This document shows positions 1 through 37,032 of a stretch of DNA of 37,032 nt, one piece after another. The position numbers and the translations under genes are program-made. The number at the start of each line of letters is the position of its first letter. The first letter of the stretch is position 1. Source of the DNA: a virus; IMG/VR virus record IMGVR_UViG_3300034682_000181, positions 1 to 37,032 of that record. The stretch is one strand, 5' to 3'. A model generated the notes under the pieces. That model ran no database searches, was not told the DNA's origin, and saw only the letters and a list, made by a program, of their open reading frames with translations.

Positions 1-44
1 TACGTATAGCATTAGCGGCACTGTGTATACATAGCTGGGCTGGG
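1..44. other. telL: Left telomere arm (half of protelomerase target site)
   Basis: The first six bases are the self-complementary TACGTA. Three blocks follow: positions 8-16 (AGCATTAGC), 22-36 (TGTGTATACATAGCT) and 38-44 (GGCTGGG). Each recurs in reverse complement at the right end of the window, with identical spacing. This is the architecture of a telomere resolution site, cut by protelomerase into hairpin ends. The protelomerase gene at the other end supports this reading. Confidence 0.85.
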
Positions 45-394
45 ACAGTATGTGCTTCATGGTATAGCTTAAATGTGTATACTTATGTACATAGCAAGGC
101 CATTGCCATTTGATTGTTAGGCATGGTTTTATGCTGGCTTTGTCTGTAGAAGTGGCGGCTTGATTGTTTGCAGTCACTCTAATTGCCTGCAGCATGGAAA
201 ACCTGCATGAATTATCCAGCAGCTTGCATAAAGGGGGTGAACATAGGTAAGGACAGTAAGGATCTGCCAGGCTGCAGATGGTATAGCGGCCTTTAAAATA
301 GTGGCCTGTGGCTTAGTTAGAAAGGACAGCGGCTGACTCAGGGGCATACCACTTCAGTATCCGGCTGTTTGGCGGAAGATAAAAAAATAAATTA
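45..394. other. Non-coding subtelomeric region upstream of parA
   Basis: I see no credible gene here; the reading frames are short and lack a ribosome binding site. The 9-mer TGTGTATAC, part of the telomere arm at 22-30, recurs at 74-82. It recurs again at 430-438, where it overlaps the predicted -10 of the parA promoter. The stretch may hold protelomerase or partition protein binding sites. Confidence 0.5.
87..100 (+). repeat. Subtelomeric 14-bp direct repeat, left copy
   Basis: GTACATAGCAAGGC occurs here and again at 36930-36943 in the same orientation. Unlike the telomere arms it is a direct, not inverted, repeat. It could be an accessory protelomerase or replication-protein site; this is inference. 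Confidence 0.6.
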
Positions 395-426
395 TTTGTA
401 CATTTGTACATTTGTACTTTTGTACT
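395..426 (+). repeat. Four tandem octamers TTTGTAC(A/T), array 1, upstream of parA
   Basis: Four perfect head-to-tail 8-mers: TTTGTACA at 395 and 403, TTTGTACT at 411 and 419. They end eight bases before the -10 of the parA promoter and cover its -35. Similar arrays sit upstream of the small terminase gene, Q and repA. Short tandem repeats of this kind are the usual target of RHH partition proteins, such as the heptads bound by omega, so this is a candidate centromere and parA operator. Confidence 0.8.
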
Positions 427-439
427 TTATGTGTATACT
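412..439 (+). promoter_or_regulatory. Predicted parA promoter
   Basis: TTGTAC at 412-417 and TATACT at 434-439 are separated by 16 bp. The -35 lies inside the octamer array and the -10 overlaps the telomere-type 9-mer TGTGTATAC. Autoregulation by the partition proteins is likely but inferred. Confidence 0.5.
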
Positions 440-480
440 GTAAGCGAACTTACAAAAAATACGGTATTTAAGGGGGATTC

Positions 481-1116
481 ATGGCGGCAAGAGTTTGGGC
501 GTGGCTATCTGAAAAGGGCGGCGTGGGCAAAACCACGAATGTAATTAACATAGGATGCCAGCTGGCGAAGATGGGTAAGAAAGTGCTTCTGGTTGACGCT
601 GACCCGCACAAGTCGATCACTTCATGGTCAACTGAAGCAGGCGAAACAGCGCCGGCTGTAGTGATGGTAGAGAAGAACCTGAAAAATGATGTGACCAAGT
701 TGCGGCAGATGTTTGATTACATACTGATCGACTGTGAGGGAACGCTGAACGCTACGGCCATCGATGCAATGAAGATTGCCGATCTTGTGATTGTGCCTTA
801 TGCACCCAGCCCGTTAGACGTTTGGGGGAACCATAGTCTTACTGACCTGATAAAAGCACGTCAGGAAGTCACAGGCGGGCTGCCAAAGGCGGCAATGGTG
901 GTTAACGTGGCTGACAAGCGCACAAAGCTATCACGCACGATACGCGACACCCTGGGGGAATATGATATGCCCGTGCTGAAGTCAGGTACCACACGGCTAA
1001 CTGACTACATTGAAACGCTGATCGATGGCCGTAGCGTTGTTGAGCTGGGCGAGGATAACCAGGCGGCCGTTGAAGTGCGGAAACTGACTAGAGAACTGGT
1101 GGAGTTCGACCAATGA
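481..1116 (+). CDS. parA: ParA family partition ATPase (type Ib, ParF-like)
   Basis: A 211-residue Walker-type ATPase expected to segregate the linear plasmid prophage by forming ATP-dependent patterns on the nucleoid. The deviant Walker A motif KGGVGKTT is at residues 12-19, the VDADP motif at about 39-43 and the Walker B-like LIDCEG at about 82-87. There is no N-terminal HTH domain, and the length fits small type Ib ParA/ParF proteins rather than the SopA-type ParA of N15. The ATG is preceded by AGGGGG. The next gene overlaps by ATGA, so the two are translationally coupled. Regulation probably acts through the octamer array at 395-426. Identity of the family is very secure; the subtype is inferred from size and partner. 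Confidence 0.93.
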   Translation: MAARVWAWLSEKGGVGKTTNVINIGCQLAKMGKKVLLVDADPHKSITSWSTEAGETAPAVVMVEKNLKNDVTKLRQMFDYILIDCEGTLNATAIDAMKIADLVIVPYAPSPLDVWGNHSLTDLIKARQEVTGGLPKAAMVVNVADKRTKLSRTIRDTLGEYDMPVLKSGTTRLTDYIETLIDGRSVVELGEDNQAAVEVRKLTRELVEFDQ

Positions 1117-1436
1117 AAAAACCAACGATTAAGGCAGGCAAGCCTGGCGGCGATAACTCAAAAATGAATGAGTTGCTAAAGGCTCTGGGGGAAAACGACA
1201 TATTAGCCGAAAAAGGCAAGCGCCTGCCGGTGGATATTCACCCGAAAATCATACGCAAGCTGGGTGAGCTGCAGCTGCGGATCACAACCCAAGACAACAA
1301 GAAAGTGACAAACAGAATGCTGGTTACTGAAGCTTTGCTTGACCTGTTTCTGAAGTATGAGCGGATCAGCAGTGGTGAGGAAGTCAGCGCAGAGTATCAG
1401 TTCAATGCTGGTGAAACATTCAGCGCTGAACTGTAG
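1113..1436 (+). CDS. Ribbon-helix-helix centromere-binding protein (ParB/ParG analogue)
   Basis: A 107-residue basic protein overlapping parA by ATGA. After a flexible lysine-rich N terminus it has a strand (residues about 37-43, KRLPVDI) and two helices (about 45-58 and 66-82). This is the layout of the ribbon-helix-helix fold found in ParG, omega and similar partners of type Ib ParA proteins. I infer that the dimer binds short repeats as centromere and represses parA. The TTTGTAC octamers found at four loci are the obvious candidate targets. It has no resemblance to N15 SopB (large HTH-type ParB). The family assignment rests on predicted secondary structure and position, not on a strong motif. 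Confidence 0.72.
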   Translation: MKKPTIKAGKPGGDNSKMNELLKALGENDILAEKGKRLPVDIHPKIIRKLGELQLRITTQDNKKVTNRMLVTEALLDLFLKYERISSGEEVSAEYQFNAGETFSAEL

Positions 1437-1445
1437 CAAGAGTGT

Positions 1446-1473
1446 TGGCCAAGTGGCGGCAACCACTTGGCCA
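1446..1473 (+). terminator. Hairpin downstream of the partition genes
   Basis: TGGCCAAGTGG and CCACTTGGCCA form an 11-bp perfect stem around a six-base loop, 9 bp after the parB stop codon. No T-run follows, so it is either a weak terminator or an mRNA-stabilising or attenuating structure between the partition operon and the next small genes. Confidence 0.55.
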
Positions 1474-1506
1474 GTACATAACTAAAACCGACTAAGGATA
1501 TTAACT

Positions 1507-1659
1507 ATGCCTATCGCATTATACACACATTTAAGAACTATGCCGATTTCTCAGCTTTTACAGCAGCCTGAAACAACTATCGCCGCTTTTGCTAGAGAAC
1601 TGGATTACCGAACCGGCCGCTTTGTTATGGGCGTTTATAAAAAGCTTTTATCTAAATAA
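1507..1659 (+). CDS. Small basic protein, 50 residues, function unknown
   Basis: Starts MPIALYTHLRTM and ends YKKLLSK. It has a good ribosome binding site (AAGGA, about 9 bp before ATG) and fills the gap between the parB hairpin and the next gene. The translation looks like a compact helical protein with several basic residues in the second half. I do not recognise it. Its position in the plasmid-maintenance region makes a regulatory or maintenance role conceivable, but there is no direct evidence. Confidence 0.5.
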   Translation: MPIALYTHLRTMPISQLLQQPETTIAAFARELDYRTGRFVMGVYKKLLSK

Positions 1660-1671
1660 AGGGGGGTTATT

Positions 1672-2019
1672 GTGGATATTTCATTAGCTAGACAAGTGGA
1701 AATTGACTGGCCAGCAGCTGCTGAAGCCCAGTGCCTAAGTGATGCTGAAATAACAGCGATAGTAAAAGCTGCAAACCCGGCCGAAGATTTAGAAGTAAGG
1801 GCTGAACTGGCAGAGCAGCAACTGAAGGAAGCGCGGGAAACTATCGAGAAGATGCGGGCGGCTGTCTCTAACGCACTGAATCAACTGCGGGCGATTGGAG
1901 CTAACATTACGCCTGAGAATGAGCAGGAAGAAGAACAGCTGCATGACATTTGCGTGATACATGATGGCCTGAAAAAAGCCACCAGAGAAGCGCTGGGGCT
2001 CGACAGTGCCACTACATAA
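1672..2019 (+). CDS. Hypothetical coiled-coil protein
   Basis: A 115-residue acidic protein starting at GTG, chosen because AGGGGGG lies 6 bp upstream and the N terminus MDISLARQVEIDW looks natural. Residues about 38-72 are rich in heptad-like A/E/L/K residues, with the core AELAEQQLKEARETIEKMR, predicted to form a coiled coil. No enzymatic motif is seen. It resembles the short coiled-coil proteins common in phage early regions, for which no function can be assigned. Confidence 0.75.
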   Translation: MDISLARQVEIDWPAAAEAQCLSDAEITAIVKAANPAEDLEVRAELAEQQLKEARETIEKMRAAVSNALNQLRAIGANITPENEQEEEQLHDICVIHDGLKKATREALGLDSATT

Positions 2020-2134
2020 CAGCCACGTTTTAAAGTGGTACCGCTGGCAGCACTTCATGGCCGTCAGTGAGCGCCGGCAGCTGGCGCAATTGGTTTGGGC
2101 AACCTGCCACAAGCAAGAAAGCCAGCCACATTAA
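2006..2134 (+). CDS. Possible very small protein overlapping the preceding gene
   Basis: A 42-residue frame starting at GTG inside the 3' end of the preceding gene and ending just before a strong terminator. The core KWYRWQHFMAVSERRQLAQL looks protein-like (aromatic and basic, no low complexity). An alternative ATG lies at 2057. No strong ribosome binding site is present, although translational coupling by overlap is possible. Weak call. Confidence 0.3.
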   Translation: MPLHNSHVLKWYRWQHFMAVSERRQLAQLVWATCHKQESQPH

Positions 2135-2141
2135 AACCACC

Positions 2142-2168
2142 AAAGCCCCGCCAGCCCGGGGCTTTTTT
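2142..2168 (+). terminator. Rho-independent terminator
   Basis: GCCCCG, a short loop and CGGGGC are followed by TTTTTT. It ends the partition transcript and isolates the repressible promoter that follows. Confidence 0.85.
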
Positions 2169-2195
2169 ATTGGCAATTCCCCTGGACAAAATAAA

Positions 2196-2210
2196 AGGCA
2201 CAATGTGCCT
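2196..2210. promoter_or_regulatory. Palindromic operator copy 1
   Basis: AGGCACAATGTGCCT is a 15-bp palindrome apart from its central base. It is identical to the copy at 2229-2243, with 33 bp between their starts (about three helical turns). It lies upstream of the -35 element. Confidence 0.75.
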
Positions 2211-2219
2211 AAATAATCC

Positions 2220-2248
2220 TTGCTAATTAGGCACAATGTGCCTACAAT
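2220..2248 (+). promoter_or_regulatory. Promoter for the early rightward genes 2315-3572
   Basis: TTGCTA (2220-2225), a 17-bp spacer and TACAAT (2243-2248). The spacer is almost entirely the second palindromic operator, so repression is expected. The regulator is unknown; the HTH protein encoded at 2646-3089 in the same operon is one candidate. Confidence 0.7.
2229..2243. promoter_or_regulatory. Palindromic operator copy 2
   Basis: Second identical AGGCACAATGTGCCT, filling most of the spacer between the -35 and -10 of the promoter at 2220-2248. A bound repressor would occlude RNA polymerase. Confidence 0.75.
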
Positions 2249-2314
2249 GTTTTTGTGGTCGGCGCTAGAAGCCCGCCACCCACGGAAGGGCAACGCAGCC
2301 GCCACGGGGATTCC

Positions 2315-2614
2315 ATGATGGAATTAAAGCTCTTTAACATTGCGACAGTGAAAACAAACTTTCCAGATGCTGATTTCTGGCTGATACGGAAAGGGAGTGA
2401 TTCAACGGTTGGCCAGCCAACTAAGACTTACCACCCAGAGCGGATAGGGATTAGAGTTGACCAGACGCAGATAGTTTTACCAGATTATCTGTTTTACGTA
2501 CTTACGGCGCTTCATCAGGTCGGGTACTTCCGGCGAAGGGCCAAAGGCACGTTAAGCCTGCAGCACATCACTGTTAACGATGTTGAGCAAATCAAACTGG
2601 GGGTGCGGCGATAG
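2315..2614 (+). CDS. Mini HsdS-like target-recognition-domain protein
   Basis: About 99 residues from the ATG ATG pair at 2315/2318; GGGG lies 6-9 bp upstream. The order of motifs resembles one half of a type I restriction specificity subunit. A central segment LPDYLFYVLTAL is followed by AKGTLSLQHITVNDVEQIKL, matching the family pattern 'GT..hIt..dl..i.l' that ends a target recognition domain. It is far shorter than HsdS (about 400 residues) and lacks the second domain and the conserved spacer helices. No HsdM or HsdR is nearby. It may bind DNA on its own or interfere with host type I systems; both are inference. Confidence 0.6.
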   Translation: MMELKLFNIATVKTNFPDADFWLIRKGSDSTVGQPTKTYHPERIGIRVDQTQIVLPDYLFYVLTALHQVGYFRRRAKGTLSLQHITVNDVEQIKLGVRR

Positions 2615-2645
2615 CCGCCCCCTTTTTCAACAACAGGGGCAAAAG

Positions 2646-3089
2646 ATGCAGATTGAAGTAGATGGCGATCAGGTGGTTTTACCTGGCTTAAATGACCAGG
2701 CAAAGTTTGTTGCATTACAGCGGGCAAAAGAGCTGGCGCAGGCCGTCGATGCCATCTGTCAGCAGCCGATGATCGATATACCGCTAACGCTGGACGGGAA
2801 GCCGATCAGCGAAGATGATTACCCGAAAACGCACCTGCTGGAACAGAAAAGGGGCTGGGAACCGCCGCACCAGGAACTGGTTAGAGCGTACTTTGAACAA
2901 CTGAAGGCGTATGACAGCAAGTATTCTGAAAACGGCATCGCTGAACTGTTGGATTTATCAAGCGGGCGGGCTGTACGCAATTTTAAATCAGGGGAAAGGC
3001 CAGTGCCTTATGCTGTGTGGCGTAAGTTTCTGGTGGCCACGGGGCGGGCTCCAATCGATATGCCGAAGATGATAGGCTTTTTTAAATAA
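2646..3089 (+). CDS. HTH domain phage protein, possible regulator
   Basis: 147 residues from the ATG after AGGGGC. The C-terminal half carries an HTH-like segment: GIAELLDLSSGRAVRNFKSG then ERPVPYAVWRKFLVATGRAP. In this pattern a Cro/YdaS-like recognition helix is followed by a 'G.RP.PY..WR..L..tG' tail, which I know from small phage-associated regulators. The N-terminal half has no recognised domain. Co-transcribed with the HsdS-like gene behind the twin operator promoter, so autoregulation is plausible. Confidence 0.6.
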   Translation: MQIEVDGDQVVLPGLNDQAKFVALQRAKELAQAVDAICQQPMIDIPLTLDGKPISEDDYPKTHLLEQKRGWEPPHQELVRAYFEQLKAYDSKYSENGIAELLDLSSGRAVRNFKSGERPVPYAVWRKFLVATGRAPIDMPKMIGFFK

Positions 3090-3099
3090 GGTGGCACAG

Positions 3100-3399
3100 A
3101 TGGACAATCAAAAAATAACTGAAGCGCCTTGGCGAGTTCATACTTCATCACTTCTGAATCAAGTGTTAGATAATCCAGGCACGGAAATTTTAACCAGGCC
3201 GCTTCAAATTTTCGGGCGGCTACTTGCCCAGGTGGCTGACAGGGCCGCTGCTTTAAACGATCCGATACTGAACGATTTAATGTGCCGTCTAACCCTGTAT
3301 TCAGCAGCGGATCCAGCGTCACCAGATTTCAACAAAAAATTGTTGATAGAAGTATCGGAAAAAGCGGAACAGTTCAGAGTTTCGGAAGGTAAACGATGA
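3100..3399 (+). CDS. Hypothetical early protein
   Basis: 99 residues from ATG at 3100, preferred over GTG at 3091 because GGTGG sits 5-8 bp upstream of it. Predicted mostly helical, with a segment around LLAQVADRAAALNDPILNDL. No recognisable domain. The stop overlaps the next start (ATGA), indicating coupling. Confidence 0.65.
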   Translation: MDNQKITEAPWRVHTSSLLNQVLDNPGTEILTRPLQIFGRLLAQVADRAAALNDPILNDLMCRLTLYSAADPASPDFNKKLLIEVSEKAEQFRVSEGKR

Positions 3400-3572
3400 A
3401 AGAAATTTTTGAAATGTGGTTTATCGCTCAGTTTGGCGAAAATAAGCGCGGGCTGCTGCGGCCTGGCAGTGATGGCGGTTATCAGGATGAAGTTATCAAT
3501 GGTATGTGGATCGGATTCAATATCGGGTTCAATGCCCGCGACCAATTACTGAAAAGCTTTGGAAAGGTATAA
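3396..3572 (+). CDS. Small hypothetical protein, 58 residues
   Basis: Starts in the ATGA overlap with the preceding gene and ends 6 bp before a strong bidirectional terminator. It begins MKEIFEMWFIAQFG and has a Gly/Phe-rich segment (GMWIGFNIGFNAR). This is the type of short protein found in phages in front of a terminator. It looks like the 'helical W/F..G..' family of phage proteins of unknown function. Confidence 0.65.
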   Translation: MKEIFEMWFIAQFGENKRGLLRPGSDGGYQDEVINGMWIGFNIGFNARDQLLKSFGKV

Positions 3573-3578
3573 AGACAA

Positions 3579-3602
3579 GGGGCCAGCTGGCCCCTTTTAT
3601 TT
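3579..3602. terminator. Bidirectional terminator between converging operons
   Basis: GGGGCCAGCTGGCCCC is a perfect 16-bp palindrome followed by TTTTATTTT on the + strand. It separates the rightward early genes from the end of the leftward tail operon. The stop codon of gene D is at 3597-3599. Confidence 0.85.
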
Positions 3603-4574
3603 TGGAAGGTGCAGAGTTAGCCGGCTGGTACCGACCTGATCCGCGCTGATAGCGTGTACAGCTTCTTCAACAATCCAGTCACCGTTTGCACTGGCCTTGT
3701 GGCCAGTTATGGTGATCGGGCCTTCTGCCACGATATCAGCCGTTAACGGCCGCGTCAGGCTCAGCGTTTTCTGGCCCCGCTGCAGCGCCCTTAATTTAGC
3801 ATCTGCCTTGGCGGCTGCTTTTTCCTGGTCAGGGTATCGGGTGCGGATCACGTAAACAGGTTCACCGCTGCCGGCGCTGACTTCCTGCCGTTCCTGCAGG
3901 GCTTCATCAAACCAGTACGCTTTTACCTGCTTGTAATTGCTGCGCTCGGTTATCGTCACCTTACCCTGGCTATTCTTCATATCTGAAATAGTAACCCGGG
4001 GGATTTCTTTGCCGCTGGCGGTTTTGGCTTCGTCCTTGGTCAGTACCAGCAGCTTATTGGCTACCGGCTTCACCATGCCGCCGTGATCTTTAACAAGCCT
4101 GGTCAGCAGGTTCATATCACTTTCAGCAACTTGATCGATATGCACAAACTGAACGCTGGCCAGCTTATCGCTAACAACCGGTTCAAAGCCGTGCGCTGAC
4201 GCAATGCCAGCAACCAGGTCGCCCAGGCTGATATTGTCAAAGCTGGCATCTTTGGGCGCTTTGAATGTCTGCTTTACCTTAGCGGCCTTGCCGTGGATCC
4301 GCAGTGTGTCAACTTCAATGGGTTCTTCGAGTTCGTCAACTTCATAGGTACCTTTGAATACCAGCGCCCCCTCATACCCCATGTAAATATCAACAGTCGC
4401 CCCAGTTTCAGGAAACACCACCTTCTGATCCCGGTTATCCAGTTCCAGGTCAAAAGTATCTGAGCTATCGCCCTGGCTGTCCGTCACCTGAAGCAGCAGC
4501 AGGCGCGATTTAATCAGGCCGGTTATGTCCTTGCCGTTGGCCCGCACTTCATACGCAACGCGCTTTAATCCCAC
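3597..4574 (-). CDS. D: Tail hub/baseplate protein gpD (late control D family)
   Basis: 325 residues matching the phage P2 gpD family: an N-terminal domain with KDITGLIKSRLLLLQVTD and DTFDLELDNRD, then the hub fold around LVAGIASAHGFEP. In the P2 family it forms the gp27-like hub of the tail tip that carries the spike. Final gene of the late operon, overlapping gpX by 10 bp, as expected for the U-X-D order. Confidence 0.9.
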   Translation of the reverse strand: MGLKRVAYEVRANGKDITGLIKSRLLLLQVTDSQGDSSDTFDLELDNRDQKVVFPETGATVDIYMGYEGALVFKGTYEVDELEEPIEVDTLRIHGKAAKVKQTFKAPKDASFDNISLGDLVAGIASAHGFEPVVSDKLASVQFVHIDQVAESDMNLLTRLVKDHGGMVKPVANKLLVLTKDEAKTASGKEIPRVTISDMKNSQGKVTITERSNYKQVKAYWFDEALQERQEVSAGSGEPVYVIRTRYPDQEKAAAKADAKLRALQRGQKTLSLTRPLTADIVAEGPITITGHKASANGDWIVEEAVHAISADQVGTSRLTLHLPK

Positions 4575-4774
4575 AGCGTTACCCCTTCATTTTTGACTTC
4601 AGGCAGATCGGGCAGCACGATATCAACGCCGGCCGGTAACACAGGGCCGATTTTAGACAGCCCAGGGTTTGCCGCTATCACAACATCAAGCGCCCCGGGG
4701 CGGCCTTTGTAGTGCCGGTGTGCTACCTGATCCAGCATTTCCCCGCCCAGGGTTTTAACGGTTATCGTCGCCAT
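4565..4774 (-). CDS. X: Tail protein gpX (LysM-like)
   Basis: 69 residues with the typical gpX arrangement: GEMLDQVAHRHYKG, then VVIAANPGLSKIGPVLPAG, then IVLPDLP. This is a LysM-type fold attached to the tail tube or tail end in P2-like phages. It overlaps both gpU and gpD, so the three are translationally linked. Confidence 0.9.
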   Translation of the reverse strand: MATITVKTLGGEMLDQVAHRHYKGRPGALDVVIAANPGLSKIGPVLPAGVDIVLPDLPEVKNEGVTLWD

Positions 4775-5159
4775 ATTCTTTCAGCCTGATTGAAAACTCG
4801 ATTTTCAGCGGGGTACCATCTGGCAAGTGCAAGCTGCCCTTTTCGGTCAGCTCTAACATGCACCACAGCCCCCAGTCACGCCCCATTGCCGCCGAACCTG
4901 AGATTAAGCGAAGCGCGGTACCCTTATCGCCTTCGGCTTTTATCTTGGCCAGCTGCTGCACATCGGCCGCCGTTTCAGCATAAATCAAACCGTTCAGGCT
5001 GATTTCACTTGAACCCGGCCCCTGGTACTGGGACGCACTTTTTTGGTTAACGCGCTGGTAAGTCAGCCAGCGCCAGGAATGCCGTTTTTCCAGTTCCTGG
5101 TAACTGACTTCATCAACTGAAAATTTGAACTCCCCTAACGCCAGCATGACTTGAGCCAT
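4755..5159 (-). CDS. U: Tail protein gpU
   Basis: 134 residues related to P2 gpU: LALGEFKFSVDEVSYQEL at the N terminus, then RHSWRWLTYQR and the Gly/Ser-rich EISLNGLIY segment. In P2-like phages gpU is a tail completion component needed for tail assembly. Overlaps gpX; its start abuts the stop of the membrane protein gene upstream. Confidence 0.9.
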   Translation of the reverse strand: MAQVMLALGEFKFSVDEVSYQELEKRHSWRWLTYQRVNQKSASQYQGPGSSEISLNGLIYAETAADVQQLAKIKAEGDKGTALRLISGSAAMGRDWGLWCMLELTEKGSLHLPDGTPLKIEFSIRLKEYGDDNR

Positions 5160-5611
5160 TAACGCACCTCTTGAAACTCGATGGATTGCCGGCAGTGGTT
5201 ACGCTGGCCAATCGCAATGAAGAAAATGAAGTCGATCACCTTTTCCATGACCAGCGCTGTTCGGCTGCCCTGCATGGCCAGCGAACCTACCCGCCCGGAA
5301 ATGCTGTGATCTTCATCACCGAAGAACACCGAATTTATGTACTGGTCATTTGAAAGCCAGAGCGTGAAACACCAGTCGTTAAGCCGGTGCATTACCGCTG
5401 ATACCTTCAGCATGAACAGCCCATGCCATTTAAAGCGCCTGGTTAACACCTTCAGCCCCTTAACGGCCCACCGGACAACAAAGCAGACTTTGACCAGTAC
5501 CACCTGCAGCCAGCCAAACGGCGTAAGCACGATGAACACCAGCCACACAACCACGATGGCCAGCAACAGCAACACCGCTTTACACTTCCCGAGTAAATCA
5601 ATCATTGTCAT
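5159..5611 (-). CDS. Membrane protein inserted between tape measure and gpU genes
   Basis: 150 residues. The first 50 hold two hydrophobic stretches (residues about 11-29 AVLLLLAIVVVWLVFIVL and 35-48). A C-terminal segment follows with NDQYINSVFFGDEDHSISGRVG and a final NHCRQSIE. I recall this C-terminal pattern ('..N...GG..DE..SsR......HC..S.E') from small unassigned proteins in many phage tail regions. P2 has no gene here. GAGGTG lies 7 bp before the ATG, so it is translated with the late genes. A structural role is less likely than a membrane function such as superinfection exclusion or injection support; this is inference. Confidence 0.7.
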   Translation of the reverse strand: MTMIDLLGKCKAVLLLLAIVVVWLVFIVLTPFGWLQVVLVKVCFVVRWAVKGLKVLTRRFKWHGLFMLKVSAVMHRLNDWCFTLWLSNDQYINSVFFGDEDHSISGRVGSLAMQGSRTALVMEKVIDFIFFIAIGQRNHCRQSIEFQEVR

Positions 5612-8018
5612 TTAACGCACCTCTTAGCTTTCGCTGTTTCTCTGATTCATGCCGTTCAATTTCACGCCGCAACATGGCCACAATTTCCTGATTGTCCATA
5701 CCTGGTGAAGTGGCTAACGTGATCTCGAATTTATCCCCTTCCACAGTCACCTGCTTTGACTGGCTCTGTGCAATGGGATTGGATGGCACAACCTGCAGCT
5801 GGTCGTTAGCGACTGCCGGCATGGTGGCCACTGATGCAGTTAAAGCCGCGCCCAGGGCTGGGCCTGCCTTACTGTTTTTAGTGATGGCGTCAGCCTGAGC
5901 TGCAGCCGGTACCGCGTTGTTTACCTCATTGACCTTTTTGTTAATTTCAACCGTCTTTTCATCATCCCCGCTGAACCAGTCCGAGATAATGCCGAAGGCT
6001 TCCATTAAGCTATCAAAGGGGCTCATTAGCTTCTCGATATAGACTTTCAGAAAATCAATCGCTACCGAAAACGCCGCTTTGATGCCGTCCCACAGATTGA
6101 CAAAGAAGTCACCCACCGCGCCCCAGTCATCTATCAGGTACGCAGCAAGCGCCACAAGCCCCACAACGGCCGCAATCACTAACCCTATGGGGTTGGCTGC
6201 CATAGCAGCATTCACCAGCCACTGAGCGGCGGCAACGGCCTTCAGTGCGACAGAACTTAATGCACTGGCAATACTGAAACGGGCGCTGGCCATACTGGCA
6301 AACGATAGGGCGTAGGTTAACGTGGCATAGCTGCCGATCAGGGTACTGATCATCAGCATCAACGGCCCCAGAACAGCCGTGATTGCCGCAAAGGCAATTA
6401 CAGCGATACCAAGCCACTTAACCAGTGTTGGGTTATTCTGGGCGAACTTATCTAGTTTATTGGTTAATCCTGTAACCCACTGGGTAAGTTCTCTAACAGT
6501 AGGAATTAACGCGTTGCCGGCTGATATTTTTAGGGATTCCATAGAGGACTCCCATTCCTTTACAGTTCCCTGCAAGTTGTCAGTCATTTTCTTGGCAACA
6601 ACAGCAGCAGAGCCCTGGCTGGCTTCAAGCTGCTTGATATAGGGGCCAAGCTTATCTTGCTGAGCAGCCTGTAAAAGCGCTTTAGAACCAGCCATTAAGC
6701 CGGCTTCAGCACCAAAAATAGCCTTTAACAATGGCGCGGTGTCTGTATCAGCCATGCCCTGGGTAGCCGCTGAAATATCCTGGATAATGTCAGGCATTGC
6801 CCGCATCTTCCCTTCCAAATCGAATATCTCAACGCCCAACTGTTCAAGTGCATCCTGACCTTCTTTCGGCGGCGCAGATAACCTGGCATACATGGCAGCA
6901 ACAGCAGTACCCGCTTGCGAACCTTTGACACCCACGTTGGCCATGATGCCCAGCATACCGGACACCTGTTCAATGGTGCCGCTGTACGCGCCGGCAACCG
7001 GGGCGGCAACTTTTAACGCTTCGCCTAATTGGTTAACGTTGGTGTTCGCTGTGTTGCTGGTCAAGGCTAGAACGTCTGACATTCTGCCCATTTCATTAGC
7101 TTGCATATTGAAGCCGCCCAGCGCATCAGAAGCAATGTCTGCAGCTCTGGCCAAATCCAGCTGGCCGGCCTGAGCAAGCTTCAGTGTGGCCGGTGTCGCA
7201 TCAAGGATCTGCTTTGTGGTGTAGCCAGCAACAGCAAGAAATTCCTGAGCGCTGGCCACTTCACTGGCGCTGAAAACAGTTTCAGCCCCCAATTGACGTG
7301 ATTGGCCGGTCAACTTAGCCAATTCTTCCGTGCTGGCCCGAGAGATAGCACCGACCTTTGACATTTGCGCTTCAAAGTCAGCAGCTACCTGTAACGGATT
7401 CGCAATAGCAGACCTGGCTTGCTGACTGGCGAACATAACCCCTGCACCAGTAACGGCTGTGTTACTGGCCATTTCCATCGTCTTAGCGCGCTTATCCTGC
7501 AGTGCCTGCAGCCGCTTTTCATGATCAGCAACGGCCTTCAGCCTAGTCTTAGTCTGATCCAGTGCGGCATTGTAACGGGCCGTCTGCTGTTGAAGCTGTT
7601 TGGTATGCTCAGACAGCTTGTTAGTGTGAATTCCGGCATCAGCCATACGGCCAACAACGGTACGCAGCCCCTGCTGGTTGTCCCGCAGTTCACCACGTAA
7701 CGCTGCCAGGCGTTGTTTGGCCTTGTTCAGCTCCCTGCCCATTTTAGCGGTCGGGGCTTCAGCGGCATCGTATTCAGCACTTAACTTGTTCACCAGCTGC
7801 TGCTGCTGGGTCAGCTCCGGCCGCAGCTCTTTGATGGCTTTTTTCAGCCCCCTGAAATGCTCAATATCCTTTTGCTGGGCGCTGATTTTGTCCAGCTCGG
7901 CTTTGCTGGCGTTCAGGGAATCCGTTAGCTGAGTGGTGCCTTGTGTGATTTTCTTAATGGGGGCCGTGATTTTATCCACCGCCGCCATGATCACTGACAT
8001 TTTCAGTTGTGTATTCAT
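5598..8018 (-). CDS. T: Tail tape measure protein gpT (TP901 family)
   Basis: 806 residues. Residues about 20-190 are a long coiled coil (LKKAIKELRPELTQQQQLV onward). A TP901-type core follows from about 195-520, with motifs such as AADFEAQMSKVGAISRAS, GVKGSQAGTAVAAMYARL and LFGAEAG-like IFGAEAGLMAG. Hydrophobic segments lie near residues 540-580 and 600-645, and the charged C terminus is typical for membrane insertion during DNA ejection. It sets tail length; 806 residues correspond to a tail of medium length, close to P2 gpT (815). The start overlaps the gpE' stop by ATGA. Confidence 0.95.
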   Translation of the reverse strand: MNTQLKMSVIMAAVDKITAPIKKITQGTTQLTDSLNASKAELDKISAQQKDIEHFRGLKKAIKELRPELTQQQQLVNKLSAEYDAAEAPTAKMGRELNKAKQRLAALRGELRDNQQGLRTVVGRMADAGIHTNKLSEHTKQLQQQTARYNAALDQTKTRLKAVADHEKRLQALQDKRAKTMEMASNTAVTGAGVMFASQQARSAIANPLQVAADFEAQMSKVGAISRASTEELAKLTGQSRQLGAETVFSASEVASAQEFLAVAGYTTKQILDATPATLKLAQAGQLDLARAADIASDALGGFNMQANEMGRMSDVLALTSNTANTNVNQLGEALKVAAPVAGAYSGTIEQVSGMLGIMANVGVKGSQAGTAVAAMYARLSAPPKEGQDALEQLGVEIFDLEGKMRAMPDIIQDISAATQGMADTDTAPLLKAIFGAEAGLMAGSKALLQAAQQDKLGPYIKQLEASQGSAAVVAKKMTDNLQGTVKEWESSMESLKISAGNALIPTVRELTQWVTGLTNKLDKFAQNNPTLVKWLGIAVIAFAAITAVLGPLMLMISTLIGSYATLTYALSFASMASARFSIASALSSVALKAVAAAQWLVNAAMAANPIGLVIAAVVGLVALAAYLIDDWGAVGDFFVNLWDGIKAAFSVAIDFLKVYIEKLMSPFDSLMEAFGIISDWFSGDDEKTVEINKKVNEVNNAVPAAAQADAITKNSKAGPALGAALTASVATMPAVANDQLQVVPSNPIAQSQSKQVTVEGDKFEITLATSPGMDNQEIVAMLRREIERHESEKQRKLRGALNDND

Positions 8019-8439
8019 CGGCGTTCCTGTGCCTTCTTAGCCATGTTGTGGCGCTCTAAGGCTTTGTCATTCCAGAGGGTCAGTTCTTCAATGTCCATGT
8101 TTTCAGTCGTGCTGGCACTGAAGCCGGTGAATACCATGTATACATTGGCTTCAGCGTCCATCACGTCATCAACTATGCGCTGACATTCACGAAAAAATTT
8201 ACAACGGCCCCCTGGATCGCCGTCAGGTTTTCCGGTTCAAGTTCGTTATAAACAGCCAGGGAAATATCAGGGCAGATACGCGGGATCAGCGTGGCGTGGG
8301 CGTTAATGTCCATCTGCAGCAAATCCATTGTTTTCAGGCCGCGCATTTCGCCGGCTTTGGGCTTGCGGATATTGACCGAAGTAATTTCGGTTTCACCGAC
8401 TTTGATAGGAATAGGCAGCTGTACTGTGGTTTGTTTCAT
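8015..8439 (-). CDS. E': gpE-E' fusion made by -1 programmed frameshift
   Basis: The gpE frame contains T TTT TTC at minus-strand positions 8197-8191. A -1 slip there opens a frame that runs for about 58 more codons to a TGA at 8015-8017. The result is a 141-residue product, virtually the length of P2 gpE+E' (142). The extension contains DIEELTLWNDKALERHNMAKKAQER, typical of the P2 gpE' (GpE family) W..A..R tail. P2 uses TTTTTTG for the same purpose. The E' stop overlaps the tape measure start by ATGA, so the shifted ribosomes end right at T. Two-product tail chaperones are near universal in long-tailed phages. Confidence 0.85.
8173..8439 (-). CDS. E: Tail assembly chaperone gpE
   Basis: 88-residue zero-frame product, starting MKQTTVQLPIPIKVGETE. 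It is similar to P2 gpE (tail assembly chaperone E family), with PKAGEMRGLKTMDLLQMD and LTAIQGAVVNFF. Sits between tail tube and tape measure genes as in P2. The last codons contain the slippery run used to make gpE'. Confidence 0.9.
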   Translation of the reverse strand: MKQTTVQLPIPIKVGETEITSVNIRKPKAGEMRGLKTMDLLQMDINAHATLIPRICPDISLAVYNELEPENLTAIQGAVVNFFVNVSA

Positions 8440-8465
8440 GGTTATCGTCCAAATATGAAAGGCAC

Positions 8466-8490
8466 AAAAAAAGGGGCGCTAAGCCCCTTT
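8466..8490 (-). terminator. Terminator-like hairpin between FII and E
   Basis: GGGGC-5 nt-GCCCC, with an A-run on the + strand side that becomes TTTTTTT in the leftward transcript. It may lower expression of E/T relative to the abundant sheath and tube proteins, as expected from stoichiometry. Confidence 0.75.
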
Positions 8491-8508
8491 CAGTTGGTTA
8501 TGTCAGCC

Positions 8509-9024
8509 TTAGCTGGCTAAGTTCTTCCGCAGTGTTTCCCAGTGGTCTACGCCATTGGTGCGGTAAATCCGGTTCACAATGTCCAGGTAAACGACTTCGG
8601 TACCGTTAATCTGGATCACGTACATATCAATCGAACCTTCCAGTTCAAGCGTGGCTTCCTGACCACCTGACGCCAGTTCGCCCATTGATTGCTTGAACCA
8701 GTCGCCCTGCATGGTCAACTTAACGGCAACTTCAACGCCATCCCGGTTAAAACTGCCGCGCATGATCAGCGGGTTTTCACGGCCCTTCGGATTGCCGACC
8801 AGGCCAAACACTTTCGGGTGATAATCGCTGAACGTTAACTTAGGCTTTAACGCCTTCACGATAGGCAGCACCTTATCTTTTTCACCACCGGTACCGCTGG
8901 CCGTGAACGTCTCCGTTTTGAACTCGATATCAGGCGGGGTGATTTTATTCAGTACACCGGCCCAGCTTTCATCTAAAAAGAAACACTGAAAGTCAGACAG
9001 GGTACTTGGCAGAAATTGCTTCAT
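8509..9024 (-). CDS. FII: Tail tube protein gpFII
   Basis: 171 residues, the usual size for the P2 FII major tail tube family (172 in P2). Hallmarks are MKQFLPSTLSDFQCFFLDE at the start, TASGTGGEKDKVLP in the middle and the C-terminal EVVYLDIVNRIYRTNGVDHW. It polymerises on the tape measure to form the inner tube. A hairpin with a T-run follows it. Confidence 0.95.
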   Translation of the reverse strand: MKQFLPSTLSDFQCFFLDESWAGVLNKITPPDIEFKTETFTASGTGGEKDKVLPIVKALKPKLTFSDYHPKVFGLVGNPKGRENPLIMRGSFNRDGVEVAVKLTMQGDWFKQSMGELASGGQEATLELEGSIDMYVIQINGTEVVYLDIVNRIYRTNGVDHWETLRKNLAS

Positions 9025-9036
9025 TGTCCGTTATCC

Positions 9037-10170
9037 TTATGCTGCTACGTCGAAGATTTCGCCAGTCGTGGCAAGTCGCGTTGCCTGGCGGAATGTCATG
9101 CGCTCAGCCACTGTGTAAAGGGCCAGCTCATAGTCGAAAAACACCTGCTTATTCGCCAGTGCCGCGTTGTCGTTCAGTTCTTCGTCAAACCAAACTTTGC
9201 CGGAAGCAATAACACCACGCTTGACCAGCGCCCGCAGGAAGTTGTTAACCCGGCTTAAAACCGAATCCACGTAATCCGCTGTGACCAGCTGATCAACGTA
9301 TGCCTGGTGCGCGGCCAGAATGGAATCAGCAACGATATTGCGGATCCGCTCATGCGGGATCAGCGTGCCGTCAGCCAGGCAGTTGCCCCAGAAGTAAAAA
9401 CCACCGTCCTGACGTACAATTGTACAAATGTTCTTTTCTGAGTAAAGGTTAGACAGGCTGTTAGCACTGCCCAGGATATGATCCACCGGCTTACTGGTAC
9501 CCGTAATGCCAAACATTTTTTTGTTTGAAGGTGAATGCCAGTAGCCCAGTTCTTCATCAACACGGACGATATGGCCAGCCACAGCTGCCGAACCCTTGCG
9601 CTTATCTTCACCGTAAGCAATGCCCGGGTTAACAAAAATCGCCTTGGCATAAGCGCCGCGTTCAGTGTCAACCGCAGCAAGTGCGCCTTCGCTGCCGTCA
9701 ATAATCGGGATGGCACGCAGTTTTTGCGCCACGGCTTCAAGCTGAGCGCCCACCAGCGGAATGTGCGAAAACTCGGGGGCGATCAGCAGGCGGGGCCGAA
9801 CACCCGTCAGCGCTTCTGCATAGGCCAGCGCTTCAATGCCGGTGCGGCTTTCATCAGCCCCGATAGCGCCAATCACATTGGTTTGTGTTTCTGCAGCTTC
9901 AGCACCTTCAGGTACGCGAATAACCACCACCAGGGCGCGGGCCTGTTTGTAAATGTCTGTCAGTGCGTTGGCCAGTGTGCCAGTGGTGCCGGCTTTGCCA
10001 ATCACCTTGTCAGAGCTAACCAGAACCGGCGTGTTCAGCGGAAAGGTTGTAGCATCAGCATCAGTTGCAGTAGCAACCAAGCCAATCACAGACGCCCGCA
10101 GCACCTTAATTGGCTGCTGTGGGTCGCTTAAAATAATAACTTCAGGGCCGTGCAAATATTCTGCAGCCAT
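9037..10170 (-). CDS. FI: Contractile tail sheath protein gpFI
   Basis: 377 residues, P2 FI/T4 gp18 sheath family. The start has HGPEVIILSDPQQPIKVLR; the conserved domain GVRPRLLIAPEFSH and WGNCLADGTLIPH segments follow. The C-terminal domain contains YDYELALYTVAERMTFRQ-like residues. It proves a contractile tail. An octamer-like stretch (9413-9436) lies within its coding sequence and is probably a coincidence of codons, though it matches the regulatory octamer. Confidence 0.95.
   Translation of the reverse strand: MAAEYLHGPEVIILSDPQQPIKVLRASVIGLVATATDADATTFPLNTPVLVSSDKVIGKAGTTGTLANALTDIYKQARALVVVIRVPEGAEAAETQTNVIGAIGADESRTGIEALAYAEALTGVRPRLLIAPEFSHIPLVGAQLEAVAQKLRAIPIIDGSEGALAAVDTERGAYAKAIFVNPGIAYGEDKRKGSAAVAGHIVRVDEELGYWHSPSNKKMFGITGTSKPVDHILGSANSLSNLYSEKNICTIVRQDGGFYFWGNCLADGTLIPHERIRNIVADSILAAHQAYVDQLVTADYVDSVLSRVNNFLRALVKRGVIASGKVWFDEELNDNAALANKQVFFDYELALYTVAERMTFRQATRLATTGEIFDVAA
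9413..9436 (-). repeat. Possible fifth octamer cluster inside the sheath gene
   Basis: CGTACAAT, TGTACAAA and TGTTCTTT follow each other head to tail on the + strand, i.e. TTTGTACA and relatives on the minus strand. One octamer is perfect and two are degenerate. It is inside a conserved coding region (KNICTIVR), so it may be chance. Confidence 0.3.
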
Positions 10171-10208
10171 ACAGTTGTTCCTTTTATTTGGAGTAAAATT
10201 TGATGCTG

Positions 10209-10580
10209 TTAGATAACAGCGAAGGTGTGTTCTTCGATGCTGAACATTTCAGCCGGAAGGTTTGAATTCAGCAGTTCTGAGTTAACCACCCAGATCCCGC
10301 CAGTTTTAAAATTCATGGTCAATGTAAATTGACCATCAACCACTTCAGCCACCATCAGCTGAATACGGCCAGTGTCCAGCCTGATAAAAGGAACCCTAAA
10401 TTTTTGATCAGGAATGGCCAGCGTACCTGTGGCAATAACATCTGTATTTTCAGTAACAGTGAACTGGCGCGGTGCATCGTCAAACCCAGAAAGCTGGCCG
10501 GTGACCTGCTCAATAACAACAGGGATAAGGGCTTTTTCTACGGACGTGGCCGGCGCATCTACATGAATAATCGTCGTCAT
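10209..10580 (-). CDS. Hypothetical tail-region protein downstream of the propeller gene
   Basis: 123 residues, predicted mostly beta (GTLAIPDQKFRVPFIRLDTGR, then FTLTMNFKTGG). It sits where P2 has the fibre assembly gene G. The sequence shows no clear relation to G family chaperones. Its beta-rich character and position suggest a fibre-associated or decorating protein; function unknown. Confidence 0.65.
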   Translation of the reverse strand: MTTIIHVDAPATSVEKALIPVVIEQVTGQLSGFDDAPRQFTVTENTDVIATGTLAIPDQKFRVPFIRLDTGRIQLMVAEVVDGQFTLTMNFKTGGIWVVNSELLNSNLPAEMFSIEEHTFAVI

Positions 10581-10582
10581 AG

Positions 10583-11698
10583 TTACACCTTAGAAATGCA
10601 GATATAAGCAACCAGCGAATCACGCCGAACTTCTTTCATCGTTCCAGCTGCAGCGATTAATTGCATAATCGTTCCACCGGTAGAACTTGAGCCGGCGTAA
10701 CCGGTGAACGGGTGTGCAAAGATACCTAAGCCAACAGCGCCCTGTACCATATCAGCATTATTAGTTAGCCATGTAAGGCCACCATCTACTGAATTGTAAG
10801 TTGCGGAACGAAACATATTCAGTTCAGCGATATACACCAGTTCTTTGTTAGCCGATGTAGTTCCAGAGCGCACCATTACCCACGTTACGCCGTCATCAGT
10901 TGACCGCCAGATCTGCGAATCAGCAAATTTAACCCAAGTCCCCGCGCCATCAGTAGCAAGACAGCTGCCACCCACGTTGTGAACAGCAGCCCACGACACA
11001 CCACCGTCTGAACTTCTCACTGTGTAATCCTGCCCTACCATCACAACAATATTCCTGTTGGTTGGTTTGGCTTTGATATCTAACCCCCACTTGTAACCAG
11101 AAACAGGTAAGTTCACTGCCTGAAAGGTTGCGCCGCCGTTTGTGCTGCGCTGGGCATAGCTCAACAGACTGGACGTGTTGCCGTTGCCAGATATCCAAAT
11201 ATCACCGGATATCCACTCAATGGCAGCTGTTAGGACTGTGGCCCCTTTCTTTTCCCATGTGATGCCATCATCAACAGAACGGTAATAGGATGCCCCCGCA
11301 TAACCGCCCAATGTGTTAAACATCCAGACGCCATTGCCATAGCGCAAGCTACCAGGATGAACCCCAAAATTTTCAAGTTGCGCGCCTTGCGTCCAGCTAA
11401 TGCCGCCGTCAACACTGCGGTAAACCACGTCCATACTGTCGGAAACGCCAATAATGGTGCCAGTATCAGGGTTCACCCCAATCAGCGACACAGAATGGGG
11501 CGAATCGTTTCCTTTTTTAACAAATACTTTTGGCCATAAATCACCGTCAAACTTGGCGGGGTCTGTCTCCAAATAGCCGGAACGTAAAAACCTGTTGCCA
11601 TCCATTTCAAACGATACAGGCCAATGCGCTGGAAACTCGACCACAGATCCCACCGTTACAGCACCGGCAGAGGGTACTTTCAAAGCTCCTGTTGTCAT
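10583..11698 (-). CDS. Asp-box beta-propeller protein, likely tail fibre tip/receptor-binding
   Basis: 371 residues with six Asp-box repeats (S-x-D-x-G-x-[ST]-W). They lie at about residues 95 (SVDGGISW), 141 (SVDDGITW), 185 (STNGGATF), 229 (SSDGGVSW), 266 (STDDGVTW) and 303 (SVDGGLTW). Such repeats build sialidase-like (BNR) propellers. The catalytic residues of true sialidases (RIP motif, arginine triad) are not evident, so binding of surface glycans is more likely than hydrolysis. The first 60 residues form an anchor-like domain (GSVVEFPAHWP). The start overlaps the end of gene H by 4 bp, suggesting both contribute to one fibre. Confidence 0.8.
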   Translation of the reverse strand: MTTGALKVPSAGAVTVGSVVEFPAHWPVSFEMDGNRFLRSGYLETDPAKFDGDLWPKVFVKKGNDSPHSVSLIGVNPDTGTIIGVSDSMDVVYRSVDGGISWTQGAQLENFGVHPGSLRYGNGVWMFNTLGGYAGASYYRSVDDGITWEKKGATVLTAAIEWISGDIWISGNGNTSSLLSYAQRSTNGGATFQAVNLPVSGYKWGLDIKAKPTNRNIVVMVGQDYTVRSSDGGVSWAAVHNVGGSCLATDGAGTWVKFADSQIWRSTDDGVTWVMVRSGTTSANKELVYIAELNMFRSATYNSVDGGLTWLTNNADMVQGAVGLGIFAHPFTGYAGSSSTGGTIMQLIAAAGTMKEVRRDSLVAYICISKV

Positions 11699-12444
11699 GC
11701 GGTATATACTCCATTAATTACGTCCAAGGTGAATTCGACGCCTTTTGTTTCTATGACGGCATCATCAAACAAGGTGCCGCCAATACTGATTTTTTTACCG
11801 ACTGGGGGTATAAGCCGGCACTGGCCAGCGTCTAAATCTACCGAATCCAACACCTTTACAGTAATGAAATTACCGTCAGGCGCTGCCAGCAACTGCAGAA
11901 CCGCGTGGGCTTTGAATACATGGCGTCGGTTGATAAAAGCATTTTGATCGCCTGTAACAATCTTCGGCTTTTGCAGTTCTTCCGCGTAATCTTCACTGGC
12001 ATACGCCAGATTAGGCGACACCATGACTTTAACGTCAGTGTATTGGCTAACCCGAATTGTCCACTTCAGCGTTACCTGGCTGCCGCCGTTCTCGATGGTG
12101 CGAACTGGGTAAATATCTGCCAGGCGAAAATAGGTGTGGGCAAATTCCGTGTTGCCATACTTGGCATACAGGATCAGTTCACGGGCGTTGTAATTGTCGT
12201 TTGGCGGAATGCTCATTTTCACAATGCGCTGGTTGGCATCGTTTGGATCGACTTCATGGCTGAGTAATTCACCGTCAGCGACCTTATGCACCAGGGCCGT
12301 TCTGGCCGTGTCCATAGTCGGCTGAACGCCGTTGGCGTCTCCGACTTCAACGCGGGTAAACTCAATGGCTTTATTGAGCGCCCGCGCCTGATTTTCGCCA
12401 GCCTGGCCACTGGCCAGCCATAGCGATTCGTTTTTAGTTGTCAT
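11695..12444 (-). CDS. H: Tail fibre protein gpH-like (DUF3751 N-terminal domain)
   Basis: 249 residues. The N-terminal 150 contain the tail-fibre attachment domain (KAIEFTRVEVGDANG, then NYNARELILYAKY and DIYPVRTIENGGSQ) known from P2 H and similar collar fibres. It is much shorter than P2 H (about 670 residues) and lacks a long repetitive shaft. The distal function is probably taken over by the propeller protein downstream. Confidence 0.85.
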   Translation of the reverse strand: MTTKNESLWLASGQAGENQARALNKAIEFTRVEVGDANGVQPTMDTARTALVHKVADGELLSHEVDPNDANQRIVKMSIPPNDNYNARELILYAKYGNTEFAHTYFRLADIYPVRTIENGGSQVTLKWTIRVSQYTDVKVMVSPNLAYASEDYAEELQKPKIVTGDQNAFINRRHVFKAHAVLQLLAAPDGNFITVKVLDSVDLDAGQCRLIPPVGKKISIGGTLFDDAVIETKGVEFTLDVINGVYTA

Positions 12445-13067
12445 AAAAATGGTTGACCTTCTATGTGGCTGATAACTTGAACAGTGGAACCGCTGTATTC
12501 ATCTGCTGATATCGCATCTAACACCGGCTCATAAGGCTGGCCCTGCAGCTCAACAAACACCTGAACCGCGCTGGCATGGTAAAGGGCCGCTGATGCGCTA
12601 AGATTCATCGTTAGCGTGTAATGGGCCGTTGCCCGCTTGTTGCGCTGAATACTTTTGTGGATAGTTGACACAACGCCTGGCGTAATGCCCCCAGTACCGA
12701 CAAATACATCAACGTCAAACGTACCCGGCACCCCTAGCGGCTGCTTTTGCATCCACTCGCGGTACTCATATTCAAGCCCCAGCGTGTTCAGGGCTGTTTT
12801 TACCGCTAAAGGGGTACCCTTTATCCGGTGAAGGTTCGGCGCTGCAGCAATGGCTGCCCGCTTTGTTTCCTCTGGCCAGTCAGGTTCCCACACATCAACT
12901 GAAACGGCCCAGGCTAGATAAGGCAGCACAACAGCCGGGCATTCCCACGGGTTCCACAGCGTATCGATGGGAATATCAAGATCGGTTATGCGCTGTTCAA
13001 GACTTTCAACCTGCCTTTCTAACTCGGGCAAATTCCCTGGCAAAATACTGCTAATCGCATCGGACAT
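12441..13067 (-). CDS. I: Baseplate wedge protein gpI
   Basis: 208 residues of the P2 gpI (tail_P2_I) family: IDTLWNPWECPAVVLPYLAWA and VDVWEPDWPEETKRAAI match the family core. It links baseplate wedge and fibre. The C terminus carries duplicated short motifs (VQVFVELQGQPY / VQVISHIEGQPF). Follows gpJ by 9 bp and overlaps H. Confidence 0.92.
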   Translation of the reverse strand: MSDAISSILPGNLPELERQVESLEQRITDLDIPIDTLWNPWECPAVVLPYLAWAVSVDVWEPDWPEETKRAAIAAAPNLHRIKGTPLAVKTALNTLGLEYEYREWMQKQPLGVPGTFDVDVFVGTGGITPGVVSTIHKSIQRNKRATAHYTLTMNLSASAALYHASAVQVFVELQGQPYEPVLDAISADEYSGSTVQVISHIEGQPFL

Positions 13068-13076
13068 ACCACCCCC

Positions 13077-13901
13077 TTATGTGATTAGAAGCTCAGTGCA
13101 GTAAGGGGCTTCTGTTTTGCTTGCCCGCACTTCGCTGAAGTTATCCAGGATAATATCTGTTACCCCTTCAACCATCAGCGCACCATAGACGCCAGCCAGC
13201 ACCACCTGACCGCCCAGCTTATGCTGACGGTTTACATAGTCCTGCAGTTCTTTGGTGGCCTGGCTCAGCACTTCTGACGTGTCAGGGCCATCACCGATCA
13301 CCAGCTGCGCGGTGATGCTGTAATTTAAAATGGTCGGCGCGACCACGGCGATCACGTCCGTTTGTGGTCTAACGCCATCATCCATGAGGTGTAACGCGAC
13401 TGCATCAATCAGGGCTTGGCTGGGTGTGCCGTCCCCCTCTGTGCTTAAAATGGTCACTTCGCCATGTATAGGCTGCGGGCTGAAAAAGCTGGCATCTTTC
13501 ACCAGGGCGCTTGTGCTTCTGGCTTCAAACAGGTACTTGCCTTCAGGGCCAGCAACGCTTGAACCTTCAGGGCTTAACTGGATCCGCTCTTTAAACGGTT
13601 CATCTTGTTCACCTGGTAAACGCTCAACGTGGTAATAAGTTGCAGCTATGTGATCAAGTTCAGCGCCCTTGGCAAAGGCCAGCATATTGCCCAGCGATTG
13701 CTCGTTAGCGTCTTGCCGGATCAGCGCTTCGCGGTAACTGGCGGCCAGTTGGTTACGGTAAATCGGGTCTGACGCGGTGAAGTTATCGATATCAACGCCC
13801 ATCCCCTTCAGCGTGGCCAGCCGTTCAGCCAGTATCGTTTCGGCTGATTTTTGCTGCACGATTTCAGGGGGCGGCAGCTTGGAAAGGTTAATTTCACTCA
13901 T
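13077..13901 (-). CDS. J: Baseplate assembly protein gpJ
   Basis: 274 residues of the P2 gpJ/T4 gp6 family. Features include SAETILAERLATLKGMG, AASYREALIRQDANEQ, MLAFAKGAELDHIAATYYHVER and the PIHGEVTILSTEGDGTPS segment. It forms the wedge ring of the baseplate. Overlaps gpW by ATGA. Confidence 0.93.
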   Translation of the reverse strand: MSEINLSKLPPPEIVQQKSAETILAERLATLKGMGVDIDNFTASDPIYRNQLAASYREALIRQDANEQSLGNMLAFAKGAELDHIAATYYHVERLPGEQDEPFKERIQLSPEGSSVAGPEGKYLFEARSTSALVKDASFFSPQPIHGEVTILSTEGDGTPSQALIDAVALHLMDDGVRPQTDVIAVVAPTILNYSITAQLVIGDGPDTSEVLSQATKELQDYVNRQHKLGGQVVLAGVYGALMVEGVTDIILDNFSEVRASKTEAPYCTELLIT

Positions 13902-14248
13902 AACTGGATCACTATGTTATCTATGGTTATCGGTTCGCCGTTGTTCAGCAGCTGACCTGAAACAGCGATTTCTAACGCCCTATCGCCCACTGGCTCAACG
14001 TTCATGCTTTCCAGCTTAAAATCATCCAGCCCGTTGGCCGGATTGTTTATAGCGTCAGACAGGCGTATATAAGCGTCCATGTAAAACGCATCATCAACGT
14101 TCCTGTCCTGCAGCTGATAGAAGTCAGAGCCAAATTCACGGGCCAGCACGACTGAGCCCCGGGGCGTTTCAATCACGTCTTTAAATCGTTGCTTCAGATA
14201 AGCAAGCCCTGAACTGTTCTTGCCTGTATGGCTGGCCCCTTTTTTCAT
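13898..14248 (-). CDS. W: Baseplate protein gpW (gp25-like)
   Basis: 116 residues with the T4 gp25/lysozyme-like wedge signature: LKQRFKDVIETPRGSVVLAR then EFGSDFYQLQD. In P2 gpW sits between V and J, and the same order is found here. It primes baseplate and sheath assembly. Confidence 0.93.
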   Translation of the reverse strand: MKKGASHTGKNSSGLAYLKQRFKDVIETPRGSVVLAREFGSDFYQLQDRNVDDAFYMDAYIRLSDAINNPANGLDDFKLESMNVEPVGDRALEIAVSGQLLNNGEPITIDNIVIQL

Positions 14249-14257
14249 GTTCAGCCC

Positions 14258-14881
14258 TTATGTCATTTTTGCGGCCGGTGGCGCGGCTCCGTTGCTGCTG
14301 TGGTTGTGGTTGTTGTAGGTGTCACGCATACTCTGCATCGATGACTTCTTATCGCTGATATCCGCTTCACAGGTCACAGCACCTTTGCTGTGCGTGGTAC
14401 CGTCCACCGTTACGGTTTCAGTCACCTTCACATTGCCGATGATTTCAGTGTCACCTATCAATTTGATGCCGCCCTTGCTGCTGACTTCGGTTGTTCCATC
14501 GTCGGGCAGCTGGGCAATCAGTTTCTTTTCAACGCGCTGATAGCTGATAAATGCGCCTTCATCGAACTGCAGCATGAACAAATCAGGATCCGCACTCGGT
14601 GCCGGGTATTCGTTCTGGTAACTCGAAGGGAATATTTCGCCCAGGGACAAATCACCAGGTGAAATGACCGTCACGGCTTCGCCCACTTCCAGCGGCCACC
14701 AGATGATCGCTTTGCCGGCGCGTAACGGCTTCCACTTCAGCCAGCCTGTAACCTGGTCTTTACCGTAGCGAACCCGGGCGCGCTGATTGGCAAAGTCGAT
14801 TTCTTCAACTTTGCCGCGCACGACCAGCTGGGCCAGCTGACGTTCAAGCGCTTCAAGGCGCTGGTTTACCGATAAACTCAT
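14258..14881 (-). CDS. V: Baseplate spike gpV
   Basis: 207 residues: an OB-like domain (VRGKVEEIDFANQRARVRYG), followed by VTVISPGDLSLGEIFPSSYQ and a beta-helical C terminus with repeated V/T residues (VKVTETVTVDGTTHSKGAV). Ends in a His-rich NNHNHSSNGA segment typical of metal-binding spike tips. It forms the membrane-piercing spike. Confidence 0.93.
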   Translation of the reverse strand: MSLSVNQRLEALERQLAQLVVRGKVEEIDFANQRARVRYGKDQVTGWLKWKPLRAGKAIIWWPLEVGEAVTVISPGDLSLGEIFPSSYQNEYPAPSADPDLFMLQFDEGAFISYQRVEKKLIAQLPDDGTTEVSSKGGIKLIGDTEIIGNVKVTETVTVDGTTHSKGAVTCEADISDKKSSMQSMRDTYNNHNHSSNGAAPPAAKMT

Positions 14882-15413
14882 CTTTTAGCGGCTCGTAATT
14901 ATCTTTATGGGCTGCCCCGATCTTCGGGGCTTCGCTTATCAGCACACTTTCAGCCGGCGTGGTGTTGACCGTCCAGCTGCTGCCAACTGATACCGATTGC
15001 CACCAGGACACGATCCAGCTGTCAAAGCCGGCTGGCTCGTTGCTGTATCGCCCCGGGAACGCGCTGATTTCTTCTGGCTGGCCAACATGGGCAAGCCCCC
15101 ACTGGTTTTGATGAACGACTTTCATCACCACAGCCGCAAAATTCAGGCATTCGATATCCGTGTTTTTCACTGACCTGGGCAAAATGCAGTGCGCCTGGTA
15201 CTGCACTTTCACCCAAATCATGCCGGCGCTGCCTTTTTTCTGCCGGTCTATCTCAATTTCAGTGGCTTCAAGCAGTAAATGCGGGGCTTTAAATGGCCCG
15301 TTCACATTCACCTGGTCAAAACTTTGTATGTTGTCCAGCGCCACCATCTGCAGCGCCTGATCAAATGCTGTTCGCTGGGCCGCGTGAATTTCGCTAAAGT
15401 CGGTATCTTTCAT
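14853..15413 (-). CDS. Tail/neck protein of unknown assignment
   Basis: 186 residues between gpZ-like and gpV genes, with short overlaps on both sides. Contains FKAPHLLLEATEIEIDRQKKGSAG and an Ala/Trp-rich C-terminal half. In VHML-type phages this position holds an unassigned conserved neck or tail-terminator gene. A tail terminator role is inferred from gene order only. Confidence 0.6.
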   Translation of the reverse strand: MKDTDFSEIHAAQRTAFDQALQMVALDNIQSFDQVNVNGPFKAPHLLLEATEIEIDRQKKGSAGMIWVKVQYQAHCILPRSVKNTDIECLNFAAVVMKVVHQNQWGLAHVGQPEEISAFPGRYSNEPAGFDSWIVSWWQSVSVGSSWTVNTTPAESVLISEAPKIGAAHKDNYEPLKDEFIGKPAP

Positions 15414-15943
15414 GCTGCGGCCTTGTTCAATATGTAATTCAGTTCATGCTCAAAGGTTTTCGCGTAATACTGCGAAGCCTGGGCTTCATATCCGGCCAGA
15501 AAGGCGCTGATATCCGCGCTGGTACCCTCGACCAGTTTTGCCCTGACAGTTTCAATGGGCAGCGCCTTATCCGTGCTGCGCTGAAATATGCCAATGTGGC
15601 CGTTGTGCATCTTGGCGATAAATGCCCCACCGAAGCGGTGTGAACGTACAGAAACGCCTAATTTTGTTTGGCGGGCTCTGCCCAGCCAACTGGCGGCTAT
15701 GGGGTTCAAACCCACCCACAGGCTGCCTGATACATCGTCAAAGCTCCGCTTTGCCCGTACCTGAAAGACGCGCTGCGGTACATCAAACTGCTGGCTAAGT
15801 TCCCGACTAACGCGGGTCGATAGCCAGCGAATGGTTTTACCAATGGCCCGGCGCTGCGCTGTGCTTATTTGTGCCGTAGTGGCTTCAAAAATGCCCCGAA
15901 TATCGAACTGATCCAGTTCAAGTTTGAACGCCAGCATAGGCAC
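15410..15943 (-). CDS. Z: Minor tail protein Z-like (GPZ family)
   Basis: 177 residues with RAIGKTIRWLSTRVSRELSQ, then QVRAKRSFDDVSGSLWVGLNP and the aromatic HNGHIGIFQR segment. This pattern belongs to the prophage minor tail protein Z family, a neck component related to lambda gpZ. Lies between connector-type genes and the tail operon, as expected for a head-tail joining factor. Confidence 0.8.
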   Translation of the reverse strand: MPMLAFKLELDQFDIRGIFEATTAQISTAQRRAIGKTIRWLSTRVSRELSQQFDVPQRVFQVRAKRSFDDVSGSLWVGLNPIAASWLGRARQTKLGVSVRSHRFGGAFIAKMHNGHIGIFQRSTDKALPIETVRAKLVEGTSADISAFLAGYEAQASQYYAKTFEHELNYILNKAAA

Positions 15944-15949
15944 CTTCTG

Positions 15950-16282
15950 TTATTGCCAGCGGTGATCGCCGCCTAACTTTTCACGGGTTAAATACAGCGC
16001 ACAAATACCGTTATCAACGGCCAGCTTTTCAACCACTTCATAGCCCAGTTCTTCAATGATCAGCTTGTCGCCAATTTCCACCGCGTTGGCTTCAATGGCC
16101 GGCAAGGTAAACACCGGGTTTGACTGGTTAATGTGGCGGCTGCCATGCTCATGCTGCTGACTGTCTTTGACGAACTCCCCGATCAGCGGGTGTTCGTCGC
16201 CGGCTTCGTCTACGTGTAACGCTTCAGCAATGCCAGGATCGCCCCGCTGGAAAAACACCGCCATATCAGCATCGTATGACAT
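15950..16282 (-). CDS. Head-tail joining protein (lambda gpFII-like)
   Basis: 110 residues. The N terminus (DMAVFFQRGDPGIAEA) and LPAIEANAVEIGDKLIIEELGYEV match the pattern of small head-tail attachment proteins in lambda-type heads. Placed between the acidic protein and gpZ. Assignment by position and residue pattern; moderate confidence. Confidence 0.65.
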   Translation of the reverse strand: MSYDADMAVFFQRGDPGIAEALHVDEAGDEHPLIGEFVKDSQQHEHGSRHINQSNPVFTLPAIEANAVEIGDKLIIEELGYEVVEKLAVDNGICALYLTREKLGGDHRWQ

Positions 16283-16287
16283 GGCTG

Positions 16288-16557
16288 TTACTCCGGTTCT
16301 TCTTCTTCTTCGTCCAGTTCATCAAAGAAGGCGTCTAATTCGTCGTCCTCTTTTTGCGGCGGTTGAACTTCTAAGTTCACCTTGGCACCGGCTGGGGCTT
16401 TCTTCGCCTGGCGGGCTCGGATCAGCTCTTTGGCAATTTTTTCATCTACATCGATGACAGTTGGCTCTGACTTTGCTGTTTTGCCAGTGCCTTCAGTTTG
16501 GTGAGTAAAGCACGCGGTACCCATCACCATTACGTTGGAAATAATCACAATTTTCAT
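16288..16557 (-). CDS. Acidic tail-end protein, unknown function
   Basis: 89 residues with a very acidic C terminus (DDELDAFFDELDEEEEEPE) and a basic middle. The segment VIDVDEKIAKELIRARQAKKA suggests a short helical region. Genes of this sort often follow the capsid gene in Mu-like and VHML-like phages (a Mu gp35-like position). No function can be claimed. Confidence 0.6.
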   Translation of the reverse strand: MKIVIISNVMVMGTACFTHQTEGTGKTAKSEPTVIDVDEKIAKELIRARQAKKAPAGAKVNLEVQPPQKEDDELDAFFDELDEEEEEPE

Positions 16558-16628
16558 AATCGTTTTCTCGTTTAGCAGAAAAGAAAAAGGCCAGTAATTT
16601 ACTGGCCTTCATAGTGCGGTTTCAGCGC

Positions 16629-18563
16629 TTAGGTAGTCTTACGACCATAGGCAAACGCTTTCGCATGGCGTACTGCTACGTCACCGTCCTGGAACACGCG
16701 AAGCACGGTACCACCGCTGGCTGCCTTACTGGTTTTATCCACCATCAGATCCAGAGCGCCCCAGGTGCCGAACATAGCCTGGCGGAAGTCGCCGGCCAGA
16801 ATGGCATTGCTAAGCAGCCATTTCGCGCACATTGCCGCGTAACCGTTCAGCTCGTTACCGTTCCACAGATAGCGCTCAGAATTAGCGTTAATCGGTGTGG
16901 TTTTTAACGTGCCTTTAGTCGATGGGCGCACAAGGTACTGCAGCTGGCCAGTCAGCGCGTCCGCTTCTTCGATAGCGGTTTCAAACGCGACCAGGGCGGC
17001 ATGGCTCAAGCCCAGCGTATTCAGGTCAATCGCATTCACGCCGGTCTGGTTAACGATGCCCAGCGGTTCACTACCGGTACCGGTACCCACAAAAATGGCT
17101 TTATCGATACCCAGGCCCAAACCAGCCAGCATATCGTCACGGATCAACACATCGATATCAGGCGTTGACTGAGCCATCAAACGGCGGGTAATTGGTACCG
17201 CGCCGGCAATGGTTTTCGGGCTCATTTGCACGATACCAAACTGGGCATCTGATTCCGTGCCATCTTCGCCTTCGTCAATCCAGTAGAAAGACGAACCCGA
17301 CAGCATTTTCGGGATATCCACGTTGCCGACTAAGCCAGTAACAAAACGAACGCCCAGCTGGGCCGCCACTGAGTTTGAACGCAGCAGCTCAATGAACTTG
17401 TCAGAGTGCAGTTCGTTGGCGACCAGTGCGCCGCCTTTGGCTTCGGTTTTGGTGTCCTGGCCACGGCTGCCTAAGCCGCCCAGAATTTCATAGTTCACCA
17501 TGAAGCCACGGGCATCACGGCCCATCTTCTCAGCCAGGGCAACTGAAATTTCACGCTCAAAACCGGCTTTTTTCCAGTTGCCTGAAATGTTCGCCCGGAT
17601 AGCGTTTAACAGTGAATACTGCTGACGCTCTTTTGCTGACAGGTCTAAGTTCATATCCGTGCCGGCTGGCTTGTTGCCGTTGGCGCGTACATGGGCCAGA
17701 ACTGTTTTACGGAATTCATCTAATGAAACACCGTTAGCAACCGCTTCACCCGCCTGGCGGGCTAAGCCGAACTGCGCACCAATCGCCTGAATTTCAGAAC
17801 AGCGGGTACGCTCTAATGCGATATCATCAACAGGGCCGCGTTGCTGGCCAGTTGGCGCTGGTTGTGTTACAGGCGCTTGCTGGCCACGGGTACCTTCTTC
17901 ACCGCCGCCATTTTGACCGTCTAATACATCATCTTCATCCATTGGAATACCCCTTAGTTGGACATTAAAAATTGTTGGTTTTTGTTCGTCCTGGTTGCGG
18001 CCAAGGCCAACAGCCGTGTCAGCAGGTACCGACACAGACGAAATTTCATAAGGTTGCCACTTGGTCGCGCGGTACCAATCGACGTTGTTTTCATCACGTT
18101 TAACGTGGATGATTTCTATGATCCGGTAGCCCACTGAAATATGCGGCCTGATACCGTCCCGCATTTCTTCCAGCAGTTCCTGACCGCGTTCTGACTTTGA
18201 TAACCGAATGCGGGCCCGGCCCTTTTTCGCATCAAGCCAGGCTTCTTCAATCACGCCGCGCTGGTCGCGCATAACGTGATCCATCAGGAACGCCCCGGAG
18301 TTATTCAGGCGGGATAAATCGCATTCGCCAGGCTCATGGCCCAGAATTTCCATACCCCACCAGCGTTCCACTGGCGTCTCTGAAGAAAAGGACAGTTCAA
18401 CTGTCCTTTCATCCTCGTTAACTGACTCACGGGTCAGGGTCAGTGTGCGAACCTGATCACCGATTTTCAGCTGCTTGGTTTTCTGCTTGGTGGTCGCTTC
18501 ACGGGTGAACGTCTGATGTTTAATCAGACGCCGAAGCAGCAGCATCTTTACCAGGTGCGGCAT
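16629..18563 (-). CDS. Prohead protease-major capsid protein fusion (HK97-type)
   Basis: 644 residues. Residues about 35-190 are an HK97-type prohead protease (S78). The catalytic His is in FLMDHV (H96) and the Ser in PHISVGY (S143), and EISSVSVPAD (about 173-182) is the family's third motif. A Gln/Pro-rich linker and a scaffold-like helical zone (about 200-310) follow. The HK97 capsid fold runs from about 320 to the end, with VNYEILGGLGSRG, FYWIDEGEDGTESDAQFG and GTWGALDLMVDKTSKAASGG. Protease, scaffold and capsid are thus one polypeptide, so the protease must free the shell subunit by self-cleavage. The start overlaps the portal gene by 44 bp; M7 (18545) is an alternative. Confidence 0.9.
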   Translation of the reverse strand: MPHLVKMLLLRRLIKHQTFTREATTKQKTKQLKIGDQVRTLTLTRESVNEDERTVELSFSSETPVERWWGMEILGHEPGECDLSRLNNSGAFLMDHVMRDQRGVIEEAWLDAKKGRARIRLSKSERGQELLEEMRDGIRPHISVGYRIIEIIHVKRDENNVDWYRATKWQPYEISSVSVPADTAVGLGRNQDEQKPTIFNVQLRGIPMDEDDVLDGQNGGGEEGTRGQQAPVTQPAPTGQQRGPVDDIALERTRCSEIQAIGAQFGLARQAGEAVANGVSLDEFRKTVLAHVRANGNKPAGTDMNLDLSAKERQQYSLLNAIRANISGNWKKAGFEREISVALAEKMGRDARGFMVNYEILGGLGSRGQDTKTEAKGGALVANELHSDKFIELLRSNSVAAQLGVRFVTGLVGNVDIPKMLSGSSFYWIDEGEDGTESDAQFGIVQMSPKTIAGAVPITRRLMAQSTPDIDVLIRDDMLAGLGLGIDKAIFVGTGTGSEPLGIVNQTGVNAIDLNTLGLSHAALVAFETAIEEADALTGQLQYLVRPSTKGTLKTTPINANSERYLWNGNELNGYAAMCAKWLLSNAILAGDFRQAMFGTWGALDLMVDKTSKAASGGTVLRVFQDGDVAVRHAKAFAYGRKTT

Positions 18564-19968
18564 TGGCCTTTCCCTCTTTGGTTAGGTGTTTGGTTCTGGC
18601 GTGCCATTCCTCGATTTCCCTGATCACTTCTTCAGGGTCGTCGCCCCGCTCCCTGATGATCGACTGTGGCGACCTGGTGCGGTTGTTAATGGCTTCCGTG
18701 TTGGCTTTTTCATCCTGAAGCGGGTTCACCCAATCCCAGCGGCGGCCCTGAAATGACGGCTTATTCAACCGTTCAAATTCCAGTAGCGTCAGCTTGCCCA
18801 GCTCAGCAGACAGCAAAGCCATCTGCAGCCAGCCGGTGAATACCCTTTCGAGCATGGTTTCACGCATCCAGCCTTGGCGTTTACGCCAGTTGTCGCGATC
18901 TTCCAGTACCCCGTGCCGGATGCTGGAAAAGTTCACCCCTTCCAGGTCATTGGCCAGCGAGTTGTAATTCACGTCCAGCGAAGAAGCGCCACCGCGTAAC
19001 GCGGTCTTTGTGAAGTGCGCCGCGTTCTGGCCATCAGCTTTAAAGTTCAGTTCTTTGATGTCATAACCATACGGCACGACAATGCCGCCGCCTGGCTCTA
19101 ACTCCTGTTCAAAAACTTCTTCGCCTTCATCGTCTGCCGGTTCAACCTCTGAATCAGGCACATACGCAAACGCCTTGCTGGCTGCGACACGGGCCAGCGT
19201 AATTTCAGCTTCGCGGTAGTTGTACAAATCCAGCAGTTCAACCAGTGCCGCGTGCGGCCAAGGAACGCCAATGGTTTGCCCAATCCTGAACGGGTAATAG
19301 GCAAAGATGATTTCATCGGCCGGGATGCGCTCATAGCGCGTGTTGCCGTAGAAGTATGCCCGATCCCCCGGGTGAACCGTCAGAATGTGGTAAGCAATAT
19401 GTCGGCCGAAGTCGTCAACCTCGACGCCATGCTTGATCTGGTTGCCGCCGTAGTTCGTCCGGTTGTAATTGATATCCAGGTGATCCGCTTCCATCAGCTG
19501 AAGCGCATAACCATACTTGTTCGGGAAGCCCCTGACTTCACGGACAAGGCAAGCCCCATCCTGTGCCACGGTTTTAATAAACAGCCGCTGAATATCCAGC
19601 CAGGAATACTGACCGGTTACATCACAGTTGCCCTTTTTGCCCCACTCTTTAAAGCCGGCTTCAATCAGATCGTTACTGGCTTTATCCAGCTGGCCGTTTG
19701 AAAGCCTGGCTTTGTTTTGCAGGTTAAAGCCTTCCGGCCCGACGATATGCGTTTCACACATCGACAAGAACCGCACGATATAGCCATCATCTTCACCGGC
19801 CTTACGGGAAGCGGCGCGGATAGCCAGCACGTCACGGCGTAAACTTTCGTCTATCGTCAGGCCAAAACCAGCAACCCGACTGCCAACCGATTGCGTTTTC
19901 TGCGCAATAGCAAAGCGCTTATGTTTGCCAGCCAGAACACGGCGGCTTTTTACTTTTTCGTCGCTCAT
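18520..19968 (-). CDS. Portal protein (lambda gpB family)
   Basis: 482 residues of the lambda portal family. Features include RDVLAIRAASRKAGEDDGYIV, then LVREVRGFPNKYGYALQLMEAD and the conserved AEDEIIFAYYPFRIGQTIG-like segment. The typical LAND-like SLANDLEGVNFSSIRHG motif and LLSAELGKLTLLEF follow. It forms the dodecameric DNA channel at one capsid vertex. Overlaps the connector gene by 4 bp. Confidence 0.93.
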   Translation of the reverse strand: MSDEKVKSRRVLAGKHKRFAIAQKTQSVGSRVAGFGLTIDESLRRDVLAIRAASRKAGEDDGYIVRFLSMCETHIVGPEGFNLQNKARLSNGQLDKASNDLIEAGFKEWGKKGNCDVTGQYSWLDIQRLFIKTVAQDGACLVREVRGFPNKYGYALQLMEADHLDINYNRTNYGGNQIKHGVEVDDFGRHIAYHILTVHPGDRAYFYGNTRYERIPADEIIFAYYPFRIGQTIGVPWPHAALVELLDLYNYREAEITLARVAASKAFAYVPDSEVEPADDEGEEVFEQELEPGGGIVVPYGYDIKELNFKADGQNAAHFTKTALRGGASSLDVNYNSLANDLEGVNFSSIRHGVLEDRDNWRKRQGWMRETMLERVFTGWLQMALLSAELGKLTLLEFERLNKPSFQGRRWDWVNPLQDEKANTEAINNRTRSPQSIIRERGDDPEEVIREIEEWHARTKHLTKEGKANAAPGKDAAASASD

Positions 19969-20495
19969 GTTCTAAACCTTGATCTGACAGGGATAGGTCG
20001 AAAGCTGGGCTGGCCCTGGGCTTTTCGCCGTTCCTGTAATACCGTTTTCATGTATTGCCGCTTTAACTGCTGCAGTTCCAGCACCGGGATCCGCGTGATA
20101 CTGCGGCCGGCGATTTCATACGCTTCAACGTCCTTATCTATCCGGCCCAGCAGCACCTTGTTAATGGCATCCAGCATCTGTTGCGCGTGGCTTCGCACGT
20201 CAACGCCAGCTGGCAGCTGGTCAAAGTCAGGATCGATACGCACAAACCCCTGACTGACAACGTGCCTGTCATCACCCAGAACGGCCTGCAGCTGATACTT
20301 GTATTCACCCGCTGGCCAGCCTGCAGTAACAGCAGCTGACACATTGACCACCAGCTGAAAGCCATCAATGCTGGCTGGTATGGTGATTTTTTGCGGCCCC
20401 TGCAGTGTGAAACTAAACGCAAAGCCTGAATAACCATCAGGCAACGGCTGAGCCCACTTTGCAGTTATGCCGGCTTGAATTACGTTAGGGATCAT
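19965..20495 (-). CDS. Ig-like domain fused to gpW-like head completion domain
   Basis: 176 residues. The N-terminal 100 resemble an Ig-like beta sandwich (YSGFAFSFTLQGPQKITIPA, then AGEYKYQLQAVLGDDRHV). The C-terminal 70 contain AQQMLDAINKVLLGRIDKDVEAYEIAG then RIPVLELQQLKRQYMKTVLQE. This is the helical pattern of the lambda gpW/small head-tail connector family ('l.ri..a....Y.i.gr.l.ri.l.eL..l...y'). It lies between terminase and portal, exactly where lambda gpW is found. The N-terminal half could decorate the head surface. Confidence 0.75.
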   Translation of the reverse strand: MIPNVIQAGITAKWAQPLPDGYSGFAFSFTLQGPQKITIPASIDGFQLVVNVSAAVTAGWPAGEYKYQLQAVLGDDRHVVSQGFVRIDPDFDQLPAGVDVRSHAQQMLDAINKVLLGRIDKDVEAYEIAGRSITRIPVLELQQLKRQYMKTVLQERRKAQGQPSFRPIPVRSRFRT

Positions 20496-22519
20496 CTGCT
20501 ATTCCTGCCCCGGGCAACAAAGCCCTGACGCGGCCGCCGCCTGGCAGCTGTCGCCCGGCGCTTCACTGAGCGGGGTTTCTTTGGTTCGTCGTCTGAATCG
20601 CTGGGCTGATCATGAATTTCATCATCTGCCACAGGTTCGCTGGTGTCGGCTTTGGCCTTTTTGCGGTCAACTCTGAGCATTCGAGCGCACATATAATTCA
20701 TGCCTTCACAGTCCAGGTAATCGTTACGCTTGGCGACTTTTACCCATTTACCCGTGCTTTCGTCGTATTCCTCAGCAACAATGTGCTGGCAATATTCTTC
20801 TGACACATCTGAAGGCAGCCGCCAGTTACCTTCCTGACCTTTTGGCCAGCGCACCCGTGAATGCACCCAGGCTTTAGCCAGGCCAGCGTCGAAGTCCCAA
20901 CGTTTATCACCGTGTTTGCGGGTTTTACCTTTGGTGTCTACTTCCAGCTTGGTCATGCGAAACGGCTTGGCCAGTCGTTCAAAGCCCATCAGCGCCCTGG
21001 TACGGGCCTTGTGCTTTCTGACGAACATCAGCACTTCATCTGTGCGATAGCCGGCATCAACGCCCATCAGGCTAAGTGTTTGGCCCTGCCACTCTTGTTC
21101 CAGCAGCTTGGCCACTTCTCCCCAGACTTCTGGCTTGTCAGTGTCGCCCCAGATTTCACCCCATTCGATTAACCGGCTGGTCATGCCTGGTCGCCATGCT
21201 CTGACCACGTAATAAACGCGGTCTTTTTGCACGTCCACCGTGCAGATCAGCTGGTCAAATCCTTCCGGTACCTGACCGGCTGAATAGGTGTCACGCAGTT
21301 CGTACACTTCTTCCCAGGCCGGCGCGTCACCCATAGCGCTATGCACTTCACCAAAACCGGTGTTGTGTACCGCCATCATCTTGCCGGGGTCGCCTGACTT
21401 GATGGCTTCCAGCAGCTTTTTAGCCAGGAAGCCAAATGATTTTTTGGCACTGAACGAACACAGGCCGCTAACCCAGATGCTGAAACTGTCGTTACCGTCG
21501 TCTGTTTCAACAGCTGACCAGTACGGCACCACATGCACCTGATCGCCCTGGGTTATCGATACAAAGCCGTCACTGTGCGCTTTGGCCTGCTGGCCAGGGG
21601 CAACAGCAACACCTTTTGCGTTCATGGCGCTACGTTCAACATCATCAATCTGACCGCCACAGTGCGGGCAAATAAGCTTTGCAAGTCGGCTGGCTTGGCT
21701 CGGGCTGCACTCTGCATCCGTGCCTTTACCAGGCCACCACAAAAGTTCACTGGATGGGCTGAAATACTCGCCACAATCAGGATCCAGATGCGGCACCATC
21801 CATTCATGCTTTGTGCCTGACTGCCACAGCCGCCATACAGGTGAAAACAGTTGTTTAGGATCAGACACCGCCCAATGTGTGTGACCAGTTTCAGAGTGCG
21901 TGTAACGCTCTGCACGGCCTTCTGTTGGGGTGGCGGTGTAACCGGTCTTTGAATCCGCGTAGGCATCGCCCCGGGCTTCAGCTATTTCTTCAAGCGAACC
22001 TTCACCGCTGGCGTTATCCTCTGGCCTGTCGATTTCATCAACCAGCGTCAGCGCCGCTGAATCCGAAGCCAGTTCAGTGGCTGAACCTGCCCAGGCTAAG
22101 CGCAAGTGAACACCGCCAACGTTCTTCCGGTGCTTTGATGTTTCGCCTTTTTCTTTCTTCAGCTTGCGGTTCAGGCTGTCGCATTCCCTGAACATTTCAG
22201 CAATTTTCGGCTCAACAACTTTGTCAATGTTCGACTGTGTGGGGCCAACGTAAATCACTGGCGCGGGGTCATCATCCAGACGCCAGCCGATGACGTTAAA
22301 CATGGTTGCTGACTTGCCCATCTGGGTACCCATCACAAACGTAACCCGTTTGTATCTGGGGGATGCAAAGGCGCGGCACACTGGCACCATGTACGGCGTC
22401 CGGGTATACCTGAACGGCCCGGGCTCTGGGCTGCCTGGTGGCAAAATCCGGTTAGCTTCGGCCCACTCGTCAGCTGCCCTCGGTGGTGGCGCTGTCACTA
22501 TCTCCGCTGACGTAGCCAC
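20492..22519 (-). CDS. terL: Terminase large subunit (lambda gpA family)
   Basis: ATPase-nuclease of the lambda gpA type. The N-terminal ATPase shows KRVTFVMGTQMGKSATM (Walker A, GTQMGKS) and SAALTLVDEIDRPEDN (Walker B). The nuclease domain has LICTVDVQKDRVYYVV and LMGVDAGYRTDEVLMF. The C terminus is Arg/Ser-rich. I start it at GTG 22519, after GGA, instead of the far upstream ATG at 22615 because that would overlap the small subunit gene by 146 bp; GTG at 22498 is also possible. The family implies cos-type packaging. Direct neighbour of the small subunit, as in lambda. Confidence 0.92.
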   Translation of the reverse strand: MATSAEIVTAPPPRAADEWAEANRILPPGSPEPGPFRYTRTPYMVPVCRAFASPRYKRVTFVMGTQMGKSATMFNVIGWRLDDDPAPVIYVGPTQSNIDKVVEPKIAEMFRECDSLNRKLKKEKGETSKHRKNVGGVHLRLAWAGSATELASDSAALTLVDEIDRPEDNASGEGSLEEIAEARGDAYADSKTGYTATPTEGRAERYTHSETGHTHWAVSDPKQLFSPVWRLWQSGTKHEWMVPHLDPDCGEYFSPSSELLWWPGKGTDAECSPSQASRLAKLICPHCGGQIDDVERSAMNAKGVAVAPGQQAKAHSDGFVSITQGDQVHVVPYWSAVETDDGNDSFSIWVSGLCSFSAKKSFGFLAKKLLEAIKSGDPGKMMAVHNTGFGEVHSAMGDAPAWEEVYELRDTYSAGQVPEGFDQLICTVDVQKDRVYYVVRAWRPGMTSRLIEWGEIWGDTDKPEVWGEVAKLLEQEWQGQTLSLMGVDAGYRTDEVLMFVRKHKARTRALMGFERLAKPFRMTKLEVDTKGKTRKHGDKRWDFDAGLAKAWVHSRVRWPKGQEGNWRLPSDVSEEYCQHIVAEEYDESTGKWVKVAKRNDYLDCEGMNYMCARMLRVDRKKAKADTSEPVADDEIHDQPSDSDDEPKKPRSVKRRATAARRRPRQGFVARGRNSR

Positions 22520-23027
22520 GATATCCAGCAATAAAATTAATGAGGCGTTCAGCGGTTTGAGCGCGAATTCGTCTGGATTCTTCGAGCATCCTGGCTTTGA
22601 TAATGGCTGGATCATTTATGCTGGCAAACTCCGAAGCGATACGCCCGCCAAGGGCATCAGCCTGCTGGCCGAAAATGTTGGCCACTTCAAATAAAACTGG
22701 TTTTAAATCTTCCAGATCGATGGAAAGCCCCTGGGCTTTTTTGGCTTTGATTTCTTCCTGAATGCGCTTGGCTTTGGTGAGTAAAAGTTCTTCTTCACTT
22801 TTGGAACCTGAAGCCGGGGTATCATCCCCTTCACGCATCCCCAGTTCCTTGGCCAGCGCTTCACGGATCAGCCAGTTAATGGCTTCTTCAGAATCAATGA
22901 CCAGTTCAACGCCTTTGCCGCCGCCAGATTCAACCGGCATACCTTCTTCAGTGATCAGCTTTGTAACCCAGCGCGGCGATTTACCGATCAGCTGGGCAAA
23001 GGTGGCTTTGTTAAATTTCAGGCCCAT
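22470..23027 (-). CDS. terS: Terminase small subunit (Nu1-like)
   Basis: About 185 residues from ATG at 23027 (AGGG 8 bp upstream). The N terminus KATFAQLIGKSPRWVTKLIT is a winged-HTH of the Nu1/DUF1441 type, followed by VIDSEEAINWLIREALAKEL and a coiled helical linker. It recognises cos DNA and recruits TerL. Octamer array 2 (23045-23076) lies immediately upstream, within the leader of this gene. Confidence 0.85.
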   Translation of the reverse strand: MGLKFNKATFAQLIGKSPRWVTKLITEEGMPVESGGGKGVELVIDSEEAINWLIREALAKELGMREGDDTPASGSKSEEELLLTKAKRIQEEIKAKKAQGLSIDLEDLKPVLFEVANIFGQQADALGGRIASEFASINDPAIIKARMLEESRRIRAQTAERLINFIAGYRGYVSGDSDSATTEGS

Positions 23028-23044
23028 AAACAACCCTGTAAGAA

Positions 23045-23076
23045 AGGACAAAAGTACAAAAGAACAAAAGTACAAA
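23045..23076 (-). repeat. Octamer array 2, upstream of terS
   Basis: On the + strand AGGACAAA, AGTACAAA, AGAACAAA and AGTACAAA follow in tandem, i.e. TTTGTACT-type octamers reading into terS on the minus strand. Two are perfect and two have one change. The array ends 18 bp before the terS start codon, so binding here could block expression of packaging and head genes. Confidence 0.7.
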
Positions 23077-23130
23077 TGTTTGTTTTTAGTCCTTTGTTTT
23101 AAAGCCTGCTAGGGAAGCCGTAAAACAAAG

Positions 23131-23170
23131 AACGCCTGGCCGAACTCCTTTAGTTCATTGGCCGGGCGTT
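23131..23170 (-). terminator. Large hairpin at the end of the lysis segment
   Basis: AACGCCTGGCC and GGCCGGGCGTT pair with one mismatch, enclosing an inner GAACT/AGTTC stem. The leftward strand continues with CTTTGTTTT, so it acts as a probable terminator or processing site between lysis and terminase genes. It is also within the presumed cos region. Confidence 0.6.
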
Positions 23171-23364
23171 AGCTCGTCAACACGCCATCCTGTGCGCTAG
23201 AGAAAGGAAGAAAGGACACGTTCTAAAAAGTTTGCACGTCATAAAGCCCGCGAGTCTTTGACCCATTGCCTTTGATCCTCTGGGAAGAACCTAGAGACAG
23301 GGGGGCAGCTGTGAAGCTTGCCCCGTGGGCGCTGGGGGACGTTGGCGGGGTGGCTTGAAGTCTT
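23171..23364. other. cos: Non-coding GC-rich region, candidate cos site
   Basis: No convincing gene. It contains the inverted repeat GGGGCAGCT-gtga-AGCTTGCCCC at 23302-23324 and a G-rich stretch after it. In lambda-type genomes cos lies upstream of the small terminase gene and has dyad symmetry. The cleavage site cannot be fixed from sequence. Confidence 0.4.
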
Positions 23365-23583
23365 TTAAATGTTCACGTTGCCGGTGCGCTCTGCTATCGC
23401 TACCATGCGGCGCTTGGCCCACACGTTAGCCGCTGCAGTCACGGCACCAAACAAGATACCGAATACAATTCCCCAGGTGCTGGGCTCTACTGCGGCCAGC
23501 CAAATGAATAGGCCGTTTAACGCGACAACAAAACAGTTGACGCCATACGACACCAGGCTAAACAAATCATTCTTTTCTGGCAT
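23365..23583 (-). CDS. Holin (two transmembrane segments)
   Basis: About 72 residues from MPEKNDLF. Two hydrophobic segments (LVSYGVNCFVVALNGLFIWLAAV and WGIVFGILFGAVTAAANVWA) and a basic C terminus (AKRRMVAIAERTG) give a class II holin layout. It overlaps the o-spanin gene by 17 bp. This makes it the last gene of the lysis cassette, unusual because holins generally come first; another holin candidate starts the cassette. Confidence 0.7.
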   Translation of the reverse strand: MPEKNDLFSLVSYGVNCFVVALNGLFIWLAAVEPSTWGIVFGILFGAVTAAANVWAKRRMVAIAERTGNVNI

Positions 23584-23863
23584 CGTCGCGCCACTCCCGT
23601 AATAACAGCTTATCGTTTTCGCACTGCATACCGGCCGCATAAGCAGCCAGCGCGTAAGCTTCCAAGTCGCCGTTAGTTTTGAACTGTGGTGGCGTTGGAA
23701 TGTTGCAGCTATCCGTCAGGTGGTTTGGCGGTAGCACTTTGATTGTTCTGGTTTGGATCACTGGTGTACAGCTGGCCTGTGGCAAGCTCGGTTGCTGCAA
23801 TGTGGAACAGCCCATTAACAGCATCAGGCACAGGCTGACGCTTCCAGTTCTGATATTGTTCAT
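23567..23863 (-). CDS. Outer-membrane lipoprotein spanin subunit (Rz1/LysC-like)
   Basis: About 98 residues from ATG 23863, starting within the i-spanin gene in another frame. A signal sequence with lipobox LMLLMGC (Cys about residue 19) is followed by a Pro-rich stretch. The C-terminal half (GDLEAYALAAYAAGMQCENDK) resembles LysC-type o-spanins of P2. The overlap with the neighbouring frame is the normal arrangement for two-component spanins. Confidence 0.75.
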   Translation of the reverse strand: MNNIRTGSVSLCLMLLMGCSTLQQPSLPQASCTPVIQTRTIKVLPPNHLTDSCNIPTPPQFKTNGDLEAYALAAYAAGMQCENDKLLLREWRDDARKE

Positions 23864-24188
23864 TCTCTTGTTCCAGCTGTCTGATGCGCTGCTGCAGTGT
23901 TGCAACAGTGGCTGTTTGCTTTTTCGCGTACTCAACCGCCTTAGTGGCTGACGTGTCGCGGGCGTTCTGTTCGGCCTTCAGTTCGTCCAGGCTTTTGTTT
24001 GCAGTAGCCAGTGATTCATCAGCCAGCGCCCGCTTTAACTCGGCGTTGTCCAGCTGCTGCTGAACCCGCTCTTTAGCGGCCCGTTCATCAATTAACGCCT
24101 GTTTGGCATCCTTCAGCGCAAAATACTGAAGGGCCAGCAAAGCGGCTACCGTCAGCGCCGCCGCCAGGTTAATAAATGATTTAATCAT
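23709..24188 (-). CDS. Inner-membrane spanin subunit (Rz-like)
   Basis: About 159 residues from ATG at 24188 (GGGGG just upstream; 24248 would overlap the endolysin). An N-terminal transmembrane helix (FINLAAALTVAALLALQYFAL) is followed by a long coiled coil from about residue 25 to 110 (QALIDERAAKERVQQQLDNA onward). This is the i-spanin layout; it fuses inner and outer membranes in the last lysis step. Confidence 0.8.
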   Translation of the reverse strand: MIKSFINLAAALTVAALLALQYFALKDAKQALIDERAAKERVQQQLDNAELKRALADESLATANKSLDELKAEQNARDTSATKAVEYAKKQTATVATLQQRIRQLEQENEQYQNWKRQPVPDAVNGLFHIAATELATGQLYTSDPNQNNQSATAKPPDG

Positions 24189-24198
24189 CGGCCCCCAC

Positions 24199-24765
24199 TT
24201 ACTCAGTGATGGCCATTTGCTGATAAAAGCCGTAAATGCTGACCACATAATTTATTGTCTCGGTTGAGTGCCGGCCAGTCACATCAGGCAAGCATTTGAT
24301 AACTTCGCTATACAGCACTGAACCAGCACACAGCCGCTGAGCGGCCAGGCAATTGCCCCGGCCTGCGTTGTAATTGCATAGCGCCAATTTGTGCCGGTCA
24401 GGCTCTGGCCTTGGTGAGTGCCAGAACAGCCGTTGTTGCTGCATGTAATAGGCAGCTGCAGGAATGGCCAGGCTGCTATCGAACCGGCTGCCGTTCATTC
24501 CCAGCCGTTGGCTGACATAATCCCAAGTGCCTGGCATAAACTGCGCAATGCCGCCGGCACCAACCGGCGAAACAGCATCTTCTTTGAATCGGGATTCTTG
24601 CCACAGCTGGGCCTTGAACAGTCGCCAGTCAACGCCTGGCATGAACCGCTTAGTGGCGGTTTTTATTTCCTGGTCATGTTTGCTAGGAAATAACGAGCCC
24701 GACCAGGATTGCAGCGGCCAAAGACTGATAAGCAAAATAATTAGCGATAGCCTGATATTGCCCAT
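24199..24765 (-). CDS. Endolysin: SLT-type lytic transglycosylase with N-terminal signal/SAR
   Basis: 188 residues. Residues about 5-22 are hydrophobic (LSLIILLISLWPLQSW), a signal sequence or signal-anchor-release segment. The catalytic core follows: LFKAQLWQESRFKEDAVSPV (catalytic Glu in QES), GAGGIAQFMPGTW and LALCNYNAGRGN. These are the three standard motifs of soluble lytic transglycosylases. It cleaves the glycan of peptidoglycan without needing a classical holin for export if SAR. Overlaps the upstream membrane protein by 83 bp. Confidence 0.9.
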   Translation of the reverse strand: MGNIRLSLIILLISLWPLQSWSGSLFPSKHDQEIKTATKRFMPGVDWRLFKAQLWQESRFKEDAVSPVGAGGIAQFMPGTWDYVSQRLGMNGSRFDSSLAIPAAAYYMQQQRLFWHSPRPEPDRHKLALCNYNAGRGNCLAAQRLCAGSVLYSEVIKCLPDVTGRHSTETINYVVSIYGFYQQMAITE

Positions 24766-24907
24766 TGTGCCGGCACTCCTTTATGAACTCAGAAACGGTA
24801 TAACCCATCAGCTTATTTGACGCCCGAAGCAGCAGGCGGTAGACCACAAACGCAATAACGATTAACAGCAGGTTGTAACCAATGCTGTAGAGCATAGTTT
24901 CAGGCAT
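24683..24907 (-). CDS. Small two-TM membrane protein, possible (pin)holin
   Basis: 74 residues from MPETML, preceded by GGAGAAATAAAC (strong RBS). Two hydrophobic segments: YNLLLIVIAFVVYRLLL and YQSLAAAILVGLVI. It is the first gene after the late promoter/terminator region and directly upstream of the endolysin. That position suits a pinholin triggering a SAR endolysin. No family motif is present. Confidence 0.6.
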   Translation of the reverse strand: MPETMLYSIGYNLLLIVIAFVVYRLLLRASNKLMGYTVSEFIKECRHNGQYQAIANYFAYQSLAAAILVGLVIS

Positions 24908-24928
24908 GTTTATTTCTCCTGGCGGAAT

Positions 24929-24952
24929 GAAAAAAGCCAGCACTTGGCTGGC
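24929..24952 (-). terminator. Terminator just upstream of the lysis genes
   Basis: Leftward strand: GCCAGC-5 nt-GCTGGC followed by TTTTTTT. With the two hairpins at 25145-25206 this gives three terminators between the late promoter and the first lysis gene, as expected for a Q-dependent transcript. Confidence 0.8.
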
Positions 24953-24985
24953 TTATGGAATCTGTATTTTCTATTCAAGGCTGAC

Positions 24986-25125
24986 TTATGTATTAATGGT
25001 TCGCCAGGCCAACCCTAATCCCTGCCCAATGGCCACATGCGGGGTACGGTACGATCACATGCCAACTTGACTGATTATGTGTGCAGCTGGTAACACACAG
25101 GTTTAACCATTAACCGTTACATAGA
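24986..25125 (-). ncRNA. Structured leader or small RNA between tR' and lysis genes (candidate)
   Basis: TTAATGGTT near 24992 and AACCATTAA near 25104 form a 9-bp perfect long-range stem. Enclosed smaller stems include TGTGTG/CACACA and GGCCA/TGGCC. The region has no gene. It would be part of the late mRNA leader on the minus strand. Folding was done by eye; no known RNA family was recognised. Confidence 0.3.
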
Positions 25126-25144
25126 TAAACCACCCTAGCCAAAA

Positions 25145-25172
25145 ACAAAAAAACCCGCTAAATAGCGAGGTT
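25145..25172 (-). terminator. Late-leader terminator 2 (tR'-like)
   Basis: On the minus strand AACCTCGCT-loop-AGCGGGTT is followed by TTTTTTT. One base is bulged. Second of two tandem terminators after the predicted late promoter. Confidence 0.75.
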
Positions 25173-25174
25173 CA

Positions 25175-25206
25175 GAAAAAAATTAAGCCCGTTGGCGCGG
25201 GCTTAA
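25175..25206 (-). terminator. Late-leader terminator 1 (tR'-like)
   Basis: Minus strand: TTAAGCCCG-6 nt-CGGGCTTAA followed by a run of T. Lies about 30 nt after the predicted late promoter, so transcription would stop unless antiterminated. Confidence 0.8.
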
Positions 25207-25243
25207 ATAAACAATTAGTGTACTTTACTTGATTGGAGCGTTC

Positions 25244-25272
25244 AGACTAAAAAAACCGTGTCATTTTGTCAA
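25244..25272 (-). promoter_or_regulatory. Predicted late promoter (pR'-like)
   Basis: A consensus TTGACA -35 (minus strand 25272-25267), a 17-bp spacer and TAGTCT -10 (25249-25244). Transcription from it runs directly into two terminators, the lambda pR'-tR' arrangement that allows control by Q. Confidence 0.65.
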
Positions 25273-25315
25273 CAGCTTTTGCACAAATTTTGTGAATAAC
25301 TGATTAGCGGCCTGC

Positions 25316-25558
25316 CTATCGCGTTCTGGGCATTCTTACCTTTTGGCCGGTGGCCATCACCTGAAGAATGGCTTTGCTGACTTCTACCGGCTGATTGCGC
25401 TCTAACTGGTAGACAAGTTCAGACCAAAACGACTTTGCAGCATCAAAGACGGCGGCCAGCACTAACCCAGTGAAGATGATAGGCAATATCACTAAAGCTG
25501 TAAGGCGTAACTTTTCACGCTTAGCGGCTATCAGTAAGCATAGGGTTAGCCGGTTCAT
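25316..25558 (-). CDS. Small membrane protein
   Basis: 80 residues with one hydrophobic stretch (LTALVILPIIFTGLVLAAVF, about residues 19-38) and basic ends. Overlaps the upstream gene by 4 bp (ATGA). Unknown function; last gene of the early leftward operon before the late control region. Confidence 0.65.
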   Translation of the reverse strand: MNRLTLCLLIAAKREKLRLTALVILPIIFTGLVLAAVFDAAKSFWSELVYQLERNQPVEVSKAILQVMATGQKVRMPRTR

Positions 25559-26031
25559 GCTGACTTACCCCAGCCCACTAATGGCTGCACAGTGTCCCAG
25601 TCCAGCTGTCTGAATTTATCCATCAACAGGGCTTCACACTCTGCGGCCAGCTCCTGCAGGTTTTCGACCTTAACAGGCGGGTTCTGGCTGCCAACAACGT
25701 CAGACGGTACACCGTTGCCAATCCAGAAGGCGCGGGCGAACTCAAACGCTTCTCTGGCTTTGGCATTATCCAGGTGAAAACAACTGAACCGGTCAGCAAC
25801 GAATACACCACGCCGGATCAGTCTAAGTAACCGGCTTCTTAATTGCTGAGTGCCAAGGCACTTCGTGATGTTCTGCCGTGCTGGCATACTGATATAAGAC
25901 GCCTGTTCAAACCAACTGGCGGCACAAACACCGTGAAGGCCGCCAACGTAGTTATGAAGCACTCGGCGGGCCAGTGATTTCAGCTGATAGTGCCAAACCA
26001 TAAGGGTTAGTGATTCGTCGCTGACTTTCAT
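25555..26031 (-). CDS. Hypothetical early protein
   Basis: 158 residues. Rich in Leu/Arg segments (QQLRSRLLRLIRRGVFVADR) that could bind nucleic acid, with an acidic C-terminal part. No family recognised. Abuts the exonuclease gene; likely co-expressed. Confidence 0.65.
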   Translation of the reverse strand: MKVSDESLTLMVWHYQLKSLARRVLHNYVGGLHGVCAASWFEQASYISMPARQNITKCLGTQQLRSRLLRLIRRGVFVADRFSCFHLDNAKAREAFEFARAFWIGNGVPSDVVGSQNPPVKVENLQELAAECEALLMDKFRQLDWDTVQPLVGWGKSA

Positions 26032-26955
26032 TTAATCAGGCTCCTGTAATGAGCTGGCAGCACCGGCCCAAAGTTTGGCACCATACAGCTGCAGCAGCTT
26101 CTGATCTTCGCTCATGCCTTTGTATTCTTCGCTGTTTTCGCCGGCTAAGCCCGGTTCAAATTCAGTGCTGACTGTCAGCTGGCCGTTTTCCGTGGTCAAA
26201 TTAATAATGACCTGCTGCAACGGCCTTTCAGGAATAAGCTGAACCTGCCCGGGTTCATTCGCCAGGGCGACCAGTTCACTTTCAGAAATATCAGCGGGCG
26301 CTGGGATAACGGCGGGGCCAGTTAACCAGTGCAGCCGTTCTTTCAGTTGCAGGAACGCTTTGAAAATGTGGTGTATCTGCTGGGCTTCATGCCGCGCATC
26401 GGCCAGCGCATCATGCCGATCACCTTCAAAGTGCAGTTCTTTTTTCGGGTCGATGCCTAAAATAACACGGCCCATCCAGACCATAGTTCTGACACTCTGG
26501 TTGCAGCCATGATCCCAGGGAAGTTCCAGCAGCAGTTGTTTGTAGGCGTGAGCTACTATGACACAATCAAATTCAGGGCCATTGGCAAAGACAGCAGGAC
26601 GCTGGCCAGCGGTGAAATTCTGATAGTACCAGTCTTTGAACGCTTCAAGCGCCGCTTTCAACTCAAAGCGAAGTAAAGAATGATCAAAGGCTTCATCAAA
26701 TGCCGTGGGGTTTTCTTCCGACTGTTTAAGCCAGAAAGCCTGTGTTTCTTCATCGGTTACACGGCCCAGCTGGTCAACTTGCGTCTGAGTAATGCAGCGG
26801 GTGTAAAACTCTGCCCTTTCTTCACCTGTCACAATATTAATGATTACTGCGCCTATGGTGCAGATCACCGCGTCTGGTGTGGTGGCTTCGGTTTCGATAT
26901 CCAGCGTAACGACTTCACGCGGAATGTTGAACTTCTCAAAAAATGTTAAATCCAT
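26032..26955 (-). CDS. DEDDh 3'-5' exonuclease (DnaQ/Rv2179c-like)
   Basis: 307 residues. The four metal-binding acidic residues and the catalytic His are visible: LDIETE (D19, E21), FANGPEFDCV (D130) and HDALADARHEA (H181, D186). This is the RNase T/DnaQ superfamily; the 'FanGp.FD' and 'H.AlaDA..eA' forms fit the Rv2179c-like/DexA branch. It may trim host or phage nucleic acid, or act in replication repair. The C-terminal 100 residues are extra and acidic (LANEPGQVQLIPERP region), without recognised domain. Confidence 0.85.
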   Translation of the reverse strand: MDLTFFEKFNIPREVVTLDIETEATTPDAVICTIGAVIINIVTGEERAEFYTRCITQTQVDQLGRVTDEETQAFWLKQSEENPTAFDEAFDHSLLRFELKAALEAFKDWYYQNFTAGQRPAVFANGPEFDCVIVAHAYKQLLLELPWDHGCNQSVRTMVWMGRVILGIDPKKELHFEGDRHDALADARHEAQQIHHIFKAFLQLKERLHWLTGPAVIPAPADISESELVALANEPGQVQLIPERPLQQVIINLTTENGQLTVSTEFEPGLAGENSEEYKGMSEDQKLLQLYGAKLWAGAASSLQEPD

Positions 26956-26958
26956 CTG

Positions 26959-27318
26959 TTACCGTCCTTGCTGATAACGCGGGGCTTGCTGAGCGGCCGC
27001 TGGCTGTTGGTAAGCCGGTTGCTGTGGCTGCGGTGCCGCCTGCTGGTTTTGGCTGTCCCAGAAAATCATGCCTTCTTTGTTGCAGTCCAAAATGGTAAAA
27101 CCCGGGTAAAATTCAATGCGGTCATAGTAGCCGCCCTGGTCGCCTGGCCAGCGCGTTACTTCGCCAATGGTGGTGTAACGGTTGCCCATTACCGGCTGAT
27201 TGTTGTTATACAAAAATTGGCCATTCTGTTTTTTGTGGTACTGCCCAATGACCACGCGAATTTGCCCCTTATCTAGCGGCTGCTTATTCTGCTGTGGCGC
27301 TGGTTGCTGATACGACAT
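26959..27318 (-). CDS. Small beta-rich protein with Q/P-rich tails, possibly SSB-like
   Basis: About 119 residues from MSYQQPAPQ (the longer frame adds an unlikely leader). The middle has RVVIGQYHKKQNGQFLYNN and YTTIGEVTRWPGDQGGYYDR, a compact beta domain. The N and C termini are Gln/Pro/Ala-rich low complexity. A globular part with a disordered Q-rich tail recalls single-stranded DNA-binding proteins, but no OB-fold motif can be proven. Lies between exonuclease and methylase genes. Confidence 0.55.
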   Translation of the reverse strand: MSYQQPAPQQNKQPLDKGQIRVVIGQYHKKQNGQFLYNNNQPVMGNRYTTIGEVTRWPGDQGGYYDRIEFYPGFTILDCNKEGMIFWDSQNQQAAPQPQQPAYQQPAAAQQAPRYQQGR

Positions 27319-27323
27319 CGTTA

Positions 27324-27929
27324 TTACTCCTGATTGAATGGGTATGAAACTTTGATTTCCCCCAGGTGAGCAAAACACCTGGCGAACTGGGCAACGTCAT
27401 GGCCCAGATACGTGATCACGCACCCTTTCGGCGGGCTGCCGTCTGTGGTGCCATCTGGATTCCTGAACTGGGTGCGCCCGTATAGGATGCACTGCGGGAA
27501 TTTCAGCAGCGGCCTGAACCACGTTTCACTGCTGCTGTTGAACACGATGCACAGCGCCTGGCTGATGTTGCCGGCTTGGTAGTCAGCAACCAGCTTGTTA
27601 ATCCAGGCTTCATTGCCCGGGTTATCCGCTTTCAGGTGCCGCTTTCGTTGCTTACAAATTTTCTTCTTACAGCCCTTTTTGCAGGCTTTTTCAAACCGGC
27701 CAAACGGGTGGTTAAGCCAAACACGACCAGCCCAGGGCTGGGCCAGTCCGTTATCATCTTCAGTGAAATACCGCTCAGCCATTACCGTTTCATTGGCAAC
27801 GGCGCTGCTGGCCGGATCCAAGTCAATGGCACCAAGGCAGCTGCGGGCGGCTTCCACCAGTTCGGCCGGCGTGTACAGTTCAACGTTGCCCGATGTTTGA
27901 TTAACTTGCTGGTGTGAAGCCTTGGCCAT
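27324..27929 (-). CDS. Phage N6-adenine DNA methyltransferase (Dam family, PF05869 type)
   Basis: About 201 residues from ATG 27929 (GGGGGAAA upstream), which is preferable to 28007 because it leaves csrA free. The motifs are VELYTPAELVEAARSCLG, IDLDPASS (SAM region) and VWLNHPFGR in place of the usual NPPY catalytic motif. A basic Cys/Lys-rich insertion (KACKKGCKKKICKQRKR) follows and may bind DNA or zinc. It could protect phage DNA from host restriction or mark it for regulation. The NHPF variant is worth noting; other residues match the phage Dam family. Confidence 0.82.
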   Translation of the reverse strand: MAKASHQQVNQTSGNVELYTPAELVEAARSCLGAIDLDPASSAVANETVMAERYFTEDDNGLAQPWAGRVWLNHPFGRFEKACKKGCKKKICKQRKRHLKADNPGNEAWINKLVADYQAGNISQALCIVFNSSSETWFRPLLKFPQCILYGRTQFRNPDGTTDGSPPKGCVITYLGHDVAQFARCFAHLGEIKVSYPFNQE

Positions 27930-27930
27930 G

Positions 27931-28110
27931 CTATTTCCCCCGCTGGCCTTTATCGGTAATGCGTTGCTGCACTTCCTTTCTGTGAACAGGGATAGTTGCC
28001 GGCGCATCCACGCCCACTTTCACCTGATTACCATGAACCCCTAAAACCTTCACTTCGATGTCACCATCGATGATCACGCTTTCCCCTATTTTTCGAGTAA
28101 GTATCAACAT
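27931..28110 (-). CDS. csrA: CsrA/RsmA-family post-transcriptional regulator encoded by the phage
   Basis: 59 residues, starting [17 protein letters not shown], then [20 protein letters not shown] and [12 protein letters not shown]. This follows the CsrA family almost position by position (E. coli: MLILTRRVGE, VLGVKGNQVRIGV, VHREEIYQRI). The key RNA-binding Arg of the VHR motif (R44) is present. CsrA dimers bind GGA motifs in hairpins near ribosome binding sites and change translation or stability. Here it could reprogramme host metabolism or time phage genes. It ends 2 bp before the methylase start. Very secure family call. Confidence 0.95.
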
Positions 28111-28144
28111 AGCTATTAAGTCCTTTAATGTGTTGATAGCTGGG

Positions 28145-28468
28145 CTATCGGTTTAAAAAAGCGGTATCAGCGAACCAGTACAGGTTGTGTTGCCCTGCGC
28201 TTCGCTTAATCAATGCCCCAGACTTAACCAGTTCGCCCAGGCGATTGGTTACAACTGATGCTTTGGTGCCATCATCCAGAGCCATGCGAACATCAGCGGC
28301 CGTGAAGGCGGCAAGGTCGGCGTACAGGTGGTATTGTCCTGGTACCAAACGCTTGCTGATAAACTCATTGGTCTGAAAAAACATCTGTCTGGCCACGCTT
28401 TGCGCGGCTTTCAGCACTGGCTTTAAATCTTCTTTTTGCACCGGTTCCGGTGCGGTAACAGTCGTCAT
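28145..28468 (-). CDS. Winged-helix-like early protein
   Basis: 107 residues. [23 protein letters not shown] then [22 protein letters not shown] resembles a winged helix (recognition helix VTNRLGELV followed by a beta-wing with GQHNLYWF). It may be a DNA-binding regulator. Preceded by an acidic/Pro N terminus. No family name can be given. Confidence 0.6.
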
Positions 28469-28477
28469 GCTTTCCCC

Positions 28478-29137
28478 TTATGCGGCGCTACGGTCACGGC
28501 TTTCCTGTCCAACCAGCTGCAGGGCTTGGCTGTCCAGATGGGCCAGAATGGTTAATAACTGATTCCAGAACGGCCCCCAGTCGCGCCGCCAATTGGATTC
28601 GCTGACCATCAACAGGCCAGCCAGGATCTGAATGGTGTAAAGTTTTCTGCGGTTCGCAGCACCTTCTCTGAAGTGCAGCAGGGCGTTGAACGTCAGGGCG
28701 CGCAGCTTCTGCACTTTGCTGGCCTTCAGCTGGGTTTCATGCAGACGTTCCCACGCAGCTATAAACAGTTCCATGCGTGACCAGGTGTATTCAGCAACTG
28801 CAGTGACACTTTCCCAGTCGCTGCAGTCGCGCACATAGCACAACATCACCAGCGCTTTATGATGACCGGGTAATTGATTGACCGCCCGAACAACGCGGGC
28901 ATGAGCAAAAGCATCATCATGTAACGGGCAGCTGCTGGTACCCTTTGCCCGTGTTGCCACGGCGTAAGTGATTTCACGTTGACCAGTAACGAGGCCGTCA
29001 GCATCCACAACTTTAATGGGCTTGCTCATGCCACCTTCTGCCAGATTGTCCGGCACCAGGCTTCTATTGGCCCGGCGTTCAGCGGTAAAGGCCGCCCGAA
29101 TTTCGCACCTTATAGAATCGTTGTACTGCTCAGTCAT
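28478..29137 (-). CDS. Q-like late antiterminator candidate
   Basis: 219 residues from ATG 29137, overlapping the cro stop by ATGA (AGGG about 10 bp upstream). Contains HARVVRAVNQLPGHHKALVML and EYTWSRMELFIAAWERLHE, followed by QKLRALTFNALLHFREGA. I base the Q assignment on position: immediately downstream of cro, in the same orientation as the late operon, with a pR'-tR' arrangement further downstream. The sequence resembles helical antitermination proteins (phage antitermination Q) only in general. It could alternatively be another late activator. Confidence 0.55.
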   Translation of the reverse strand: MTEQYNDSIRCEIRAAFTAERRANRSLVPDNLAEGGMSKPIKVVDADGLVTGQREITYAVATRAKGTSSCPLHDDAFAHARVVRAVNQLPGHHKALVMLCYVRDCSDWESVTAVAEYTWSRMELFIAAWERLHETQLKASKVQKLRALTFNALLHFREGAANRRKLYTIQILAGLLMVSESNWRRDWGPFWNQLLTILAHLDSQALQLVGQESRDRSAA

Positions 29138-29388
29138 GCAGCGGCCCTTTTTGTTTTTTCGTACCTTTGTACAAATGTACAAATGTTTGTTTGTGCGGAT
29201 AACTCAGCAGCGCTGCCAGGCTCTGGCACGTATTTAACCCGGCCCTTGGTTCTGGCTTCGATTTCATAGCCCCAACCCCGTGGCACATACTCCGGCCATT
29301 GGTAAATGGCCTGCGGTGTTATGCCCAGGATATTGGCCAGCAAACTGGCATTGCCGCCGAAAATTTCGATTAGTTGAGCTGTTTTCAT
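29134..29388 (-). CDS. cro: Cro-like repressor (YdaS/Cro type HTH)
   Basis: 84 residues. MKTAQLIEIFGGNASLLANI then LGITPQAIYQW form an HTH (recognition helix PQAIYQWPE) typical for Cro/YdaS proteins, followed by the usual VPRGWGYEIEARTKGRV. Divergent from the cI-like gene across 105 bp containing palindromes. The last codons (TNICTFVQR) are made of the TTTGTACA octamers of array 3, so the array lies inside this gene. No Shine-Dalgarno is visible upstream of the ATG; a palindromic operator lies eight bases before it. Confidence 0.85.
   Translation of the reverse strand: MKTAQLIEIFGGNASLLANILGITPQAIYQWPEYVPRGWGYEIEARTKGRVKYVPEPGSAAELSAQTNICTFVQRYEKTKRAAA
29160..29191 (-). repeat. Octamer array 3, within cro 3' end upstream of Q
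   Basis: TGTACAAA at 29168-29175 and 29176-29183 on the + strand, with degenerate octamers on both sides (CGTACCTT, TGTTTGTT). On the minus strand the TTTGTACA repeats read into Q, whose start is at 29137, 31 bp downstream. Confidence 0.7.
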
Positions 29389-29396
29389 AGCAATTG

Positions 29397-29416
29397 AGTG
29401 TAAATATATTTACACT
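29397..29416. promoter_or_regulatory. cro/cI operator O1, 20-bp perfect palindrome
   Basis: AGTGTAAATATATTTACACT is perfectly self-complementary and the symmetry extends with CAAT/ATTG four bases farther out on both sides. It lies 8 bp from the cro start. It also contains TATATT on the minus strand, a possible -10 for cro. Confidence 0.8.
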
Positions 29417-29441
29417 TCATTGCAAAGGATTTCGACAAAGA

Positions 29442-29463
29442 AACACTGTAAGCTGTTAGTGTT
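29442..29463. promoter_or_regulatory. cro/cI operator O2, imperfect palindrome
   Basis: AACACT-10 nt-AGTGTT shares the ACACT/AGTGT half-sites of O1, spaced differently. Located 30 bp before the cI start. Confidence 0.6.
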
Positions 29464-29493
29464 GGTCAGGGCAGATAGGATTAATAAAAGTAA

Positions 29494-30162
29494 ATGATTG
29501 ATTACTCAAAACTTACGAGAGGGGAACGGATAAAGCTTAGGCGTGATGCCTGCAAGCTGTCCCCGGGGTATATAGCGAAGTTCATTGGCGTCAGCCGGGT
29601 AACATATCTGTACTGGGAAGATGGGAAGGTCAATGATATTGCCTGGCCTAAGTTTGAAAAGCTGGCTGAAGTGCTACTTACAACCACGCACTGGCTGGAA
29701 TACGGCAAGGCCAATGAGCTTTATGTGTGCAATGACATTGACGGCGAGATCACGCAGTCACTGGAAGGCGTGCATATCATTAAATCCAATAGTATTCCGG
29801 TGCTTGGCACGCTGGACAAACTGATCGACAAAAGCAAGCATACTGAAGTGGTTGACCTGCCGGCGAAGAACAGTGAGATATTCGCGCTTCGCCTGCCTAA
29901 AGCCAGCTCTATGTGCCGCGCTCATGCGGGGGATGCCATCATATTGGATCCGAACTGTGAGCTGTTGCCAGGGGAAGAAGTGTTTTTGCGGTTCATTAAA
30001 GACAAAACGCCAGGCGTATTGTGTACCTTCAACTATCAGAAAGATGGTCAAGTGCATTGTACTACTGAAGAAGGTAAGGCTATATTTGACTGCGCAGACA
30101 TATACAGAATTTACGCAGTTATTGCGGTAGCCCGTAACGGACACATAAAAAATAAACGATGA
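29494..30162 (+). CDS. cI: CI-like prophage repressor (HTH + S24-like domain)
   Basis: 222 residues. The N-terminal HTH (GERIKLRRDACKLSPGYIAK then GVSRVTYLYWEDGK, residues 10-45) is followed by a linker and an S24/LexA-like C-terminal domain from about residue 100. The Ser of the catalytic pair aligns with KASSM (S139), followed by GDAIILDP and LLPGEEV as in CI. The Lys of the pair seems replaced (TFNYQ; N180 aligns with the expected Lys). The usual Ala-Gly or Cys-Gly cleavage site is absent in the linker (VLGTLDKL instead). This suggests a repressor that is not cleaved by RecA. It is divergent from cro and probably maintains lysogeny. Confidence 0.85.
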   Translation: MIDYSKLTRGERIKLRRDACKLSPGYIAKFIGVSRVTYLYWEDGKVNDIAWPKFEKLAEVLLTTTHWLEYGKANELYVCNDIDGEITQSLEGVHIIKSNSIPVLGTLDKLIDKSKHTEVVDLPAKNSEIFALRLPKASSMCRAHAGDAIILDPNCELLPGEEVFLRFIKDKTPGVLCTFNYQKDGQVHCTTEEGKAIFDCADIYRIYAVIAVARNGHIKNKR

Positions 30163-30183
30163 TCGACATTGATCCTTGTCGAT
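30162..30183. promoter_or_regulatory. Inverted repeat after cI
   Basis: ATCGACA-8 nt-TGTCGAT, starting at the cI stop codon. It could be an operator for rep control or a weak terminator; no T-run follows. Confidence 0.4.
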
Positions 30184-30226
30184 ATGTTTACATTGAGATA
30201 GTATTGCTCAGCGAGGGAAAGAAATG

Positions 30227-30255
30227 CCCCCGGTAAACTGCAAATTTACCGAGGG
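30227..30255 (+). other. Strong hairpin in the cI-repA interval
   Basis: CCC-C-CGGTAAA pairs with TTTACCG-A-GGG (one mismatch) around a 7-base loop. Without a following T-run it is not a classic terminator. Could be a structured RNA, part of rep regulation, or a factor-dependent stop for cI. Confidence 0.55.
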
Positions 30256-30350
30256 AGTTTGAAAGGTCAGTGCTTCGGCTTTGAACTTGAAAACATAAGT
30301 TTGGCGGCTTACGCATTTCAGCACCGAGCAAAAGCAGTTAACGATTGAGT

Positions 30351-30356
30351 TATAAT
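30351..30356 (+). promoter_or_regulatory. Candidate repA -10 box
   Basis: Perfect TATAAT, 141 bp before repA. No good -35 is found at 17 bp (GCAAAA), so the promoter would need activation, or the match is chance. The structured element at 30354-30406 starts inside it. Confidence 0.4.
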
Positions 30357-30406
30357 GACACTTCAAAATCTACCAAAAGGTAGGCCCGTGCAAGGCAAGT
30401 GTCATT
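30354..30406. ncRNA. Three-way-junction element upstream of repA (candidate control RNA or cruciform)
   Basis: AATGACACTT (30354-30363) and AAGTGTCATT (30397-30406) form a perfect 10-bp outer stem. Inside is CTACC-aaaa-GGTAG (30370-30383) and a short GCC/GGC stem (30384-30396). Could be a replication-control RNA, leader, or a protein-binding cruciform; no family recognised. Confidence 0.4.
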
Positions 30407-30441
30407 GTAGCCCAATCATGAATAAAAACAACATTAGTGTT

Positions 30442-30473
30442 TTTGTGCATACGTACATTTGTACATTTGTACA
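30442..30473 (+). repeat. Octamer array 4, upstream of repA
   Basis: TTTGTGCA, TACGTACA, TTTGTACA, TTTGTACA in tandem on the + strand, two perfect. The array ends 23 bp before the repA start codon. Same orientation relative to its gene as in the parA, terS and Q arrays. Confidence 0.75.
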
Positions 30474-30496
30474 AATTCAAACTGATTGGGGCTTGA

Positions 30497-33400
30497 ATGA
30501 GCTATTCCAGAACTATGGGGCTGGATCTGACCAGCGCACTTGATGCGTTAAGTCATATCAGCGCTAACATCGATTATAAAGACTGGTCGAACATCGGCCG
30601 GGCGCTTGCTTCAGAATTTGGCGACGATGCCAGAGACGGCTTTGAAAGCTGGTCTGAAGGGGGCGATTCGTACAACTCCCGTGAATTCAATGCGCAGTGG
30701 AATTCCTTTAAGCGCACCAAGAAAGTTAATATTTCAACGCTGATTTACCACGCGAAGCAAGCGGGCTGGTCGCCTGAAAAATCAGAACCCCTGTCTGACA
30801 TTGAAAAGCAGCGCCTGAAGAATGAACGGGCTGAACGCCGTAAAGTGCGTGAGCAAAAAGCAGAACGCGCAGCGCACCGCAAGAACCGCCGTTCAGCGGC
30901 GTTTTACAGCAGCCTGCCGGCACTGGCAAAGCACAAGAACCCATCACCGTATCAGGTGGATAAGCACTTAGAAGATGCGCAGCGCTTCAGTGAATTCAAA
31001 GAGTACCATTCAACTAACGGCCGCCGTAAAAAGCACCTGCTGGTTATCCCGCTAAGGGATATCGAAGGCAACTGGCGCGGGGCTGAATTGATACACGCCT
31101 GGCGTAAGACCCGAAACCAGAAAACGGGCAAATTACGCCACTTCAGACGGACAATGACAGGAACCGAGCCAGCGCTCGGTTTTCACGTTTTCCCGAACCA
31201 TGACGCCCTGAAAACAGCGAAGCGGGTTTTTATTACGGAAGGCTGGGCCGATGGCGTATGGGCGCATAAGGCCAGCGGCGAAGTAACCGCTTATGTGATC
31301 GGTAGTCATAATGTCCCGACGATAGCCGGCATCATCCAGCAGGCTTACCCTGACTGCCAGGTGATCACTGCGGCCGATAATGACAAAGCCGGTAAAGCGG
31401 CCACAACCGCCCACGGCGGTTACTGGACAATGCCACTGGCACAAAATGACTGGTCAGACGTAGCGGCACAGGAAGGGGCTGATTCACTGAAAGCCCAGCT
31501 GCTGAATATCCGTGGCTTTCAGAAATGCCTGGTTAACGAGCGTTATCTGGGCAACGCCACTGGCGCCAAAATTCGCCCGGGCCTGAATCTGGTGAAGTCA
31601 GCCAAAGAAACCGGCAAATCTAGCTGGATCATCGAGTTTATGAACAACAACCTGAACCTGTCGGTTCTGGTTATCAGCTACCGTAAGAACCTGGTTAATC
31701 AGCTGGCACAAAAAGCCGGCGTCGATTACTACGAAGATTTAATTAACGTTGACCGCTTCGGCAACTTCAGCAACGTTGAGCTGAGAAAATCCAGCCGCCT
31801 GGCGATTTCTCCGGACAGCCTTTACAAGCTGATCGAAAAAGGCACCGTGCGCCCTTATGACGTGGTTTTTGTCGATGAATGCGATCAAACGCTGATGCAC
31901 TATGACGCTGACACGATGAAGAACAAAGAAAAGAACTTTGGCGTTATGTCATGGCTGCTGAAGCACAGCCAGTACCAGGTGCTGGCCGATGCGGATTTAA
32001 GCGATCTGACCATTGAATACTGCAATGACATTGGCCTGAACCGTGGCCAGTTCATCATTAACGAGTTCAAGCCGCGCCAGGGCTCAGATATGTTCCTGTA
32101 CCACCACAACATGCACTTACGGGATGCGTTGTTACGGCGGGCCGCTGTTGAGCCAATTTTCTACTGCAGCAACTCAAAAGAACGGGTGTTAGAGGTTGAA
32201 CGCTTATTACAGGCCGCTGGTATCAATGAAACCAAAATACAGGCGATACACTCGGGCAACTCCGGTACCGCTGAAATTCAGCAGTTTATTGTTGATATCA
32301 ACAACCAGGTAAACCGTCTGCATGTGCTGCTGGCCAGTCCGTCGATGGGTACCGGCGTTTCTATCGATGAAGGCCACCCATTCAAAGCGGTATTTGCTGA
32401 GTTCAGCCACCGCACCGGCACCGCTGAGCAAGCGCATCAGCAAATGGCCCGTACCCGGGCTGTGACTGAATACCATGTTTTTGTTGATCCGACCTTCCAC
32501 AACTTTGAAACGAACCCGGACGAACTGCGCCGCGTGATGCTCGATAAACCCGAGCTGGACAGCGAACACCTATTCACCTTCGATATTCACCAGGGCGAAA
32601 TGGTGGCCAGAAACCCAGAGTTTGAAGCCCTGCACTGCCGGATCCGCGCCTTCCGTAACCTGAACCGCAATTGCTTTGCTGAGCGCTTTATCCAGCAGGC
32701 CGAAGCGGAAGGCTACGCCATTCAGAAAGTAGCTTTTAACGAAGATGCGGCTGAAGTGCTGAAGGATAAAACAGACCTGATCCGCGAAGAACTGACGGCA
32801 GAACTGCGCGAACGCATCTACGACGATGAACAGCACCCGATCCTGAGCGACGATGATTTCAAAGCGGCCGAACTGGGCAGCATCAGCGTCAGCGAAGAAA
32901 GCCGACTGAAAACGAAGGTGATGAAAAGCCTGGCGCTGGCTGACTATCTGCGGTACCCGAGCCTGGTTAAACCTGAAGTTATACATGACATGGTAAAACG
33001 CCTGGCATTTATGGAAGCCACTGAAGGCTATGTTAACGGCATCAAAAAGCTGTCTGTTATCGCTCAGCCGGAAAACGTGGCCATCCTGCGCGACATTGAA
33101 GATCGGAAGTTCGCGGAATCCCGCGCCGGCCTGAAACACTTTACCGCCCAGCGCCGGCATGAACTGCGCTTTTTGAAAGCGGTAGGCATTGACGAAAACC
33201 TGAACTTTAACGGCAAGGTGTGGCAGAGCAAAGAAGTGGCCAATGCCATGCGCCAGTACCTGAAGAAGCACAAGGACGAAATACAGGCGTATTCAGGTTC
33301 CACTATCACAGCCAAAACACTGAAAGACCCTATCAGATGGTTCTGCGACCACCTGAAGGCCATGAACGTGCCGCTGGTGGCCTTCCAGCGCCGTGTGAGC

Positions 33401-34069
33401 GGCAAACAGGTATGGTTCAGAACTGTGGATGAACAGCAGTGGAAAATGGTTACGCGCCTGGTTAAATCCCGTGTACGCGGCCTGACTGCCTACTACGCCG
33501 AAAAAGGTGAAGAACTGGGCAAAATCACTGTGCAAAAACCTGTGGTTCAGCAGGTCGAAACCGTCACAGAAACTGTCACACAGAACGCGCTTGTTTATAA
33601 TAATACTGACGGTTCCCATGTGACAGCTAAATCGCCCGCTAACCTATACGTGGCGAGGCTTAAAGCTGATCCTGAAGGACAGGGGAAAACAACGATCCCC
33701 CCGGCTGAATTGAACAACAACGATCTGGCTGTTTCACCGTTTGAAAAATTCATTGATTCTGTCAGCGAACCGTCAAGCACTCAGCGGGAACGGTTAAAGC
33801 TGGCTGAAGTGTTCCCAGCGGCCCACAAAGCGAAATACAACGCCGGGCTAATGTCAGACAAGGATCTACGCAGTTGGATTGAATATGGCGCTTCTGGCGC
33901 GTTCAGAACGGCAGTGTTTAACGTGGCCAGTGCAGTTAAGCATCTAATGCCAGGCTGCAGCAATTTGGTTGATGAAGTTATGGGCCGGTTTACGGCAGAA
34001 CATGCCAGGGAATTTTGTAAGGGGGCGTTATCGGTCAGCGACCTGGTGGCGGTAATAAGGAACGGCTGA
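30497..34069 (+). CDS. repA: RepA-like multidomain replication protein (primase/helicase)
   Basis: 1190 residues, the type of single-protein replicase of N15 RepA (1324). Residues about 14-92 resemble a primase C-terminal (PriCT) domain. A Toprim domain follows around 243-300 (VFITEGWADGVW with E248; TAADNDKAGKAA with D294 and D296). An SF2-type helicase follows: Walker A-like VKSAKETGKSS (about 366-376), Walker B VVFVDECDQT (about 456-465) and the later helicase motifs HSGNSGTAEI and ASPSMGTGVSID then QQMARTR. The last resembles the origin-binding helicase (UL9-like) group. The C-terminal 450 residues are unassigned. It starts ATG 30497 after TGGGGC. The origin in N15 lies inside repA, so it may also here. 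Confidence 0.9.
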   Translation: MSYSRTMGLDLTSALDALSHISANIDYKDWSNIGRALASEFGDDARDGFESWSEGGDSYNSREFNAQWNSFKRTKKVNISTLIYHAKQAGWSPEKSEPLSDIEKQRLKNERAERRKVREQKAERAAHRKNRRSAAFYSSLPALAKHKNPSPYQVDKHLEDAQRFSEFKEYHSTNGRRKKHLLVIPLRDIEGNWRGAELIHAWRKTRNQKTGKLRHFRRTMTGTEPALGFHVFPNHDALKTAKRVFITEGWADGVWAHKASGEVTAYVIGSHNVPTIAGIIQQAYPDCQVITAADNDKAGKAATTAHGGYWTMPLAQNDWSDVAAQEGADSLKAQLLNIRGFQKCLVNERYLGNATGAKIRPGLNLVKSAKETGKSSWIIEFMNNNLNLSVLVISYRKNLVNQLAQKAGVDYYEDLINVDRFGNFSNVELRKSSRLAISPDSLYKLIEKGTVRPYDVVFVDECDQTLMHYDADTMKNKEKNFGVMSWLLKHSQYQVLADADLSDLTIEYCNDIGLNRGQFIINEFKPRQGSDMFLYHHNMHLRDALLRRAAVEPIFYCSNSKERVLEVERLLQAAGINETKIQAIHSGNSGTAEIQQFIVDINNQVNRLHVLLASPSMGTGVSIDEGHPFKAVFAEFSHRTGTAEQAHQQMARTRAVTEYHVFVDPTFHNFETNPDELRRVMLDKPELDSEHLFTFDIHQGEMVARNPEFEALHCRIRAFRNLNRNCFAERFIQQAEAEGYAIQKVAFNEDAAEVLKDKTDLIREELTAELRERIYDDEQHPILSDDDFKAAELGSISVSEESRLKTKVMKSLALADYLRYPSLVKPEVIHDMVKRLAFMEATEGYVNGIKKLSVIAQPENVAILRDIEDRKFAESRAGLKHFTAQRRHELRFLKAVGIDENLNFNGKVWQSKEVANAMRQYLKKHKDEIQAYSGSTITAKTLKDPIRWFCDHLKAMNVPLVAFQRRVSGKQVWFRTVDEQQWKMVTRLVKSRVRGLTAYYAEKGEELGKITVQKPVVQQVETVTETVTQNALVYNNTDGSHVTAKSPANLYVARLKADPEGQGKTTIPPAELNNNDLAVSPFEKFIDSVSEPSSTQRERLKLAEVFPAAHKAKYNAGLMSDKDLRSWIEYGASGAFRTAVFNVASAVKHLMPGCSNLVDEVMGRFTAEHAREFCKGALSVSDLVAVIRNG

Positions 34070-34080
34070 TGCCGTTCCTT
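34057..34080. terminator. Hairpin at the end of repA
   Basis: AAGGAACGGC-tgat-GCCGTTCCTT, a perfect 10-bp stem whose loop contains the repA stop codon (TGA). It lies between converging genes. No T-run follows on either strand, so its efficiency as a terminator is uncertain. Confidence 0.6.
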
Positions 34081-34091
34081 GAACGTGAAAC

Positions 34092-34340
34092 TTAACGGCG
34101 TAGTTTATCGAGTAAAGCCACAATGCCAGTAACCTGTTCTTTAAGGCCCAGGTAAAAACCAGCATGGCCGTCACTGGCCGCATCCATAGCGAAAGCCAAT
34201 GAACCGTCTAAAATATCAGCCTTAGCTTCGATTTCATCCAGTATGGCCAACTTCCTTGATTCAGCCGAAGCAAGTATATCTTGCTCCACTTCCGTTAACA
34301 TTGCCTGTCCGTGATCTTGGTGTTTTGCGGTGTTACTCAT
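34092..34340 (-). CDS. Hypothetical acidic protein
   Basis: 82 residues, helical; starts MSNTAKHQDHGQAM, then LTEVEQDILASAESRKLAI. Ends VTGIVALLDKLRR. No recognised family. It lies behind repA in opposite orientation, downstream of the membrane protein gene, and may be the last gene of the transcript starting near 35100. Confidence 0.6.
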   Translation of the reverse strand: MSNTAKHQDHGQAMLTEVEQDILASAESRKLAILDEIEAKADILDGSLAFAMDAASDGHAGFYLGLKEQVTGIVALLDKLRR

Positions 34341-34360
34341 TTTTCTGTCCTTACAGCTAA

Positions 34361-34882
34361 TTATTCAATTAGCCCTTTCTCTTTTAGCCTTTTAACTGCC
34401 TGAATCGTTTGGTTCGTCAGGTACGTTAAAATCAGAGCTTCCACGCCAAGCAACGCCCGCTTAACCGGTGTGTAATAGTCGTAAAAGTGATGGCCTTCTA
34501 ATCCCAGCGCATAGTGCCAGAACCGGAAAAAATCACCAAACACACTAAGGTTATAAGCGATAGATAAAGCGAAAACGGCGATTAACGCTTTTTCTATTTT
34601 AAGGGGCCGGTACATTGAATGCGGCACCAGCATTGCAGACACTATGAACCGAAAGCGGATCAGCAGAATCATCAGCAAATCATTCAGGCTGTGGGCAACA
34701 TAGAACCATGCCCGGTACTCTGACGACTTCAGCGGCTGCAATGCCGGCGTTAACAAAAACATATCAACTGCTTTGGGGATTAGCATCACAATAAGCAGCG
34801 CCCCTAGGTTTGCGTTCCTTCTGGCGAGGTAAGCCAAGAAGGCAGTCCATGCAATGAAACTATAATTAATGTATATTTCCAC
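34361..34882 (-). CDS. Multi-pass membrane protein, unknown function
   Basis: 173 residues with about four to five hydrophobic helices (YSFIAWTAFLAYLA, GALLIVMLIPKAVDMFLL, ALIAVFALSIAYNL and others). The start MEIYINYSF is preceded by a weak site. It may belong to the conserved unknown membrane proteins near rep genes in plasmid-prophages; an exclusion function is possible but unproven. Confidence 0.6.
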   Translation of the reverse strand: MEIYINYSFIAWTAFLAYLARRNANLGALLIVMLIPKAVDMFLLTPALQPLKSSEYRAWFYVAHSLNDLLMILLIRFRFIVSAMLVPHSMYRPLKIEKALIAVFALSIAYNLSVFGDFFRFWHYALGLEGHHFYDYYTPVKRALLGVEALILTYLTNQTIQAVKRLKEKGLIE

Positions 34883-34895
34883 GTCCTATCTAGCA

Positions 34896-35027
34896 CTAAA
34901 CTTTCTTTTCAGTGCTTTCCTCTTCTTTTTTCGCAGGTACCTGTTGTGGCGCTGGTGGATCTGTCTTATCTCCGCCGCCGCTGCCCATTGCGAAATGTTT
35001 GAAATTCAAGGGATTGCCGATAATCAT
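34896..35027 (-). CDS. Small protein of 43 residues, unknown function
   Basis: Found by reading the minus strand: MIIGNPLNFKHFAMGSGGGD at the start and a Pro-rich then charged C terminus (PAKKEEESTEKKV). AAGGAGC stands 5 bp before the ATG, one of the best ribosome binding sites in the window, and the gene precedes the membrane protein by 13 bp. Its size would suit an antirepressor or a toxin-like small protein, but nothing in the sequence proves a function. Confidence 0.55.
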   Translation of the reverse strand: MIIGNPLNFKHFAMGSGGGDKTDPPAPQQVPAKKEEESTEKKV

Positions 35028-35069
35028 AACTGCTCCTTATCGCAGAATTGAGGAACAGACAATCTACCA

Positions 35070-35125
35070 TTTTTCCCCGCTAAAAAATGTTATTTTTTCT
35101 GATAAATTCCTGACAAAGTTCTGAA
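35070..35125 (-). promoter_or_regulatory. Predicted leftward promoter for 35027-34092
   Basis: On the minus strand TTGTCA and TAACAT are separated by 18 bp, followed by AT-rich sequence and then the strong RBS of the 43-residue gene. No operator palindrome is obvious within it. Confidence 0.45.
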
Positions 35126-35149
35126 CATGATCAAATAATGTACAGTCGC

Positions 35150-35185
35150 ATTTTTGGCGGCCTGCAGGCCAAAACAATAAAGTAT
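35150..35185. other. Palindrome between protelomerase and small gene
   Basis: GGCCTGCAGGCC is a perfect 12-bp palindrome with flanking TTTTGGC / CCAAAA half-symmetry. It lies 65 bp downstream of the protelomerase stop and might serve as terminator or binding site. No T-run follows directly. Confidence 0.4.
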
Positions 35186-35244
35186 CAGTTGTTATTTTCG
35201 GCCTATCAAAATTCACAATTCAGTTACTTCAATAAGAAAGCCGG

Positions 35245-36864
35245 CTAAGCGCCAGCTTTCTTAATATCGTCTTTGTGTTTGGAAAATTTGGCATAAGCCT
35301 TTTGCATGGCATCGGCCATGCTGGCCGCTTTACCTTCCCAGGTGTGCGTTTTTTCGCCCAGCTTCATCAGTACCTTCCAAACCCCATCCCGAACCGGAAG
35401 CGCTTTGAATGATGGTTTTACTGGTGCCGGTGTGGCTTCCACCTGTTTAATTTCAACCGCGGGGGCTTGCTCTGGGGCTTCACCATTCAGGGCATCGTCA
35501 GCCAGTGCCAGATAGTCCTTTATTGCGCCGCGGCTGCTGCCCAGTTCGCGGGAAATGCGCGACTGAGTGATCACCGCATTATCATCAGCCTTCAGCTGTT
35601 CCTTCACCCAGGCATGTATTTTTTCCATTGCTTCACGGCGGGCAATTTCGCTGTGGCCATCCAGCTTTTTGATACCGGCCAAACGGGAAACCGCTTTTTC
35701 AGGTGCCGGCGCGGCTTCTTCGTCGTACTCGATATGGAATTTTTTATAGCCAATCTGGGTGTCAGTATCTTCATGGCCCAGCATTTCCTGCCAGAACAAA
35801 TCCTCTGACCGTTTGGTTTTCTTGCGCCACTCTGCATAGTGCAAATCATGCACGGCCCGCGCCCATATATCGCGGCTGTCTTTGAACACAAACGACTGAT
35901 CACCCAGCACCCGCTTGGCCAAGCGGTTAAGGTTCCCAGCACAGCGGCTGTTTATCCTGGCGTTGCGCGTCACTTCCGGCAGTGAATCAAATTCGGCCAG
36001 TTCCTGTATTTCAGGCATGGCCCGCAGCTCTGCCCAGGCATCGACCACCAGCTTGGCGTCAACCAGTGTGTAAATGGTGGCCGCGTCTGAGTAGTCAGCG
36101 CCGCCGCGTTTTTTGGCTTGGCCAGTAAACTTCACCTGGTGATCTGATACCCGTTCAATTTCGCCCTGGTACAGCACTTCAATCTGACGGCGGCCAGTGG
36201 CCAGAGCCAACCCAAGCGCCAGCTGGTTATAATTAAAAACAGATTCACCGCCGCTGACGCGGCTTTTTTTGGTCAGCAGGTCGTAAATGGTCGAGATCAG
36301 CCAGTTGTAGCTGATAGTCACCTGGGTACTGATTTTCTGGTACCGCTTTTCGGCCTGCTCATCTTCCAGATTTTCTTTTGTGGCACTTGGCATGGTCAGG
36401 TGGCGCATTATTTCGTGGTCAAGCTTCATCGCTTTGATATCGGCATGGGCTGCATCGTCGCCGGCTTTCTTCGCTCTGTTCAGGATGGCTGCCCAGGCTT
36501 CCCGTAACGGCGTAATTGATTTACCCAGCAACGCCTGCAGGTCGTCAGCATATTCTGGGTAACGTGCTGCCAGTGTGGCCACCTGCTTATCTAAGCTGTG
36601 GTGAACCCAGTTCTGTTCTGTGACAGCCCGGCGCAACTGTGTCAGGTACTTGCGGTACGTGGAAGGGGCTATTTTGTCAGTTTCCTTACGGCGTTTATCG
36701 TCGTGCAGCTGGTTCTTTATCTTCTCTGCCAGGCGGGTAATGGCTTTCGTTTTCTCTGACCGGGATAGGGATTCATCACCATCTATCACCTTAACGCCGT
36801 CAATTAAATCCTTGGTTATCTGGTGCAGGTCAACTTTACTGCTGCGTTTTGCTGTGTCTGTCAT
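35245..36864 (-). CDS. telN: Protelomerase (telomere resolvase, TelN/TelK family)
   Basis: 539 residues, similar in size to those of VP882-type phages (about 520-540) and shorter than N15 TelN (631). Catalytic residues of the tyrosine recombinase type are visible: R225 in LATGRRQIEVL, a Lys in TGQAKKRGG (251/252), R331 in FKDSRDIWAR, H364 and Y373 in MLGHEDTDTQIGY. The H-to-Y spacing of nine equals that of TelK (416/425). The C terminus has an HTH (ISRELGSSRGAIKDY) and a small domain (about 485-535). It cuts the palindrome formed by the window ends and seals hairpins. It lies next to the right telomere, transcribed away from it. Confidence 0.95.
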   Translation of the reverse strand: MTDTAKRSSKVDLHQITKDLIDGVKVIDGDESLSRSEKTKAITRLAEKIKNQLHDDKRRKETDKIAPSTYRKYLTQLRRAVTEQNWVHHSLDKQVATLAARYPEYADDLQALLGKSITPLREAWAAILNRAKKAGDDAAHADIKAMKLDHEIMRHLTMPSATKENLEDEQAEKRYQKISTQVTISYNWLISTIYDLLTKKSRVSGGESVFNYNQLALGLALATGRRQIEVLYQGEIERVSDHQVKFTGQAKKRGGADYSDAATIYTLVDAKLVVDAWAELRAMPEIQELAEFDSLPEVTRNARINSRCAGNLNRLAKRVLGDQSFVFKDSRDIWARAVHDLHYAEWRKKTKRSEDLFWQEMLGHEDTDTQIGYKKFHIEYDEEAAPAPEKAVSRLAGIKKLDGHSEIARREAMEKIHAWVKEQLKADDNAVITQSRISRELGSSRGAIKDYLALADDALNGEAPEQAPAVEIKQVEATPAPVKPSFKALPVRDGVWKVLMKLGEKTHTWEGKAASMADAMQKAYAKFSKHKDDIKKAGA

Positions 36865-36995
36865 GGCCGTATTCCTTATTTATTTATACATATCTGAGCA
36901 ACTAAGCACTAACTGTACATTATATAATCGTACATAGCAAGGCATTATATACACGTGTACACAGCTAAGCAATACCGCAATACATAACACACCGC
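36865..36995. other. Non-coding right subtelomeric region with protelomerase promoter
   Basis: No gene. It contains TATATAAT-like stretches (TATATAATCG, TTATATAC), the 14-bp direct repeat at 36930-36943 and the telomere-like GTGTACACA at 36955-36963. Position and AT-richness suggest the leftward promoter of the protelomerase, possibly autoregulated by binding to the telomere motifs. Confidence 0.45.
36930..36943 (+). repeat. Subtelomeric 14-bp direct repeat, right copy
   Basis: Perfect copy of GTACATAGCAAGGC from 87-100, in direct orientation, about 100 bp from the right end. It lies between the protelomerase start codon and the telomere arm. Confidence 0.6.
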
Positions 36996-37032
36996 CCCAG
37001 CCTAGCTATGTATACACAATGGTGCTAATGCT
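36996..37032. other. telR: Right telomere arm (other half of protelomerase target site)
   Basis: Blocks CCCAGCC (36996-37002), AGCTATGTATACACA (37004-37018) and GCTAATGCT (37024-37032) are the exact reverse complements of the three left-arm blocks, separated by the same 1- and 5-base spacers. Joining the window's right end to its left end gives a long palindrome centred on TACGTA at positions 1-6. It is one base (an A) short of perfect symmetry at the centre. That base may have been lost in assembly at the hairpin or junction. Confidence 0.85.

Follow-up and report, generated by a model that had tools for sequence, protein, structure and literature searches.

The CI-type repressor encoded by the virus record analysed here is, with a probability that we put at roughly 0.65, a non-cleavable lysogeny repressor of a telomere phage, derepressed most likely by a binding antirepressor as in phages N15 and 186. 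The stretch analysed, hereafter the window, is the whole record of 37,032 bases, and its features are collected in Table 1. SOS is often regarded as the universal prophage trigger, and an entire group of linear plasmid phages whose repressors seem unable to cleave themselves would need other triggers. The protein is a new example of an already known non-cleaving kind of repressor, not a new kind.

Table 1. Coordinates of the features of the window discussed in the text.
Feature	Position	Strand	Remarks
Anti-termination protein Q-like	28478..29137	-	
Cro-like repressor	29134..29388	-	divergent from cI; Pfam P22_Cro
34-bp palindrome, core TGTAAATATATTTACA	29390..29423	.	between cro and cI; likely CI/Cro operator
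CI-type repressor, 222 aa	29494..30162	+	HTH ~9-60, low-confidence linker 74-98, S24/LexA-like C-terminal domain ~101-213
K109-L110 codons	29818..29823	+	column of Ala-Gly cleavage pair
S138 codon	29905..29907	+	aligned with catalytic Ser (lambda S149)
C177 codon	30022..30024	+	column of catalytic Lys (lambda K192)
Second operator-core copy, imperfect	30177..30192	.	between cI and repA, 3 mismatches
RepA replication protein/primase	30497..34069	+	nearest VHML/MAR/ARM81ld type
82-aa protein	34092..34340	-	candidate antirepressor by position; pairs with L003 77-aa ORF
Multi-span membrane protein, 173 aa	34361..34882	-	41% identical to L003/L004 protein, same locus
43-aa protein, SGGGDKTDPP motif	34896..35027	-	L003/L004 counterpart has SGGKDKTDPP twice
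Protelomerase TelN	35245..36864	-	47-51% identity to HAP-1/VP882 type

Judging from its genes, the phage looks like a telomere phage with an N15-like immunity region, a VHML/ARM81-like RepA and a VP882/HAP-1-like TelN. It is a mosaic, in which RepA is closest to VHML/MAR and ARM81ld, TelN to VP882 and HAP-1, and the repressor falls with N15, PY54, ARM81ld and Valp1 in the cI tree; at the DNA level no match of the record to phages and plasmids was found. The ends of the record are imperfect inverted repeats (1-45 versus 36990-37032), which together resemble the telomere palindrome of HAP-1 split in half, the left end, starting with TACGTATAG, matching its right half. ParA and TelN are encoded at opposite ends, and in VP882 and HAP-1 the same pair flanks the telomere site. 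The simplest reading is that the record would be a telomere phage in its prophage state, a linear plasmid running from hairpin to hairpin.

Several other elements were observed in the record. An 8-bp-period repeat, ATTTGTAC, is clustered upstream of parA (394-426), in a structural gene (9413-9434), at the cro/Q junction (29160-29181) and upstream of repA (30444-30473); allowing up to two mismatches, TGTACAWWTGTACA has 11 matches against 0.39 expected, and none of 100 shuffles gave as many. The repeat motif also occurs in L002, L006, L058, the VP882-like L008 and L016, MAR and VHML, sometimes just upstream of repA. The small protein at 1113-1436 is a homologue of VP882 gp52, and the repeats probably serve ParA and this protein as partition or operator sites. 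Moreover, the palindrome AGGCACAATGTGCCTA occurs twice without mismatch at 2196-2244, with a spacing of 33 bp, upstream of a unit of two genes (2318-2614 and 2646-3089) that match no known family, the whole looking like an autoregulated module, and a CsrA-like regulator (phrog_9500, E 1e-25) is encoded at 27931-28110.

The repressor has the fold of the CI/LexA (S24) family, an N-terminal HTH followed by a LexA-like C-terminal domain, according to a sub-threshold Pfam score for the HTH and to an AlphaFold2 model built with 24 sequences (mean pLDDT 77, with the linker 74-98 poorly predicted); Pfam recognised no S24 domain. Foldseek against the PDB places phage 186 CI at the top, at 11% sequence identity, followed by a lambda-186 hybrid, lambda CI and LexA, and the LexA C-terminal domains fit the model at about 3.5 Å with TM-scores of 0.6-0.66 by target length. 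A first-pass annotation of this DNA had proposed structure prediction with a CI/LexA alignment as a check, and the outcome agrees with it, the column of the dyad Lys being C177. The sequence is very divergent and sits on a long branch of the cI tree, as a decaying or mis-assembled repressor might; we consider such a gene scarcely credible, however, as against it stand a frame open over 222 aa with full-length homology to phage repressors, an HTH and a C-terminal fold that are both predicted intact, and an operator-like palindrome and a cro gene in place.

The profile used to assign residues was made from short-type telomere-phage repressors with the window excluded, and the repressor scores 80.8 bits against it; a profile of the lambda/VP882 subtype gave no alignment to the repressor. 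The short-type profile puts S138 in the column of the catalytic Ser and C177 in that of the Lys, both within well supported stretches, and MAFFT alignments concur; these predicted positions are assignments by sequence alignment. The first-pass annotation had already recognised that the Ser is retained and the Lys lost, naming S139, which is off by one, and N180, which is off by three and came from setting TF-N-Y against the TF-K-K of lambda. No Lys or Arg occurs in residues 172-182 (TPGVLCTFNYQ) in any register tried, and the Lys residues closest to C177, K171 and K183, are each six residues off, so that K183, whose presence in the active site would have spoken for cleavage, lies six residues beyond the aligned position.

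The cleavage pair is missing as well. Scanning residues 60-140 for AG, CG, TG, SG, AA and GG pairs found none, as had been reported earlier for Ala-Gly and Cys-Gly, and the column of the pair holds K109-L110; the loop bearing the scissile bond is about 9 residues shorter in the alignment than in Valp1/K242. The Lys of the dyad and the cleavage pair are absent from the repressor in every alignment made, and it thus has neither the Ser-Lys dyad nor the Ala-Gly/Cys-Gly linker pair of the RecA-inducible self-cleaving S24 repressors. In fact, AG-S-K is retained in all of ARM81ld, PhAER5, Valp1, K242, MAR, HY01, ST2 and VP882, and since all these eight relatives keep it the departure is real. No close relatives of the repressor were found in IMG/VR or in GTDB genomes; it is a lone sequence, and C177 stands without comparison.

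Because the Lys column holds Cys, the cleavage pair is Lys-Leu and the loop is about 9 residues short, RecA-dependent self-cleavage appears very unlikely, and we infer that the protein would stay uncleaved in vivo, very probably as the first-pass annotation had supposed. With the Ser retained the loss of activity could in principle be partial, and a repressor that still cleaves itself, its Lys being functionally replaced by a different base and its scissile bond being non-canonical, would fit both S138 and the LexA-like fold; yet the lack of Lys or Arg near position 177 and of any Ala-Gly-like pair, together with the short loop, makes this highly improbable.

The region around the gene, by sequence comparison, points to an immunity region of the N15 type: cI is divergent from cro-Q and adjoins repA in a telN phage, and the order cI / cro / Q-like, with no CII gene between, is that of N15. 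The 34-bp palindrome between cro and cI has 15 of 17 positions paired; the window contains no other such palindrome (0 in 40 shuffles), and this one is likely the operator of CI/Cro, as predicted from its sequence and place. For the 16-bp core, of which a second copy lies just 3' of cI, 0.06 matches are expected by chance in the whole window, and this copy, before repA, is probably a further CI operator. The operators bound by CB of N15 are located in the cB-cro interval and at its repA promoter (PMC4488713). The gene would then encode the lysogeny repressor of a linear plasmid (telomere) phage, whose LexA/S24-like C-terminal domain serves dimerisation and which may occupy, as its operator, the palindrome that separates cI from cro, and probably another one before repA.

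Such a protein would have a dead self-peptidase, lacking the Ala-Gly pair and part of the cleavage loop and having Cys for the catalytic Lys; RecA could thus not trigger its self-cleavage and, given this very probable lack, induction should need another signal, as was also expected in the first-pass annotation. Derepression would most likely come about through titration of the repressor by a protein that binds it, antirepressors being the inducers of N15 (AntC), 186 (Tum, which inactivates its CI) and the Gifsy phages. Against antirepressor control speaks the lack in the window of homologues of the tested antirepressors and partners (Qtip and VqmA of VP882, gp50 and gp51 of N15), and the XRE protein of MAR has none either. 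The same lack would suit a non-cleavable repressor with no dedicated antirepressor, released passively (by a fall in CI, replication imbalance or host physiology) or rarely induced, as would the record ends, whose likeness to telomere halves indicates that the sequenced form is the plasmid-prophage. However, the frames of cro, Q and the structural and lysis-type genes are all open, so that a working switch is expected, and antirepressors are what the telomere phages studied so far use when their repressor is not cleaved; passive release is therefore rather unlikely.

A special case of antirepressor control would be induction coupled to SOS through a LexA-controlled phage antirepressor in the style of AntC and Tum, for which N15, 186 and the Gifsy phages are precedents; the antirepressor of N15 is a member of the SOS regulon (Mardanov and Ravin 2007, cited in PMC3121763), which makes mitomycin C induction alone, one of the tests suggested earlier, non-decisive. 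The window holds no perfect CTGT-N8-ACAG box, a consensus that may not be that of the host, and its one-mismatch sites (19 versus 13 expected by chance, a number that does not exceed the chance level) include none upstream of the 34092-35027 operon, so that we regard this version as possible but doubtful.

Antirepressor control of a more general kind would have its best candidate locus in this repA-telN operon, which consists of three codirectional genes for proteins of 43 aa, 173 aa (membrane) and 82 aa. Two TelN-related loci, L003 and L004, have the same three-gene set in the same order and locus, but inverted relative to repA and telN, and the third gene of L003, a 77-aa ORF, touches telN exactly at the place of Qtip in VP882. 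The pairing of this ORF with the 82-aa protein exceeds chance, coming at the top of 2408 decoys and being reached in 3 of 2000 shuffles. The 82-aa protein is given no support as a member of the Qtip-place family, whose profile ranks it 590 of 2234, so that what speaks for it as a candidate is its location and its pairing with the L003 ORF. The SGGxDKTDPP motif was found elsewhere only in L003/L004 and in one chance-looking high-GC contig in IMG/VR, and in none of 274 genomes. The small ORFs put forward as inducers in the first-pass annotation, 1507-1659 and 34896-35027, both have ribosome-binding sites, but for the former (50 aa) no relative was found and the 82-aa gene is better placed than the latter; the choice finds no support here.

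The operon does not resemble a TF-smORF module of the VqmA-Qtip type, since its genes are codirectional and match no HTH family; the HTH-like ORF 2646-3089 was tried as a transcription factor and gave no usable family match. HAP-1-like phages have been reported without any TF-smORF module (PMC12802170). Most HAP-1-like and Pseudomonas loci carry an ORF of 77-110 aa beside telN at the Qtip place, the member in HAP-1 being ORF35, annotated as hypothetical, and helical-looking small ORFs convergent with telN were seen at L038:3614-3901 and at the telN 3' ends of L002-L036 and L058-L064. Among about 2,400 small ORFs Qtip is, weakly, the best-scoring non-member of this family (11-12 bits, E 0.03-0.055, 0 of 300 shuffles). 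The small proteins beside telN provide a directly testable list of candidate inducers.

Repressors from TelN-related loci were typed for Ala-Gly, Ser and Lys. In 35 of the 36 other loci typed (IMG/VR and genomes) at least one feature is absent, a count that includes many near-copies: Ser or Lys is replaced in 29, some of which might retain partial activity when the substitution is Lys to Arg or Ser to Thr, six keep Ser and Lys without Ala-Gly, Ala-Ala at the cleavage column being a reading of uncertain meaning, and only the VP882-like L008 has all three. Within the TelN-tree group of the window, VP882 and HAP-1, where the window is a long lone branch of unsure exact placement, one feature or more is missing from 21 of the 22 typed lineages. 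Compared with MAR, the cI of VHML appears frameshifted and was therefore excluded from the argument; the central block of the deposited repressor (L041:1900-2580) differs from MAR as a frameshift pair would give, probably through a sequencing error. Non-self-cleaving repressors are known from N15, and the same kind of loss appears, from these alignments, in nearly all related database phages.

A more speculative and rather unlikely extension is that the phages of the VP882/HAP-1/Pseudomonas TelN group are induced by a small helical protein encoded beside telN at the Qtip place, and that for this reason they lost self-cleavage repeatedly, VP882 having kept both routes; the window would then carry a diverged operon (SGGGDKTDPP peptide, membrane protein and 82-aa inducer) tying CI to a membrane or peptide signal, not to DNA damage.

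For 271 repA-telN phages, the predictions of Silpe et al. 2023 class 61 repressors as autoproteolytic and 210 as non-autoproteolytic, and the latter were set aside in that study (PMC10432266). VP882 has a TelN related to that of the window, and both have a small protein in the repA-telN locus. However, its CI belongs to the lambda/VP882 subtype and was shown to be autoproteolytic, with Qtip as an additional, SOS-independent route of induction (PMC10432266), and the window has no VqmA or recognisable Qtip; the analogy drawn in the first-pass annotation is weak on this point. The CI proteins of ARM81ld, Valp1 and K242 are the closest by sequence (about 25-30%) and lie at the same place beside repA in telomere phages, but they keep Ala-Gly, Ser and Lys, not all of which the window keeps. 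Phage 186 CI, inactivated by Tum, is the best PDB fold match, although 186 is not a telomere phage. N15 CB, which was shown to be non-proteolytic (PMC10432266), has TG/Gln/Gln where the window has KL/Ser/Cys, and the window has no detectable homologue of gp50 or gp51; like the window, N15 is a telomere phage and has a short-type S24-like repressor with catalytic residues lost, the cI/cro/Q order, and operators (operator-like sites in the window) between cI and cro and before repA. By analogy, N15 CB and 186 CI, which are uncleaved and removed by antirepressors, are better precedents than VP882.

Follow-up and report, generated by a model that had tools for sequence, protein, structure and literature searches.

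A putative convergent antisense RNA gene and predicted ribosome-binding-site switch between cI and repA of a telomere phage

The CI RNA of phage P4 and the c4 RNA of phage P1 are encoded on the sense strand and are complementary to the start region of a gene that lies downstream in the same transcript, and N15 serves as the model linear phage-plasmid. In the available text of PMC4997575, copy control of N15 is ascribed to the repressor CB, which in N15 and phiKO2 binds before repA; the copy number is higher when CB is lacking. For the staphylococcal plasmid pSK41, the accessible part of PMC5703833 describes RNAI, an antisense RNA of ∼83 nt that is transcribed against the rep leader, ∼100 nt ahead of the start, and consists of two stem-loops with a 5′ tail. 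Its binding causes the leader to sequester the ribosome-binding site (RBS), and transcription is not attenuated (PMC5703833, same part). A dual layout with both a repressor and an antisense RNA is known for pMV158, according to the same portion of that source (PMC5703833). Our literature search, with partial coverage that leaves room for an earlier description, found no paper on an antisense RNA acting on repA of a telomere phage.

The DNA analysed here (37,032 nucleotides, hereafter the window) is that of a telomere phage, i.e., a linear plasmid prophage. Its two ends (1–45, TACGTATAGCATTAGC, and 36990–37032, GCTAATGCT) are complementary halves of one telomere palindrome, which indicates that the record represents the whole genome cut at the telomere. 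A protelomerase gene with a match to the ResT/TelK catalytic domain occupies 35245–36864, and its closest counterparts are those of phiHAP-1 and VP882, at ∼47 to 49% identity. ParA is encoded at 481–1116, and the remaining recognized genes include a Cro with a P22_Cro match and an antitermination gene Q. The gene for a CI-like repressor (cI, 29494–30162, plus strand) is followed on the same strand by repA (30497–34069), which encodes a large CyRepA1-like initiator with PriCT_2 and Herpes_ori_bp domain matches. The early lytic genes are divergent from cI and repA, an order common to N15, PY54, VP882, phiHAP-1, VHML, and their relatives. Using the window RepA alone as the query retrieved no relative among viral contigs or genome contigs, and a RepA alignment as the query retrieved 21 loci from viral contigs and 4 from genome contigs. 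In the interval between cI and cro, a 34-bp near-perfect palindrome (29390–29423, core GTGTAAATATATTTACAC) is likely the CI/Cro operator; 13 of the 15 bases of one of its halves reappear at 30351–30365, in the segment designated arm L below. The early region of the phage also contains a CsrA-family gene (27931–28110). Two genes without matches fill the interval between repA and the protelomerase gene (34092–34882), the place at which, in the available portion of PMC10432266, other linear plasmid phages are described as having lysis modules of transcription factors and small ORFs.

On the basis of folding models and comparison with related phages, the stretch from 30163 to 30503 is probably a repA leader with a convergent antisense RNA gene and an RBS switch. 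An earlier note on this DNA had claimed four elements within 30227–30473 (a 10-bp hairpin, a three-way junction with a perfect 10-bp outer stem, a TATAAT box, and an octamer array), and all four were located. The hairpin is present at 30227–30255, although its minus-strand stem comprises 13 pairs rather than 10; its folding z-score was lower on the minus strand (−4.81) than on the plus (−3.00). The junction is closed by the perfect 10-bp stem as described (30354–30363 with 30397–30406), and this stem extends to 21 positions (30343–30363 with 30397–30417), 18 of which are Watson-Crick pairs; two of the other three are G-U on the plus strand and one is G-U on the minus strand. Just one further place in the window had arms that paired this well (18 of 21) with a spacing ≤60. 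The extended region had a folding energy of −33.4 kcal/mol, with z-scores of −7.15 on the plus strand and −6.70 on the minus strand, and none of 200 shuffled sequences folded as well. We refer to the plus-strand arms as L (30343–30363), the pre-emptor and predicted antisense target, and R (30397–30418), the partner of either L or the repA start site. Between them lie the inner hairpins of the junction (30370–30396), of which CTACC/GGTAG is firm and GCC/GGC has just 3 bp. The TATAAT box (30351–30356) lies within arm L without a recognizable −35 element and probably does not act as a strong promoter. A candidate sense promoter for repA with a weak consensus was found at 30162–30204 (TTGTCG at 30176–30181, 17-bp spacing, TAGTAT at 30199–30204), overlapped by the dyad ATCGACA..TGTCGAT (30162–30183), and its position matches that of OL/PrepA in N15. 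The cI-repA interval of the window contained no plus-strand terminator.

The minus strand of the same interval contains the elements of a short transcription unit. A predicted promoter (30404–30431) consists of a −35 element TTGTTT (30426–30431), a 16-bp spacer, and a −10 element TACAAT (30404–30409) that falls inside arm R and was absent from the earlier note. This promoter scored 8.7 bits, the second best on the minus strand, and 30 of 60 shuffled leaders contained one as good. The hairpin at 30227–30255, with the tail CATTTCTTTC, is terminator-like on the minus strand only and is predicted to be the intrinsic terminator of the antisense RNA; its tail is T-rich only to a moderate degree, and the total of terminator-like sites in the region was 2, compared to 1.9 in shuffles. 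No minus-strand gene that would need a terminator at 30255–30227 is present, and the equivalent place in related phages also holds terminators. From the positions of the −10 element and the terminator, the predicted antisense RNA would run leftward from 30397 to 30218, with a length of ∼175 to 180 nt, about twice that of the corresponding units of the relatives.

We assembled 40 cI-to-repA leaders from phages, plasmids, and IMG/VR and GTDB contigs, and removal of four exact duplicates (VHML, L032, L039, and L046) left 36 leaders in 18 sequence clusters. Five loci (L035, L040, L042, L043, and L045) were left out, Kpn74 was excluded for having no leader at the annotated place, and 48ST307 was used in the N15-group alignment only. 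The pattern TTGC-N19-TANANT occurred on the minus strand of 32 of the 36 leaders and on the plus strand of one, whereas dinucleotide shuffles averaged 0.42 and never exceeded 3; this shuffle figure is not a probability because the pattern was written after inspection and the leaders are related. The four leaders lacking the pattern each possess a promoter-like variant: TTGTTT-16-TACAAT in the window, where it takes the position that the pattern has in the 32 others, TTGAAA-17-CACAAT in N15, TTGCGC-18-TACAAT in PY54, and TTGAAC-17-TATACT in phiHAP-1. When scored leader by leader, the promoters were no better than shuffles in most phages; only the conserved position and pattern exceeded them. 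In 22 loci, an antisense unit of 69 to 99 nt extends leftward from the −10 element to a hairpin followed by a U-run. Covariation in related phages, a check that the earlier note had proposed, was found in their antisense terminator hairpin, where both sides had changed in 9 of 11 pairs (alignment A2). The sense L/R stem of 16 Vibrio-type leaders, which are related sequences, contained 12 G-U cells versus 3 A-C cells on the plus strand, and this retention of G-U pairs favors a sense leader that acts as a structured RNA. The antisense layout recurs in telomere phages of Vibrio, Aeromonas, Yersinia, Klebsiella, and Escherichia coli. Despite changes in the stem, the terminator loop CGCCACA is near-invariant from Yersinia to Aeromonas and Vibrio phages (A2 loci, L016, and L053).

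A covariance model of the antisense unit, R1, was built from the 22 loci. Outside this training set it matched PY54 (E = 2.8e-7), P840 (1.8e-6), and further Aeromonas loci (∼1e-7), the Aeromonas matches being near copies of training members, and it matched N15-type phages only above an E value of 1. The window was not among the R1 matches at E values up to 10; thus, it shares the architecture of these loci and not a demonstrable sequence descent of the RNA. A search of Rfam yielded no matching family. The Rfam C4 model in particular gave no match at its gathering score in the window, nor at E values up to 5 within 30150–30560. Several Vibrio telomere phages (L009–L012, L017, and L028–L048) contain a sense reading frame of 55 to 80 codons (YVVDLKE..KKAGCGDRLF..) across the antisense gene, located in the cI-repA interval at about −270 to −60 from repA and in some cases annotated as a hypothetical protein. 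It is possibly a leader peptide. A mechanism that relies on such a peptide was dropped, as the frame is broken in several relatives and absent from the window.

Within the N15 group (N15, phiKO2, 48ST307, and R46_1), the stretch comprising the promoter and arm R is near letter-identical, as is the terminator, and the sequence between them is rearranged. This variable stretch corresponds to the head of the predicted antisense RNA, and invariant ends flanking a variable middle are, at the level of sequence, the pattern of antisense specificity determinants. The database records of N15 and phiKO2 annotate a terminator at the place of the predicted antisense terminator, described for phiKO2 as "putative bidirectional", and the N15 record places CB operators directly after cB.

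We calculated the free-energy cost of opening the repA RBS and AUG (−13 to +3), both for the full leader and for a leader that lacked the part covered by the antisense RNA but kept R; phiHAP-1 was excluded from the energy tests on account of its annotated start, which reads CTG. For the window, the cost was 7.9 kcal/mol for the full leader, 15.4 kcal/mol with L removed, and 7.4 kcal/mol with both L and R removed. The corresponding values were 6.8, 16.0, and 6.4 kcal/mol for Aeromonas phage phiARM81ld; 4.0, 8.6, and 3.6 kcal/mol for N15; and 4.3, 10.9, and 4.3 kcal/mol for PY54. Removal of L raised the cost in 20 of 20 phages (17 of 17, plus three more). A rise as large as that observed was given by no more than 2 of 60 dinucleotide-shuffled leaders in 14 of the 17 phages, and by none of 60 in the window; the test failed for MAR (22/60) and was weak for L029 (4/60) and L031 (7/60). 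When the L side alone was shuffled, no more than 3 of 60 shuffles did so in 14 of 17 phages; the rest were MAR (51), L029 (9), and L033 (6). When R was removed too, the cost in 14 of 20 phages fell to that of the full leader (to within 1 kcal/mol) or below it. The remaining six, all Vibrio phages, kept a cost >1 kcal/mol above that of the full leader even without R, which indicates that other stems contribute there. The same treatment of 34 gene starts in the window gave a mean change of −0.04, with a largest value of 7.5 and a next-largest of 4.0; from the equal value, we infer that the 7.5 belongs to repA, which would place it at the top of the 34.

These calculations bear on an alternative in which the antisense RNA causes early termination or decay of the repA mRNA without sequestration of the RBS. 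The U-run that follows the first hairpin on the sense strand is also fair in several relatives (K242 and Valp1 among the matches listed), and MAR, which has no RBS switch, could be accommodated in this way; however, the window possesses no plus-strand terminator between cI and repA, and most phages show a strong RBS switch. We consider this alternative unlikely.

The RBS switch has a plausible partner at the repA start itself, where a third copy of the arm, T (30483–30503, plus strand), spans the RBS GGGG (30488–30491) and the ATG (30497). The earlier note did not mention this copy. The sequences of T, TGATTGGGGCTTGAATGAGCT, of L, GATTGAGTTATAATGACACTT, and of the complement of R, TGATTGGGCTACAATGACACTT, are three copies of one arm, and R is therefore complementary to L and also to the RBS and AUG of repA. 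The R/T duplex of the window has a predicted energy of −21.6 kcal/mol (p = 0.002 versus shuffled T), and in a similar test of R against the start, 35 of 2114 other 70-base pieces of the window were at least as good. A lenient search for complementarity between the leader and the repA start returned loose, wandering alignments in which the window did not stand out (46/100 and 150/200 shuffles). Only tests restricted to arm R yielded a signal (4/500 and p = 0.002), so the R/T signal partly depends on singling out R. The duplex was not significant in MAR, K242, HY01, VP882, L031, or L033, and R/T pairing as a universal rule was rejected, as permuting R against T across 17 phages gave 1498 of 20000.

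Complementarity between R and the start codon region also speaks for a sense RNA of the P4 CI/P1 c4 type, which was our first idea. A piece of the leader containing L and R would be excised, and its R arm would target, in trans, the repA start carried by other transcripts, with no need for an antisense gene. The P4 CI and P1 c4 RNAs resemble this locus in being complementary to a downstream gene start, and L, R, and T follow the A-B-C order of P4 seqA-seqB-seqC. Such a scheme would leave the conserved minus-strand promoter and terminator without a role, however, and, in contrast to those RNAs, the locus matched no Rfam family, C4 included. It was demoted to a rival when the minus-strand promoter and terminator were recognized, and we now regard it as improbable.

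Under the convergent antisense reading, RNA polymerase would start leftward at ∼30397, from the promoter whose −10 element lies in arm R, and would pass through the inner hairpins, arm L, and the upstream leader, copying them in antisense, before stopping at the hairpin at 30255–30227. In the sense leader, L and R would pair once both had been made, and the repA RBS and AUG would remain open. At high copy number, abundant antisense RNA would occupy L and the inner loops. Most of R would stay free of the antisense RNA because that RNA begins inside R, and the freed arm would pair with T, covering the RBS and AUG and stopping RepA translation. Transcriptional control by the CI repressor may come on top of this, as with CB in N15. 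Control of copy number by an antisense or leader RNA, part of what the earlier note had suggested, finds good support in the comparison of telomere phages and the two-state folding.

By analogy, the closest known mechanism appears to be that of pSK41 RNAI, since here too the antisense RNA is predicted to remove a pre-emptor (L) and allow another segment (R) to close the start site, as the available text of PMC5703833 describes for pSK41. Sequestration of the RBS upon occupation of the antisense target, as in pSK41, was observed for the window by computation. The initiator of the Gram-positive theta plasmid belongs to RepA_N, whereas that of the window is PriCT_2/CyRepA1-like and not RepA_N; because the initiator families differ, the likeness is one of working and not of membership. 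Also unlike pSK41, arm R carries the antisense −10 element, the unit lies downstream of a phage cI, and the RNA would be ∼175 nt. For pT181, the accessible part of PMC5703833 likewise describes RNAI as removing a pre-emptor, after which a stem that includes the RBS can form downstream, but that stem is chiefly a transcription terminator, whereas no U-run follows the R/T stem here. The N15/phiKO2 CB-repA system, as presented in the available text of PMC4997575, resembles the window in the succession of cI and repA with operators and a terminator between them; it differs in that protein control is what that text describes, and the RNA layer is our proposed addition, N15 included. The broader proposition seems to us evenly poised: that telomere phages, N15 among them, possess a hitherto undescribed antisense RNA, with the promoter of that RNA serving as one arm of its target's pre-emptor stem; that release of this arm onto the RBS switches repA translation alongside CI; and that a single 330-bp region is common to copy number, incompatibility, and the lysogeny switch. 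If true, it would provide a testable basis for copy number, compatibility, and re-infection of lysogens in telomere phages of E. coli, Klebsiella, Yersinia, Aeromonas, and Vibrio, and the pSK41 switch would have a counterpart among phages of Gram-negative bacteria.

The inverted repeat and the octamers could instead be protein sites on the DNA (operators, iterons, or partition sites), with the RNA structure as a by-product. The octamer arrays are real and recurrent, and CB operators precede repA in N15 and phiKO2, as stated in the available portion of PMC4997575. Against this explanation, the differences between the arms keep RNA pairs, two of the three being G-U on the plus strand, and other phages possess the same architecture in unrelated sequences, with freely varying stem spacing and loop; we judge it very improbable. 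That the structure arose by chance and is functionless in the window phage is hardly credible, for although the window promoter by itself scored at the level of shuffles, the stem region had a z-score of −7.15, the stem was among the two best in 37 kb, and none of 60 shuffles reproduced the two-state result.

The octamer array before repA is present as the earlier note had reported, with GTAC at 30453, 30461, and 30469 within an array at 30449–30476, between R and the repA start. Across the window, GTAC-N4-GTAC occurred at 8 places, compared to 0.62 (maximum of 3) in 50 shuffles, and period-8 arrays are also found at the parA promoter (394–425) and the cro/Q boundary (29161–29184). The suggestion of iteron-like sites found no support, as the repeats are not confined to the origin; because the same arrays precede parA and sit at cro/Q, they point to partition rather than to iterons. 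The arrays, including that before repA, are likely sites of the partition system, probably that of the 107-aa protein encoded after ParA (1113–1436). N15 is known to have dispersed partition sites. The octamer motif was also seen around repA and elsewhere in phiHAP-1, and GTAC arrays of period 8 were present in L013 at 14858–14881 and at three other places.
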